Of a stretch of DNA of 56,561 nucleotides, positions 1 to 56,561 are shown piece by piece. This DNA is from Actinomycetes bacterium (GTDB taxonomy: Bacteria > Actinomycetota > Acidimicrobiia > Acidimicrobiales > GCA-2861595). The notes below the pieces were generated by a model that saw nothing but the letters and a program-made list of their open reading frames with translations, made no database searches and was not told where the DNA came from. Location: contig JAHFUS010000019.1 of the NCBI GenBank assembly GCA_023264975.1, forward strand, positions 1 to 56,561, read 5' to 3'. Within the stretch, counting starts at the first letter, position 1, and each line of letters starts with the position of its first letter. The translations under genes were made by a program, and so were the position numbers.

Positions 1-1631
1 TCGACCTCGGCAGCTACGGCGTAAGGGCCGTGGAGATGACGCTGGGCAACGGCGAGCCGACGCTCGAGCGCTTCGCCCAGATCACCCTGCCGCCCGGCGC
101 CGTCCGCGACGGCGAGGTGGTGGACGCCGGAGCTGTCTCCGTCGCCATCCGCCGCCTTTGGAGTGAGGGCGGCTTCAAGTCCAAGCGGGTCGTGATCGGC
201 GTGGCCAACCAGCGGGTGATCGTCCGCCTGGCCGAGATGCCGACCATGACCGAGTCGGACCTGCAGGCCTCGCTCCGGTACGAGGCCCAGGAGCTGATCC
301 CCATCCCGGTCGACGACGCCATCCTCGACTTCCAGATCCTCGACGACGTCATCACCAACGACGGCGACCCGCGGATGCGGGTGTTGCTCGCCGCCGCCCA
401 GCGGGACATGGTCCGCGGCCACCTGGCTGCACTGGAGGGCGCCAGCCTGCGGGCCGACGTGGTCGACGTGGTGCCGTTCGCCATGGTGCGGGCCCTGCGC
501 TGGACCTCCAACCCGTTCGAGTTCGAGGGCGGCGCCGAGGCCATCGTGTGCATCGGTGGCGGGGTCACCAACGTCGTCGTGCACGATCAGGGCGTGCCCC
601 GCTTCGTACGCGTCCTCCTGGTGGGCGGCGACGACGTGACCGAGGCGATCGCACGGGAGCTGGACGTCCCCCTCGACCAAGCCGAGTCGCTCAAGCGACA
701 GGCCGACATCACCTCCGCCGATCCGGGCGTGGCCCGTGCCGGCCAGGTGGTCCGCGACCGCCTCTCCCTGTTGGTCGAGGAGGTACGGGGTTCGCTCGAC
801 TACTACCTGGCCCAGTCCGAGTCGTCGACCATCGAGCGTGTCCTCGTCACCGGCGGCGGCAGCCGCATACCCGGGCTGATGGAGCGGCTCCAGGCCCAGC
901 TCGGCGCCAGGGTCGAGCCCGCCCGTCCGCTCGCCGGTCTCCGCATCGGCAAGGGCGTGGGCCTGAGCGAGGCGGACCTGGCCAACGTCGAGTCGTTGCT
1001 CACCGTGCCGATTGGCTTGGCCATGGCCGGCGAGGTCCACAAGGGCGTCCGTCGCATCACCCTGGTCCCCCGCGAGGTCGCCGTCGTCCGCGAGCAGCGG
1101 CGCCAGGCGATGCTGGCCGGGGCCGGCGTGGCTGTGCTGGCGACGGTCCTCGTCGGGGCCTGGGGCGCACGCGGTGGCCAGCTGGCCGACGAGCGAGCGA
1201 CCGCCGACAAGACCGAGTCCGAAGCGCAGGCCCTCCAGAAGGAGGAGGCCAGCCTGGCCGACACCGTCAGCCTCGACACCGAGCTGGCCGGGCGCCGGGC
1301 CCAGGTGACGTCGGTGCTGGCCGGCGACGTGGCCTGGACGAAGCTGTTCAACGAGGTGGCGACCGTGCTGCCGAGTGACGTGTGGCTCACCTCCTTCACC
1401 GGCCAGAGCGGTGGCGCCGTGCAGTTCTCGGCCAAGGGCTTCGACCAGACGTCGACGGCCCGCTGGCTGCAACGCATCACCGAGATCAAGTCGCTTTCGG
1501 GTCTGTGGGTCCCCACCTCGACCAAGAGCGCCGAGGGCACCGTCTCCAGTGTGACCTTCTCATCGGATGCCGATCTGACTCCCGCTGCCACCTCGAACAG
1601 GGCGCAGCGCTACCTCGAGGAGAAGCCGTGA
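1..1631 (+). CDS. pilM: PilM-PilN fusion, type IV pilus inner-membrane assembly platform (5' partial)
   Basis: The reading frame is open from base 3, where DLGSYGVRAVE reads as the phosphate-1 loop of an actin-like ATPase, so the start lies before the window. Residues about 1-350 look like PilM (SHS2/actin-like fold: RYEAQELIP near residue 95, VTGGGSRIPGL near 280). They run without a stop into a PilN-like part: a motif ITLVPREV resembling PilN INLLP, one membrane helix at about 369-390, a coiled stretch, and a periplasmic ferredoxin-like region (SDVWLTSF). In most bacteria PilM and PilN are separate proteins, PilM binding the cytoplasmic N-terminus of PilN. Here they are one chain. It overlaps pilO by 4 nt (GTGA), so the genes are translationally coupled. 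The domain assignments are from family knowledge; the fusion is seen directly. Confidence 0.85.
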   Translation, partial: DLGSYGVRAVEMTLGNGEPTLERFAQITLPPGAVRDGEVVDAGAVSVAIRRLWSEGGFKSKRVVIGVANQRVIVRLAEMPTMTESDLQASLRYEAQELIPIPVDDAILDFQILDDVITNDGDPRMRVLLAAAQRDMVRGHLAALEGASLRADVVDVVPFAMVRALRWTSNPFEFEGGAEAIVCIGGGVTNVVVHDQGVPRFVRVLLVGGDDVTEAIARELDVPLDQAESLKRQADITSADPGVARAGQVVRDRLSLLVEEVRGSLDYYLAQSESSTIERVLVTGGGSRIPGLMERLQAQLGARVEPARPLAGLRIGKGVGLSEADLANVESLLTVPIGLAMAGEVHKGVRRITLVPREVAVVREQRRQAMLAGAGVAVLATVLVGAWGARGGQLADERATADKTESEAQALQKEEASLADTVSLDTELAGRRAQVTSVLAGDVAWTKLFNEVATVLPSDVWLTSFTGQSGGAVQFSAKGFDQTSTARWLQRITEIKSLSGLWVPTSTKSAEGTVSSVTFSSDADLTPAATSNRAQRYLEEKP

Positions 1632-2371
1632 CCCGGCGCAACATGCTCATCGCCGGCGCCGCCGCCGGCCTCGTCCTTGTGCTCTGGTACGTCCTCCTCT
1701 GGTCGCCCCGCAAGGCCGACCTCGCCGAGGCGAGGGACCGTCGGGAGAAGGCCGCGGTCATGCGCGACGAACTGGCCATCCGTGTGACCCGGCTGCGTGC
1801 CTCCCAGAAGGACGAGCCCATGAAGCGGGCCCAGGTGGAGGCGTTGCGCACCACCATCCCCGACGACCCCAATCTGGCCGCCTTCATCCTCGATACCAAC
1901 GACGCCGCCACCAAGTCCGGGATCGACTTCATGAGCATCGCCCCGAGCGAGCCGGCGCCAGGAGCCGCTGTCGCCGGTGTGGCCGCCGTCAACACGTCGA
2001 CGGCAGCTGGCGGGGCGCCGGCCACCGCCGGGGCCCCGCCCGCCGAGGTCAAGCTGCAGCTCCAGATCACCGGTGGGTACTTCCAGGTGCTCGACTTCCT
2101 CAACCGGATCAACGAGATGCCCCGACTTGTGATCACCGACGCGCTCAACGTCAGCAGTGACGAGAAGGCCAAGCTCAGTGTCGGCGTCACCGCACGCATG
2201 TTCGTCCGGACCGTGCCAGCGGCCTTCGGCGGGGTGCCCGTCGCACCGGCCGCTCCTGCTGCACCGCTTGCAGCCGCGAGCGTGACCTCCACCCCCGCCG
2301 CGTCCACTCCTCCGCCCACGGCGACGGCGGCCCCCGCCGTTCCCGCCAATACCTCTGGAGCCCGGTCATGA
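1628..2371 (+). CDS. pilO: PilO, type IV pilus inner-membrane protein
   Basis: A 247-residue bitopic protein. The short cytoplasmic tail (VTRRN) is followed by a membrane helix at about 6-28, a charged coiled coil (about 30-75) and a periplasmic domain with the PilO pattern (ITGGYFQVLDFLNRINEMPRL). A low-complexity Ala/Pro/Thr tail covers the last 50 residues. PilO pairs with PilN in the periplasm to form the alignment complex between the inner membrane and the pilus machinery. The GTG start overlaps the TGA of the upstream gene (GTGA), and its own stop overlaps the next ATG (ATGA). The Ala/Pro linker inside the periplasmic domain (about 115-137) is unusual but in keeping with this organism's liking for such linkers. 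Confidence 0.82.
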   Translation: MTRRNMLIAGAAAGLVLVLWYVLLWSPRKADLAEARDRREKAAVMRDELAIRVTRLRASQKDEPMKRAQVEALRTTIPDDPNLAAFILDTNDAATKSGIDFMSIAPSEPAPGAAVAGVAAVNTSTAAGGAPATAGAPPAEVKLQLQITGGYFQVLDFLNRINEMPRLVITDALNVSSDEKAKLSVGVTARMFVRTVPAAFGGVPVAPAAPAAPLAAASVTSTPAASTPPPTATAAPAVPANTSGARS

Positions 2372-3033
2372 CCGCCCCGCTTGAAGTCGCCGCCGAGCCC
2401 CGCAACCGACTCCCGCTCCTGGTGGGTGGCGGGCTGGCGGTGGTGCTCCTGCTCTTCCTCGTCACCAAGGTGCTCGGTGGCGGGGGGGGCGGCGACGCCG
2501 AGACGTCGACCCCGCCCACAGTCAGCACGCCCGCCGCCGGCGCCACGACGGCCGTAGCTCCGGCGGCGCCGGCCGAGGCCGCCCCGGTGGAGACGTTCGA
2601 GGTGTTCAACACCAAGAACCCCTTCATGCCGCTGCGCACCGCAGCCGTCGCCTCGGCAGCGGCTGCACCCGCCGCCCAGACGGCGGCGCCGAAGCCGGGG
2701 ACCGTGGCCACGCCGGTGGCCGTCGCCACCCCCGCAGCCGTCGCCACCGTGACCACCGTTGCGCCCGCCACAGCCGTCCAGGTCGGAACGGCCGGTGGTC
2801 AGGCCACCGCACCCGCCCGGTCCACCAGGGTGGCGCTGCTCGACGTGTTCACCGAGGGCGGCCGGGTCGTCGCCAACGTGCGGGTGAACGACACGGTCTC
2901 CAAGGTCGCCGCCGGCGACAGCTTCGCCTCCAACTTCAAGGTCGTGTCCCTCGACACGGCCGAGCGGTGCGGGCGCTTCCTCTTCGGGGACGACCAGTTC
3001 CGCCTGTGCAAGGGCGAGGAACTCCTGAAGTAG
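2368..3033 (+). CDS. PilP/GspC-like pilus assembly protein
   Basis: 221 residues with one membrane helix (about 15-34), a Gly6 stretch, a long Ala/Thr/Pro linker, and a short motif NTKNPFMPL that resembles the NPF segment of PilP and GspC proteins. The C-terminal 75 residues (STRVALLDVF to KGEELLK) form a small beta domain with one Cys pair (CGRFLFGDDQFRLC), like the HR domain of GspC/PilP. In the Pil system this protein links PilN/PilO to the outer part of the apparatus. Actinobacteria generally lack an outer-membrane secretin, so its partner here is unclear. Last gene of the pil operon. Function rests on position and a weak motif match. Confidence 0.6.
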   Translation: MTAPLEVAAEPRNRLPLLVGGGLAVVLLLFLVTKVLGGGGGGDAETSTPPTVSTPAAGATTAVAPAAPAEAAPVETFEVFNTKNPFMPLRTAAVASAAAAPAAQTAAPKPGTVATPVAVATPAAVATVTTVAPATAVQVGTAGGQATAPARSTRVALLDVFTEGGRVVANVRVNDTVSKVAAGDSFASNFKVVSLDTAERCGRFLFGDDQFRLCKGEELLK

Positions 3034-3037
3034 CCAC

Positions 3038-3054
3038 GGCGGGTTCTTCCCGCC
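3038..3054 (+). terminator. Hairpin after the pil operon
   Basis: GGCGGG (3038-3043), loop TTCTT, CCCGCC (3049-3054), starting 4 nt after the last pil stop codon. There is no clear T run, so it is either a weak terminator or an mRNA 3' end hairpin. A second hairpin (about 3121-3141, CGCC-TTGA-GGCG core) follows before aroK. Confidence 0.4.
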
Positions 3055-3157
3055 CGGGGCCTGCTCGGGTCGCGCGTGCGGTTGGATGCAGACAGCCGGG
3101 ACGGGGCTTTCTCCGGCCGATGTCGCCTTGAGGCGGTCGGGCCCCCACGCGCAGTCG

Positions 3158-3199
3158 TAGCATGGTGGGGTGGTGACCCCGCTTGCCGGCCTTGCCTAG
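3158..3199 (+). promoter_or_regulatory. Putative aroK promoter and 9-codon leaderless leader ORF
   Basis: TAGCAT (3158-3163) fits an actinobacterial -10 box. Six bases later GTG at 3170 opens a nine-codon frame (VVTPLAGLA) that stops at 3197-3199, inside the first codons of aroK. Translation could therefore begin leaderless on the short ORF and re-initiate on aroK at TTG 3183 or 3192. No -35 box was seen. Speculative beyond the -10 match. Confidence 0.35.
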
Positions 3200-3698
3200 G
3201 CGGATCCTGCTCGTCGGGATGATGGGCGCGGGAAAGTCCACGGTCGGTCGTGCCCTCGCCCGCCGGCTGGACTGGGTGTACCTCGACAGCGACGAGCAGG
3301 TCATGCTCCGCACCGGGCGAACCGTGTCCCAGCTGTTCGCCGAGCGCGGCGAGGCGTCGTTCCGGGCCGAGGAGAAGCGGGTGCTCGATGAGGCGGTGGC
3401 CTCGGCGGGCCCGGCCGTCGTCTCGGTCGCCGGCGGCGCCGTGCTCAACCCCGACAACCGGGACGCGATCCGCGGCGGCGGCACGGTCGTGTGGTTGCGG
3501 GCCGACGTCGGGACGCTGGCTGCCCGGGTCGGGATCGGCGAGGGCCGCCCGCTCCTCGGTGACGACCCGGCCTCCGCCCTCGCCCGCCTCTACGAGGAAC
3601 GCAGGCCGCTCTACGCCGAGCTGGCCGACGTCGTGGTCGACGTGGACGCCGCCACCCCCGACGAGGCCGTCGAGCAGATCCTCGGAGCGGTCGGATGA
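3183..3698 (+). CDS. aroK: Shikimate kinase
   Basis: Phosphorylates shikimate at the 3-hydroxyl with ATP, the fifth step of the chorismate pathway, in the cytoplasm. 171 residues, normal for AroK. Walker A is GMMGAGKST at residues 12-20; a DSDE substrate/Mg site lies near 34-37; FRAEEKRVL and the glycine motif SVAGGAVLNP follow, and the lid arginine is in GEGRPLLGD. An in-frame stop at 3174-3176 limits the start to TTG 3183 or TTG 3192. Both are rare, and neither has a good ribosome site. The gene overlaps aroB by 4 nt (ATGA), so the two are probably co-translated. Confidence 0.95.
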   Translation: MPALPRRILLVGMMGAGKSTVGRALARRLDWVYLDSDEQVMLRTGRTVSQLFAERGEASFRAEEKRVLDEAVASAGPAVVSVAGGAVLNPDNRDAIRGGGTVVWLRADVGTLAARVGIGEGRPLLGDDPASALARLYEERRPLYAELADVVVDVDAATPDEAVEQILGAVG

Positions 3699-4729
3699 TC
3701 CGGGTGCCGTTCGACTTCGGCGACCGTACGTACGACGTCACCGTTGGCGCCGGCGCGCGCCACCTGCTGCACGAGGTGATCCCCGCAACCGCCGAGCGGG
3801 CCGCGGTGGTGACGCAGGAGGCCGTCCCGGTCGAGGTCGAGCCGGGCGTCGAGCGGAAGGTCTTCACCATCGGGGCGGGGGAGGCGGCCAAGACGCTGGC
3901 AACCGTCGAGGACCTGTGCAGCCGCTTCGCCCGGTTCGGGCTCACCCGACGCGACGTGGTGGTCGCCGTGGGCGGCGGGGTCGTCACCGACACGGCCGGC
4001 TTCGCGGCGGCCGTGTACCACCGCGGCGTCACCGTGGTACACGTCCCCACGACCCTGCTCGGGCAGGTCGACGCCGCCCTCGGCGGCAAGACGGGCGTGA
4101 ACCTGCCCGAGGGGAAGAACCTGGTCGGCTCGTTCTGGCAACCTGGCGCCGTGCTGTGCGACACCGAGGTGCTGGGCACCCTTCCGCCCCGGGAGTACCG
4201 CAGCGGTTGCGGCGAGATGGCCAAGTACCACTTCCTCGGGCGCGAAGGCGAGGACCTCGAGGCCTTGGCCCTCGAAGCGCGGGTGGCGCGCAGCGTTGAG
4301 ATCAAGGCGTCGTTCGTGGTCGGTGACGAGCGGGAGCTGCTGGACGCCGATGGCGCCGGTGGCCGCCCCCGGGCGTGCCTCAACTACGGGCACACGCTGG
4401 CCCACGCCCTGGAGACGGCGGGTGGGTACGACCTGCGCCACGGCGAGGCGGTCGCCATCGGCCTCGTGTTCGCGGCGAGGCTGGCCGCCGGGCTCGGCCG
4501 TATCGACGACGCGCGGGTCGCCCGCCACGAGGCGGTGGTCGACAGCTACGCGCTCGACCGTACCCTGCCGGCTGGGGCCGACACCGGCGAGCTGCTCGCC
4601 CTCATGCGTCGGGACAAGAAGTCGCGCGGCGGGCTCAGCTTCGTGCTCGACGGTCCGGCCGGCGTGGAGCCGGTGCACGACGTCGCCCCGGCCGAGGTCG
4701 AGGCCATCCTGAAGGAACTCGCATCGTGA
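3695..4729 (+). CDS. aroB: 3-dehydroquinate synthase
   Basis: Converts DAHP to 3-dehydroquinate using NAD and a divalent metal, the second shikimate-pathway step. 344 residues, close to the family norm. Visible landmarks: the nucleotide motif AVGGGVVTDTAGF (about 88-100), the substrate-binding GGKTGVNLP (about 130), the metal/His segment LNYGHTLAHALE (about 229-240) with a second His in LRHGEAVAIG, and MRRDKKSRGG. The ATG overlaps the aroK stop. Its own stop overlaps the GTG of a 27-codon frame that leads into aroQ. Confidence 0.96.
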   Translation: MIRVPFDFGDRTYDVTVGAGARHLLHEVIPATAERAAVVTQEAVPVEVEPGVERKVFTIGAGEAAKTLATVEDLCSRFARFGLTRRDVVVAVGGGVVTDTAGFAAAVYHRGVTVVHVPTTLLGQVDAALGGKTGVNLPEGKNLVGSFWQPGAVLCDTEVLGTLPPREYRSGCGEMAKYHFLGREGEDLEALALEARVARSVEIKASFVVGDERELLDADGAGGRPRACLNYGHTLAHALETAGGYDLRHGEAVAIGLVFAARLAAGLGRIDDARVARHEAVVDSYALDRTLPAGADTGELLALMRRDKKSRGGLSFVLDGPAGVEPVHDVAPAEVEAILKELAS

Positions 4730-4809
4730 CCTCCGCCGACCTGTTCGCGCGGGCGAATCGCCGCGAAGTTCGCGCCGTGCTGCCGACAGGTTCGGGGTGG
4801 CGAGGATGA
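4726..4809 (+). CDS. 27-codon ORF bridging aroB and aroQ
   Basis: GTG at 4726 overlaps the aroB stop (GTGA) and the frame ends in TGA 4807-4809, which overlaps the aroQ ATG at 4806 (ATGA). It encodes a basic 27-residue peptide (VTSADLFARANRREVRAVLP...). Both junctions are classic coupling overlaps, so ribosomes leaving aroB could pass through this frame and reach aroQ. It has no recognised homologue by eye. It may be a real microprotein or simply a translated spacer; conservation would decide. Confidence 0.4.
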   Translation: MTSADLFARANRREVRAVLPTGSGWRG

Positions 4810-5258
4810 GCGGGCCGCGGGTGCTGCTCCTGTCCGGCCCAAACCTCAACCTGCTGGGCGAGCGGGAGCCGGCTATCTACGGCACCGCGACCCTCGACGA
4901 CCACGTCGCTGCCGCCCGGGCGGTGGCCGAGGAGCACGGCATCTTCCTCGACCACACGCAGTCGAACCGCGAGAGCGACCTGGTCGAGGCCATCCAGGCC
5001 GCCCGGGGGCGCTGCCGCGGCATCGTGATCAACGCCGGCGCCTTCACGCACTACGCCTGGTCCATCGCCGACGCCCTCAGCGCCTTCGACGGCGTGGTGG
5101 TGGAGCTGCACCTGTCCAACCCGAACGCCCGGGAGCCGTGGCGGCACACGTCGGTCATCGCACCGGTCTGCCAGGGCACCATCGCCGGGTTCGGCGGCCT
5201 CGGGTACCAGCTGGCCATCCTCGCGGTGGCCCGGATGTTGGAGAAGACAGCACTATGA
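4806..5258 (+). CDS. aroQ: 3-dehydroquinate dehydratase, type II
   Basis: Dehydrates 3-dehydroquinate to 3-dehydroshikimate, the third shikimate step, as a cytoplasmic dodecamer. 150 residues, typical for type II. The N-terminus has LLLSGPNLNLLGEREP with the catalytic Arg, then the Tyr of AIYGT, INAGAFTHYAW with the substrate-binding Asn, and ELHLSNPNAREPWRHTSV with the catalytic His. ATG 4806 is preferred because it overlaps the upstream 27-codon frame; GTG 4797 in the same frame would add three residues. Overlaps the following peptidase gene by 4 nt (ATGA). Confidence 0.95.
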   Translation: MSGPRVLLLSGPNLNLLGEREPAIYGTATLDDHVAAARAVAEEHGIFLDHTQSNRESDLVEAIQAARGRCRGIVINAGAFTHYAWSIADALSAFDGVVVELHLSNPNAREPWRHTSVIAPVCQGTIAGFGGLGYQLAILAVARMLEKTAL

Positions 5259-6376
5259 CCACTGCTGTCCCCGCCACCTTTCCCGCCATGGACGTCGCCG
5301 GCCGCCTGCCCCGCCTCCGCGAGCGCATGGGTGAGGCCGGCTGCGAAGCGCTCCTCGTCACCACCCTGGCCAACGTGCGCTACCTCACCGGCTTCACCGG
5401 CTCGGCCGCCCTGCTGCTGGTGCTGGCCGACGGGCTGGTGCTCAGCACCGATGGCCGCTACCAGTTCCAGTCGGCCGAGCAGCTGGCCGGCGCCGGCGTC
5501 GAGGCGCACATCGCCATCGGGAAGGTGCCCGCCCAGCGCGAGGCCCTGGCCGAGGCCGCCGGGGCCGTCGCCAAACTCGGGCTGGAGGCGGCCAACGTCT
5601 CCTGGGCCCGCCAGCGCACCTTCGCGTCGGACTGGTTCCCGTCCGCCGAGCTCGTCCCCACCGAGGGCTTGGTGGAGGGGCTGCGCCGGGTGAAGGACGA
5701 GGGTGAGGTGGCGCGCATGGCGGCCGCCGCCGGCATCGCCGACGCCGCCCTGGCGGCGGTGAAGCCCACGCTCGCCGGCGGGATCACCGAGGCCGACCTC
5801 GCCCTCGCCCTCGACACCGAGATGCGACGCCTGGGGGCCAGCGGCTGCTCCTTCGAGACCATCGTGGCGTCGGGCCCAAACGGGGCCAAGCCCCATGCCC
5901 GCCCGTCGGGCCGCCGCATCGGGCAGGGAGAGCTGGTGGTGGTCGACTTCGGCGCCATCGTCGACGGGTACTGCTCCGACATGACCCGCACGGTGTCGGT
6001 GGGCCAGCCCCGGTCCGCCACGCTGGCCCGCATGGTGGAGGTGGTGGCCGAGAGCCAGCAGGCCGGCGTGGATGCGGTGCGGGCCGGGCAGTCGGCGGCC
6101 GAGGTCGACCGGGTGTGCCGCGACATCATCGCCGCTGCCGGCTGGGCCGACGCCTTCCTGCACTCCACCGGCCACGGCGTCGGGCTCGACATCCACGAGG
6201 CCCCCACCGTGTCGGCCACCTCCGACGACACCCTGGTCGCCGGTTACGTGGTCACCGTGGAACCGGGCGTCTACCTGCCCGAGCACGGCGGGGTGCGCAT
6301 CGAGGACACCGTCGTGGTCACCGAGGACGGCTGTCGCCCGCTCACGCTGGCGCCCAAGGAGCTCGTCGTCGCCTGA
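5255..6376 (+). CDS. pepP: Xaa-Pro aminopeptidase (M24B)
   Basis: Removes N-terminal residues that precede proline, using two metal ions. 373 residues: a creatinase-like N-domain (about 10-130) and a pita-bread catalytic domain. All five metal ligands are visible: Asp in VVDFGA, Asp in CSDMTRT, His in STGHGVGLD, Glu in TVEPGVYL and Glu in RIEDTV. It lies between aroQ and efp, an arrangement common in Gram-positive bacteria and consistent with peptide turnover. The symbol could equally be pepQ or ypdF, since exact substrate choice cannot be read from the sequence. Confidence 0.9.
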   Translation: MTTAVPATFPAMDVAGRLPRLRERMGEAGCEALLVTTLANVRYLTGFTGSAALLLVLADGLVLSTDGRYQFQSAEQLAGAGVEAHIAIGKVPAQREALAEAAGAVAKLGLEAANVSWARQRTFASDWFPSAELVPTEGLVEGLRRVKDEGEVARMAAAAGIADAALAAVKPTLAGGITEADLALALDTEMRRLGASGCSFETIVASGPNGAKPHARPSGRRIGQGELVVVDFGAIVDGYCSDMTRTVSVGQPRSATLARMVEVVAESQQAGVDAVRAGQSAAEVDRVCRDIIAAAGWADAFLHSTGHGVGLDIHEAPTVSATSDDTLVAGYVVTVEPGVYLPEHGGVRIEDTVVVTEDGCRPLTLAPKELVVA

Positions 6377-6380
6377 CCCG

Positions 6381-6386
6381 TAGGAT
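6381..6386 (+). promoter_or_regulatory. Putative -10 box of efp
   Basis: TAGGAT ends 8 nt before the efp ATG. A GGGGGA run between the two could act as a very short ribosome site, so the efp mRNA is either leaderless or nearly so. Confidence 0.5.
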
Positions 6387-6394
6387 GGGGGACG

Positions 6395-6961
6395 ATGAGC
6401 GTCTCCACGAACGACCTGCGCAACGGCATGACCCTCAATCTCCCCGAGGGACTCTTCGCCGTCGTCGACTTCCAGCACGTGAAGCCCGGCAAGGGCGGCG
6501 CTTTCGTGCGTACCAAGCTGAAGAACGTCCGCACCGGCGCGGTGATCGACCGCACCTACCGGTCCGACGAGAAGCTCGAGCAGGCCATGGTGGACAAGCG
6601 GGAGATGCAGTACCTCTACCGCGACGGCGATCAGTTCGTGTTCATGGACAACGCGTCCTACGACCAGATCAACGTGCTCCCTGCCTCGCTGGCCGGCGCC
6701 GAGAAGTACCTGAAGGAGGGCGACTCCGCCGTCCTGCAGATGTACGGCACCGAGATCGTGGGCGTCGACCTCCCTGCCGCTGTGGAGCTCACCGTCGCTG
6801 CCACCGAGCCGGGCGTGCAGGGCGACCGGGTGTCGGGCGCCCGCAAGCCGGCCACCCTGGAGACCGGTGTGGTCGTTCAGGTCCCGCTGTTCGTGAACGA
6901 GGGTGAGCGGGTTCGGATCGACACCCGCACCGGCGAGTACCTCACCCGCGTGAACGGTTGA
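6395..6961 (+). CDS. efp: Translation elongation factor P
   Basis: Binds between the P and E sites and rescues ribosomes stalled on polyproline. 188 residues with the three OB/KOW-like domains expected. The tip loop reads VKPGKGGAF, with the functional Lys at about residue 32. Many actinobacterial EF-Ps carry PGKGP and work unmodified; this one has PGKGG, closer to the generic bacterial loop. No epm or ymfI-type modifying gene is in the window. Many window proteins are Pro-rich (PilO, the IF3 tail, the PriA insert), so demand for EF-P should be high. nusB follows 22 nt downstream. Confidence 0.97.
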   Translation: MSVSTNDLRNGMTLNLPEGLFAVVDFQHVKPGKGGAFVRTKLKNVRTGAVIDRTYRSDEKLEQAMVDKREMQYLYRDGDQFVFMDNASYDQINVLPASLAGAEKYLKEGDSAVLQMYGTEIVGVDLPAAVELTVAATEPGVQGDRVSGARKPATLETGVVVQVPLFVNEGERVRIDTRTGEYLTRVNG

Positions 6962-6983
6962 ACCCCGGCTGGCGGCGCCGCCC

Positions 6984-7382
6984 ATGAGCGTGGGCTCCCG
7001 CCGGGAGAGCAGGGAGCGGGCCCTGTCCCTGCTGTACGAGGCAGAGGTGAAGGAGCTGTCGCCTTCTGCCCTTTTGGCGGAGCTGCCCCTCAAGCCCGAG
7101 GCGTTCGTGGTCGACCTTGTAGAGGGTGTGGACGTCCACCAGGCGCGGATCGACGGTCTCATCGGGCGGTTCGCCGTCGACTGGACCATCGACCGGATGC
7201 CGGCCGTCGACCGCAACCTCCTCCGCCTCGCCGTCTACGAGCTCCTCGAGCGTCCTGACGTCCCCCTCGGGGCTGTCATCTCCGAGGCGGTCGAGCTGGC
7301 CAAGCGCTACTCCACCGACGAGTCCGGCCGATTCGTCAACGGTGTCCTCTCCGGCGTCGCCGCCGAGGTCCGCCCCGCCTGA
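6984..7382 (+). CDS. nusB: Transcription antitermination factor NusB
   Basis: All-helical RNA-binding protein that joins NusE (S10) at boxA for rRNA antitermination. 132 residues. The N-terminal RESRERALSLLYEAEVK and the conserved PAVDRNLLRLAVYELL and VISEAVELAKRYSTDESGRFVNGVL segments are clear family signatures. It sits directly after efp, as in many Gram-positives. The ATG start follows a short GC-rich spacer without a strong ribosome site. Confidence 0.95.
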   Translation: MSVGSRRESRERALSLLYEAEVKELSPSALLAELPLKPEAFVVDLVEGVDVHQARIDGLIGRFAVDWTIDRMPAVDRNLLRLAVYELLERPDVPLGAVISEAVELAKRYSTDESGRFVNGVLSGVAAEVRPA

Positions 7383-7392
7383 GTGCGCGCCT

Positions 7393-9177
7393 GTGGCTGC
7401 CACCACGGTGGCGAGGCGGCAACCGGGCGACACGACGGTCTCCCCGCGTGCGCCGTCGCCGGAGGATCGGGACGCCACGCCGGCTCTTCCGGGCGCAGGG
7501 GCACCGGACGCCGGTGCGGGCCCGTTCGGCCCTCTCGCCGTTGCGGCCGCCTTCTTGTTGCCGGTGGCTTTCTCGCCCGAGGTGTACCACGCGTTCTGGG
7601 CGCCCAAGGCGGCGGTCTGCCTGCTCCTGATCGGGCCAGGGCTGGTGGCCCTCGCCCACCTGGTGCGCCGGCGCGATCGAGCAGCGATGCTCGCTGCGCT
7701 GTTCCTGGGCTCGGCCGCCGTCTCGACGATCCTCTCCGGCAGCGGTGCCGTCGGGCTCACGGGGGCGCCCAACCTCGGCACCGGCCTGGGTTTCGTGGCC
7801 GCGGTGGTGGGGGCATGGGCACTCGGCGTCACATCGGGCGAGCAGCGCCGGCGCCAGATCGCCATGGCCTTCGTCGCCGCCGCCGTCGTCAACGCCGTCG
7901 TGGCCCTCCTCCAGGCCCGGGATCTCGTCCCTATTGTCTTGGAAAGCCCGGGGCGCTCATTCGGCCTCATGGGCAACCCGGTGTACCTGGGTGCGCTCGT
8001 GGCGGCGGCCGCGTGGGTTGTCGCCCGGCGGGTGGGCAGGGAAGGGCGCTCGTTCGTGTGGCTCGGCCCCCTCGTCCTGCTGGCCGGCGCCGCCCAGCTG
8101 TCGGGTGGACGGTCGGCCGTGGGCCTGACCGTGCTGGCGGCGGTGGCAGCGCTACGCGGCGCCGGGTGGCGGCGGGGAGCAGCCCTCCTGGCCGCAGTCG
8201 CCGTCGGGTTCCTGGTGGCTCCCATGTGGGCGGGCGGCGGCGCCGTCACCGGCGTGGGCCGTTCGGTCGGGGCGGAGGCGGGCTCCCAGTTCGGCACCCG
8301 CCTCGGGTTCTGGAAGATCGGCGCCGAGGCCGTCGCCGAACGACCGGTGCTCGGCTGGGGACCCGGTCGCTTCGAAGCGGCCACCTCACCGCGGTCCACC
8401 GTCGCGGTCAGCGAGGGCGGCGTGAACGTGTTCAAGGACGCCCACAACTGGGTGGTCGAGTACGGGGTCACGACCGGCCTCGTCGGACTGGCCCTCCTGG
8501 TGGGGTGGCTGGTCGTGGCCGGCCGCGCTGCCTCCGGCCCGCTGGCCGGCATGGCCGCTTTGGTGGGCCTGTTCATGCTCGTCGAACCACAGTCGGTGGG
8601 GCTGACCCCCCTCGCCCTCCTCGCCCTTGGCGCGTCGAGGCGAGAGCAGGCCGGCCCCCTGTCACAGGGCCGGGGCTGGCTGGTCGGCGCCGCCCTGGGC
8701 CTGGCCGCCGGCGTGGTGGCCGCCGGGGTGTTCCTCGGGGGCGAGGCGTTCCTCCACCAGGGGGCGCTGAACTCCTCGCCCGACAGGATCGAACGAGGAG
8801 CGGCGCTCCTGCCCGCCTGGGCCGACGTCTCCCGCCTCGGTGCCCGCACTGCTTCCTTCGCCGGGCTCCACTCCGACGAGTACCGGGCGCGCGCGCTGTC
8901 CCTGGCCCGCCAGGCGACCCGGCGGGAGCCCTCGGACCCGGCGGCATGGTCGTACCTCGCCAGGCTCGAGTTGCTCTGGGGTACCGACCCGGGTGCGGCG
9001 CAGGCCGTCGACCGGACGCTCGAGCGCAACCCGTGGTACGGCGAGGCACTGGTGAGCAGCGCCGCCCTCGGCGAGCGCACCGGCGACGAAGCGCGCCGGG
9101 CTGACGCCTGCGACCGTCTCCGCACGCTCGGCCAGCCCCCCCGGGTGTGCAGGGGCGCTGCGGCGGCGAAGCGCTGA
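7393..9177 (+). CDS. O-antigen ligase / Wzy-like membrane protein with C-terminal TPR-like region
   Basis: 594 residues from GTG 7393 (GTG 7408 also possible). After a 40-residue Pro/Ala-rich cytoplasmic start come about ten hydrophobic segments (first around residue 45, last around 440-460). A large loop contains FKDAHNWVVEYGVTTGL, the His-bearing signature of the Wzy_C/O-antigen ligase family. Residues from about 485 form a soluble helical tail (RRALS-like repeats, WSYLARLELLW, ERNPWYGEAL) resembling TPRs. Such proteins join or polymerise lipid-linked glycans at the membrane. It starts 11 nt after nusB but is functionally unrelated. The substrate cannot be named. Confidence 0.75.
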   Translation: MAATTVARRQPGDTTVSPRAPSPEDRDATPALPGAGAPDAGAGPFGPLAVAAAFLLPVAFSPEVYHAFWAPKAAVCLLLIGPGLVALAHLVRRRDRAAMLAALFLGSAAVSTILSGSGAVGLTGAPNLGTGLGFVAAVVGAWALGVTSGEQRRRQIAMAFVAAAVVNAVVALLQARDLVPIVLESPGRSFGLMGNPVYLGALVAAAAWVVARRVGREGRSFVWLGPLVLLAGAAQLSGGRSAVGLTVLAAVAALRGAGWRRGAALLAAVAVGFLVAPMWAGGGAVTGVGRSVGAEAGSQFGTRLGFWKIGAEAVAERPVLGWGPGRFEAATSPRSTVAVSEGGVNVFKDAHNWVVEYGVTTGLVGLALLVGWLVVAGRAASGPLAGMAALVGLFMLVEPQSVGLTPLALLALGASRREQAGPLSQGRGWLVGAALGLAAGVVAAGVFLGGEAFLHQGALNSSPDRIERGAALLPAWADVSRLGARTASFAGLHSDEYRARALSLARQATRREPSDPAAWSYLARLELLWGTDPGAAQAVDRTLERNPWYGEALVSSAALGERTGDEARRADACDRLRTLGQPPRVCRGAAAAKR

Positions 9178-9370
9178 CAGCCGCTGTCCGAGGCATCACC
9201 ACGGCTGTACAAGGCGACGTCGAAGCGCTCGACGGCCGTCTCGGCCGGGCCGCCGGCGTCCTTGTCGGGTCACCGAGACAACCGACGTCGTCGGCGCCGC
9301 CGTCGTGGCGATGGCCCGTGGCGGCGACGTCATCTTGACCTCGGACCTGCTGGGCCCCGTCGCTCCGGCT
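9165..9370 (+). pseudogene. Decayed PIN-domain (VapC-like) gene fragment
   Basis: Two frames in tandem read like the C-terminal half of a PIN nuclease. The first frame (up to about 9265) gives GDVEALDGRLGRAAGVLVG. A different frame (about 9266-9345) then gives VTETTDVVGAAVVAMARGGD followed by VILTSDL. The pattern DVVDAA...GDxxLTSD is the conserved C-terminal core of VapC toxins, so the parts belong together across a frameshift near 9266. The N-terminal acidic half is absent, and the remnant runs into the end of the upstream gene. No antitoxin was seen. Interpreted as a dead toxin remnant; the promoter of the pyr operon now lies in or beside its tail. Confidence 0.5.
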
Positions 9371-9416
9371 GGGCGTCGGGGGACACGTGGGGATCGTTCC
9401 GGTCCGACCGACCTGC

Positions 9417-9422
9417 TACGGT
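9417..9422 (+). promoter_or_regulatory. Putative -10 box of the pyr operon
   Basis: TACGGT, about 11 nt before the PyrR-binding hairpin, which would place the transcription start around 9429 and the hairpin at the extreme 5' end of the mRNA. No convincing -35 box. Confidence 0.45.
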
Positions 9423-9432
9423 CAACCCCTGA

Positions 9433-11049
<1,617 letters not shown>

Positions 11050-11060
<11 letters not shown>

Positions 11061-12339
11061 CCCCACACTGCTCATCCGCGGCGGCACGGTGGTCGACGCC
11101 ACCGGCACCCGCCGGGCCGACGTGCTCGTGGCCGGCGGCCGGGTGGCGGCGGTGGGCGACGACCTCGACGCCCCCGGGGCCCAGGTGCTCGACGCCGGCG
11201 GTTGTCTGGTGGCGCCTGGCCTGGTCGACCTCCACGCCCACCTCCGCGAGCCCGGTCGGGAGGAAGCGGAGACGGTCGAGACCGGCGCCCGGGCCGCCGC
11301 CCTCGGCGGCTACACCGCCATCGTGGCCATGCCCAACACCGAGCCGGCCATCGACTCGGCCGCCGTCGTCCGCCAGGTGCTGGACCTGGGCGCCACCGCC
11401 CCGTGCGACGTGCGGGTTGCGGGCGCCATTACCGTCGGCCGGGCCGGAAAGGCGCTGGCGCCCATGGCCGAGATGGCGGCGCTCGGCGTGCGCCTGTTCA
11501 CCGACGACGGCGCCGGCGTGCAGGACGCCCGCCTGATGCGCCGTGCCCTCGAGTACGCATCGGCCCTCGACGTGACGCTGGCCCAGCACTGCGAGGACGA
11601 GGCCCTCGCCGCCGGCGGCCACATGCACGAGGGGGAGTGGTCGAGCCGGCTCGGCCTGCCCGGAATCCCGGCCGAGGCCGAGGAGCTCATGGTTGCCCGA
11701 GATATCGCCCTGTGCCGGCTCACCGGCGCCCGGGCCCACTTCCTCCACCTCTCCACCGCCGGGTCGCTCGAGCTGGTGGCGGCGGCCAAGGCGGCCGGGC
11801 TACCCGTGACGGCCGAGGTGGCGCCCCACCACTTCACCCTCACGCACGCCGAGGTGGCCGGCTACGACCCGGTGTACAAGGTGAACCCGCCGCTGCGCAC
11901 CGCCGCCGACGTGGCCGCCGTGAAGGCGGCGCTGGCCGCCGGCGTGGTCGACGCCATCGCCACCGACCACGCACCCCACGCCCCGGAGGCCAAGGAGGCG
12001 CCGTTCGACCAGGCGCCGCCCGGCATGCTGGGCCTGGAGACGGCCCTCGCCCTCGCCCTCGGTGAGCTCGACCTTCCGGTCGAGCGGGTCCTTGCGTTGC
12101 TGTCCTGGCAACCGGCCGCCATCGCCGGCCTCGCCGGCGAGCACGGCGGTCCGATCGCCGAGGGGGCGGCAGCCAACCTGTGCGTCGTCGATCCGGCCGC
12201 CGCCTGGGTCGTCGAGCCCGACCTGCTGGCTAGCCGCAGCCGGAACACGCCCTATGGCGGCCGCAAGCTGCGCGGTCGCGTCCGCCACACCATCCTCCGG
12301 GGGGAGCCCGTCGTGATCGATTTCGAGGCCCAACGATGA
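11050..12339 (+). CDS. pyrC: Dihydroorotase, class I
   Basis: Zinc enzyme cyclising carbamoyl-aspartate to dihydroorotate. 429 residues, typical of class I (PyrC of Gram-positives, not the short E. coli type). The metal site DLHAHLREPG is near residue 60; further His ligands are in LAQHCEDEA and LHLSTAGS, and the catalytic Asp in AIATDHAPH. The TTG start at 11050 overlaps the end of pyrB and is preceded by GGGGCAGG; no ATG or GTG lies at a suitable place. It forms one transcription unit with pyrR and pyrB. Confidence 0.95.
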
Positions 12340-12363
12340 CCCACACCCAGCCCTCCGCCGGTG

Positions 12364-12413
12364 GTTCTGGTCACGGAAATCGACCGCCCGCGGTCGGTTT
12401 CCGTGACCAGAAC
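12364..12413. repeat. 50-bp hairpin repeat, family copy A
   Basis: Arms of 23 bases, 12364-12386 (GTTCTGGTCACGGAAATCG plus ACCG) and 12391-12413, pair fully except for one T/G wobble around a 4-nt loop. It sits between pyrC and carA inside the pyr operon. It is almost the same as copy C at 53319-53368, 41 kb away, and related to copies at 26371, 40199 and 40821. There is no T run after it. Confidence 0.85.
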
Positions 12414-12427
12414 GGGGGGAGGGGCCG

Positions 12428-13519
12428 ATGAGCGCCTCCGAGGCGCGCCAGGACGCGCTGCTGGTGCTGGCCGATGGCACCACGTTCGAGGGCGAGTCGT
12501 TCGGCGCTGTGCCCGACAACGGCGTGACCACCGGCGAGGCCGTGTTCAACACGGTGATGTCGGGCTACCAGGAAGTCATCACCGACCCGAGCTATGCCGG
12601 CCAGGTGATCGCCTTCACCTACCCGCACATCGGCAACTACGGCGTCACCGCCGACGACGACGAGAGCGCCCGCCCGTTCTGCAGGGGGGTGGTGGTGCGC
12701 GACCTGGCGCGGCGGCCCAGCAACTGGCGCTCCACCGAGTCCCTCGACGACTTCCTGGTCCGCACGGGTGTGGCCGGCATCACGCGCGTGGACACCCGCC
12801 GCCTCACCCGCCACCTGCGCGAGGCCGGTTCCATGGCGTGCGCCTTCGGTACGGCGGACGAGACCACGCTCAAGCAGGCGGCGGCGGACGAGCCGGGCAC
12901 CGATGGCATCGACCTGGTGGCCGGCGTGAGCACCGTCGAGCCCTACCGGGTCGGCACGGGCCGGCTCAACGTGGTGGCCTACGACTTCGGCATCAAGCGC
13001 ACCATGCTGCGTCACCTGGGCGACATCGCCACGGTCGACGTGGTGCCGGCGGCCACGCCGGCGGCAGACGTGCTGGCCCGCAACCCCGACGGCGTGTTCC
13101 TGTCGAACGGGCCCGGGGACCCAGGCGCCGTTGACTATGCCATTCGGGCCATTGCCGACTTGTTGGGCAACGTGCCGGTGTTCGGCATCTGCCTCGGCCA
13201 CCAGCTGCTCGGGGCTGCCCTCGGGGGCGAGACCTACAAGCTCAAGTTCGGCCATCACGGCGGCAACCACCCGGTCCGCCGCCTGGCCACGGGGGCGGTG
13301 GAGATCACCAGCCAGAACCACAACTACGCGGTCCGGGAGGGCTCGCTGGAGACGGCCGACGTGACGCACGTCAACCTCAACGACGGTGTGGTGGAAGGCC
13401 TGCGCTGCCGGGACGCAGCCGCTTTCAGCGTGCAGTACCACCCCGAAGCGGCCCCCGGCCCGCACGACGCCCGGTACCTCTTCACCCAGTTCGAGGAGCT
13501 GATGCACCGTGGCTCGTAG
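12428..13519 (+). CDS. carA: Carbamoyl-phosphate synthase small (glutaminase) subunit
   Basis: Class I glutamine amidotransferase supplying ammonia to CarB. 363 residues. An N-terminal CarA-specific domain (about 1-170) contains [15 protein letters not shown]. The C-terminal GATase has the nucleophile Cys in [11 protein letters not shown] and the His/Glu pair in [13 protein letters not shown]. The ATG has a strong ribosome site (GGGGAGGGG, 12414-12424), notable because the genes around it rely on overlaps. This suggests translation restarts here after hairpin copy A. Overlaps carB by 11 nt. Confidence 0.97.
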
Positions 13520-16500
13520 GACGGACATCGAGTCGATCCTCATCATCGGCTCGGGGCCCATCGTCATCGGCCAGGCGTCAGAGTTCGACTACTCGGGCAC
13601 CCAGGCGTGCCGGGTCCTGCGGGAGGAGGGCTACCGGGTGATCCTGGCCAACTCCAACCCGGCCACGATCATGACCGACCCCGATTTCGCCGACCGCACG
13701 TACATCGAGCCGCTCAGCGTCGACGTGCTGGCCGCCATCATCGAGCGCGACCGGCCTGACGCCGTGCTCCCCACCCTCGGCGGGCAGACGGCCCTGAACC
13801 TGGCCATCGCCCTGCACGAGCGGGGCGTCCTCGAGCAGTTCGGCGTGGAGATGATCGGCGCCAAGCCCGATGCCATAGCCACAGCGGAGAACCGCGACAA
13901 GTTCAAGGCGGCCATGACCGAGATCGGCCTGGCCGTGCCGCCCTCGGGCTTCGCCTACAACCTCGACGAGGCGATGGCGGTCGGAGCGGACATCGGATTC
14001 CCCCTCATCATCCGCCCGTCGTACATCCTGGGCGGGGCCGGCACCGGCATCGCCGCCGACGAGGACGACCTTCGCACCATGGCCGCCGCCGGCCTGACTG
14101 CCAGCCCCGTGAGCGAGATCCTTATCGAGCGCTCCATCGCCGGGTGGAAGGAGTACGAGCTCGAGGTCATGCGCGACCGGGCGGACAACTGCGTGGTCGT
14201 CTGCTCCATCGAGAACGTCGACCCCATGGGTGTGCACACCGGCGACTCCATCACCGTGGCGCCCGCCCAGACACTGTCGGACGTGGAGTACCAGGTCATG
14301 CGCGACGCCGCCTTCGCCTGCATCCGCCGCATCGGGGTGGAGACGGGCGGCTCCAACATCCAGTTCGCCATCAACCCGGGGAACGGGGAGATGGTCGTGA
14401 TCGAGATGAACCCCCGGGTCAGCCGGTCGAGTGCCCTCGCTTCCAAGGCCACCGGGTTCCCCATCGCCAAGATCGCCGCCCGGCTGGCCGTTGGCTACAC
14501 CCTTGACGAGATCGCCAACGACATCACCCGCAAGACGCCGGCCTGCTTCGAGCCCACCATCGACTACGTGGTCACCAAGATCCCCCGGTGGGCGTTCGAG
14601 AAGTTCCCCGGCACGCCCGACGTGCTGGGCACGCGCATGCAGTCGGTGGGCGAGGCCATGGCCATCGGCCGCACCTTTCCCGAGTCGCTGCAGAAGGGGC
14701 TGCGGTCCCTGGAGCACGGCCGCCTGGGCCTCAACTGCGACCCGGGCGAGACCGCCCTCGACGGGGTGGATGACGACGACCTGGTGCGCCGGGCCGCCCT
14801 GGCCACTCCCGATCGGCCCTTCCAACTGGAGGCGGCCCTGCGGCGGGGGATCACGGTGGAGCGCCTGGCCGCCGCCACCCGGGTGGACCCTTGGTTCCTC
14901 GACCAGATCTCTCTGGTGGTGGAGGAGCGGGCCCGCCTCGAGGCATCGTCGCTCGACACCATGGACCGGCGGTCCTGGCGGCGGGCCAAGCGGCTCGGCT
15001 TCGGCGACGCCCAGCTGGCCTGGCTGTGGGGCGTGGAGGAGACGGCGGTGCGGGCGGCCCGCCTGGCCGCCGGGGTGAAGGCCACGTTCAAGACGGTGGA
15101 CACGTGCGGCGCCGAGTTCGAGGCGGCCACGCCGTACCACTACTCCACCTACGAGGACGACGACGAGGTCACCGCGTCGGACCGCCGCAAGGTCATCATC
15201 CTCGGCTCGGGGCCCAACCGGATCGGGCAGGGGATCGAGTTCGACTACTGCTGCGTGCACGCCAGCTTCGCTCTGCGCGACGCCGGCTTCGAGACGATCA
15301 TGGTGAACTGCAACCCCGAGACGGTGTCGACCGACTACGACACCAGCGACCGCCTGTACTTCGAGCCGCTCACCCGCGAGGACGTGTTTAATGTCATCGA
15401 GGCCGAGCAGGCCAGCGGCGAGGTGGCCGGCGTAATCGTGGCCCTCGGGGGCCAGACCCCACTGAAGCTGGCCGGCCTGCTGCCAGAGGGGATGGTGCTC
15501 GGCACCAGCCCGCAGTCGATCGACCTGGCCGAGGACCGCGAGCGGTGGAACGACCTGTGCGCCCGCCTGGCCATCCCCCAGCCCGCCGGCGGCACGGCCG
15601 TCACCGTGGACGCAGCGCTGGAGATCGTCGACCGCATCGGGTACCCGGCGCTCATCCGTCCCAGCTACGTGCTCGGGGGGCGGGCCATGGAGATCGTGTA
15701 CGACGCCGAGGGGCTGCGCCGGGCCATGGACGCCATGGCCGGTTTCGGCTCGCTCGGACGGGAGGGCGGCCTATCGGCCGAGCGGCCGGTGCTGGTGGAC
15801 TCGTTCCTGGAGGACGCCGTCGAGGTCGACGTCGACGCCGTGCGCGACGCCACCGGCGACGTGATCATCGGCGGCGTCATGGAGCACGTCGAGGAGGCCG
15901 GCGTGCACTCGGGCGACTCGGCCTGCGTGATCCCGCCGCCCACGCTGCCCCGGTCCGTGATCGACGTCATCGAGGGTCACACCCGCGACATTGCGGCGGC
16001 CCTCGACGTACGGGGCCCGCTCAATGTCCAGTACGCGGTGAAGAAGGACCAGGTGTACGTGATCGAGGCCAACCCCCGGGCCAGCCGCACCGTGCCCTTC
16101 GTTTCCAAGGCCACGGGCGTTCCGCTGGCCAAGGTGGCGGCCCGGGTCATGGCCGGCGCCACGCTGGCCGACCTGCGGGCCGAGGGCCTGCTGCGCGACC
16201 CGGTCGACGGTGGCCACGTGAGCGTGAAGGAGGCGGTGCTGCCGTTCAGCCGGTTCCCGGACGTCGACACCATCCTCGGCCCCGAGATGCGCTCGACGGG
16301 CGAGGTCATGGGCATCGACACCACGTTCGGCCTGGCATTCGCCAAGAGCCAGATCGCGGCGGGCGACCGCTTGCCCGAGTCGGGCTCGGTGTTCTTCTCA
16401 CTGGCAGGGCGGGACAAGGAGGCGGGCCTGCTGGCAGCTACCCGATTCCTGGAGCTGGGCTTCTCGCTGGCGGCGACATCGGGGACGGCGGCGTTCCTGG

Positions 16501-16808
16501 AGGCGCACGGCGTGCCGGTCGAGACGGTGGTCGAGAAGTTGAGCGACGGCGGCGGCGGGCCGACGGCTGTGGACCTGATCGCCAGCGGCAAGGTGCAGCT
16601 GGTGGTGAACACGCCCCGGGGCCGCGGCCCCCGCGCCGACGGGGCGTACATCCGGACGGCGGCCAATGTGCACGAGGTCCCGTGCCTCACCACCGTCGCT
16701 GCGGCTCGGGCGGCGGCGGCCGGTATCGCCGACTGGGGGGAGCACCGGTTGTCGGTCCGGTCGCTCCAGGAGTTCCTCGAGGGGGACCAGCTACGTCTGC
16801 CCCTGTAG
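13509..16808 (+). CDS. carB: Carbamoyl-phosphate synthase large subunit
   Basis: Makes carbamoyl phosphate from bicarbonate, ammonia and two ATP, for both UMP and arginine synthesis. 1099 residues, full length. Two homologous ATP-grasp halves are visible: the first begins [20 protein letters not shown], the second at about residue 560 with [20 protein letters not shown]. The oligomerisation region lies between them, and the last 150 residues are the methylglyoxal-synthase-like allosteric domain ([17 protein letters not shown]). The GTG start lies inside the end of carA. Frame is intact throughout. Confidence 0.98.
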
Positions 16809-16815
16809 CGCTGCG

Positions 16816-17760
16816 ATGAGGAGCGAGAAGCCGGCGTCGCAGGTCGACCTGACGACCCACGTCGGCTCGGTCCGTCTCCCCAATCCGATCCTCACGGCTT
16901 CGGGGACGTCAGGGCACGGGGCGGAACTTCAGGCCTATTTCCCGCTTTCCGCTCTCGGCGCGGTCGTCGTGAAGTCGCTGTCGGCTGCCTCCTGGGCCGG
17001 GAACCCGGCTCCTCGGGTGCACGAGACCACGGGCGGGATGTTGAACTCGGTGGGGCTGCAGGGGCCAGGGGTCGAGGCGTGGCTCGAGCGGGACCTGCCG
17101 GCCTTGGAGGCGGCTGGGGCCCGGGTCGTGGCGTCGATCTGGGGGACGTCGGTAGAGGCGTACGGGAAGGCGGCGGGGATGTTGGCGGGTGCGCCTTCGT
17201 GCGTCGTCGCCGTCGAGGTGAACCTCTCGTGCCCGAATGTGGAGGCTCGAAGGTCGGTCTTCGCGCATTCGGTTTCTGCGACCTCCGAGGCGATTGCTGC
17301 TACAGCTTCTTGTGGGCTGCCCCGGTGGGCGAAGTTGAGCCCGAATGTGACGGACCTGACCGAGATCGCCGCGGCCGCGCTCGGGGCAGGAGCGGAGGCG
17401 CTGACGTTGGTCAACACGGTGATGGGGATGGCGATCGACCCGGCGACCGGCCGGCCCCGGCTCGGCAACGGCGGGGGCGGGTTGTCCGGGCCCGCCATCC
17501 ACCCGGTGGCCGTGCGGGCGGTGTTCGAGTGCCGCGCCGCGTTCGCGGAGGTGCCGATCGTGGGCGTGGGCGGGGTGGCGTCGGGCGAGGACGCGGCCGA
17601 GTTGCTGGTGGCCGGGGCGTCGGCCGTGCAGGTCGGGACGGCCACGTTCGCCGACCCGCGTGCTCCCGTACGTGTGCTGGAGCAGTTTGAACAGTGGTGC
17701 CGGAGTCACAATGTGCCGAGAGTGACAGAGCTGATCGGAGCGTCCCATGTCAGAGGTTGA
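16816..17760 (+). CDS. pyrD: Dihydroorotate dehydrogenase, class 1B-like
   Basis: FMN enzyme oxidising dihydroorotate to orotate. 314 residues. TASGTSGHG begins the barrel, MLNSVGLQGPGVE binds the substrate region, the catalytic Cys lies in VEVNLSCPN, and the FMN-phosphate segments VGVGGVASGEDA and GASAVQVGTA close it. Class 1B enzymes normally need the Fe-S/FAD subunit PyrK, usually encoded next door; no pyrK is here. Codon choice is more relaxed than in its neighbours, with many T- and A-ending codons (clearest at 17220-17340), which may hint at a different history. Starts 7 nt after carB and overlaps pyrF by 14 nt. Confidence 0.92.
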   Translation: MRSEKPASQVDLTTHVGSVRLPNPILTASGTSGHGAELQAYFPLSALGAVVVKSLSAASWAGNPAPRVHETTGGMLNSVGLQGPGVEAWLERDLPALEAAGARVVASIWGTSVEAYGKAAGMLAGAPSCVVAVEVNLSCPNVEARRSVFAHSVSATSEAIAATASCGLPRWAKLSPNVTDLTEIAAAALGAGAEALTLVNTVMGMAIDPATGRPRLGNGGGGLSGPAIHPVAVRAVFECRAAFAEVPIVGVGGVASGEDAAELLVAGASAVQVGTATFADPRAPVRVLEQFEQWCRSHNVPRVTELIGASHVRG

Positions 17761-18499
17761 GACCCTTCCCCGCCGCGGCGCGGATGTGCGGAACCGGTTG
17801 GCCATCGCCCTCGATGTCGACGACCTGGTGGAGGCGACCCGGATCGCCAAGGAGGTGCGGCCCTGGTTCGGCGTGGCCAAGGTGGGCCTCGAGCTCTACA
17901 GCGCGTCAGGGCCCGATGCCGTGGTCGAGATGATCGAGTGCGGCTACCGCGTCTTTCTCGACCTGAAGTTGCACGACATCCCCACCACGGTGCGCCGGGC
18001 CGCCCACGTGGTGGGGGCGCTCGGGGCGTCGTACCTCACACTGCACGCCATCGGCGGCTCGCCCATGCTACGGGCGGGCGTCGAGGGCTTCGCGAACGGC
18101 GCCGGCAACGCCGGGCTGCCGGCTCCCATCGCACTCGCAGTCACCATTCTCACCAGCGACGGCGACGCCCCGCCTCACGTTCTGGGCAAGCGGGTGCGGA
18201 ACGCCGTCGAGTCCGGGTGCCGTGGCCTGGTGTGCGCGGCGAGCGACGTGAAGGAGGCCAAGCAGCTGGGGCCCCGGCTCGTCACCGTCGTGCCCGGCAT
18301 CCGACCGGCCGGCGCCGGCCGCGACGACCAGGTGCGGGTGTCCACGCCCCAGGGTGCACTCGCCGCCGGCGCCGACCTGCTGGTGATCGGGCGGGCCGTG
18401 ACCGCCGCCGCCGACAGGGCCAAGGCGGCCGACTTGCTCGTCGGGCCGCTTTCGCTGGAGCGCCGCTCGCCCGATCGCGACCCCGCCGCCAGGACGTAA
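17747..18499 (+). CDS. pyrF: Orotidine 5'-phosphate decarboxylase
   Basis: Decarboxylates OMP to UMP, the final step of the operon's pathway. 250 residues. The catalytic Asp-Lys-Asp network is in FLDLKLHDIPTTV (Asp72, Lys74, Asp77), and the phosphate-binding VVPGIRPAG is near residue 183. The N-terminal ALDVDDLVEA strand is typical of the short bacterial group. The ATG lies within the end of pyrD, so translation is coupled. It is the last gene of the pyr unit; a strong hairpin follows at 18529. Confidence 0.96.
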   Translation: MSEVETLPRRGADVRNRLAIALDVDDLVEATRIAKEVRPWFGVAKVGLELYSASGPDAVVEMIECGYRVFLDLKLHDIPTTVRRAAHVVGALGASYLTLHAIGGSPMLRAGVEGFANGAGNAGLPAPIALAVTILTSDGDAPPHVLGKRVRNAVESGCRGLVCAASDVKEAKQLGPRLVTVVPGIRPAGAGRDDQVRVSTPQGALAAGADLLVIGRAVTAAADRAKAADLLVGPLSLERRSPDRDPAART

Positions 18500-18528
18500 C
18501 CGCGCCCGCTTCGAGCCCACGGCTCGCG

Positions 18529-18564
18529 CCAATGTGGCCAGGCCCGACGGCCTGACCACATTGG
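18529..18564. terminator. Bidirectional hairpin between pyrF and a convergent small gene
   Basis: 16-base arms CCAATGTGGCCAGGCC (18529-18544) and 18549-18564 pair with one mismatch around loop CGAC. It lies between the ends of two convergent genes and could stop transcription from both sides, though no T run follows. Confidence 0.6.
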
Positions 18565-18575
18565 TTCGGGAAGGG

Positions 18576-18734
18576 CTACTTGCAGGGATTCTTGCGGACT
18601 TCCGGGCCGTACGTGTGGCCGTCGTGCTTGTCCGGGGGGCCGCAGTCGTGGTTGGCGAATGCGTTCGTCGGTGCGATGACGACCATGACTGCTGCAATGA
18701 GCACTCCGGCCATCACCCGCTTGGCGGTCTTCAA
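18576..18734 (-). CDS. Small secreted Cys/His protein, 52 residues
   Basis: A perfect ribosome site (GAGGAGGT on the minus strand) sits 6 nt before TTG at 18734. The product starts LKTAKRVMAGVLIAAVMVV, a basic tail plus hydrophobic helix, followed by IAPTNAFA and a likely signal-peptidase site AFA/NHD. The predicted mature peptide is only about 25 residues (NHDCGPPDKHDGHTYG then PEVRKNPCK), rich in His, Asp and Pro and with two Cys that could form a disulfide. No family was recognised. The signal peptide, start site and terminator make it a credible real gene. It could be a metal-binding, signalling or antimicrobial peptide; none of these is shown. Confidence 0.65.
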   Translation of the reverse strand: MKTAKRVMAGVLIAAVMVVIAPTNAFANHDCGPPDKHDGHTYGPEVRKNPCK

Positions 18735-18940
18735 GGCGCTACCTCCTCTCCCGGGTCGAGAAGAAACGGTTGAAGGAGCGTTCGACCCGCTTGCCGGACC
18801 GGCGCCACCGAACCCGAGGGTAGGCGGCCGGAGATGCGGAACACAGTGCCAAAAGGCCCATGATCCGCATTTCACCCGAGGGCCCGGAGGGGGCGGGCGC
18901 TTGCGCCGGCGCGCCGGAAGACTGGTTCGGGCCGTCGCGC

Positions 18941-18946
18941 TATGGT
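18941..18946 (+). promoter_or_regulatory. -10 box of a leaderless mihF transcript
   Basis: TATGGT ends 7 nt before GTG 18954. That spacing puts the transcription start at or next to the start codon. The 18735-18940 stretch upstream otherwise shows only the ribosome site of the divergent small gene. Confidence 0.6.
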
Positions 18947-18953
18947 GCTCGGC

Positions 18954-19274
18954 GTGGCCCTTCCCCCGAAGCTGTCGCCGGAGGATCGCCAGGCGGCGCT
19001 GGCCAAGGCGGCGGCCAACCGGCGCCAGCGGGCCGAGCTGAAAGAGAAGCTCAAGATGGGCTCGATCAACCTCTCCGAGGTGCTCGATCTGGCGGACCGC
19101 GACGAGGTGGTGGGCCGAACCCACGTGGTCGCCGTGCTCGAGTCGCTGCCCGGTCTCGGCAAGGTGAAGGCCCGTCGGCTGATGGAGACCGTGTGCATCA
19201 GCGGCAACCGCCGGCTCCAGGGCCTGGGGGCGCAGCAGCGCGTCCGCCTGCTCAAGGAACTGGGGAAGCCCTGA
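18954..19274 (+). CDS. mihF: Actinobacterial integration host factor
   Basis: Nucleoid-associated DNA-binding protein found essentially only in Actinobacteria, essential in mycobacteria. 106 residues from GTG 18954 (ALPPKLSPEDRQAALAKAA). An N-terminal helix precedes the helix-two-turn-helix domain with the H2TH signature ESLPGLGKVKARRLMETV, and RRLQGLGAQQR closes it. ATG 18942 would add four residues but overlaps the proposed -10 box. Position between pyrF and gmk is the usual actinobacterial order. Overlaps the gmk start by CTGA. Confidence 0.93.
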   Translation: MALPPKLSPEDRQAALAKAAANRRQRAELKEKLKMGSINLSEVLDLADRDEVVGRTHVVAVLESLPGLGKVKARRLMETVCISGNRRLQGLGAQQRVRLLKELGKP

Positions 19275-19828
19275 TCCTGGTCGTGTCCGGGCCCGGCGGC
19301 GTGGGCAAAGGGACCCTCGTCTCCCGCCTGTGCGAGCGCGACCCCTCGCTGTGGCTGAGCCGCTCGTGGACGACCCGGCCACGGCGGCCGGGTGAGGCGG
19401 CGGACGAGTACACGTTCGTCGACCGGGGCCGCTTCCGCACCCGGGCCTCCGAGGGGGGTTTTCTCGAGTGGGCCGAGTTGGCGGCCAACGGGGAGCTGTA
19501 CGGCACGCCGTGGCCGGACCCGGCGGCGGGGCGCGATGTGGTGCTGGAGATCGACGTGCAGGGGGCGGCCCAGGTGGTCGAGCGCCACCCCGAGGCCGTG
19601 GTGGTGCTGGTGGTTGCGCCGTCCGCCGAGGAGCAGGCCTCACGGATGCGCAAGCGGGGCGACGACGAGGACCACATCGCCCGACGTCTCGAGCTCGGCG
19701 TGCGCGAGGAGGAGTGGGGCCGTCGTCTGGCCGCCAGCGTGGTGGTCAACGACGAGCTCGATCGGGCGGTGGACGAGCTGGCCTCTATACTGCGGAGCCA
19801 CCGCGAACCGCCTGCGCCTGCTTCTTGA
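19271..19828 (+). CDS. gmk: Guanylate kinase (probable CTG start)
   Basis: Phosphorylates GMP to GDP. 185 residues: P-loop VSGPGGVGKGT at about 5-15, the GMP-binding SRSWTTRPRRPGE and the EWAELAANGELYG segment, then DVVLEIDVQGAAQV and the lid RMRKRGDDEDHIARRL. There is no ATG, GTG or TTG upstream at a fitting place. GTG 19283 would cut into the first beta strand. CTG 19271 overlaps the mihF stop as CTGA and has GGGGAAG before it, so a CTG start with coupling is the best reading. Gene identity is certain; the start is inferred. Confidence 0.93.
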   Translation: MILVVSGPGGVGKGTLVSRLCERDPSLWLSRSWTTRPRRPGEAADEYTFVDRGRFRTRASEGGFLEWAELAANGELYGTPWPDPAAGRDVVLEIDVQGAAQVVERHPEAVVVLVVAPSAEEQASRMRKRGDDEDHIARRLELGVREEEWGRRLAASVVVNDELDRAVDELASILRSHREPPAPAS

Positions 19829-19878
19829 GCGGCGCAGCCTCGCCCCCCAAGCCCGGCTCGTCCGGGGATGGAGAACAC

Positions 19879-20160
19879 ATGGCCCAGCGCCGCCGCCTCA
19901 CCATGATGGACCCGCCCGTCGAGAACCTCCTGAACAAGGTGGACTCGAAGTTCACGCTGGTCACCCTCTCGGCCCGCCGTGGCCGCCAGATCAACTCGTA
20001 CTTCAACCAGTTGGGTGAGGGTCTCGGCGCAATCGTGCCGCCGCAGGTCACGTCGGTGTCGCGCAAGCCCCTCTCCATCGCTCTCGAGGAGATCGCCGCC
20101 GACAAGATCCGCTACGTGCCCATTGCGCCGAGCGAGGACGGCGAAGAGGCAGCGGAGTAG
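19879..20160 (+). CDS. rpoZ: RNA polymerase omega subunit
   Basis: 93 residues. MMDPPVENLLNKVDSKFTLV matches the N-terminal omega motif, ARRGRQINSYFNQL the conserved helix, and VSRKPLSIALEEIAADKI the C-terminal family signature. It assists assembly of beta-prime and stabilises the polymerase. ATG 19879 follows a GGGGATGGAGAA ribosome site. The gmk-rpoZ-coaBC order is standard for Actinobacteria. Confidence 0.95.
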   Translation: MAQRRRLTMMDPPVENLLNKVDSKFTLVTLSARRGRQINSYFNQLGEGLGAIVPPQVTSVSRKPLSIALEEIAADKIRYVPIAPSEDGEEAAE

Positions 20161-20185
20161 CAGGCGCCGGACGGGGAGCGTCGCT

Positions 20186-21409
20186 GTGGGCGCGCCTCCT
20201 GCGGAGCAGCCGCTGGCCGGGCGGCGGGTGGTGCTCGGCGTGTGCGGCGGCATCGCCGCCTACAAGGCGGTCGAGGTGTGCCGGCGGTTGGTGGACGCGG
20301 GCGCCTTCGTGTCGCCCGTGCTCACAGAAGGGGCCACCCGCTTCGTCGGCGCGGTCACCTTCTCGGCCCTCGGCTCCGAGCGGGCCCGCACGTCGTTGTT
20401 CGACGACGCCGACCCGATCCCGCACACCACCCTCGGCCGGGCGGCCGACGTCGTGGTCGTGGCCCCCGCCACCGCCCGCCTGCTCGGCGCCTATGCGGCG
20501 GGCATCTCCGACGACCTGCTCACCGCCACCCTGCTGGCGACCCGGGCGCCGGTGGTGGTGTGCCCGGCGATGCACACCGAGATGTGGGAGCACCCGGCCA
20601 CCAGGGACAACCTCGCCCTTCTGGTCCGGCGTGGCGTCGCCGTTGTGCCGCCCGGCACCGGCCGCCTGGCGGGCGGCGACTCCGGGACCGGCCGGTTGGC
20701 CGGGCCCGACGAGATCGTCGCCGCCGTGACCGCCGTCCTGCGGGGGGCGGCGGGGGACCTGGCCGGGCGGCGCGTGCTGGTCACCGCCGGCGGGACACGC
20801 GAGCCCATCGACGCCGTGCGGTTCATCGGCAACCGCTCGTCCGGGAAGCAGGGTCACGCCCTGGCCGACGAGGCGGCGGCGCGGGGCGCCACCGTCACCC
20901 TCGTCACCACTGCCGACCGGCCATCCGCGCCCGGGGTCCTGGTGGTGCGCGTCGACACGGCCGCCGACATGGAGCAGGCCGTGCTGGCGGCCTGCGCCGA
21001 TGCCGACGTGGTGGTGATGGCGGCAGCGGTGGCCGACTTCCGGCCCAAGGCGCCCCTCGATGAGAAGTGGAAGAAGGCCGACGGCGTGCCCGACCTGGTG
21101 CTCGAGGCGACCACCGACATCCTGGCGGCGGTGAGCGCAGGCCGGCGCCCTGGCCAGGTGCTGGTCGGCTTCGCGGCGGAGACGTCCGACGTGGCCGCTG
21201 CGGCCAAGGCGAAGCTGCGGGCCAAGCACCTCGACCTGGTCGTCGGCAACGACGTGTCGGCGCCCGGCGCCGGCTTCGACAGCGACACAAACGCCGTCGT
21301 GCTGGTGGGCGCCGACGGAACAGAGCAAACTGTTCCCCTGACCGAGAAGCGGGAAGTAGCGCGGGCAGTGTTCGACGCCGTCGTCCCCCTGACGAGGAGC
21401 CATCCGTGA
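20186..21409 (+). CDS. coaBC: Coenzyme A biosynthesis bifunctional protein CoaBC
   Basis: Makes 4'-phosphopantetheine from 4'-phosphopantothenate, cysteine and CTP. 407 residues. The N-terminal flavoprotein CoaC part has the catalytic His in [19 protein letters not shown] and the reductive Cys in [12 protein letters not shown]. The C-terminal CoaB synthetase part has [19 protein letters not shown] and [12 protein letters not shown] with the CTP-site Lys. GTG 20186 follows GGGGAG at good distance. Its stop overlaps the metK start (GTGA). Confidence 0.96.
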
Positions 21410-22605
21410 CCACCCGTACCACCTTCACCTCGGAGTCCGTCACCGAGGGCCATCCCGACAAGATGGCCGACCAGATCTCCGACGCCATCCTCGACGCCAT
21501 CCTGCGTGAGGATCCCATGGGCCGGGTGGCGTGCGAGACCCTGCTCACCACCGGCCTGGTGGTGGTGGCGGGTGAGATCACCACCGACGCCTACGTCGAG
21601 ATCCCCAAGATCGTGCGCGACACCGTGTGCGGCATCGGGTACGACCGGGAGTCATTCGGCTTCGACGGGCACACGTGTGGCGTCATCACGTCGATCGACC
21701 CCCAGTCCTCCGACATCGCCCAGGGCGTCGACAACGCCCTCGAGCAGCGCGACAACCACACGGAGTCCGACGAGGACCTCGACAGCCAGGGCGCCGGCGA
21801 CCAGGGGATGATGTTCGGCTACGCCTGCGACGAGACCGACGATCTCATGCCGCTGCCCATCTGGTTGGCCCACCGGCTGGCCCAGCGGTTGGCCGAGGTG
21901 CGCAAGGCGGGCGTGCTCCCTTACCTGCGGCCGGACGGCAAGACCCAGGTGACCGTGGTCTACGAGGACGGCCGGCCGGTGCACCTCGACACCGTGGTCA
22001 TCTCCACCCAGCACCAGCCCGGGATCGACCTTGAGACGCTGCTCAAGCCCGACCTCATCGAGCACGTCATCCACCCGATGCTCCCCGAGCAGTTTGCAAG
22101 CGACAAGTTCCGGGTGCTGGCCAACCCCACCGGCAAGTTCGAGCTGGGCGGGCCCCACGCCGACACCGGCCTCACCGGCCGCAAGATCATCGTCGACACC
22201 TATGGCGGCTCAGCCCGCCATGGCGGCGGCGCCTTCTCGGGCAAGGACCCCACCAAGGTCGACCGTTCCGCCGCCTACGCGGCCCGGTGGGCGGCCAAGC
22301 ATGTGGTGGCCTCCGGCGCGGCGCGCCGGTGCGAGATCCAGGTGGCCTACGCCATCGGCGTGGCCCGGCCGGTGTCGGTCCTGGTGGAGACGTTCGGCAC
22401 CGAGGCGGTCGACCCGCTGCAGATCGGCAAGGCCGTGAACGACGTGTTCGACCTGCGGCCGGCCGCCATCGTGCGCGACCTCAAGCTGCGCCGGCCCATC
22501 TTCCAGAAGACCGCCGCCTACGGGCATTTCGGCCGCCCGGAGAAGGAATTCACCTGGGAGAGCCTGTCCCGGCTGTCCGACATGAAGGCGGCCCTCGGTC
22601 TCTGA
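21406..22605 (+). CDS. metK: S-adenosylmethionine synthetase
   Basis: Makes SAM from methionine and ATP. 399 residues. Signature segments are [19 protein letters not shown] at the N-terminus, [16 protein letters not shown] (about 130) and [19 protein letters not shown] (P-loop-like, about 270). GTG overlaps the coaBC stop. No SAM riboswitch is possible, as there is no leader. It follows coaBC as in other actinobacteria. Confidence 0.98.
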
Positions 22606-22648
22606 CCACCGGGCGGCGCCAACCGGTGCTGCGCCAGGGGACAGGCGG

Positions 22649-24460
22649 GTGGTGCGCGTCCTCCCCGACGTGGCCGCCCTCGACAAGACGTTCGACTATG
22701 TCGTGCCCGACGGATGGGACGGCGACGTCCGGATCGGCACCGTGGTGCGGGTGTCGCTGCACGGCCGGCGCGTCGGCGGGTGGGTGGTGGCCGACGGGGT
22801 GACGCCACCCGCCGGGATACGCCTCCGACCGCTGGCCAAGGTCACCGGCTGGGGCCCGCCGGCGGCTCTGGTCGATCTGGCCGAGTGGGCGGCGTGGCGG
22901 TGGGCCGGACCGGTACGGGCCGTGCTGCGTTCGGCCTCCCCGCCTGGCGCGGTGCGGGGGCTCCCGCCCGCCCCGGCGCCACCGAATGTCGCAGGCGGCC
23001 CGCCACCGAATGTCGCAGGCGCCCCGCCACCGAATGTCGCAGGCGCCCCGGCGCCACCGAATGCCGCAGGCGGCCCGACGCCACCGAATGTCGCGGCGGC
23101 CCACGACGGCAACGACCCGCTGACCGTCGACGCGCTCGCCCGCCATCGTGCCGTCGTCCGGTTGCCGCCGGCTGCCGACCCGTACCCGTTCGCCTTGGCC
23201 GCTGCCCGCCGAGGCGAGGCACTGGTGCTCACGCCGTCGGTGGAGCAGGCGGTCCAGTTGGCCCGGCGACTGCGGGGAGACGGGGTGCCGGTCGCGCTGG
23301 CGCCGCGCGACTGGGCCAGGGCGGCGGCCGGGGGCTCGGTGGTGGTGGGCGCCCGGGCGGCGGCCTGGAGTCCAGTGCCGGACTTGGCTGCGGTCGTGGT
23401 GGTCGACGCCCACGACGAGGCGTACCGGGAGGAGCGGTCGCCCACGTGGAACGCGTGGGAGGTGGCGGCCGAGCGGGCCCGCCGGGCGGGCGTGGTGTGC
23501 GTGCTGCTGTCGCCGTGCCCCACCCTCGAGCAGTTGGCATGGGGTGACCTGCTGGCGCCGTCCCGGTCCACCGAACGGGCCGGGTGGCCGGCCGTCGAGA
23601 TCGTCGACCGGCGCAGGGCGGACCCCCGGTCCGGCCTCTACTCCGACCGGGTGGTGGCGCTCATCCGCAGCGGCGGGCTCGTCGCGTGCATCCTCAACCG
23701 CAAGGGCCGGGCCCGGCTGCTGGCGTGCGCCGCATGCGGCGAGCTGCTCCGCTGCGAGCACTGCGACGGGGGCCTGGCCCAGAACGACGACGGCGACGGG
23801 CTGCGGTGCCGGCGGTGCACCCGCTCCCGTGCGGCGGTGTGCCAGGCGTGCGGCGCCACCCGCCTCCGCAGGCTGCGGCCGGGCGTCACCCGGGTGCGGG
23901 AGGAGCTGGAGGCGCTCGCCGGCCGCCCGGTCGCAGAGGTCACCGGCGACTCGGACCACCTGCCCGACGCCGGCGTCCTCGTCGGCACCGAGGCACTGCT
24001 CCACCGGCTGGGCGCGGCCGACGCGGTGGTGTTCCTCGACTTCGACCAGGAACTGCTGGCCTCCCGCTACCGGGCAGCCGAGCAGGCCCTCGCCCTCCTC
24101 ACCCGGGCGGCGCGGCTGGTGGGCGGTCGGGGCGCCGGCGGTCGCATCGTCGTGCAGACCCGGGTACCGGGCCACGAGGTCCTCCGCGCCGCGGTGCACG
24201 CCGATGCCGGCCGCCTCACCGGCCCGGAGCTCGCCCGCCGGGCCGACCTGCGTCTCCCTCCTGCGACCGCCCTCGCCGTCGTCTCCGGCGACGCGGCCGG
24301 GTTCGTGGCCGCACTCGGGCCCGGCGTCGAGGTGCTTGGCCCGACGGATGGCCGCTGGCTCGTGCGGGCGCCCGACCACGCCACGTTGGCTGCCGCCCTC
24401 GCCGCCGCGCCGCGCACCGGTGCGCGACTCCGGGTGGAGGTCGATCCGGCGCGGGAGTGA
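22649..24460 (+). CDS. priA: PriA-like primosomal protein lacking helicase motifs
   Basis: 603 residues. The 3'-DNA-binding domain (about 1-100, LPDVAALDKTFDYVVPDGW) and the zinc domain with four CxxC pairs (about 350-410: CAACGELLRCEHCDGGL, then CRRCTRSRAAVCQACG) are clear. Where Walker A (GSGKT) should be, the sequence is LPPAADPYPFALAAARRGEA, and the DEEH box is reduced to VVVDAHDEAY, so ATPase activity is not expected. This matches other actinobacterial PriA proteins, which probably keep only the fork-binding and DnaB-loading roles. A proline-rich tandem-repeat insert covers about residues 111-151. GTG 22649 (or 22652) start. Confidence 0.88.
   Translation: MVRVLPDVAALDKTFDYVVPDGWDGDVRIGTVVRVSLHGRRVGGWVVADGVTPPAGIRLRPLAKVTGWGPPAALVDLAEWAAWRWAGPVRAVLRSASPPGAVRGLPPAPAPPNVAGGPPPNVAGAPPPNVAGAPAPPNAAGGPTPPNVAAAHDGNDPLTVDALARHRAVVRLPPAADPYPFALAAARRGEALVLTPSVEQAVQLARRLRGDGVPVALAPRDWARAAAGGSVVVGARAAAWSPVPDLAAVVVVDAHDEAYREERSPTWNAWEVAAERARRAGVVCVLLSPCPTLEQLAWGDLLAPSRSTERAGWPAVEIVDRRRADPRSGLYSDRVVALIRSGGLVACILNRKGRARLLACAACGELLRCEHCDGGLAQNDDGDGLRCRRCTRSRAAVCQACGATRLRRLRPGVTRVREELEALAGRPVAEVTGDSDHLPDAGVLVGTEALLHRLGAADAVVFLDFDQELLASRYRAAEQALALLTRAARLVGGRGAGGRIVVQTRVPGHEVLRAAVHADAGRLTGPELARRADLRLPPATALAVVSGDAAGFVAALGPGVEVLGPTDGRWLVRAPDHATLAAALAAAPRTGARLRVEVDPARE
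22979..23101 (+). repeat. Five in-frame 24/27-bp tandem repeats inside priA
   Basis: Copies of CCACCGAATGTCGCAGGC begin at 22979, 23003, 23027, 23054 and 23081, with one base change in the fourth and another in the last. They encode PPNVAG-type units joined by Gly-Pro or Ala-Pro. All periods are multiples of three, so the frame is kept. The insert separates the DNA-binding domain from the degenerate helicase core. Confidence 0.9.
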
Positions 24461-24465
24461 TCCCC

Positions 24466-24471
24466 TAAGGT
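24466..24471 (+). promoter_or_regulatory. Putative -10 box of the exported orphan protein gene
   Basis: TAAGGT, 5 nt after the priA stop. It would give a 5' leader of about 25 nt carrying the GGAGG ribosome site at 24493-24497. Confidence 0.45.
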
Positions 24472-24502
24472 TGGTAGGTCCCGGGACGCCTTGGAGGCCG
24501 TT

Positions 24503-24955
24503 GTGGAGCACACGCCTACCGGTCGTTGGGTGTCGGGCCCCCTTCTCGTGGCCGTCGTCTGCGCCGGGTTCGGGGTCGGCATCGCCGCACGGGAGCGGCG
24601 ACCTGGGCCGTGCGGCGACCAACATCCGCTGGCGGTCACCGCCGTGCCGCCCTCCGTTGGCTTCCGGTCGGTCTCGAACATGAGTGTGCCGCCGGACTGC
24701 GGGGCCCAGTACCGCCGCGCTGCGGTCTTCACCGCCGGTCCGGCGGTCGCCGAGCCTCTCCTGGCCGCGTTCGCCGCCGGGCTCGACGGGTCCAGGTGGA
24801 GACCGTCGGCGTGCGCCCACACCACCGACCTGTGTTTCCGGTCGGCCCGGGACCATCTGTTCCTCGCAGCGCGGGAGCGGTCGGAAGCTTCGTCGACCAT
24901 CCGGCCGCTGATCGAAGTCACGGTGCAGCCGTGTGACGGCCAGGAGGGCTGTTGA
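24503..24955 (+). CDS. Single-pass membrane or secreted protein of unknown function
   Basis: 150 residues from GTG 24503, chosen because GGAGG lies 5 nt upstream; TTG 24491 is in frame too. A short N-terminus (VEHTPTGRW) precedes a hydrophobic helix (about 11-28, VSGPLLVAVVCAGFGVGIA). About 120 residues of extracytoplasmic sequence follow, with six Cys in the whole chain outside the helix (CGDQ, PDCG, SACAH, LCFR, QPCD, EGC), an even number that would allow disulfides. No known family was recognised. It has its own likely promoter between priA and def and is probably expressed alone. Confidence 0.65.
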   Translation: MEHTPTGRWVSGPLLVAVVCAGFGVGIAARERRPGPCGDQHPLAVTAVPPSVGFRSVSNMSVPPDCGAQYRRAAVFTAGPAVAEPLLAAFAAGLDGSRWRPSACAHTTDLCFRSARDHLFLAARERSEASSTIRPLIEVTVQPCDGQEGC

Positions 24956-24969
24956 CGAGGGACCGGCGG

Positions 24970-24975
24970 TAGCCT
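24970..24975 (+). promoter_or_regulatory. -10 box of a leaderless def transcript
   Basis: TAGCCT ends 7 nt before the def ATG at 24983, with no ribosome site between them. Confidence 0.6.
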
Positions 24976-24982
24976 GGCCGCG

Positions 24983-25483
24983 ATGGCAACGCACACCATT
25001 CGAGTCCACGGCGACCCGGTGCTCCGCCAGGCGACCCAGTTGGTGACCGACATCGACGGCGTCCTGGAGCGCCTGGTGCAGGACATGATCGAGACCATGT
25101 ACGCGGCGCCCGGTGTGGGTCTGGCCGCCAACCAGGTCGGTGTGCAGAAGCGCCTGTTCGTGTGGGACATCGGCGACGGCCCCTTCGTGGCCATCAACCC
25201 GGTGGTGACCGGGCACGACGGCGAGTGGAGCTACGACGAGGGGTGCCTGTCGGTGCCCGGGCTGTTTTGGCCCATCGTGCGCCCCAAGGAGGTGCACCTC
25301 GACGCCGTCGATCTGCACGGCGATGAGCTGTCCATCGACGCCGACGAGATGCTGGCGCGGGTGTTCCTCCACGAGACCGACCACCTCGACGGCAAGCTGC
25401 TGCTCGAGCGGCTGGACCCCCAGCAGCTCAAGGAGGCCAAGCGCACCCTGCGCGATCGCGACCTGCACCTCGACTCGAGGTAG
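24983..25483 (+). CDS. def: Peptide deformylase
   Basis: Fe/Zn enzyme removing the formyl group from new proteins. 166 residues. All three motifs are present: GVGLAANQVG (motif 1), EGCLSVPG with the metal Cys (motif 2), and HETDHLDGKL, the HExDH form of motif 3 with both His ligands. It is followed 6 nt later by fmt, which adds the same formyl group to initiator tRNA, a classic pairing. The upstream -10 suggests leaderless expression of this gene. Confidence 0.97.
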   Translation: MATHTIRVHGDPVLRQATQLVTDIDGVLERLVQDMIETMYAAPGVGLAANQVGVQKRLFVWDIGDGPFVAINPVVTGHDGEWSYDEGCLSVPGLFWPIVRPKEVHLDAVDLHGDELSIDADEMLARVFLHETDHLDGKLLLERLDPQQLKEAKRTLRDRDLHLDSR

Positions 25484-25489
25484 GGCGTC

Positions 25490-26332
25490 CTGCGCCTGGT
25501 CCTCCTCGGTTCGCCCGAGGCCGCCGTCCCGCCGTTACGGGCGCTCGTCGAGGCGGGCCACGACGTGGCCCTCGTGGTCACCCAACCCGACCGCCGCCGC
25601 GGCCGGGGCAGCGGGCTCCTGCCCACGCCGGTGAAGGCGGCCGCCGTCGAGCTCGGGCTTCCGGTGACCGATCAGGTCGACGACGTGCTGGCCGCCGGCG
25701 CCGAACTCGGCGTGGTGGTGGCCTACGGCCGACTCGTCCGGCCCCATGTGCTGGACGCCCTGCCCATGGTGAACCTGCACTTCTCGCTGCTGCCCCGGTG
25801 GCGCGGCGCGGCGCCGGTGGAGCGGGCCATCCTGGCCGGCGACTCCGAGACCGGCGTCTGCCTCATGGGTCTCGAGGTCGGGCTCGACACCGGGCCCGTG
25901 TACCGGCGGGCGACGGTCAGGATCGGCGACGAGGAGACGGCCGACGAGCTCCGCAGGCGGCTGGTCGAGCTGGGCACCGGGCTGCTCGTCGACGCCCTGG
26001 CGACCGGCCTCGGCGAGGGCGAGCCGCAGGCGGGCGAGCCCACATACGCGGCGAAGCTCGACGCCGAGGAGCTGTGCCTCGACTGGTCCCGGCCGGCCGA
26101 CGAGCTGGAACGGATCGTCCGGGTGGGCCGGGCGTGGACGACGTTCCGGGGTCGGCGCCTCAAGGTCCTGCGGGCGTGCGGCCACCACGTCACCGGCGCC
26201 GGCCTGATCGCGCCAACCGGCGAAGGCGTCCTGGAACTGGTGGAGGTGCAGCCCGAGGGCCGGGGGTCGATGGCGGCGGCGGAATGGGCCCGGGGGGTGC
26301 GCTGGCAGCAGGGCGACCGGATGGGCTCGTGA
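25490..26332 (+). CDS. fmt: Methionyl-tRNA formyltransferase (probable CTG start)
   Basis: Formylates Met-tRNA(fMet) with 10-formyl-THF. 280 residues. The N-terminal strand LRLVLLGSPEAAVPPLRAL follows the stop of def in the same frame, with only GGC GTC CTG between. No ATG, GTG or TTG occurs until 25565, inside the fold, so CTG 25490 is the likely start; GAGGTAGGG precedes it. The catalytic region VNLHFSLLPRWRGAAPVERA holds Asn and His, and the catalytic Asp is in GLEVGLDTGPVY. The C-terminal OB domain is short (about 75 residues). Co-transcribed with def. Confidence 0.93.
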   Translation: MRLVLLGSPEAAVPPLRALVEAGHDVALVVTQPDRRRGRGSGLLPTPVKAAAVELGLPVTDQVDDVLAAGAELGVVVAYGRLVRPHVLDALPMVNLHFSLLPRWRGAAPVERAILAGDSETGVCLMGLEVGLDTGPVYRRATVRIGDEETADELRRRLVELGTGLLVDALATGLGEGEPQAGEPTYAAKLDAEELCLDWSRPADELERIVRVGRAWTTFRGRRLKVLRACGHHVTGAGLIAPTGEGVLELVEVQPEGRGSMAAAEWARGVRWQQGDRMGS

Positions 26333-26370
26333 GCGAGCCCGCCGGGCGAGCGGGCCCGGGCGGCACACGC

Positions 26371-26421
26371 TTCTGCTCGGTGCATCGTCGCGAAATCCGT
26401 GTCTGTTCGCCGACCAGGACG
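26371..26421. repeat. Degenerate hairpin repeat, family copy F
   Basis: A 51-bp element between fmt and rsmB starting TTCTGCTCGG and ending GCCGACCAGGACG. Read on this strand it aligns well with the reverse complement of copy B (40199-40249), including ATCG..GCGAA and GTTCGCCGACCAG. Its arms are partly eroded. Confidence 0.6.
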
Positions 26422-26470
26422 AGGACGGGTGCGTGAGCGGTCGCCGGTCGGGGTCCGTGGAGGCGCACCG

Positions 26471-27607
26471 ATGAGCCACCCCGTCACCGCCCGCAGCGTC
26501 GCCCTCGATGCGCTCAACCGCATCGACGACGGCGCCTACGCCAACCTCGTCCTGCCCGGCCTGCTCGAGCACAGCCCGCTCGACAGGCGCGACCGGGCGT
26601 TCGCCACCGAACTCGTCTACGGCAGTACCCGGATGCGGCGGGCCTGCGACTTCCTCATCGACCGCCTGGTGGACCGCCCGCTCGATCCCGACGTTCGCAA
26701 CATCCTCCGCCTCGGCGCCTACCAGGTGGCCTTCCTGCGTACGCCACCCCACGCGTCGGTGTCGGCCACCGTCGATCTGGCGCCGGCCCGGGCCCGGGGC
26801 TTCGTGAACGCCGTGCTGCGCCGGCTGGTGCGGGAGCCGGCGCCCCGCTGGCCCGACCCGCCGACCAGGCTGAGCTATCCCGACTGGGTGGTCCGGCGCC
26901 TGGCCGCCGACCTGGGCGGTCCGGTGGCGGAGGCCGCCCTGGAGCAGATGAACGTCTCGCCCGAGGTCACCGAGCGGGCCGACGGCTACATCCAGGACGA
27001 GGCGTCGCAACAGGTGGCCGCCTACGTGGGAGCGGCCGCCGCGGAGCGGGTGGCCGACGTGTGCGCGGCGCCCGGCGGCAAGGCCACGGCCATGGCGTCG
27101 GCCGGCGCCGCGCTCGTCGTCGCCGCTGACCGTTCGCCGGCGCGCTCGTCGGTGGTGGCGGCCAACGCGACCCGCCTCGGCCTGGCCAACGTGGCAGTGG
27201 TGGTAGCCGACGCCACCCACGCGCCGGTGCGGCCTGGGTCGCTCGACCGGGTGCTGGTCGACGCCCCCTGTTCCGGCCTCGGCGTCCTGCGCCGGCGCCC
27301 CGACGCCCGCTGGCGCATCCAGCCGGACGACGTGGAACGGCTGGCCGCCCTCCAGCGCGACCTGCTCGACGGCGCCGCCGCCCTGGTCCGCCCCGGCGGC
27401 ATGCTCGTCTACAGCGTCTGCACCCTCACCCTCGATGAGACCGAAGGGATCGACCGGTGGCTGGGGTCGGCCCATCCCGAGCTTGTCGCCCAGCCCCCGC
27501 CCGGCGCCCCGTGGGAGCCGCTCGGGCGGGGCGCCCGCCTCCTGCCCCAGGCGGCCGGCACGGACGGCATGTACGTGATTGGCCTCCATCGCCCCGCCCC
27601 TGACTGA
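26471..27607 (+). CDS. rsmB: 16S rRNA (cytosine-967-C5)-methyltransferase RsmB
   Basis: SAM-dependent enzyme of the Sun/Fmu family. 378 residues: an N-terminal NusB-like RNA-binding domain (about 5-130) and a Rossmann methylase with VCAAPGGKATAMA (SAM loop), LVDAPCSGLGVLRRRPDARW (Pro-Cys motif) and YSVCTLTLDE with the second, nucleophilic Cys. ATG 26471 has GGAGG at 8 nt; an in-frame GTG at 26399 would add 24 low-complexity residues and run through repeat F. Sits with def and fmt in a translation-related cluster. Confidence 0.93.
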   Translation: MSHPVTARSVALDALNRIDDGAYANLVLPGLLEHSPLDRRDRAFATELVYGSTRMRRACDFLIDRLVDRPLDPDVRNILRLGAYQVAFLRTPPHASVSATVDLAPARARGFVNAVLRRLVREPAPRWPDPPTRLSYPDWVVRRLAADLGGPVAEAALEQMNVSPEVTERADGYIQDEASQQVAAYVGAAAAERVADVCAAPGGKATAMASAGAALVVAADRSPARSSVVAANATRLGLANVAVVVADATHAPVRPGSLDRVLVDAPCSGLGVLRRRPDARWRIQPDDVERLAALQRDLLDGAAALVRPGGMLVYSVCTLTLDETEGIDRWLGSAHPELVAQPPPGAPWEPLGRGARLLPQAAGTDGMYVIGLHRPAPD

Positions 27608-27645
27608 GGCTCACCTCCCGCACCGGTCGGCGGAGGCGGTCCGTC

Positions 27646-27673
27646 CCGGTACCAATCGGCTGACCAGTACCGG
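27646..27673. repeat. Short hairpin after rsmB (possible repeat-family copy G)
   Basis: CCGGTAC (27646-27652) pairs with GTACCGG (27667-27673) around a 14-nt loop. The left side, TCCCGGTACCAATC, resembles copy D (TCCCGGTACGAAATC). Likely a 3' end hairpin for rsmB. Confidence 0.5.
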
Positions 27674-27701
27674 CCGGCGACGGCGAGGGGTGAGCGACGC
27701 C

Positions 27702-27707
27702 TAGCGT
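27702..27707 (+). promoter_or_regulatory. -10 box of a leaderless mog transcript
   Basis: TAGCGT ends 7 nt before ATG 27715, without a ribosome site between. Confidence 0.6.
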
Positions 27708-27714
27708 CGCGGCG

Positions 27715-28185
27715 ATGGAGTTGCGGGCGAAGGTGCTCACCGTGTCGGACGGGGTGGTGGCCGGCACCCGTGAGAATCGCTCGGGCGCTGCCCTGGCGGA
27801 GACCCTTGCGGCGGCCGGGTTCTCCGTCGACGACCAGCGGGTGGTGGCCGACGGCGCGGAGACCGTCGCCCACGCCCTGCGCCAGATGACCAGGGGCTTC
27901 GCCGGCCTGGTGGCCACGACCGGCGGGACGGGCTTCGGGCCCCGCGACCTCACCCCCGAGGGGACCCTTGACGTGCTCGAGCGCCAGGCCCCCGGTCTGG
28001 CCGAGGCCATGCGCCTGGCCAACCCGCTCGGGCGCCTGTCGCGTGGCGTGGCCGGCACCGTCGGCAAGGCGCTGGTGGTCAACACCCCGGGTTCGCCGGC
28101 CGGCGCCGTCGAATGCATCGAGGCTGTGCTCGACGTGGTCCCCCACGCCCTCGCCCTTCTGGCCGGCGAGACAACCGCCCACTGA
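27715..28185 (+). CDS. mog: MogA/MoaB-family molybdopterin adenylyltransferase
   Basis: 156 residues of the MoCF-binding fold. VLTVSDGVVAGTRENRSG opens the domain, ATTGGTGFGPRDLTPE carries the GGTG pyrophosphate-binding loop and the conserved Asp/Thr, and VNTPGSPAGAVECIEAV closes it. In molybdenum-cofactor synthesis this protein adenylates molybdopterin before metal insertion. No other moa or moe gene is in the window, so it is isolated from its pathway. MogA and MoaB cannot be told apart by eye. Confidence 0.88.
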   Translation: MELRAKVLTVSDGVVAGTRENRSGAALAETLAAAGFSVDDQRVVADGAETVAHALRQMTRGFAGLVATTGGTGFGPRDLTPEGTLDVLERQAPGLAEAMRLANPLGRLSRGVAGTVGKALVVNTPGSPAGAVECIEAVLDVVPHALALLAGETTAH

Positions 28186-28340
28186 TGGGCGGTCCGCAAC
28201 CCGAGCGCCTCGCGCTGGTGCCGGCGCTCCTGGCCCGTCTCGAGAGCGAACTGGGCCCCGGGCCAGCGGCCGTCCGCGCCCGGCCCGGGACTGACGGACG
28301 GCCGCGGCTCCACGGGACCGGCTGCGTCATCGTGGACTGA
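28185..28340 (+). CDS. Small protein of 51 residues coupled to mog
   Basis: ATG 28185 overlaps the mog stop (TGATG). The product begins MGGPQPERLALVPALLARLE, an amphipathic helix, then a Gly/Pro/Arg-rich middle, and ends TGCVIVD. No family was recognised and there is no membrane segment. The coupling and the position just before the ribD ribosome site support a real but unproven gene. Confidence 0.45.
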   Translation: MGGPQPERLALVPALLARLESELGPGPAAVRARPGTDGRPRLHGTGCVIVD

Positions 28341-28356
28341 CTCCGGGGAGGGGTTC

Positions 28357-29397
28357 GTGTGGGCGCGGGCCGGCAAGGTGGAGGATCATTGCCCAGTGGC
28401 CACCGACGTCGATGACGAGCGCTTTCTGGACCGGGCCATCGCGCGGGCGGCCACGGTGCGCCTGTTGTCGCCGCCCAATCCGTGGGTGGGAGCCGTGCTC
28501 GTGACCACCGACGGCGCCGTCCACGAGGGCGCCACCGCCGCACCTGGTGGGCCACACGCGGAGATCGAGGCGCTCACGTCCGCCGGTCCCGCCGCAGCAG
28601 GGGCGGCGCTGTACGTCACCCTCGAGCCGTGCTCGCACCACGGCCGCACCCCGCCGTGTGCCGACGCCGTCATCGCGGCCGGTGTGGCCCGCGTAGTGGT
28701 GGCGGTGGAGGACCCCGACCCGCGGGTGCAGGGGCGGGGCATCGCCCGCCTGCGGTCGGCCGGCATCACCGTGGAGGTCGGCCTGCGAGCGGCCGAGGTC
28801 GAGGCCCAGCTGGCGCCGTACCGCAAGCACCGCACCACCGGCCGGCCCTGGGTCGTGCTCAAGCTGGCGGCCACGCTCGACGGTCGCATCGCGGCGGCCG
28901 ACGGGTCGAGCCGCTGGATCACCGGCGAGGCGGCCCGCGACGACGCCCATCGCCTCAGGGCCGAGAGCGACGCCGTCCTGGTGGGCGCCGGCACGGTGCG
29001 GGCCGACGACCCGGCGCTCACGGTGCGGCGCGTGGAGGGACGCGACCCCATGCGGGTGGTGCTCGGGCAGGCGCCGCCGGGGGCCAAGGTGCATCCCGCC
29101 CTGGAGCTGTCGGGTGACCTGGGCGATGTGCTCGACGACCTCGGCCGCCGCGGGGTGCTGCAGCTCCTGGTGGAAGGGGGGGCGGGCGTGGCCCATGGGT
29201 TCCATTCCGCCGGCCTGGTCGACCGTTACGTCCTCTACCTGGCGCCGGCACTGTTCGGGGGCCATTGCGCCCTCGGCCTGTTCTCCGGGGCGGGCGCCGC
29301 GTCGGTGGACGACCTGTGGCGGGGACGCATCGTCGACCTGGCCCGTGTCGGCGAGGACCTCCGCGTCGAGCTGGCCCCTCTGAACTGCACCCGGTAG
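28357..29397 (+). CDS. ribD: Bifunctional riboflavin deaminase/reductase RibD
   Basis: Deaminates the pyrimidine product of GTP cyclohydrolase II and then reduces its ribose. 346 residues. The N-terminal zinc deaminase has HAEIEAL and EPCSHHGRTPPC (about 65-105). The reductase part starts near 160 (VLKLAATLDGRIAAADG) and includes LVGAGTVRADDPALTVR and LLVEGGAGVAHGF. GTG 28357 has an excellent GGGGAGGGG upstream; GTG 28378 and 28396 are in frame as well. There is no room for an FMN riboswitch before it. First of four riboflavin genes in a row. Confidence 0.94.
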   Translation: MWARAGKVEDHCPVATDVDDERFLDRAIARAATVRLLSPPNPWVGAVLVTTDGAVHEGATAAPGGPHAEIEALTSAGPAAAGAALYVTLEPCSHHGRTPPCADAVIAAGVARVVVAVEDPDPRVQGRGIARLRSAGITVEVGLRAAEVEAQLAPYRKHRTTGRPWVVLKLAATLDGRIAAADGSSRWITGEAARDDAHRLRAESDAVLVGAGTVRADDPALTVRRVEGRDPMRVVLGQAPPGAKVHPALELSGDLGDVLDDLGRRGVLQLLVEGGAGVAHGFHSAGLVDRYVLYLAPALFGGHCALGLFSGAGAASVDDLWRGRIVDLARVGEDLRVELAPLNCTR

Positions 29398-29403
29398 GGC
29401 GAC

Positions 29404-29970
29404 GTGTTCACCGGGATCGTGGAGGAGATGGGCACGCTGCGCGATCGCGACGGCGCCCGGTTCCGCTTCACCGCCGCGGTGGTGGCGGACGGCCTCGCCG
29501 TCGGTGACTCGGTCGCCCACAACGGCTGCTGCCTCACGGTGGCCGAGTTGGGAGACGGCTGGTACGGCGTCGATGTGGTACCCGAGACGCTGGCCCGCAC
29601 CAACCTCGGTTCCCTTGCGCCCGGCGACGGGGTGAACCTCGAACGGGCGGCCACGCCGTCGACGCGGCTGGGCGGGCACATCACCCACGGCCACGTCGAC
29701 GGGGTGGGCCGGGTCCTGCGCGCCGCCCCCGACATCGAGGTCGGGCTCGCCCCCGAACTGGCGCGCTACGTCGTGGCCAAGGGCCCGATCGCGGTGGACG
29801 GCTGTAGCCTCACAGTGGTCGACGTCGGCGACGATCGCTTCTCCGTCGCCGTCGTCCCCCACACGGCCGCCTCCACCACCCTCGGGCGGAAAGGCCCGGG
29901 GGACAGCGTGAACCTGGAGGTCGACCTGATGGCCAAGTACGTCGAGAAGCTGCTGGAAGGACGTAGGTAG
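29404..29970 (+). CDS. ribE: Riboflavin synthase alpha chain
   Basis: Dismutates two 6,7-dimethyl-8-ribityllumazine to riboflavin. 188 residues made of two repeated beta barrels. MFTGIVEEMG starts the first; each barrel has the VNLERA/VNLEVD and HxxHGHVDG type segments. The second begins GGHITHGHVDGVGRV, and the end is LMAKYVEKLL. GTG start 6 nt after ribD. Confidence 0.95.
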   Translation: MFTGIVEEMGTLRDRDGARFRFTAAVVADGLAVGDSVAHNGCCLTVAELGDGWYGVDVVPETLARTNLGSLAPGDGVNLERAATPSTRLGGHITHGHVDGVGRVLRAAPDIEVGLAPELARYVVAKGPIAVDGCSLTVVDVGDDRFSVAVVPHTAASTTLGRKGPGDSVNLEVDLMAKYVEKLLEGRR

Positions 29971-29973
29971 AAG

Positions 29974-31191
29974 GTGCCGTTCGCAGAAATCGAGAAGGCC
30001 GTCGACGCCATCGGCCGGGGCGAGCTGGTCGTCGTCGTCGACGACCAGGACCGGGAGAACGAGGGCGACCTGATCCTGGCTGCCGAGCACGCCACGGCCG
30101 AGAAGATCACCTTCTTCGTCAAGCACACGTCGGGTGTCATCTGCATGCCGATGCTGGGCGAGGACCTGGACCGCCTTGCGCTGCCGCTCATGGTGATCGA
30201 CAACACCGAGTCGCAGCGCACCGCCTTCACCGTCAGCGTCGACTTCCGGCCTGGGACGAGCACCGGCATCTCGGCCGCCGACCGGGCCACCACCATCCGG
30301 GCCCTCATCGACCCGGCCACCGATCCCGTCGACCTGGCCCGACCGGGGCACATCTTCCCGCTGCGTTACCGCCCCGGCGGCGTGCTCAAGCGGGCCGGCC
30401 ACACCGAGGCGGCTGTCGACCTGGCGCGCCTGGCCGGCCTGCAGCCCGCCGGGGTCTTGTGCGAGATCGTACGAGACGACGGCGAGATGGCCCGCCTTCC
30501 AGATCTCGAGTTGTTCGCCGATGAGCACGGCCTGCTGCTCATCTCCATTGCAGACCTGATCCACTACCGCCGTCAGAAGGACAAGCTGGTGAAGCGGGTG
30601 TCGGAGGCCCGCATCCCCACTCCGTACGGCGACTTCACCTGCTACGCCTACGAGTCGGTGCTCAACGGCGACCAGCACCTGGCCCTGGTGAAGGGTGCCG
30701 TGCAGGGCGAGGAGAACGTGCTCGTCCGCGTGCACAGCGAATGCCTCACCGGTGACGTGTTCGGCTCCATGAAATGCGACTGCGGCTGGCAGCTCGACGC
30801 CGCCGTGCAGCGGGTGGCCGAGGAGGGGCTCGGCGTGGTGGTGTACCTGCGGGGCCACGAGGGACGGGGCATCGGCCTGGGGCACAAGCTGGCGGCATAC
30901 ACGCTCCAGGAGCAGGGGCGCGACACCGTCGACGCCAACCTCGACCTCGGTCTCCCGGTCGACAGCCGTGAGTACGGCATCGGGGCCCAGATCCTCGTCG
31001 ACCTCGGCATCACCACCATGCGCTACATGACCAACAACCCGGCGAAGTACGGCGGTCTCGACGGCTTCGGCCTGGAGATGGTGGAGCGGGTGCCGCTCCA
31101 GTCCGCCCCCAATGCCGAAAACCACGCCTACCTCCGGACCAAGAGGGACCGGATGGGCCATCACCTGGAGGGGCTCGATGACGACCTTTAG
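29974..31191 (+). CDS. ribBA: DHBP synthase / GTP cyclohydrolase II fusion RibBA
   Basis: Supplies both riboflavin precursors: the four-carbon unit from ribulose 5-phosphate and the pyrimidine from GTP. 405 residues. RibB part (about 1-200): [19 protein letters not shown], the [24 protein letters not shown] region. RibA part (about 205-405): [19 protein letters not shown] with the three zinc Cys, and [15 protein letters not shown] with the catalytic Arg. GTG 29974 is 3 nt after ribE. Overlaps ribH by 14 nt. Confidence 0.96.
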
Positions 31192-31672
31192 CGGGCAGCG
31201 CCGGGGCGAAGGCCTGCGCGTGGCCCTCGTGTGCAGCCGGTTCAACGAGTTGGTCACCGAGCGCCTCCTCAACGGAGCCAGCGAGGGACTGCTGCGCCAC
31301 GGGGTCGACGAGGCGTCGATCACCATCGCGTGGGTGCCGGGGGCGTTCGAGCTGCCGCTCGTCGCGCTGCGCCTGGCCTCGTCCGGCGAGTACGACGCCG
31401 TGGTCTGCCTCGGCGCCGTGATCCGCGGCGCCACCGCCCACTTCGACTACGTGGCCGGCGAGTGCGCGGCCGGCGTGCAGCGGGCGCAGATGGACACCGG
31501 CATCCCGGTGGTCTTCGGCGTGCTCACCACCGACACCGTCGACCAGGCCCTCGACCGTGCGGGCGGCAAGTCCGGCAACAAGGGCTTCGACGCAGCGGCC
31601 GCCGGCATCGAGATGGCCGACCTGCTGCGCCAGCTGCCCAAGCCGGCGGCCGGTCCGCGGGCGGGCGGGTAG
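31178..31672 (+). CDS. ribH: 6,7-dimethyl-8-ribityllumazine synthase
   Basis: Condenses the two branches to lumazine. 164 residues. SRFNE at the substrate site, [10 protein letters not shown] with the phosphate loop, [16 protein letters not shown] with the catalytic His, and VFGVLTTDT are all visible. ATG 31178 sits within the end of ribBA. Completes the set RibD-E-BA-H, enough to make riboflavin from GTP and ribulose 5-phosphate apart from the phosphatase step. Confidence 0.96.
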
Positions 31673-31677
31673 CCGGC

Positions 31678-32553
31678 GTGCTCAAGCTCGTGCTTCCCAA
31701 GGGGTCGCTGGAGAAGTCGACCCTCCAGCTGTTCGAAGAGGCCGACCTCCCGGTGCGGCGCAGCTCCGACGTCGACTACTCGGCCACCATCGGTGACCCC
31801 CGCATCGACAGCGTCCGCATCCTGCGACCCCAGGAGATCCCCCGGTACGTGGCCGGCGGCCTGTTCGACCTCGGCATCACCGGGCGTGACTGGATCGAGG
31901 AGACCTCGAGCGACGTGGTGTCGCTGGGCGAGCTCCACTACTCGAAGGCGACGGCCCGGCCCATCCACGTCGTGCTGGCGGTCGCCGCCGACTCCCCGAT
32001 CACCAGGCCCGAGGACCTGCCGGCCGGCGCCCGCGTCCACACCGAGTACATGGGCCTCACCCGTGCCTATCTGGACAAGCACGGCGTCGACGCCGAGATC
32101 ACCCTCTCGTACGGCGCCACCGAGGCCAAGGTGCCCGACATCGCCGACGCGGTGGTGGAGATCACCGAGACGGGCCGTGCACTGAAGGCGGCCGGGCTGC
32201 GCATCGTCGACACGATCCTCGTCTCCTACACCGAGCTGATCGCCAACCCCGCCGCCTTCGGCGACCCCGACAAGCGCCACGCCATGGGCCAGATCCTCAC
32301 CCTGCTCCAGGGCACACTGGAGGCGAGGGGCAAGGTGCTGGTCAAGCTCAACGTGGGCGACGACGACCTGGACGACGTGATCGAGATCCTGCCGTCCATG
32401 AGGGCGCCGACCGTGTCGAAGCTGTTCCGGGACGCCGGCTACGCGGTGGAGACGGTGGTGCCCAAGGCCGAGATCAACGTCTTGATCCCGGCCCTGCGCG
32501 ACGCCGGCGCCACCGACATCATCGAGATCCCACTGTCCAAGATCGTCCACTGA
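31678..32553 (+). CDS. hisG: ATP phosphoribosyltransferase, long form
   Basis: First and feedback-controlled step of histidine synthesis. 291 residues, so it is the long HisG with its own C-terminal ACT-like regulatory domain (about 215-290) and does not need HisZ. LKLVLPKGSLEKST, GGLFDLGITGRDWIEE and ADAVVEITETGRALK with the PRPP-binding region are present. GTG 31678 follows ribH by 5 nt. It is alone here: no other his gene is in the window, and riding on the rib operon may link purine-consuming pathways or may be chance. Confidence 0.93.
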   Translation: MLKLVLPKGSLEKSTLQLFEEADLPVRRSSDVDYSATIGDPRIDSVRILRPQEIPRYVAGGLFDLGITGRDWIEETSSDVVSLGELHYSKATARPIHVVLAVAADSPITRPEDLPAGARVHTEYMGLTRAYLDKHGVDAEITLSYGATEAKVPDIADAVVEITETGRALKAAGLRIVDTILVSYTELIANPAAFGDPDKRHAMGQILTLLQGTLEARGKVLVKLNVGDDDLDDVIEILPSMRAPTVSKLFRDAGYAVETVVPKAEINVLIPALRDAGATDIIEIPLSKIVH

Positions 32554-32555
32554 CC

Positions 32556-32783
32556 ATGGCTGCCCCTCCGACGGCGGCGCACGCGCGGGTGGCGGAGTAC
32601 GACGACCACAAGGGCTATGGCTACCTTGAGACGGCCGGCGGCGGCCGCCTGTTCTTCCACTGCACCGCCATCGCCGACGGCTCGCGCACCATCCCTGTCG
32701 GGATCGACGTCGAGTACGAGCCGGTCCTCGACCCCCGGGGCAAGCCCGAGGCGGCCGGCGTGAGGCCTCTGCCCCCCAAGTAG
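32556..32783 (+). CDS. Divergent cold-shock-domain protein
   Basis: 75 residues starting 2 nt after hisG. The body fits a cold-shock beta barrel. RNP1 reads KGYGYLE instead of KGFGFI and RNP2 reads LFFHCTAI instead of VFVHFSAI, so the aromatic nucleic-acid-stacking positions are largely kept, with Tyr replacing Phe. The C-terminus (YEPVLDPRGKPEAAGVRPL) matches the last strand of CSD proteins. Probably binds single-stranded RNA or DNA. Its coupling to hisG is unexpected for a cold-shock gene. Confidence 0.7.
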   Translation: MAAPPTAAHARVAEYDDHKGYGYLETAGGGRLFFHCTAIADGSRTIPVGIDVEYEPVLDPRGKPEAAGVRPLPPK

Positions 32784-32882
32784 GAGGTTCGCCAGCCGTT
32801 CGGCCAAGGAGCAGGGATGGCGTCGAAGCCCAACCCGTGGCTGGGGTGTCAGCAGGGGCCAGGCCCGAAGGACACGGCCGCC

Positions 32883-33314
32883 CTACGGGGCTGGCGGGCC
32901 CCCTGGGCCGCCGCCGGCGACGGCGGCGCGCAACTGGACGAACGCCAGCCGGAGCTGGGTGAGGCCTTCCCGCAGATGCTCCTCCTCGGCTCCGAGGCGC
33001 CCGGCCAGGCCGTCCACCACGGCGCCCAGGGCGTCGATGGCGATCTGGGCCTCATCGAGCTGGGGGGGCTGGAGCGACAGGTGGAGGGCGGCCAGCTCGA
33101 ACAAGCCGAAGCAGTGGTTGGCCACAACGGCGGACGCCGGGGTCCGGGTGAGTTGCTCCCGAAGCTCGGCCATGTGGGCCTCGAGCTCCTCGGGGGTGGC
33201 AGGGCGGTCGTCGTCGGCCGGGTCTTCGGGGCCGGCCGGAGCGCCGCCGCTGCCGGCCGCCTGGCCATTGCCGCCGACCGGGCGCTCGCCGCCGGGTGTC
33301 CAGAGGCTGCTCAT
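32883..33314 (-). CDS. DUF1844-like helical protein
   Basis: 143 residues. It has a 40-residue disordered start rich in Gly and Pro (MSSLWTPGGERPVGG...), then a helical domain (EELEAHMAELREQLTRTPA, VVANHCFGLFELAALHLSL) and IDALGAVVDGLAGRLGAE near the end. The domain resembles proteins annotated DUF1844 next to infC in Actinobacteria. It is cytosolic with no catalytic motif. ATG 33314 lies 7 nt from a minus-strand -10 box shared with infC, so the two genes are likely expressed together in opposite directions. The 100-bp gap to the convergent cold-shock gene holds nothing recognised. Confidence 0.65.
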   Translation of the reverse strand: MSSLWTPGGERPVGGNGQAAGSGGAPAGPEDPADDDRPATPEELEAHMAELREQLTRTPASAVVANHCFGLFELAALHLSLQPPQLDEAQIAIDALGAVVDGLAGRLGAEEEHLREGLTQLRLAFVQLRAAVAGGGPGGPPAP

Positions 33315-33320
33315 CGCTGG

Positions 33321-33327
33321 TACCCTA
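33321..33327. promoter_or_regulatory. Palindromic -10 box serving both strands (infC / DUF1844-like gene)
   Basis: The heptamer TACCCTA holds a plus-strand TACCCT (33321-33326) and, read on the minus strand, TAGGGT (33327-33322). The minus-strand box is 7 nt from the ATG of the DUF1844-like gene; the plus-strand box would start a leader of about 160 nt to infC. Confidence 0.6.
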
Positions 33328-33332
33328 GCGAG

Positions 33333-33494
33333 AAAACTGAACCTGGAAGCGGGACGAAGGCACCATGCCGGGTCCCCACCCGACCACCCGGACGTTCTCG
33401 GAGTGTTCGGGTCGAATGGCCGCCGAGGGCGGGCGTTGCTTCCGACGCCTGCCCTTTCTCGCGAAAGGGCACCAACTTAAGGAGGGGATGCCGC
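33333..33494 (+). promoter_or_regulatory. infC 5' leader with two competing hairpins
   Basis: About 160 nt of leader. GCCCTTTC (33451-33458) pairs with GAAAGGGC (33463-33470) around TCGC, ending 7 nt before the ribosome site TAAGGAGGGG (33478-33487). An alternative stem pairs 33427-33437 (GGGCGGGCGTT) with 33445-33455 (GACGCCTGCCC) with a mismatch or two; it shares 33451-33455 with the first stem, so both cannot form at once. An ATG at 33365 opens a frame overlapping infC, of unknown value. Confidence 0.45.
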
Positions 33495-34271
33495 ATCGTC
33501 GCAGCGGGCGCCAACGAGACCAGGATCAACGACCGGATTCGGGCCAGGGAGGTCCGGCTGGTCGATGCCGACGGGAGTCAGCTGGGCATCAAGGCCCTTC
33601 CCGAGGCACTGCAGATCGCACGAGAGGCTGACCTGGACCTCGTTGAGGTGGCCCCCATGGCCAACCCGCCGGTCTGCCGCATCATGGACTACGGGAAGTA
33701 CAAGTTCGACGCTGCGCAGCGGGCCAAGGAGTCACGGCGCAAGACCACCAACGTCGGGATCAAGGAGATGAAGTACCGGCCCAAGATCGGGCCCGGCGAC
33801 TTCGACACCAAGACCCGACAGGTGAGCAAGTTCCTGGGCCAAGGACACAAGGTCAAGATCACGATCATGTTCCGGGGCCGTGAGATGAGCCATCAGGAGC
33901 TGGGGCTGAGGATCCTGCACCGCGTCGCCGAGGAGGTGGGCACGGCCGCCAAGGTCGAGGCCGCTCCGAAGGTGGACGGGCGCAACATGATCATGGTGCT
34001 GGCGCCCGACAAGCGGGCCCAGGTACCGAAGAAGCCGGCCACCAACGGGTCGGCGCCTCCGGCCCAGCCCGCAACTCCCGCCCCGCCTGCTGCCGCACCG
34101 CCCGCTGGAAGCGACACCGCACCGCCCGCACCGCCCGCGTCCGAGCCGTCCACTCCCGTCCCGCCCGTTTCCGTTCCTGCACCAGAGGTCCCGGTCACCA
34201 CGCCGGCGGCAGCACCCGCACCTACCCCCGCCCCCGTCCCGGGCGCCGGGAAAGCAACTCAGGAAGGCTGA
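33495..34271 (+). CDS. infC: Translation initiation factor IF-3 (probable ATC start)
   Basis: 258 residues. The conserved start [19 protein letters not shown] is clear, and the codons before it read ATC GTC GCA GCG GGC GCC AAC GAG. No ATG, GTG, TTG or CTG exists in this frame at a useful place. A strong TAAGGAGGGG lies 7-8 nt before ATC 33495. Non-canonical AUU or AUC starts are known for infC in E. coli and Myxococcus, where IF3 represses its own start. N-domain (about 1-80) and C-domain (about 85-170) are complete ([31 protein letters not shown]). An 85-residue Pro/Ala/Val-rich tail follows, unusual in length. Confidence 0.93.
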
Positions 34272-34275
34272 ACCA

Positions 34276-34470
34276 ATGCCGAAGATGAAGACCGACCGGG
34301 GCGCTGCCAAGCGCTTCAAGGTCACGGGCAGCGGAAAGATCCGCCGCCGTAAGGCCTTTCGGGCGCACCTGCTCGAGAAGAAGTCGTCCGTGCGCACCCG
34401 CCGTCTGGCGCGAGGCGCCGAGGTCACTGGCGGCGACCTGAAGCAGGTCAAGCGCCTGCTCGGACTCTGA
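34276..34470 (+). CDS. rpmI: Ribosomal protein bL35
   Basis: 64 residues, highly basic. [20 protein letters not shown] and [13 protein letters not shown] are family signatures. Four nucleotides after infC; GGAAGG serves as ribosome site. Second gene of the conserved infC-rpmI-rplT unit. Confidence 0.97.
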
Positions 34471-34532
34471 CCGCCGGCCACCCCGCCGACCGAAACCCCC
34501 CTCCCACCCCTCCCCGGACGAAAGGACCGACG

Positions 34533-34940
34533 ATGGCCAGAGTCAAGCGCGCCGTCCACAGTCACAAGCGCCGCCGGGCCGTGCTCGAGCAAGCCCAGGG
34601 TTACTACGGCAACAAGAGCCGTAGCTACCGCGCCGCCAACGAGCAGGTCATGCACTCCCTCGCCTATGCGTACCGCGACCGGCGGGCCCGCAAGGGCGAG
34701 TTCCGCCGCCTGTGGATCCAGCGCATCAATGCGGCAACCCGTGAGCACGGCGTGAGCTACAGCCGCTTCATCGCCGGGCTGCGCCTGGCCGAGATCGACG
34801 TCGACCGCAAGGTCCTCGCCGACCTGGCCGTCGCCGATCGCACCGCATTCGCCGGCCTGGTGAAGCTGGCCGTGGCCGCCATCGACGCCAACGGCGGCGT
34901 GGCGGATGCCGAGCCGGACGGGTCGTCGGAGCGACGCTGA
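34533..34940 (+). CDS. rplT: Ribosomal protein bL20
   Basis: 135 residues. [36 protein letters not shown] and [16 protein letters not shown] are diagnostic. About 15 extra acidic/Gly residues end the protein. Binds 23S rRNA early in large-subunit assembly and often autoregulates the operon. GAAAGGA precedes the ATG. Its stop overlaps the likely CTG start of the next gene (CTGA). Confidence 0.97.
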
Positions 34941-35743
34941 GCACTGGCCTGGCGTACCGCCACCAGAAGGTCCAGAGGTTGCGGCGGCTCGCCGGGCGCA
35001 CGAGCGCGAGACGGGCCGAGCGGGTCTTCGTGGCCGAGGGCGTCAAGGTGGTGTCCGAGGCATTGGCGGCAGGGGTGCCCATCGAGGCGGTGTTCGCCGC
35101 GCCGGGTGCCCCTGCCGATCTGCTCGACCGGGCGATGGCGGCGGGTGCGCGGGTGCACGACCTGGCGCCCGGGGTGATCGAGCGGGTGGCGGGCACGGTC
35201 ACGCCGCAGCCGGTGATCGCCATCGTGGCGTACATCGATACGGAACTCGACGCCCTCCGCACGGCCGACCTGGTGGTGGTGTGTGTCGACGTGCGTGACC
35301 CCGGCAACGCCGGCACCGTCCTGCGCAGTGCCGAGGCGGCGGGAGCCGGCGGGGTCATCTGCTGCGACGGCTGCGTCGACCTCTACAACCCCAAGGCGGT
35401 CCGTGCCTCCGCCGGTTCGCTGTTCCATGTCCCCGTGGTCGACGGCGGCGACCCCGTCGAGGTGCTCGGCCGACTGGGGGAGTGGGGCGTGCAGCGCCTC
35501 GGCGCCGTGGCCGGGCGGGGGAGCGACTACACCGCCGTCGACCTGGTCGGCCCCATCGCCCTGGTGCTCGGCAACGAGGCATCGGGCATCCCCGATCCGG
35601 TGGCCGCCTGCCTCGACGGCGAGATCACGATCCCCATGACGGGCCGGGCCGAGTCCTTGAACGTCGGGATGGCGGCCGCCGTGCTGTGCTTCGAGGCCGC
35701 CCGGCAACGCCGGGCCCGGCGGGCAATGGCCGGCGCCACCTGA
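34937..35743 (+). CDS. TrmH/SpoU-family RNA 2'-O-methyltransferase (probable CTG start)
   Basis: 268 residues from CTG 34937. An N-terminal substrate-binding domain (about 1-95, [20 protein letters not shown] and [14 protein letters not shown]) precedes the SPOUT knot with its three motifs: [33 protein letters not shown] and [22 protein letters not shown] 34979 is the first standard start but removes the conserved first helix. CTG 34937 overlaps the rplT stop (CTGA) and has GGAG 6 nt before it. Members placed here usually methylate rRNA or tRNA ribose; the target is unknown. Overlaps the kinase gene by one base. Confidence 0.88.
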
Positions 35744-36792
35744 TGTCGTCCTACGACCTCCTTCCGGACGCCGTGCTCCGCCTCGACGCCGAGCGCCGCA
35801 TCGTCGAGGTCAACCAGGCCGCCGTCACCCTCACGGGGTACCCGCGCGAGCTCCTGGTGGGCCAGTGGTGCAGCCTGTTGGAGCCCCGCTCCAAGGGCGG
35901 CCATCCGCTGCTGGTCGACGACTGGCATCCGTCCGCCAGCCTCCGGTCGGTGGCCACCCTGCCAGAGCAGGAGGTCACGGTGGTCCGGGGCGACGGCGAG
36001 CGGGTGAGGGTCAACGCGGCCGGCCGCTACCAGCGGGGCGAGGGCGGCCGGCTGGAGGGCGTCGTGCTCTCGCTGCGCCTGGCCGAGGCCCGGCGCCACC
36101 AGAGCGCCACCGGCATCGAGATCGTCTCCACCGTCAGTCACGAGCTGCGCTCGCCGCTCACGTCGGTGAAGGGCTACACCAGCCTCCTGCTCAACCGATG
36201 GGACCGCCTGCGCGACGACCAGAAGCGGATGATGCTCGAGCAGGTCAACCACGATGCCGACCGGGTCACCCGCCTCATCACCGAGCTGCTCGACATCAGC
36301 CGCCTGGAGTCGGGGCGCCTCGTGCTGCGCCGTCAGATGGTCGACCTCCCCGAGCTCAGCCGCACGGTCGTGGAGAAGGTGAGAATGGAGTACCCCGACC
36401 TCGACTGCGTGGTCGACTTCCCGGCGGCGTTCCCCACCGTCTACGCCGACGCCGACAAGGTGGTGCAGGTTCTCACCAATCTGGTGGAGAACGCCTGCAA
36501 GTACGCCTCCCCGATCGGCATGCGGGTGGAGGGCGAGATGAGCGAGGCCGTGGCCTCCGTGGCGGTTGTCGACAGGGGCGAGGGGTTCCCCGAGCGCGAC
36601 CTGGCCCGGGTGTTCACCAAGTTCTTCCGGCGGGCCGAGACGAAGCCCAACGGCACCGGCCTGGGCCTGTGGATCAGCCGGGGTCTGGTGGAGGCACACG
36701 GCGGGCAGCTGGACGTGACCTCAATGCCGGGCGAGGGGTCGACGTTCCGTTTTACGCTGCCGCTCTTCGCCTTCGAGGAGCTGCACGGGTAG
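35743..36792 (+). CDS. Soluble PAS-domain sensor histidine kinase (orphan)
   Basis: 349 residues without membrane segments. PAS domain about 3-112 (DLLPDAVLRLDAERRIVEVN); HisKA about 118-190 with the phosphorylated His133 in STVSHELRSPLTSVKGYTSL; HATPase about 225-345 with the N box LVENACKYA, G1 box VVDRGEGFP and G2 box GTGLGLW. It is coupled on both sides (TGATG with the methylase, TAGTG with pheS) and so lies in a translation operon with no response regulator gene in the window. The lone cytoplasmic PAS suggests sensing of an internal redox or small-molecule signal. Partner and signal are unknown. Confidence 0.9.
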   Translation: MSSYDLLPDAVLRLDAERRIVEVNQAAVTLTGYPRELLVGQWCSLLEPRSKGGHPLLVDDWHPSASLRSVATLPEQEVTVVRGDGERVRVNAAGRYQRGEGGRLEGVVLSLRLAEARRHQSATGIEIVSTVSHELRSPLTSVKGYTSLLLNRWDRLRDDQKRMMLEQVNHDADRVTRLITELLDISRLESGRLVLRRQMVDLPELSRTVVEKVRMEYPDLDCVVDFPAAFPTVYADADKVVQVLTNLVENACKYASPIGMRVEGEMSEAVASVAVVDRGEGFPERDLARVFTKFFRRAETKPNGTGLGLWISRGLVEAHGGQLDVTSMPGEGSTFRFTLPLFAFEELHG

Positions 36793-37823
36793 TGGTGGAC
36801 GATCTGGAGCACGTCGAGAAGCAGGCGGGCATGCGGCTGGATGCGGCTTCAACGGTCGAGGAGCTGCGCGCCGCCGAGACGGAGGTGCTCGGCAAGCGGT
36901 CGGCCCTGGCCGGCCTCCACGCCCGCCTCGGCGCCCTGGCGCCCGAGGAGCGCAAGGCGCAGGGCCAGCTGCTCAACGGCGCCCGCACCCGCCTCAGCGA
37001 GCTGGCCGCAGAACGGGCGGCCGAGCTGCGTGCGTCGGAGCGGGCGGCCCGCCTCGAAGCCGAGCGCCTCGACCTCACCGAGGTGTTGCCCGGTCCGCGC
37101 CGGGGCCACCTGAACCTGGTCACCCAGACGCGCGACGAGCTCGAGGACGTCTTCGTGGGCATGGGCTACACCGTGTCCGAGGGGCCCGAGGCGGAGACCG
37201 ACTGGCACAGCTTCGAGGCCCTCAACTTCCCGAAGGGCCATCCCGCCCGAAGTGGCTTCGACACGCTCTACCTCGACTGGGGCGACCCCGAGTCCACCCT
37301 GCTGCGGCCCCACACGTCGCCTGTGCAGATCCGGGTGATGCAGAGCCAGCCGCCGCCGATCTACTCGATCATGCCGGGCAAGGTGTACCGCAAGGACACG
37401 CCCGACGCCCGCCACACCGCGTCGTTCAACCAGATCGAGGGGCTGGTGGTCGACAAGGGCATCACCTTCGGCGACCTGGCCGGCACCATCGAGGCCTTCA
37501 CCGGCGCCTACTTCGGGGCCGGAATCCACGCCCGCCTGCGACCGGCCTACTTCCCGTTCACCGAGCCGTCGGCCGAGTTCGAGATCACCTGCGCCATCTG
37601 CGCCGGCGCCGGCTGCCGCACCTGTTCCGGCACGGGCTGGATCGAGCTGGGCGGCTGCGGGATGGTGCACCCCAACGTGCTGGCCGCCGTCGGCATCGAC
37701 GCCGAGGCGTGGTCGGGCTTCGCCTTCGGCTTCGGCATCGACCGCTGCGCCCAGATGCGCCACGGCATCTCCGACATGCGCATCCTGCTCGACAACGACA
37801 TCCGCTTCATCTCCCAGTTCTGA
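36792..37823 (+). CDS. pheS: Phenylalanyl-tRNA synthetase alpha subunit
   Basis: Catalytic half of the heterotetramer that charges tRNA(Phe). 343 residues. N-terminal coiled coil about 1-90, then class II motifs: VTQTRDELEDVFVGMGYTV and EGPEAETDWHSFEALN (motif 1 region), RPHTSPVQIRVM with PIYSIMPGKVYRKD (motif 2), and AFGFGIDRCAQMRHGI (motif 3). A Cys cluster (CAICAGAGCRTCSGTG) near 255-270 is a known variant of the family. GTG 36792 overlaps the kinase stop; GTG 36795 is equally possible. Confidence 0.96.
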   Translation: MVDDLEHVEKQAGMRLDAASTVEELRAAETEVLGKRSALAGLHARLGALAPEERKAQGQLLNGARTRLSELAAERAAELRASERAARLEAERLDLTEVLPGPRRGHLNLVTQTRDELEDVFVGMGYTVSEGPEAETDWHSFEALNFPKGHPARSGFDTLYLDWGDPESTLLRPHTSPVQIRVMQSQPPPIYSIMPGKVYRKDTPDARHTASFNQIEGLVVDKGITFGDLAGTIEAFTGAYFGAGIHARLRPAYFPFTEPSAEFEITCAICAGAGCRTCSGTGWIELGGCGMVHPNVLAAVGIDAEAWSGFAFGFGIDRCAQMRHGISDMRILLDNDIRFISQF

Positions 37824-37837
37824 GGAAGGGCCGGCCC

Positions 37838-40192
37838 GTGCGCGTCCCGCTCTCCTGGCTCCGTGATTTTGCGCCGTTCGACCTCGACCCGATCGCCCTG
37901 GGCGAGACGTTCGACGACCTCGGCATGGTGGTCGAGGGCATCGACCGCATCGGCGAGGGCCTGGGCGACGTCGTGGTCGCGCGGGTGCTCGACGTGCGCG
38001 CCCACCCCAAAGCCGACCGGGTGCGCATCACCGAGGTCGACATCGGCGCCGGCCCGCTCCAGGTCGTGTGCGGTGCCCCAAACGTGGCCGCCGGACAGCT
38101 GGTGGCGCTGGCCCCGGTGGGCGCGGTGCTGCCGGGCGACTTCGAGATCGGCCGGCGCAAGGTGCGGGGCGAGTGGTCGGAGGGGATGATCTGCTCGGCC
38201 CGGGAGCTTGGCCTCGGTGAGGACGCCGACGGCATCATGGTGCTCGAGCGGGATTTCGAGCTCGGCAGCCCGCTCACCGCCGCGCTGGGGATCGAGGCCG
38301 ACGTCGTGTACGACCTGGCCATCGAGGGAAACCGGCCCGACGCCAACTGCGTCGTCGGTGTGGCCCGCGACGCAGCGGCCCGGTTGCGCCTGCCGTTCGC
38401 CATCCCCGCTCCAACCGGGAGGACGGGCACCGCCGTCGTGGCCGAGTTGGCCACCATCGCCGTCGAGTGCCCCGACCTGTGCCCCAGGTTCACGGCGCGG
38501 GTGGTCAACGGCGTGACCGTGGGCCCGTCGTCCGCCCTGGTCGCCGGCCGCCTCACCCGGGCCGGCATGCGCCCCATCTCCAACGTGGTCGACGCTTCCA
38601 ACTACGTCATGCTCGAGCTGGGCCAGCCCACCCACCCGTACGACCTCGACCTGCTGCCGGGGCGGGGCCTGCTGGTGCGCCGGGCCGACCCGGGCGAGAC
38701 GCTCGTCACCCTCGACGGGGTGGAGCGGCCGCTGAGCGCCGACGACTGCGTCATCTGCGACGCCACCGGGACGCCCGTGGGCCTCGGCGGCATCATGGGC
38801 GGCGCCTCGTCGGAGATCTCGCCGTCCACCACCTCGGTACTGCTGGAAGCTGCGTACTTCGACCCCATGTCGATCGCCCGGTCGTCGAAGCGCCTGAACC
38901 TGCGCTCGGAAGCGTCGGCCCGCTTCGAGCGGGGCTGTGACCCCGAGGGCATCGACCGGGCCTCCTCGCGCTTCTTCGAGATCCTCGGCCTCGGTGAGGT
39001 GGCGGCGGGCACGCTCGACGTGTGGCAGCGCCCGGCACCGTCACCGCCCGTACGGGTGCGCACGGGGCGGGTCAACGCGCTCCTCGGAACCGGGCTGGCC
39101 GACGACGACGTGTGTTCCCTCCTGGCGCCGATCGGTTTCATGGTCACTCCGGTGGGCGACGGCCTGCACGATGTGGTGCCCCCGTCGTTCCGCCCCGACG
39201 CCACCACCGAGATCGACCTGGTGGAGGAGATCGGCCGCCATCACGGCTTCAGCCGCATCCCCCGCACCGTCCCCGACAGCCCCCACGTGGGCCACCTCAC
39301 GCCGTACCAGAAGGCCCGCCGCCGCCTGCGCGACGTCCTCGTTGGCGCCGGCGTGAGCGAGGCCGTGTCGTCGCCCCTGCTGGCGCCCGGCGACAACGAG
39401 CGGGCGGGCTGGGCCGGCGCGCTCATCGAGGCGGTCGACCCGCTGGCCCGGGAGGAGTCGGTGCTGCGGGCCTCGCTGCTGCCCAGCCTGCTCAAGGCGG
39501 TGGCCCGCAACGCGTCGTACCGCAGCCCCGACGTGGCGCTGTTCGAGATCGGCAAGGTGTTCCGGGTGCCCGCCGGCAAACGGGGCGACCTGCCCGACGA
39601 GCGCGAGCTGGTCGGCGTGGCCCTGGCCGGCGCCGGCGGGGGAGCGGCCGCCGCCAAGCAGGTGCTCGACGTGGTGCTCGACGGCCTCCGCCGGCCTGCG
39701 ACACTCGACGCATCCACCGCGTCCGGCCTGCATCCCACCCGCACGGCCCGTGTCCTGGTCGGCACCGAGGTGATCGGTCACGTGGGCGAGGTGGACCCCG
39801 ACGTGTCGGCCGCCTTCGGCATCGACGGCCGGGTGGGCTGGATCGAGCTCGACCTGGCCGACCTCCTGCCCACCGAGAACGCCTACCCCCGGGCCGTCGC
39901 CGTGGGCCGTCACCCGTCGAGCGACATCGACCTCGCCTTCGTGGTCGACGACGAGGTGCCGGCCGCCGCCGTCGCCGCTTCCGTCCGCGCCGCGGCGGGA
40001 GACCTGCTCGAGGACCTGCGCCTGTTCGACGTCTACCGCAACGAGCGCCTCGGCGCCGGTCGCCGCAGTCTGGCCCTCCGTCTCCGCCTCCAGGCGCCCG
40101 ACCGCACGCTCACCGAGGCCGACGTGGCCGACGTCCGCCGGCGTTGCATCGACGCCGTGTCGGAGGCCCATCAGGCCGAGCTGCGCACCTGA
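37838..40192 (+). CDS. pheT: Phenylalanyl-tRNA synthetase beta subunit
   Basis: 784 residues, full length. MRVPLSWLRDF starts it, then an EMAP/OB tRNA-binding domain (about 40-150, HPKADRVRITEVDIG and VVCGAPNVAAGQ). The B3/B4 editing region follows (SNVVDASNYVMLELGQPTHP, LEAAYFDPMSIARSSKRL), then B5, the core, and the C-terminal anticodon-binding fold (RHPSSDIDLAFVVDDEVPA). The GTG follows AGGAAGGG. It ends the infC-to-pheT run; hairpin copy B comes 6 nt after the stop. Confidence 0.97.
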   Translation: MRVPLSWLRDFAPFDLDPIALGETFDDLGMVVEGIDRIGEGLGDVVVARVLDVRAHPKADRVRITEVDIGAGPLQVVCGAPNVAAGQLVALAPVGAVLPGDFEIGRRKVRGEWSEGMICSARELGLGEDADGIMVLERDFELGSPLTAALGIEADVVYDLAIEGNRPDANCVVGVARDAAARLRLPFAIPAPTGRTGTAVVAELATIAVECPDLCPRFTARVVNGVTVGPSSALVAGRLTRAGMRPISNVVDASNYVMLELGQPTHPYDLDLLPGRGLLVRRADPGETLVTLDGVERPLSADDCVICDATGTPVGLGGIMGGASSEISPSTTSVLLEAAYFDPMSIARSSKRLNLRSEASARFERGCDPEGIDRASSRFFEILGLGEVAAGTLDVWQRPAPSPPVRVRTGRVNALLGTGLADDDVCSLLAPIGFMVTPVGDGLHDVVPPSFRPDATTEIDLVEEIGRHHGFSRIPRTVPDSPHVGHLTPYQKARRRLRDVLVGAGVSEAVSSPLLAPGDNERAGWAGALIEAVDPLAREESVLRASLLPSLLKAVARNASYRSPDVALFEIGKVFRVPAGKRGDLPDERELVGVALAGAGGGAAAAKQVLDVVLDGLRRPATLDASTASGLHPTRTARVLVGTEVIGHVGEVDPDVSAAFGIDGRVGWIELDLADLLPTENAYPRAVAVGRHPSSDIDLAFVVDDEVPAAAVAASVRAAAGDLLEDLRLFDVYRNERLGAGRRSLALRLRLQAPDRTLTEADVADVRRRCIDAVSEAHQAELRT

Positions 40193-40198
40193 GGTCCG

Positions 40199-40249
40199 GT
40201 TCTGGTCGGCGAACCGGTGTGAAGTTCGCTGCGATCTGCCGACCAGAAC
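40199..40249. repeat. 51-bp hairpin repeat, family copy B
   Basis: Outer arms GTTCTGGTCGGC (40199-40210) and GCCGACCAGAAC (40238-40249) pair perfectly; an inner GCGAAC/GTTCGC pair (40209-40214 with 40224-40229) stacks within. It lies directly after pheT and likely marks the end of that transcript. Confidence 0.85.
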
Positions 40250-40294
40250 GGACGGCGAGCGGAAACGCGTACGGGTAGCAGGGGGTGCGAGGGA

Positions 40295-40300
40295 TACGCT
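40295..40300 (+). promoter_or_regulatory. Putative -10 box of the membrane protein gene
   Basis: TACGCT, 32 nt before ATG 40333. The resulting short leader contains GGAGGT at 40321-40326, so this gene is leadered, unlike many neighbours. Confidence 0.45.
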
Positions 40301-40332
40301 GTGGGAACGACTTGATGCCCGGAGGTGCCTTG

Positions 40333-40818
40333 ATGCTCACCCGAAGCAAGGTCCAGCAGCTCCACGACGACCGCCTCGACGAGGTACGTCTCTCCGGCGC
40401 CGCGAGCCGGCCGCCGCTCGGCCGTTGGCTGACGGACGGAGGCGTCGTCGCCGGCCGGTGGCCCCGCGGGCTCGGTCTCGCCTGGACCGCCGTGTTCGCC
40501 GCGGCCATCGTCGTCGAGCCTGCGCCGGCCAACCCCGGCGCTCCCGAGCCGCTCTGGGCCGGCATCCTCTTCCTCGGGCTCTTCGCCGCCCTGGGTGCGA
40601 TGGCCGCCGGCCTGGCGCACCGGCAGCGGTTGGGTCTCATCGCATCGATCGCGGCCGGTGGCTTGGCCCTCGTCGGCACCGTCATGTGCCCCGTCTCCGA
40701 TCACCACAGCAGCGTGGGTGCCTGGTGGTACCTGCAGATGGTGGGCTTCTCCGGCGTGATCGGCGCCAGCCTCGTCGGCCTCCGTCGTTCCAGGTCGGCG
40801 CCCGCCTCCACCGGCTGA
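40333..40818 (+). CDS. Four-helix membrane protein of unknown function
   Basis: 161 residues. A cytoplasmic start of about 45 residues (LTRSKVQQLHDDRLDEVRLS) is followed by four hydrophobic segments (about 48-65, 75-95, 100-120 and 128-148) and a short basic end (RRSRSAPASTG). A conserved-looking CPVSDHHSS loop lies between helices 3 and 4, with Cys and two His. The ribosome site GGAGGT is at 6 nt. No family recognised. It stands alone between two family hairpins (B before, D after). Confidence 0.7.
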   Translation: MLTRSKVQQLHDDRLDEVRLSGAASRPPLGRWLTDGGVVAGRWPRGLGLAWTAVFAAAIVVEPAPANPGAPEPLWAGILFLGLFAALGAMAAGLAHRQRLGLIASIAAGGLALVGTVMCPVSDHHSSVGAWWYLQMVGFSGVIGASLVGLRRSRSAPASTG

Positions 40819-40820
40819 GT

Positions 40821-40872
40821 GTTCCCGGTACGAAATCTCACACTGCGCAGCAGGCGCCTTCGTACCGGGAAC
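40821..40872. repeat. 52-bp hairpin repeat, family copy D (bidirectional 3' end)
   Basis: Perfect 14-base arms GTTCCCGGTACGAA (40821-40834) and TTCGTACCGGGAAC (40859-40872) around a 24-nt loop with a CACAC core also seen in copy B. It lies between the ends of convergent genes, starting 2 nt after a stop codon and ending 15 nt from the meaB stop. Confidence 0.8.
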
Positions 40873-40887
40873 GAGGCTCTGCGGTGG

Positions 40888-41847
40888 TCAGGCGAGCAGT
40901 CCGGCCGCCGCCGACCAGGGATCGGTGCGGCGGGCGGCGACGTCGGCCACAGCCTGGTCGAACGCCGGCCCTGAGCACTGCCCGTCGGCCCGGGCGCCGA
41001 GGAGGTGCAGGACGACAGCCCGTACTTCGGCGGCGACCCGGACGGCCCGGCGCGCGACCAGGGCACCGCTCTCCTGCTGCTGCGAGCGGTGGGCCACGAC
41101 CGAGTCCCAGAACTCGGCGACGCCCCCGCCCGTCGCTGCCACTGCACTCACGACCGGCGGGCGCCAGGGCCCGGGGGCGAGGTTCATGTCGAGCATCATC
41201 TCGAGATTCCGCCGGGCCTCGGCCGCCCCGGGCCGATCGGACTTGTTCACCACCAGCACGTCGGCCGCTTCCAACAGGCCCGCCTTGTTGGCCTGCACGG
41301 CGTCGCCCCAGCCGGGGTTCACCACCACGACGGTGGTGTCCGCCGCTCCCGCCACCTCCACCTCGACCTGGCCCACGCCCACGGTCTCCACCAGCACGAG
41401 CGGGAAGCCGGCGGCGTCGAGCACCCGGATGGCTTCGGGCGTCGACAGCGCCAGCCCACCGACGTGGCCTCGCGTGGCCATGGAGCGGATGTAGACGCCG
41501 GCGTCGCCGGCATGGTCCTGCATCCGAACCCGATCGCCGAGGATGGCCCCGCCCGAGAACGGTGACGAGGGGTCGACGGCCAGCACGGCCACGTCGGTGC
41601 CCTGGGCCCGCAGGTGGCTGAGGAGGCGGTCGGTGAGGGTGGACTTGCCCGCCCCGGGGGCGCCGGTGATGCCGACCGTGTAGGCCCGGCCACTGAGCGG
41701 GTGGGTGACGCGGCCCACTTGGCGGGCGCCGTCGCCGCCCCGTTCGACCAGCGAGATCAGCCGGGCGAGGGCGGCCCGATCGCCGGCGGAGGCGGCGGCC
41801 AGCAGGGCGGACGGGTCACGCTCGGGGACGGTGCCGCCTTCGGCCAC
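40888..41847 (-). CDS. meaB: MeaB/ArgK-family GTPase, acyl-CoA mutase chaperone
   Basis: G3E P-loop GTPase that loads and protects B12-dependent acyl-CoA mutases. 319 residues. Walker A is GITGAPGAGKSTL (about 60-72), AVLAVDPSSPFSGGAILGDR follows, then VETVGVGQVEVEVAG (switch and Walker B region) and the base motif VVNKSDRPGAA. C-terminal helices close it. A candidate client, the mutase large subunit, is encoded 9 kb away at 50621-52267. GTG start; nifU ends 23 nt upstream, so the two are likely co-transcribed. Confidence 0.93.
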   Translation of the reverse strand: MAEGGTVPERDPSALLAAASAGDRAALARLISLVERGGDGARQVGRVTHPLSGRAYTVGITGAPGAGKSTLTDRLLSHLRAQGTDVAVLAVDPSSPFSGGAILGDRVRMQDHAGDAGVYIRSMATRGHVGGLALSTPEAIRVLDAAGFPLVLVETVGVGQVEVEVAGAADTTVVVVNPGWGDAVQANKAGLLEAADVLVVNKSDRPGAAEARRNLEMMLDMNLAPGPWRPPVVSAVAATGGGVAEFWDSVVAHRSQQQESGALVARRAVRVAAEVRAVVLHLLGARADGQCSGPAFDQAVADVAARRTDPWSAAAGLLA

Positions 41848-41870
41848 CGGCGCGTCCGGGGGCCGGTCGA

Positions 41871-42128
41871 TCAGAAGTTCGTCTCGACCGTGTCGAAGTC
41901 GATGCCCTTGGCCCGCACCTCGGTGATTCCGGGGACGCGGTCCTTCAGGATGCGCTCGATGCCCGCCTTGAGGGTGAGCGACGACATCGGGCAGCCGCCG
42001 CAGGCGCCCATGAGCTCGATGTCGACCACGCCGGTCCCCTCGTCGACCGAGAGCAGGCGCATGTCGCCGCCGTCGGACTGGAGGGCGGGACGGATCGCTT
42101 CCATCGCCTCGAGGAGGAGCTCTTGCAT
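41871..42128 (-). CDS. NifU C-terminal-type Fe-S cluster scaffold
   Basis: 85 residues from ATG 42128. The whole protein is the NifU_C/Nfu domain: MQELLLEAMEAIRPALQSDG, DGGDMRLLSVD, and ELMGACGGCPMSSLTLKAGI with the CxxC that holds a bridging 4Fe-4S cluster. An earlier in-frame start at 42176 would add 16 residues and span the -10 box, so the short form is preferred. Likely transfers clusters to client enzymes. Upstream partner of meaB in one unit. Confidence 0.9.
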   Translation of the reverse strand: MQELLLEAMEAIRPALQSDGGDMRLLSVDEGTGVVDIELMGACGGCPMSSLTLKAGIERILKDRVPGITEVRAKGIDFDTVETNF

Positions 42129-42134
42129 GGCACC

Positions 42135-42140
42135 ACGGTA
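42135..42140 (-). promoter_or_regulatory. -10 box of a leaderless nifU-meaB transcript
   Basis: TACCGT on the minus strand, 6 nt before ATG 42128. Confidence 0.55.
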
Positions 42141-42184
42141 CAACCAGGTCCGGGCCGTCCCCATTCCACCCCGCACGTCACCGC

Positions 42185-42577
42185 TCAGCCGTCGAGCGCC
42201 CCGGGGTCGGCGGGCACGTCGACGGCGAGCATCTTCAAGGCGTCAAGCGGCACGATGTCGAGGGCCCGCTCGTGGGTCGACGCCAGCACAACGAAGGCGG
42301 CGGCGCCGTCCTGGTAGGCGCGGAGCCAGTTGCGGGCGGTGACGCACCAGCGGTCGCCCGGCACCAGTCCCGGGAAGTGGTACGCCGGGTTCGGCGTGCT
42401 GAGGTCGTTGCCGATGCTGCGCTGGTGCTCCAGGAACTCCGACGTGACGACGGCGCAGATGGTGTGGCTTCCGAGGTCCTGCGGCCCGGTGGAGCAGCAG
42501 CCGTCCCGGTAGAAGCCGGTGACCGGGTCCATGCCGCACGGCTCCATCTCCCCGCCCAGCACGTTGCGATCGGCCAT
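42185..42577 (-). CDS. DUF2237 family protein
   Basis: 130 residues from the ATG at 42577 (MADRNVLGGEMEPCG). The DUF2237 pattern is clear: EPCGMDPVTGFYRDGCCSTG, DLGSHTICAVVTSEFLEHQR, GNDLSTPNPAYHFPGLVPG, DRWCVTARNW, THERALDIVPLDALK. The many conserved Cys suggest metal or redox chemistry, but the family has no settled function. Longer forms starting at 42643 run into the tandem-repeat region and are less likely. Confidence 0.88.
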   Translation of the reverse strand: MADRNVLGGEMEPCGMDPVTGFYRDGCCSTGPQDLGSHTICAVVTSEFLEHQRSIGNDLSTPNPAYHFPGLVPGDRWCVTARNWLRAYQDGAAAFVVLASTHERALDIVPLDALKMLAVDVPADPGALDG

Positions 42578-42610
42578 CCCGGCAGTATCGCCGCCCGGAG
42601 CGCCGGCCAC

Positions 42611-42730
42611 CGCGCCCAGTCGATCGGAGCGGGCGCCGGCCACCGCTCCCAGTCGATCGGAGCGCCGGCCACCGCTCCCAGTCGATCGGAGCGGGCGCTA
42701 CCGCTCCCAGTCGATCGGAGCGGGCGCTAC
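42611..42730. repeat. Tandem array of four 29-33-bp hairpin units
   Basis: The core CCCAGTCGATCGGAGCG begins at 42615, 42648, 42677 and 42706. Complete units form CCGCTCC / GGAGCGG stems with a 9-nt loop (the first has a base change). A fifth half-unit merges with the last codons and stop of murA (42727). The array fills the gap between murA and the DUF2237 gene. There are no unique spacers, so it is not CRISPR. Confidence 0.9.
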
Positions 42731-43980
42731 CGCTCCCTGGTGACGTCGGCGCCGAGCGAGCGCAGCTTGCCGGCGAGGTCGTCGTAGCCCCGGTCGATGT
42801 GGAAGCCCTCCGCCACCACGGTCTCGCCCTCGGCGGCCAGGCCGGCCAGCACCAGGCCGGCGCCGGCCCGCAGGTCGTGGGCCTTCACCGGCGCCGCCGA
42901 CAGGCGCTTCACGCCCCGCACCACGGCGTGGTGGCCCTGGATGCGGATGTCGGCACCCATGCGCACCAGCTCGCTCACGTAGTTGAACCGGTTGGCCCCG
43001 TAGAGGTTCTCGGTCACGATGCCGACGCCGTCACTCACGGCCAGTACCGACATGAGCAGCGGCTTGTAGTCGGTGGCGATGCCCGGGTAGGGAAGGGTGG
43101 ACAGGTCGGCCGAGCGCAGCCGGCGGGGGGCGGCCGCCCACAGCCCGTCAAGGGTGGGTGACGTGCGCAGGCCCATCTCGCCCAGCTTCGCCAGCAGCAT
43201 GTCCATGTGGTCGGGCCGCGCGCCGAGCACGGTGATCTCGCCGCCGGCGATGGCCACGGCCGCCAGGAAGGTGGCCACCTCCACCCGGTCGGGTATCACC
43301 TCGTGGTCGACCGGGATCAGCTCCTCGACGCCCTCGATCGTGATGGTCGACGTGCCTGCGCCCTGGATGTGGGCGCCCATGCGGATCAGCAGGCCGGCCA
43401 GGTCGGCCACCTCGGGCTCGCGCGCCGCGTTCTCGATGACGGTGGTGCCCTTGGCCAGCACGGCCGCCATCAGCACCGTGTCGGTGGCGGTGTGGCTCGG
43501 CACCTCGAGCAGGACGCGGTTGCCGAGGAGCACGTCGGCCCGTCCCTCGATGATCCCGTGGCTGAGCTCGAAGCCGGCGCCCAGCGCCTCGAGACCGCTC
43601 AGGTGGTCGTCCACCGGCCGCGACCCGAAGTCGTCGCCGCCGGGCATCGACACGCACGCCCGGCCGCAGGCGGCCAGGAGGGGGCCGAGCACGACGATCG
43701 ACGCCCGCATGCGCTCGACCAGCTCGTAGGGCGCCTCCGGCACGATGTCGGCCGGGCGGTGGACGTGGAGCACGTCGTCCTCCCGCCGCACGTCGACGCC
43801 CATCGACATGAGGAGGTCGCACATAGTCTCCACGTCGGCGATGTGGGGCACATTGCGCAGCACGTGGTCGCCCTCGGCCAGCAGGGTGGCGGCCAGCAGC
43901 TTGAGCACCGAGTTCTTGGCGCCGCCGGCCCGTACGGAGCCCTCGAGTGGCGGGCCGGGGCGCACGACGAAGCGGTCCAC
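42727..43980 (-). CDS. murA: UDP-N-acetylglucosamine 1-carboxyvinyltransferase, Asp-type
   Basis: First committed step of peptidoglycan synthesis, adding enolpyruvate to UDP-GlcNAc. 417 residues from GTG 43980, full length. RAGGAKNSVLKLLAATLLA is the N-terminal substrate site. The catalytic loop reads VSMPGGDDFGSRPVDDH: Asp116 stands where most MurA have Cys115. The same Cys-to-Asp change makes mycobacterial MurA insensitive to fosfomycin, so natural resistance is expected here. An ATG at 44055 would add a shadow extension of 25 residues. A -10 box 5 nt upstream suggests leaderless expression. Confidence 0.95.
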   Translation of the reverse strand: MDRFVVRPGPPLEGSVRAGGAKNSVLKLLAATLLAEGDHVLRNVPHIADVETMCDLLMSMGVDVRREDDVLHVHRPADIVPEAPYELVERMRASIVVLGPLLAACGRACVSMPGGDDFGSRPVDDHLSGLEALGAGFELSHGIIEGRADVLLGNRVLLEVPSHTATDTVLMAAVLAKGTTVIENAAREPEVADLAGLLIRMGAHIQGAGTSTITIEGVEELIPVDHEVIPDRVEVATFLAAVAIAGGEITVLGARPDHMDMLLAKLGEMGLRTSPTLDGLWAAAPRRLRSADLSTLPYPGIATDYKPLLMSVLAVSDGVGIVTENLYGANRFNYVSELVRMGADIRIQGHHAVVRGVKRLSAAPVKAHDLRAGAGLVLAGLAAEGETVVAEGFHIDRGYDDLAGKLRSLGADVTRER

Positions 43981-43985
43981 GGCCC

Positions 43986-43991
43986 AGAGTA
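43986..43991 (-). promoter_or_regulatory. -10 box of a leaderless murA transcript
   Basis: TACTCT on the minus strand, 5 nt before GTG 43980. Confidence 0.5.
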
Positions 43992-44146
43992 TCCCGCGCC
44001 GTCGGCCCTGCCGCACGCACTCACCGGCGGGCTCGCACCGCCCGGACCGGCGCAAGCGGCCCCGACCACGAGGATGACGGGCACGGCCGGCATGGTCGAC
44101 GGGGGCAATCCCCGAACGCCGAACGCAGGGGCCGGGAAGGGTCTCC

Positions 44147-44152
44147 TATGCT
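44147..44152 (+). promoter_or_regulatory. -10 box of a leaderless M20 peptidase transcript
   Basis: TATGCT ends 6 nt before ATG 44159. The divergent murA promoter lies 155 nt away; nothing else was seen in between. Confidence 0.6.
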
Positions 44153-44158
44153 CCGGCG

Positions 44159-45307
44159 ATGCGGGCCTTCGTGGACGCCGACTCCGTCGTCGAGCTCACC
44201 AGGGCCCTGGTGGCCGTCGACACCCAGAACCCGCCCGGCGACGAGCGCGAGGTCCTTGGGGTTTGCAGGGACATGCTCGACCCGCTCGGCGCCACCTTCG
44301 AGGAGTTCGAGCCGGCGCCCGGTCGGGCGTCGTTGCTGGCCACCGTCGGCACCGGCGATCGCCCGGTGCTCATCGTGAACGGCCACCTCGACGTGGTGCC
44401 CGTTCACCGGCCCGGGTGGACACGGGACCCGTTCGGCGGCGAGATCGACGACGGAAAGCTCTACGGTCGGGGGACGGCCGACATGAAGGGCGGCATCGCA
44501 GCCGCGGTCGAGGCGTTGTACACCCTGCGGCGGGCGGGCAGGGAGCCGGCCTGCGACATCGCCTTCCACCTGGTGGCGGACGAGGAGCGGGGCGGGGGGT
44601 ACGGCACCCGTGCTCTGGTCGAGTCGGGGAAGGTGGCCGGGGCCGCCTGCCTGGTGCCCGAGCCCACCGGTATGGCCCTGTGCGTGGCCGAGCGCGGCCT
44701 GTTTGTCGCCGACCTCATCGTCCACGGTCGTCCCGCCCACGGCAGCGAGCCCCGCAACGGCATCTCGGCGGTGGAGGAGGCGGCCAAGGTGGTGCTTGCC
44801 CTGCACGCGGCCGACTTCGGCGGTCCCGAGCACCAGCTGCTGGGGCGGCCAACCTGCAACATCGGCATGATCAACGGCGGCACCGGGCACAACACGGTGG
44901 CCGAGCGGTGCGTCCTCAAGGTCGACCGCCGCCTGCTCCCCGGCGACACGGCGGCGTCGGCGGAGGCGAGCGTGCGCGCCCTGGTCGACGCCATCGGCGA
45001 CCCCGACCTGCGCTACGACATCGAGATGGAGGTGTTCGGGGAGGCCTCGGAGCTGGACCCGTCGCACCCGTTCGTGGCGCAGCTGCAGGCGGCCGCCTCC
45101 GCCGTGCTCGGCGAGGCCGTCCCCGTGATCGGGATGCGTTTCACCACCGACGCCCGGTTCGTGCGCAACCAGGCCGGCATTGCGTCGGTGGTGTGCGGCC
45201 CGGGCGAGATCGCCCAGGCCCACATCAACGACGAGTGGGTCGAGGTGGCCCGGTTGGTCGACGCCGCCGCCGTCTACGCCGAGCTCTTCTCCACCTTCTC
45301 CGGGTGA
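44159..45307 (+). CDS. M20 family metallopeptidase (ArgE/DapE-like)
   Basis: 382 residues. Two-zinc site: VNGHLDVVPV (His, Asp), GRGTADMKGGIAAA (bridging Asp), DEERGGGYGT (catalytic Glu plus ligand Glu), and VPEPTGMALC. The dimerisation lid (about 185-290, RPAHGSEPRNGISA) is present, and the last ligand His is in AQAHINDEWV. Substrates of this group include N-acyl amino acids, succinyl-diaminopimelate and dipeptides; none can be assigned here. GTGA overlap with the MFS gene links it to transport, so it may hydrolyse an imported compound. Confidence 0.9.
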   Translation: MRAFVDADSVVELTRALVAVDTQNPPGDEREVLGVCRDMLDPLGATFEEFEPAPGRASLLATVGTGDRPVLIVNGHLDVVPVHRPGWTRDPFGGEIDDGKLYGRGTADMKGGIAAAVEALYTLRRAGREPACDIAFHLVADEERGGGYGTRALVESGKVAGAACLVPEPTGMALCVAERGLFVADLIVHGRPAHGSEPRNGISAVEEAAKVVLALHAADFGGPEHQLLGRPTCNIGMINGGTGHNTVAERCVLKVDRRLLPGDTAASAEASVRALVDAIGDPDLRYDIEMEVFGEASELDPSHPFVAQLQAAASAVLGEAVPVIGMRFTTDARFVRNQAGIASVVCGPGEIAQAHINDEWVEVARLVDAAAVYAELFSTFSG

Positions 45308-46836
45308 CAGCGGACGCGCCCGCACGGGTCGCGTCGCTGCGGCGGGTCACCACCGAGGCGACGGTCGACGACGCCGCCCTGGCGCGCGTCCTCCAGCCGC
45401 GGGACGGCGTGGTCCTGGAGGACGAGGGCCGGAGCGGGGCCTTCGCTGCCGCCGCCGGCCCGCTGGCCGACTACCGCCGCGAGGTGACGGTCGCAGCGGC
45501 GGGCGCCGGCTGCCACCGCGTGCGCCAGACGATCGAGTACCGGCTGGACCTGCCCTTCTGGGGCTGGCTGTTCCGCTGGCCGCTCCGCCGCAGGCTGGGT
45601 CGCCTGGACGCGCGGCCGGGGGTGCCGTGGTGGGCGCCGCCGGACCGCCTCGACCCCCGCGCCGCCGGCACGCTGGCCGCGCTGTGCGGGCTGTCGGTCG
45701 TGGTCGGCTACCTCGGCACCGTCCTAACCCAGACGATCACCTTCGCAGCCGACGAGTTCGGGGCGGGCAAGGGCGCCCAGGGCGTGGCCCTGGCGGCAGT
45801 GCGGGCGGACGTGGTGGTCGCCCTCGTACTCGTCTCGATGGCCGACAAGCGGGGGCGGCGGCGGGTCCTGTTGCTCTCGTCGGGCGTGGGGTGCCTCCTC
45901 ACCGCGACCGGCGCGCTGGCGCCATCGTTGTGGTTCCTGGCCGGCAGCCAGGTGGCCACCCGCGGGTTCGTGACGGCGGCGGCCATCGTGCTGACGGTCG
46001 CCGCCGCCGAGGAGATGCCCAAGGGATCGCGGGCCTACGCGGTGAGCCTGCTGGCCATGTCGGCCGCCCTCGGCGCCGGCTGGTGCGTGCTGCTGTTGCG
46101 GCTGGCCGACGTGGCCGGCGGCTGGCGGGTGCTGTTCGCCCTCAGCCTTCTCGGCCTCCCTGCGGTCCTCGTCGTCGGCCGGCGCCTGCCGGAGAGCCGG
46201 AGGTTCGTGGCGCCCCACGGCCAGGCGGGGCTGGCCGGCCATGGCCGGCGGTTCTGGCTCCTGGCCTCGTCGGCCTTTCTGTTCAATCTCTTCTTCGCCC
46301 CCGCGTCGCAGTTCGGCAACGAGTACCTGCGCACGGAGCGGGGCTTCAGCGCCGGCCGCATCTCGCTGTTCACCATTCTGACGGCAACGCCCGGCGCCAT
46401 CGGCGTGGTGGTGGGTGGCCGCCTGGCCGAGCGGGGCCGCCGGCTGGTCGGCGCGGTGGCGCTGGTGGTGGGCGTCGGCGCCACCGTGGTCATGTTCGTG
46501 TCGACGGGCTGGCCCTTGTGGGCGTGGTCGGTGCTCGGGTCCGTGGTGGGCGGCGCAACCATCCCGGCGCTCGGCGTCTACGGGCCGGAGTTGTTCCCCA
46601 CGTCGCTGCGGGGCAGGGCCAACGGCACCATCGCCGTCCTCGGGCGGGCCGGCAGCGTGGTGGGCCTCATCGGCGCCGGCCTCCTCTCCGACTCGTTCGG
46701 CCGCTTCGGCCCGGCCATGGCGCTGCTCGCCCTCGGCCCCCTCGCCCTCGGCGTCCTTGTCATGACCAGCTATCCCGAGACCGCCCACACCGAACTCGAG
46801 GACCTCAACCCCGAGGACGCCCCCCCGCCCGGATAG
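45304..46836 (+). CDS. MFS transporter with an N-terminal soluble domain
   Basis: 510 residues, translationally coupled to the M20 peptidase (GTGA). The first 115 residues are soluble and form a small alpha/beta or SRPBCC-like region (VTVAAAGAGCHRVRQTIEY). They end in an amphipathic stretch (LPFWGWLFRWPLRRRLGRL), then about twelve membrane helices follow (first near 125). Between helices 2 and 3 is SMADKRGRRRVLLLS, the sugar-transporter-like MFS motif A, and LPESRRF follows helix 6. PELFPTSLRGRANG near helix 10-11 also fits that subfamily. The substrate is unknown; the peptidase neighbour suggests an acylated amino acid or peptide. Confidence 0.82.
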   Translation: MTADAPARVASLRRVTTEATVDDAALARVLQPRDGVVLEDEGRSGAFAAAAGPLADYRREVTVAAAGAGCHRVRQTIEYRLDLPFWGWLFRWPLRRRLGRLDARPGVPWWAPPDRLDPRAAGTLAALCGLSVVVGYLGTVLTQTITFAADEFGAGKGAQGVALAAVRADVVVALVLVSMADKRGRRRVLLLSSGVGCLLTATGALAPSLWFLAGSQVATRGFVTAAAIVLTVAAAEEMPKGSRAYAVSLLAMSAALGAGWCVLLLRLADVAGGWRVLFALSLLGLPAVLVVGRRLPESRRFVAPHGQAGLAGHGRRFWLLASSAFLFNLFFAPASQFGNEYLRTERGFSAGRISLFTILTATPGAIGVVVGGRLAERGRRLVGAVALVVGVGATVVMFVSTGWPLWAWSVLGSVVGGATIPALGVYGPELFPTSLRGRANGTIAVLGRAGSVVGLIGAGLLSDSFGRFGPAMALLALGPLALGVLVMTSYPETAHTELEDLNPEDAPPPG

Positions 46837-46860
46837 CTGCCGGCGAGAGCGGGCGGCCGG

Positions 46861-47439
46861 TCAGTCGCCCAGCGTGGTGAGCCAGGTGGCGACGGCGTCG
46901 GCGCAGGCGGCGTCCTTCCGGCGGAGCCCGTGGTCGCCGCCGTCGAGCCAGATATGGGTGACCGGGCCGGGGATGGTGGCGGTGTGGGCTTCCAGCTCGG
47001 CCGGCGTCCCGAAGGCGTCCCGGGTGCCGGACACGAACAGGCACGGCATGGTGAGCGCCGGGAAGTGGTCGACGCGGAGCTTGTCGGGACGGCCGGGCGG
47101 GTGGAGCGGGTAGGACACGAGGACGAGGCCCAGGCAGGGCACGCCGTCGGCCGCCGCCATCGAGCAGATGCGCCCACCCATGGATCGCCCGCCCATGGCG
47201 ACGCGCTCGGCAGCGACACCATGGTGTTCGGCCATCGCCGCCGCTGCCTCCCGGACGGCAGCGACGAGGACGGGCGCCCTGTCCGGTGCTTTCCGGCCGG
47301 CGAGGCGGTAGGGGAAGTCCATACGCGTGACGGCGAACCCGGCGTGGGTGGCGGCGTCGTCGACGGCGACGAGGGCGGGCTGGTCCCGTCCGGCCGACGC
47401 CCCCGGCGCCAGCAACAATCCCCGCGGCGCCCTAGCCAC
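46861..47439 (-). CDS. Alpha/beta hydrolase, KANL3/Tex30-like
   Basis: 192 residues. The catalytic triad is visible: nucleophile Ser in MGGRSMGGRI, acid Asp in VSGTRDAFGTPAEL, His in DGGDHGLRRKD. LLLAPGASAGRDQPAL starts the fold, lacking a lid domain, as in the small KANL3/Tex30 dienelactone-hydrolase-like group. Substrate unknown. GTG 47439 lies within the end of the J-domain-like gene (8-nt overlap), so both are read from one mRNA. Confidence 0.82.
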   Translation of the reverse strand: MARAPRGLLLAPGASAGRDQPALVAVDDAATHAGFAVTRMDFPYRLAGRKAPDRAPVLVAAVREAAAAMAEHHGVAAERVAMGGRSMGGRICSMAAADGVPCLGLVLVSYPLHPPGRPDKLRVDHFPALTMPCLFVSGTRDAFGTPAELEAHTATIPGPVTHIWLDGGDHGLRRKDAACADAVATWLTTLGD

Positions 47440-48127
47440 CCGTCAGGAGGATGCGCTTGGCCTCGGTGAGCTCGGTGATACGGGCGCTGGCGCCCTCCAC
47501 CTCGGCGCCGTGGTCCGGGTGGGCGTCACGGACGAGCGAGCGGAACCGGCGCAGGATGTCGCTGCGCGGCGGCTCGCTGCGGGGCGAGAAGCCGAGCACC
47601 ACCAGGGCCCACCGCTCGTCGCCCGCCGGCTTGGCGGCGACGAAGGTGGCCTCGTCGCCGGACAGGTAGCTGAGCATCCGCTCGTCGGGCTCGCCCTCCC
47701 ACCGGGTGGCCCGGCGCAGCAGGCGGAACACCGACGGGCGCACGAGGGAACTGAGGCGGCTGGCCGCGTACACGGCCCCGAGGATCTGGGGCATCGAGGC
47801 CCCGTGGTCGTCGAGGTGCAGGGCCAATCCGCCGTCCTGGTCCCGGAGGCGGTGGCGGCTGCGGTCGAGGCCCACCACGTCGGTCTGGAAACGGTGGCGG
47901 AGGCGGGGCTGGGCCACGTTGCCCCGGTACTCGAGGTCCCAGAGCAACCGGTCGACGCCGTCGCGCTCCTCGTCGGGCAGCGTGGCGGCCCGGGCCCCGA
48001 GGATGCCGGCCAGCAGGAGGCCGCCGTAGTTGGGCCCGTCGGTGGGCAGGAACAGTTCGCCGAGGGCCACCCGTCTGGTCGGCGCGATGGCGCGCGAGTG
48101 GCGGATCTCGATCTCTGCCAGGACCAC
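47432..48127 (-). CDS. Protein with C-terminal J-domain-like segment
   Basis: 231 residues. The first 180 match no family I recognise; they contain FLPTDGPNYGGLLLAGILGA and end in a compact region (WALVVLGFSPRSEPP). The C-terminus, SDILRRFRSLVRDAHPDHG followed by ARITELTEAKRIL, has the helix II-HPD-helix III pattern of a J domain, with the HPD tripeptide intact and helix I short. That suggests it recruits a DnaK/Hsp70. GTG start 6 nt after a -10 box. First gene of a two-gene unit with the alpha/beta hydrolase, which might be a client or partner. Confidence 0.7.
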   Translation of the reverse strand: MVLAEIEIRHSRAIAPTRRVALGELFLPTDGPNYGGLLLAGILGARAATLPDEERDGVDRLLWDLEYRGNVAQPRLRHRFQTDVVGLDRSRHRLRDQDGGLALHLDDHGASMPQILGAVYAASRLSSLVRPSVFRLLRRATRWEGEPDERMLSYLSGDEATFVAAKPAGDERWALVVLGFSPRSEPPRSDILRRFRSLVRDAHPDHGAEVEGASARITELTEAKRILLTGG

Positions 48128-48133
48128 CTGTGG

Positions 48134-48139
48134 AACCTA
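48134..48139 (-). promoter_or_regulatory. -10 box of a leaderless J-domain-protein transcript
   Basis: TAGGTT on the minus strand, 6 nt before GTG 48127. Confidence 0.55.
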
Positions 48140-48171
48140 CCGAAGCCGTCGGACCTACCGGCCCGCAGCAG

Positions 48172-48750
48172 TCACACCATGCGGCGGAGGAGGTCCCGCA
48201 GCGAGGCCGCATCCCGCACCACCACGTCGTCCGCGGCCTCGGACTCGATGGCGCCCACGATGCCCTCGGCCAGCTGCTGGACCTGCTTCCACGAGGCCGG
48301 CTCCACGCCGAACGGGGCCGCCGTGGTGGTGGCGACCGAGGCGGCCATCGCGAGCTCGCCCGCCGACTCGATGTCGACGGTGTCGTCGCCCGCCAACCTG
48401 TCGGCCGCCACGAAGAGGTCCGACATCACCGCATAGACGGCCTCGTCGTCGACATCGCCGTCCTCCTCGGCGGGCACCGACTCGAGGGCGTCGGGGAACT
48501 CGACGCGGTCCATGAGGCCGTCGACCTGCGCCTCGGCGTCCTCGGGGACGAGCAGGTCGTCGCCGTCCCAGCGGTGGGCGATGGCGGCCGCCGCCAGCAG
48601 CTGGTCGAGAGCGGCACGCTCGCCGGGCTCCCATCCGTCCATCTCGTAGACGAGGGCGTCGTCGGCGTCGAGGAGGATCCCGCAGTCGGGGCACGCGGCG
48701 ACGCCTTCGGTGTACTCGGCGCCGCAGCCGGGGCAGATCGTCGTCGTCAT
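48172..48750 (-). CDS. Zinc-ribbon acidic protein of unknown function
   Basis: 192 residues from ATG 48750 (GTG 48756 is possible). The N-terminal zinc ribbon is CPGCGAEYTEGVAACPDCG. An acidic helical body follows (about 30-75, EPGERAALDQLLAAAAIAHR with DGDDLLVPEDAEAQVDGL), then a stretch of Asp/Glu/Ala and a C-terminal helix pair ending ASLRDLLRRMV. The middle resembles ferredoxin-like domains that follow zinc ribbons in actinobacterial proteins of unknown role. It could be a nucleic-acid or protein adaptor. No catalytic motif seen. Confidence 0.7.
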   Translation of the reverse strand: MTTTICPGCGAEYTEGVAACPDCGILLDADDALVYEMDGWEPGERAALDQLLAAAAIAHRWDGDDLLVPEDAEAQVDGLMDRVEFPDALESVPAEEDGDVDDEAVYAVMSDLFVAADRLAGDDTVDIESAGELAMAASVATTTAAPFGVEPASWKQVQQLAEGIVGAIESEAADDVVVRDAASLRDLLRRMV

Positions 48751-48785
48751 CGCCACATTGGACCACTTTCGACGCCGGCGGGAAA

Positions 48786-50620
48786 CTACCTCCGCATCTT
48801 TTGCGAAAGTCCGTGCCTGTCGAGGAATGCCGCCGTTCGCTCCAGCTCGTCCTGCACGGTCGCCTGCGACCGCCAGCCGTGGCCCTCGCCTTCGTACACG
48901 TGGTGCTCCACGGGGACCCCCCGGGCGCGCAGGACAGCGGCCAGCTCGGCCGACTGGGCGGCCGGAACGACGGGGTCGGCAGACCCGTGCAGGAGGAGGA
49001 CCGGAGCGGTGATGCGACCGGCCTGGGCCAGCGGGGAGCGGGCCCGATGGGTTTCGGCCGCCTCGGGCAGCGGGCCGACCAGGCCGACCGTGTAGTGAGC
49101 CTCGAAGCGGTGGGTGGTGGCGGCCAGGTCGAGGAGGTCGCACACCGGGTAGAGGGCCACCACCGCCGCCCACCGCTGCGGGTCACGGGCGGCCAGAAGG
49201 AGGGCGGTCATGCCTCCGGCCGACCCGCCCATGGCCACCATGCGGGCCGGGTCGCCCCACCCCCGCTCGACGGCTGCCGCGGCACCGGCGCCCGCGTCGG
49301 CCACGTCGACCTCGCCCCAGCCGCCCCGCAGGCCCTGGGCCCACGTCCGCCCCCAGCCGGTGGACCCCCTCGGGTCCGGATGGAGGACGGCCCACCCCCG
49401 GCTCAGGAAGAACACCAGGCGGGGGTCGAACGTCACCTGGCGCTGGTCGGTGGGCCCGCCGTGGGCCCACACGAGCAGGGGTGGCGGGAGTCCGTCGTCG
49501 TCACCGCCGCCGGGCCCTACGGGCGGTCGCCACAGACGGCCGTGCACGACCGACCCGTCCTCCGCCGGCCACTCCACGCGCTCGGGCTCGGGCATCCACT
49601 CGGTGGCCGCTTCGAGGTCGGGCCCGGCGCCGGTAGCCAGCACCTGTCGGGCGGCCGTGGCCGGATGGACCGCGACCACGGCCGTGGGTGTGCGGGCGCC
49701 GCTGCGGATGCAGACGATGGCGTCCCCGGCCCACGTGAGCGAGGTGTGGATGCCGCGTGACAGCTCCCGCACCTCGCCCGTCGCCACGTCGACCACGCAG
49801 AGGCGGCCGAACCCGGCCTCGTTGCGGGTGAAGGCGATCGACAGGCTGTCGGGCGACCAGGCGAAGGAGCGCTGGCCGCCGCCCCACACCGGCCCGCCGT
49901 GCTCGTGCTCCTCCAGCACGAGCGGCCGCGGCCCGGTGCCGTCGGGCCGGGCCAGCCACAGGTTCAGCCAGCCGCCGGCGTCGCACAGGAAGGCCAGCGC
50001 CGATCCGTCGGGGGCGAAGCGGGGCTCCTGCGCGGACACGTCGGGACCTCCGGCGACAAGCCACGGCTCGCCGTTCCCCGAGGCGGGCGCCACGACGGTA
50101 CGGCCGGCGTCCCACGGCATGGCCGGCACGTCCCACTCGTGCCACGCCAGCCGCTCCCCGTCCGGTGACCAACACGGGTCGAGGGCGAAGTCGGCGCCGT
50201 CCGACACGACGGTGACCGGCCCGCCGCCCACCGCAACGGTCGAGACGACCCGGGTGTCCGCCACGAACGCCAGCCGGGAGCCGTCGGGCGACGCCGCCAG
50301 TGCCGACGCGCCGCCCTCGATCCGTGGTACCACGACCTGGGCCGGGCCTCCGTCCACCGGGACCACGAACACGCCGTCGTCACGCGTGACGTAGGCCAGC
50401 CGGTGGCCGCCCGGTAGCCAGGACACCGCGCCGCCTCTGCCCATCGGTTCCGGATCGGTGTCCACCACCCGCTCGCCGGCGTCGCGGTCGACCACCACCA
50501 GGCGGTTGCCGGCGGGGTCACGCGTCACCAGCGCCACCGCCGACCCGTCGGGGGACAGGAGCGGCTCGCTGAGCGACCTCCGGCCGGTGCACCCTGCCGC
50601 CCGCACCGGCTCGACCGCCG

Positions 50621-50624
<4 letters not shown>
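48786..50624 (-). CDS. S9 family prolyl oligopeptidase / acylaminoacyl-peptidase-like
   Basis: 612 residues. The N-terminal beta propeller (about 10-350) has TolB-like repeats (LSPDGSAVALV, WSPDGERLAWHE, FAPDGSALAFL, WSPDSLSIAFT). The C-terminal hydrolase has VWAHGGPTDQ, the nucleophile Ser in MGGSAGGMTAL, Asp in LLHGSADPVVP and His in YEGEGHGWR. No signal peptide is present, so it acts in the cytoplasm on short peptides. TTG 50624 overlaps the stop of the mutase gene (TTGA), indicating co-translation, which is odd for a peptidase and a B12 mutase. Confidence 0.9.
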
Positions 50625-52267
<1,643 letters not shown>

Positions 52268-52292
52268 ATGGAGGCCCAACAGGCGTCCCGGC

Positions 52293-52298
52293 TAATGT
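52293..52298 (+). promoter_or_regulatory. -10 box of a leaderless glpX transcript
   Basis: TAATGT ends 7 nt before ATG 52306. The mutase gene diverges from within 38 nt, so the two promoters must overlap. Confidence 0.6.
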
Positions 52299-52305
52299 CG
52301 GTGCC

Positions 52306-53304
52306 ATGCGCGCAGCCGAGAAGCAGGCCCCCGACCGTAACCTCGCCATGGAGCTGGTGCGCGTCACCGAAGCAGCCGCCCTGGCCGCCGCCCGTTGGGT
52401 CGGCAAGGGCGACAAGCTGGCCGCCGACGGCGCCGCCGTCGACGCCATGCGGATCGTGATGCAGACGGTCACGATGGACGGCCTCATCGTCATCGGCGAG
52501 GGCGAGAAGGACGAGGCGCCCATGCTCTTCAACGGCGAGCGGGTGGGCGACGGCTCCCCCCCCGAGACCGACATCGCCGTCGACCCGGTGGAGGGCACCA
52601 CGCTCACCTCGCTCGGCCGGGGCAACGCCCTGTCCGTGCTGGCCGTATCGGAGCGGGGAACCATGTTCGACCCCGGCGCCTGCTTCTACATGAACAAGCT
52701 GGCCGTCGGTCCCGAGGCCAAGGGCTCCATCGACATCACCGCATCGCCCACCGACAACATCAACTCGGTGGCCAAGGCGCTCGGCAAGTCGGTGGGCGAG
52801 ATCACCGTCGTGGTGCTGGCCCGCCCCCGCCACGACGATCTCATCGCCGAGATCCGCGCCGCCGGCGCCCGCATCCGCCTGATCCAGGACGGCGACGTGG
52901 CCGGCGCCATTTCCACCGCGTGGCCCGAGGCCGGCGCCGACATCCTCATGGGCATCGGCGGCACGCCCGAGGGCGTCATCTCGGCCGCCGCCCTCAAGTG
53001 CATGGGTGGGGAACTCCAGGGCAAGCTCAACCCGATGGACGACGCCCAGCGCAAGGCGGCGCTCGAGGCGGGCGACGACCTCGACGCCATCCTCCAGACC
53101 GACGACCTGGTGAGGGGCAACAACTGCTTCTTCGCCGCCACCGGCATCACCGACGGTGAGATGCTCAAGGGCGTCCACTACGACTCCAAGGGCGCCACCA
53201 CCCAGTCGCTGGTCATGCGCTCCAAGACCGGCACGGTGCGCCGGGTCGACGCCCGCCACCACCTCGACAAGCTCCGCGAATTCAGCGCCATCGACTTCGG
53301 GTAG
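52306..53304 (+). CDS. glpX: Fructose-1,6-bisphosphatase class II
   Basis: Gluconeogenic phosphatase, the main FBPase of Actinobacteria. 332 residues. The metal and substrate motifs are [15 protein letters not shown] (Glu-rich), [12 protein letters not shown], and the Li-sensitive-phosphatase-like [19 protein letters not shown]. Longer in-frame starts upstream run through the promoter and lack similarity. It faces glgP across hairpin copy C; together the two genes control flow between glycogen and glucose phosphates. Confidence 0.96.
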
Positions 53305-53318
53305 TCGCGCCGACCCAG

Positions 53319-53368
53319 CTTCTGGTGCCGGAAATCGACCGCCGGCGGTCGGTTCTCGATACCAGAAC
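53319..53368. repeat. 50-bp hairpin repeat, family copy C (bidirectional 3' end)
   Basis: Starts TTCTGGTGCCGGAAATCGAC and ends CGATACCAGAAC. The central GACCGCC/GGCGGTC is a perfect palindrome and the outer TTCTGGT/ACCAGAA arms pair. It lies between the convergent ends of glpX and glgP and is nearly the same as copy A. Confidence 0.85.
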
Positions 53369-53388
53369 GGGCTTTGCTCCGCGGCGGG

Positions 53389-55920
53389 CTACGCCCAGAC
53401 CACACAGCCCATCTCGACCGGCGTGGCCAGGTCGGGGTGGGCGGGGACGACCCGCACGGTGAACCCGTAGCGGCCGGCCTGCTCCACGTTGAAGGAGCCC
53501 TCGAAGCGGACGGGGCCGGCAGCGGTGTCGGGACCTTCGTGGGTCATGGCAACCTTGGTGGGCGTCACGATCTCGTCGTTGTGCCCCACCGGGCCGTAGA
53601 TGAGCTGCACGGCGACGTCGTTGGGCTTCAGCGCCCCGAGCGACACCACCGCACGCACCACCCGCTCGGTACCGAGGTCGGCCACGGCGGCGTCGCTCTC
53701 CACGGTGTCGAGCCGCACGTCGCCCCACTGGGCGAGGACGCGCTTCTTCCATACCGTCAGCGCCCTGGCCCGGGCGTAGTTCTCGGCCCCGATGACGTCG
53801 GCCCTCGCCGCGGTGGGCTCGTACATCTGCTCCACGTAGTCGCGCACCATGCGCGAGGCGGTGACGCGCGGACCGAGCGAGATCAGCGACGACCGGATCC
53901 TCCGCACCCAGCGGCGGGGCACCAGTCCCTCCACCCGCTCGTAGAACAGCGGGACGATCTGGTGCTCGAGGAGGTCGAACAGGCTGTTGGCCTCGACTTC
54001 GTCGCGGCGGGCGATGTCGTCGTACGTCTCGGCCGACGAGATGGCCCAGCCGTTCTCGCCGTCGAACATCTCGTCCCACCAGCCGTCCTTGATGGAGCAG
54101 TTGAGGGCGCCGTTGAGGGCGGCTTTCTCGCCGCTCGTGCCGCACGCCTCCAGCGGGCGGCGGGGCGTGTTGAGCCACACGTCCGAGCCCTGGAGCAGGG
54201 TGCGGGCCACGGCGATGTCGTAGTCCTCCACGAAGGCGATCCGGTGGCGCACCTCGGGATCGCGGGAGAACTGCACGATCTGGCGGATCATCTCCTTGCC
54301 GATGTCGTCCGCCGGGTGGGCCTTGCCGGCGAAGACGATCTGCATGGGCCGGTCCGTCGACAGGAGTAGGGCCTTCAGCCGCTCAGGCTGCGACAGGAGC
54401 AGGGTGGCCCGCTTGTAGGCGGCGAAACGGCGCGCAAATCCGATGGTGAGCACGCGAGCGTCGAACACCTCGTCGCACCACGCCACGTCCGACTCGCTCA
54501 CGCCCCGAGCCAGCGCCGAATCCCGCAGGCGCTGGCGCACGAAGCCCACCAGGCGGTCGCGGTTCTGGTCGCGGACGCGCCACAACTCGTCGTCGCGAGC
54601 GCCCTCGATCCGGCTCCACATGCCGGGGTCGGCCTCCTCCCAGGCGGGGACGAGGTGGCGGGACAGGAGGTCGTCCATGTCGTCGGACACCCAGGTGCGG
54701 GCGTGGACGCCGTTGGTGACCGAACCGATCGGCGCCTCCTCGGGCGGGATGTTGGGCCAGAGCGCCGAGAACATCGACCGGCTCACCACGCCGTGCAGCT
54801 TGGCCACGCCATTCGACATCCCGGCCAGGCGCAGACCCATCACCGCCATGTTGAACGGTGCGTCGACCGGCTCGCCGGGGAAGTGCCCGATGGCCATGAG
54901 CTCGTCGAAGCGCAGGCCGCAGTCGGCCGTCCACTTCTCGAAGTACCGCTCCATGAGCTCACGGGGGAAGCGGTCGATGCCGGCCGGCACGGGAGTGTGG
55001 GTGGTGAAGATGGTCGCAGAGCGGACCGCTTCCACCGCTTCGGCGAAGGTCATCCCCTCGGACGTGATCAGCCGGCGGATCCGCTCCAGGCCGAGGAAGC
55101 CGGCGTGGCCCTCGTTGGTGTGGAAGACCTGGGTGGTCTCGCCCACCGCGTCGAGGGCGCGAACGCCGCCGATGCCGAGGAGGATCTCCTGGCGCAGGCG
55201 GTGCTCGGTGCCGCCGCCGTAGAGGCGGTCCGTGACCACCCGGCCGTCGGGGTCGTTGTCGTCGATGTCGGCGTCGAGCAGGTACAGCCGCACCCGGCCC
55301 ACGTCGGCCCGCCAGATCTGGGCGGCCAGCTCGGTGCCGGCCAGGTCGACGCTCACCCGCGCCCCCTCCACCAGGGTTAGGGCCATGGCGTGGGGGTCGA
55401 GGCTCGGGTAGCGCTCCTGCTGCCACCCGTCGGCGTTCAGCTCCTGGCTGAAGTAGCCCTGACGGTAGAACAGGCCGACCCCGACGAGGGGGACGCCCAG
55501 CGCGCTGGCCGCCTTGAGGTGGTCGCCGGCCAGGACGCCGAGGCCGCCCGAATACTGGGGCAGGGCTTCGGCGATGCCGAACTCGGGGGAGAAGTAGGCC
55601 ACCGATCGCAGGGCGCCGGCGGGCCGGTCGGAGAACCACGAGGGCGCGCTCAGGTTGGCCTTCAGGTCGCTGTGGACTTCGGTGAGGAAGCTGAGGAAGG
55701 CCCGGTCGACGCTGAGTGCCTCCAACCGGTCGCGGCCCACCAGGCCCAGCAGGCGGACGGGATCGTGGCCCGTGACCTCCCAGGCGGCCGGGTCGATCCA
55801 GCGGAACAGGTTGCGGGTGTGCCCGTCCCACGACCACTGGAGGTTCATGGCGAGTTCGTGCAGAGGCGCCAGGGCGGGGGGGAGTTTGGCCCGGACCGTA
55901 AAGCTGCGCAGTGCCTTCAT
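53389..55920 (-). CDS. glgP: Alpha-glucan (glycogen/maltodextrin) phosphorylase with DUF3417
   Basis: Releases glucose 1-phosphate from alpha-1,4-glucans using pyridoxal phosphate. 843 residues. An N-terminal DUF3417 domain (about 10-120, LPPALAPLHELAMNLQWSWD) marks the short GlgP type of actinobacteria and thermophiles. AYFSPEFGIAEALPQYSGGL begins the catalytic part; HTNEGHAGFLGLERI and FTTHTPVPAGIDRFP follow, and the PLP-binding Lys lies in ACGTSGEKAALNGAL. The C-terminal 80 residues form a beta-sandwich-like extension. ATG 55920 is 7 nt from a -10 box. Confidence 0.95.
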   Translation of the reverse strand: MKALRSFTVRAKLPPALAPLHELAMNLQWSWDGHTRNLFRWIDPAAWEVTGHDPVRLLGLVGRDRLEALSVDRAFLSFLTEVHSDLKANLSAPSWFSDRPAGALRSVAYFSPEFGIAEALPQYSGGLGVLAGDHLKAASALGVPLVGVGLFYRQGYFSQELNADGWQQERYPSLDPHAMALTLVEGARVSVDLAGTELAAQIWRADVGRVRLYLLDADIDDNDPDGRVVTDRLYGGGTEHRLRQEILLGIGGVRALDAVGETTQVFHTNEGHAGFLGLERIRRLITSEGMTFAEAVEAVRSATIFTTHTPVPAGIDRFPRELMERYFEKWTADCGLRFDELMAIGHFPGEPVDAPFNMAVMGLRLAGMSNGVAKLHGVVSRSMFSALWPNIPPEEAPIGSVTNGVHARTWVSDDMDDLLSRHLVPAWEEADPGMWSRIEGARDDELWRVRDQNRDRLVGFVRQRLRDSALARGVSESDVAWCDEVFDARVLTIGFARRFAAYKRATLLLSQPERLKALLLSTDRPMQIVFAGKAHPADDIGKEMIRQIVQFSRDPEVRHRIAFVEDYDIAVARTLLQGSDVWLNTPRRPLEACGTSGEKAALNGALNCSIKDGWWDEMFDGENGWAISSAETYDDIARRDEVEANSLFDLLEHQIVPLFYERVEGLVPRRWVRRIRSSLISLGPRVTASRMVRDYVEQMYEPTAARADVIGAENYARARALTVWKKRVLAQWGDVRLDTVESDAAVADLGTERVVRAVVSLGALKPNDVAVQLIYGPVGHNDEIVTPTKVAMTHEGPDTAAGPVRFEGSFNVEQAGRYGFTVRVVPAHPDLATPVEMGCVVWA

Positions 55921-55927
55921 CCGGTGG

Positions 55928-55933
55928 ACGCTA
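55928..55933 (-). promoter_or_regulatory. -10 box of a leaderless glgP transcript
   Basis: TAGCGT on the minus strand, 7 nt before ATG 55920, the same box and spacing as at mog. Confidence 0.6.
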
Positions 55934-56055
55934 CCGGGCTTCCCGCCGCCCCTGGCGTGGGCCGGAAAAGCCCGCTTCAGTGCGGCGCGGCTGGGGCGGC
56001 CCGGCCCGCTGCGCTCGATCGGGGCCGCACGTCGATCGGCGCCGGCCCCCGTGCG

Positions 56056-56061
56056 TATCCT
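56056..56061 (+). promoter_or_regulatory. -10 box of a leaderless YbaY-like gene transcript
   Basis: TATCCT ends 6 nt before GTG 56068. Confidence 0.55.
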
Positions 56062-56067
56062 GGCGTC

Positions 56068-56427
56068 GTGAACGTCGCCGTACGGGTCGTGCTCGCCTCG
56101 GACGACGACCAGCGGCCCGCTCCCGGGACCCCGGTCCGCGTCGAGCTCCGGGACACCACCTTGGCCGACGCCCCGAGCACACTGGTGGCTGCCACCGACG
56201 GCGTGTTGGAGCGCGACGGCGACGAGCTGGTGGCCGACACCGTGATCGACGTGGACGACGACGCCTTCACACCGCAGACCGCCCTCACGTTGTGGGCCCG
56301 CTCGGGCGACACCGCCCGGCGGGGCGTCGCCCGCGGCGACTGGGTCACGATGCAGTCGCACCCCGTTCGGCGCGCCGACGTGTACGGCGAAGGCCCCATC
56401 GAGATCACCCTCCGCCCCGTGCGCTGA
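56068..56427 (+). CDS. YbaY-like small beta protein without signal peptide
   Basis: 119 residues. VRVVLASDDDQRPAPGTPVR opens a beta sandwich; VELRDTTLADAPSTLVAAT matches the V.L.D.SLADAP segment of the YbaY family (PF09619), and the end, GPIEITLRPVR, fits its last strand. YbaY members in proteobacteria are lipoproteins; this one lacks a signal peptide or lipobox and so would be cytoplasmic. Function unknown. GTG chosen for its spacing from the -10 box; longer frames upstream are out of register with any promoter. Confidence 0.6.
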   Translation: MNVAVRVVLASDDDQRPAPGTPVRVELRDTTLADAPSTLVAATDGVLERDGDELVADTVIDVDDDAFTPQTALTLWARSGDTARRGVARGDWVTMQSHPVRRADVYGEGPIEITLRPVR

Positions 56428-56440
56428 GGCGGCGGCCTAG

Positions 56441-56561
56441 CTAGTAGGGGGCGACGGGCCGGCGGTGGGCGGCAGGCGGCTCGGCCAGCCACCCGGCGAC
56501 GGCATCGGTAATCGGCAGGCCGCAGCGGTGCTCGGCGAACAGGAACTCGCCCGCCGTGTTG
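56441..56561 (-). CDS. C-terminal end of an unidentified minus-strand gene (5' partial)
   Basis: The minus-strand frame is open from the window edge to TAG at 56443-56441 and reads NTAGEFLFAEHRCGLPITDA, then VAGWLAEPPAAHRRPVAPY. The residue mix and codon use (C/G third positions) fit a real gene. It converges on the YbaY-like gene with a 13-nt gap. Too little is visible for a function. Confidence 0.5.
   Translation of the reverse strand, partial: NTAGEFLFAEHRCGLPITDAVAGWLAEPPAAHRRPVAPY

Follow-up and report, generated by a model that had tools for sequence, protein, structure and literature searches.

A candidate orphan gene for a small secreted peptide between pyrF and mIHF in an actinomycete genome

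A short ORF between two housekeeping genes, pyrF and the mIHF gene, is probably a gene. The best explanation of the locus, held with moderate confidence, is a lineage-restricted orphan gene for a secreted peptide, placed in a pyrF-mIHF gap that is normally nearly closed. The ORF was identified in the window, i.e., the whole stretch of 56,561 nucleotides that was analyzed, and has the opposite orientation to the pyr genes. Translation of the reverse complement of 18576-18734 (TTG, 51 further codons, and TAG, with the start read as Met) gives MKTAKRVMAGVLIAAVMVVIAPTNAFA / NHDCGPPDKHDGHTYGPEVRKNPCK. The features of the locus are as follows:

18576..18734, minus strand: ORF of 52 codons plus TAG with a TTG start, encoding a predicted secreted peptide (from the sequence and the codon and filter scans)
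18654..18734, minus strand: predicted signal peptide, residues 1-27, MKTAKRVMAGVLIAAVMVVIAPTNAFA (from the sequence and our own crude rule)
18579..18653, minus strand: predicted mature peptide, residues 28-52, with Cys31, Cys51, His29, His37, and His40 (from the sequence)
18741..18746, minus strand: GGAGGT, a ribosome-binding site 6 bases ahead of the start codon (from the sequence)
18529..18564, minus strand: hairpin lying 11 bases beyond the stop codon, its arms 16 nt each and its loop 4 nt, without a T run (from repeat and fold analysis)

The predicted front of the peptide carries the features of Sec export, namely a positively charged start, a hydrophobic core, and an AxA-type cleavage site, as called by our own crude rule and not by a trained predictor. 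The predicted mature tail after AFA comprises 25 residues, NHDCGPPDKHDGHTYGPEVRKNPCK, among them two Cys and three His. The coordinates and the description of the ORF in the first-pass annotation hold, and the strand, which was absent from it, is minus. The ribosome site that it had described is GGAGGT at 18746-18741, 6 bases ahead of the TTG, and the signal peptide with an AFA cleavage site was recovered as a signal-like front ending in AFA under the crude rule. Its proposal of a small secreted peptide that carries two Cys and three His and fits no known family is supported as a prediction.

Pfam assigned the neighbors of the ORF to the carbamoyl-phosphate synthase large chain, dihydroorotate dehydrogenase, OMP decarboxylase (pyrF), and an S13-like H2TH protein, as well as to guanylate kinase, the coaBC flavoprotein, S-adenosylmethionine synthetase, and PriA, all of them on the plus strand. 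The S13-like H2TH protein, which we take to be mIHF, is present in 57 of 59 genomes, own genome included. From relatives, 29 loci were fetched, and 26 of them allowed the pyrF stop to be located. The pyrF-mIHF gap measures 442 nt in the window compared to 1-154 nt in 24 of these 26 relatives, the two exceptions being gaps of 331 nt (L039) and 1397 nt (L029). In the sole genome of the same genus that was compared (G001), the gap is 151 nt and holds no such peptide ORF. Because the gap reaches 442 nt here against at most 154 nt in 24 of 26 relatives, the ORF resembles an insertion private to this lineage or a gene that changes very fast. It would thus occupy a lineage-specific stretch in an otherwise tight neighborhood, which could have come about by gain here as well as by loss elsewhere. 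For 392 bases of the interval, neither the own genome nor 20 relatives showed a second copy beyond short chance matches, and direct repeats within the interval were small and chance-sized. In L029, from another genome of the order, a reverse-strand ORF of 391 residues was found at 1849-3024 between pyrF and mIHF. It reads like a flavoprotein-type reductase, and the pyrF-mIHF junction thus houses unrelated inserted genes.

The peptide is single-copy in its own genome. No homologue was found in the own genome and 58 relatives (59 genomes, chance-level matches only), in 397 genomes of the order including the own (396 others, rows at chance level), or in 396 genomes of the phylum including the own (395 others); these three samples overlap and each includes the own genome. 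The order search returned 45 non-self rows at E <= 0.1, a threshold at which 397 genomes should yield tens of rows by chance, and none of the 30 rows inspected in context was a homologue. The same was true for the 15 fetched non-self loci inspected from the 59-genome search and for all 4 non-self rows of the phylum search. Short patterns matched 597 stretches in GTDB contigs and 32 in viral contigs, none of which were confirmed, and no match was found in phages, plasmids, NCBIfam, or PHROGs. Among PDB sequences a single match came up (E 0.93), which falls largely in the signal-peptide region, and a literature search returned nothing on this peptide. The first-pass annotation had named the lack of homologues keeping the Cys and the signal peptide as the outcome that would refute it, and this was the outcome in every collection searched. 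Since homologues are absent, a comparison of conserved Cys and His has no partners.

Several individual matches were rejected. A locus of the order (L080, genome G396) carries CCDGPGRHDGNGYGPEVRS, with 58% identity over 19 residues at E 0.039; it was taken as chance because it runs antisense to a long frame resembling an ABC-transporter permease and is without a signal peptide. A further match, NHDDGPPSRHQSH (L068, genome G180, E 0.0029), has no Cys and follows a membrane segment within a longer frame, while the weak second match in its own genome (C116, E 0.0105) contains an internal stop and is devoid of Cys. A looser pattern of the mature part found three unrelated places in GTDB contigs, two in Pseudomonas and one in Mycobacterium; none of these is an ORF with a signal peptide, and they seem to be out of frame. 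The only Pfam match was sub-threshold: PF13663 (DUF4148) resembles residues 1-37 of the peptide weakly and mostly in the signal-peptide region, but the match stops short of the second Cys, and membership was rejected at 14.6 bits against a gathering cut-off of 27 (E 0.046).

The main alternative is a chance ORF in intergenic DNA, where a ribosome-like site and a hydrophobic stretch coincide and nothing is made. The absence of relatives wherever they were searched agrees with this, as do the TTG start and the weak synonymous codon choice, which scored 0.33 compared to 0.64-0.87 in five neighboring genes and was equaled or beaten by 34% of stop-free 52-codon stretches in the window. No sigma-70-type promoter-like site was found in 18400-19000, which likewise favors chance. 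Counting against it, the frame of the ORF had the best codon score of all six, with +0.26 bits per codon compared to -0.17 to -1.58. A filter that joins a ribosome site, an ORF of 35-110 codons, and a signal-like front matched once in the whole window, at this ORF (18734-18576), but averaged only 0.07, 0.0, and 0.1 matches in Markov sequences of window length (orders 1, 2, and 3, n=30 each); the filter was devised after the ORF was seen, which lends the chance reading some weight. Across 329,803 bases of fetched loci, the filter gave one distinct match, the L014 peptide, which is itself a plausible gene and whose locus had been fetched through similarity to the window ORF. We regard a chance ORF as unlikely, albeit with a sizeable share of the probability. 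On balance, a real secreted-peptide gene is favored because the ribosome site and the signal-like front occur together, the ORF is the sole filter match in the window, and its frame is the best of six; the unusually wide pyrF-mIHF gap and the lack of the ORF in the same-genus genome add to this. The same reading is weakened by the missing homologues, the poor codon choice, and the missing promoter-like site, as well as by an uninformative fold (residues 10-52 folded alone reached a mean pLDDT of 52.7, with no reliable structure) and by the richness of catalogue singletons in artefacts.

The L014 locus encodes a predicted small secreted two-Cys peptide, MQKARMAAAAAALALVVLAPTAAMADPPGPGDKQCRPGQQGNPQPAHKGGSC, at 1498-1656. 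It is a 52-codon signal-peptide ORF ending in DKQCRPGQQGNPQPAHKGGSC and was found at E 0.17 with the window ORF as query. Pieces with the same type of tail, KQCxPGxxGNPxPxxKxGxC, occur in L101 (genome G004) and L102 (genome G016), in which the signal-peptide portion lacks an intact frame. The pattern serves as our own label for this group, whose members L014, L101, and L102 come from three genomes of the order and whose mutual similarity in the mature part exceeds all 2000 shuffles. A profile of the three against 397 genomes returned three strong matches, which are its own sources, and four weaker matches that do not read as relatives; profile A1 of the group found nothing in G000 at E <= 0.001. 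One of the weaker matches, on the minus strand of L105 at 1501-1590, keeps APGQRGN-P-FKA-GC and resembles the L014-type tail; its sequence, CAPGQRGNEPAPVFKAAGC, lies in a short open frame that lacks a signal peptide.

The window peptide could be a distant member of this group, as L014 was retrieved by the window ORF and likewise combines a signal peptide with a short two-Cys tail whose last Cys lies close to the C terminus. However, the match to L014 is confined to the signal-peptide region, and the alignments of the mature parts do not outscore shuffled sequence (P 0.64, 0.96, and 0.97), so that by this test the mature sequences are unrelated. Distant membership is therefore considered highly improbable.

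The hairpin past the stop codon has its arms at 18529-18544 and 18549-18564, which are 94% complementary. In minus-strand RNA all 16 pairs form, one of them U-G, whereas plus-strand RNA has one C-A mismatch. A terminator scan of 18400-19000 returned 0 sites, and because this is so and the T run after the hairpin is absent, the structure is not a textbook intrinsic terminator. The first-pass annotation had assigned a downstream hairpin to the peptide gene. The hairpin itself is present, but it lacks the T run and sits between convergent genes; since pyrF converges on it, it could belong to either gene.

Alternatively, the locus could be mainly regulatory and act as a leader or antisense RNA, where the ORF would play a minor or regulatory role. 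The lowest-energy fold pairs GGAGG almost completely and joins the site and the start codon with the upstream leader, but its energy does not surpass that of shuffles (z 0.02 for 101 nt and z -1.53 for 201 nt), and the ribosome site is equally hidden in 13% of shuffled leaders (site and start in 9%). No Rfam family was found, the lone chance match being at E 2.2, and homologues for covariation are absent. A riboswitch or structured leader was sought by Rfam, folding, and shuffles with nothing beyond chance, and a mainly regulatory locus appears quite improbable. An inverted repeat, CGGGTCGA / TCGACCCG, with its arms 22 nt apart, lies at window positions 18752-18789 immediately upstream of the ribosome site. 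It competes with the leader fold predicted to mask the ribosome site and start, and was within chance by shuffling.

If the ORF is a secreted-peptide gene, translation from the TTG start, Sec export, and cleavage after AFA would free a hydrophilic peptide of 25 residues. In the likeliest mode of action, Cys31 and Cys51 would close outside the cell into one disulfide loop carrying His37 and His40, with His29 as the second residue from the new N terminus. The peptide could then act as a small extracellular binder, most likely of a metal ion (e.g., Cu or Zn). The ORF, the ribosome site, the signal-like front, and the insertion at the locus compared with relatives are observed, whereas expression, export, cleavage, disulfide, and ligand are all proposed here from sequence, and because homologues and a reliable fold are absent, the function is deduced from composition. 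The metal or disulfide mechanism, for which the first-pass annotation had called the mature part suited, is compatible with that composition, though we consider it rather unlikely. Still more speculative, and a long shot in our view, is a secreted peptide factor confined to a single species, either newly arisen or acquired; its disulfide loop and N-terminal Xaa-His would bind a metal ion or a target extracellularly, and it would sit in the same pyrF-mIHF spot that took an unrelated reverse-strand gene in the L029 lineage.

By sequence, the window peptide looks like an orphan small secreted peptide of a familiar and ordinary lineage-specific kind. In the smORF catalogue report, 84.7% of collapsed smORFs are singletons and 15.3% of families are transmembrane or secreted (PMC11364881). 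According to the same report, the global catalogue left out singletons as enriched in artefacts (PMC11364881). The window peptide resembles the catalogued orphan or singleton small secreted proteins described there in having fewer than 100 codons, predicted secretion, and no function (PMC11364881), but differs in that its locus context and a strong ribosome site are known. If expressed, it would be a further species-specific exported mini-protein below usual gene-calling limits. It would also mark an insertion site that can be dated, which would help in studying the origin of such genes. The peptide alone opens no long-standing question. Elsewhere in the window, PPNVAGG-type repeats occur at about 22970-23110 in a PriA-like ORF (22649-24460), just past its N-terminal domain.
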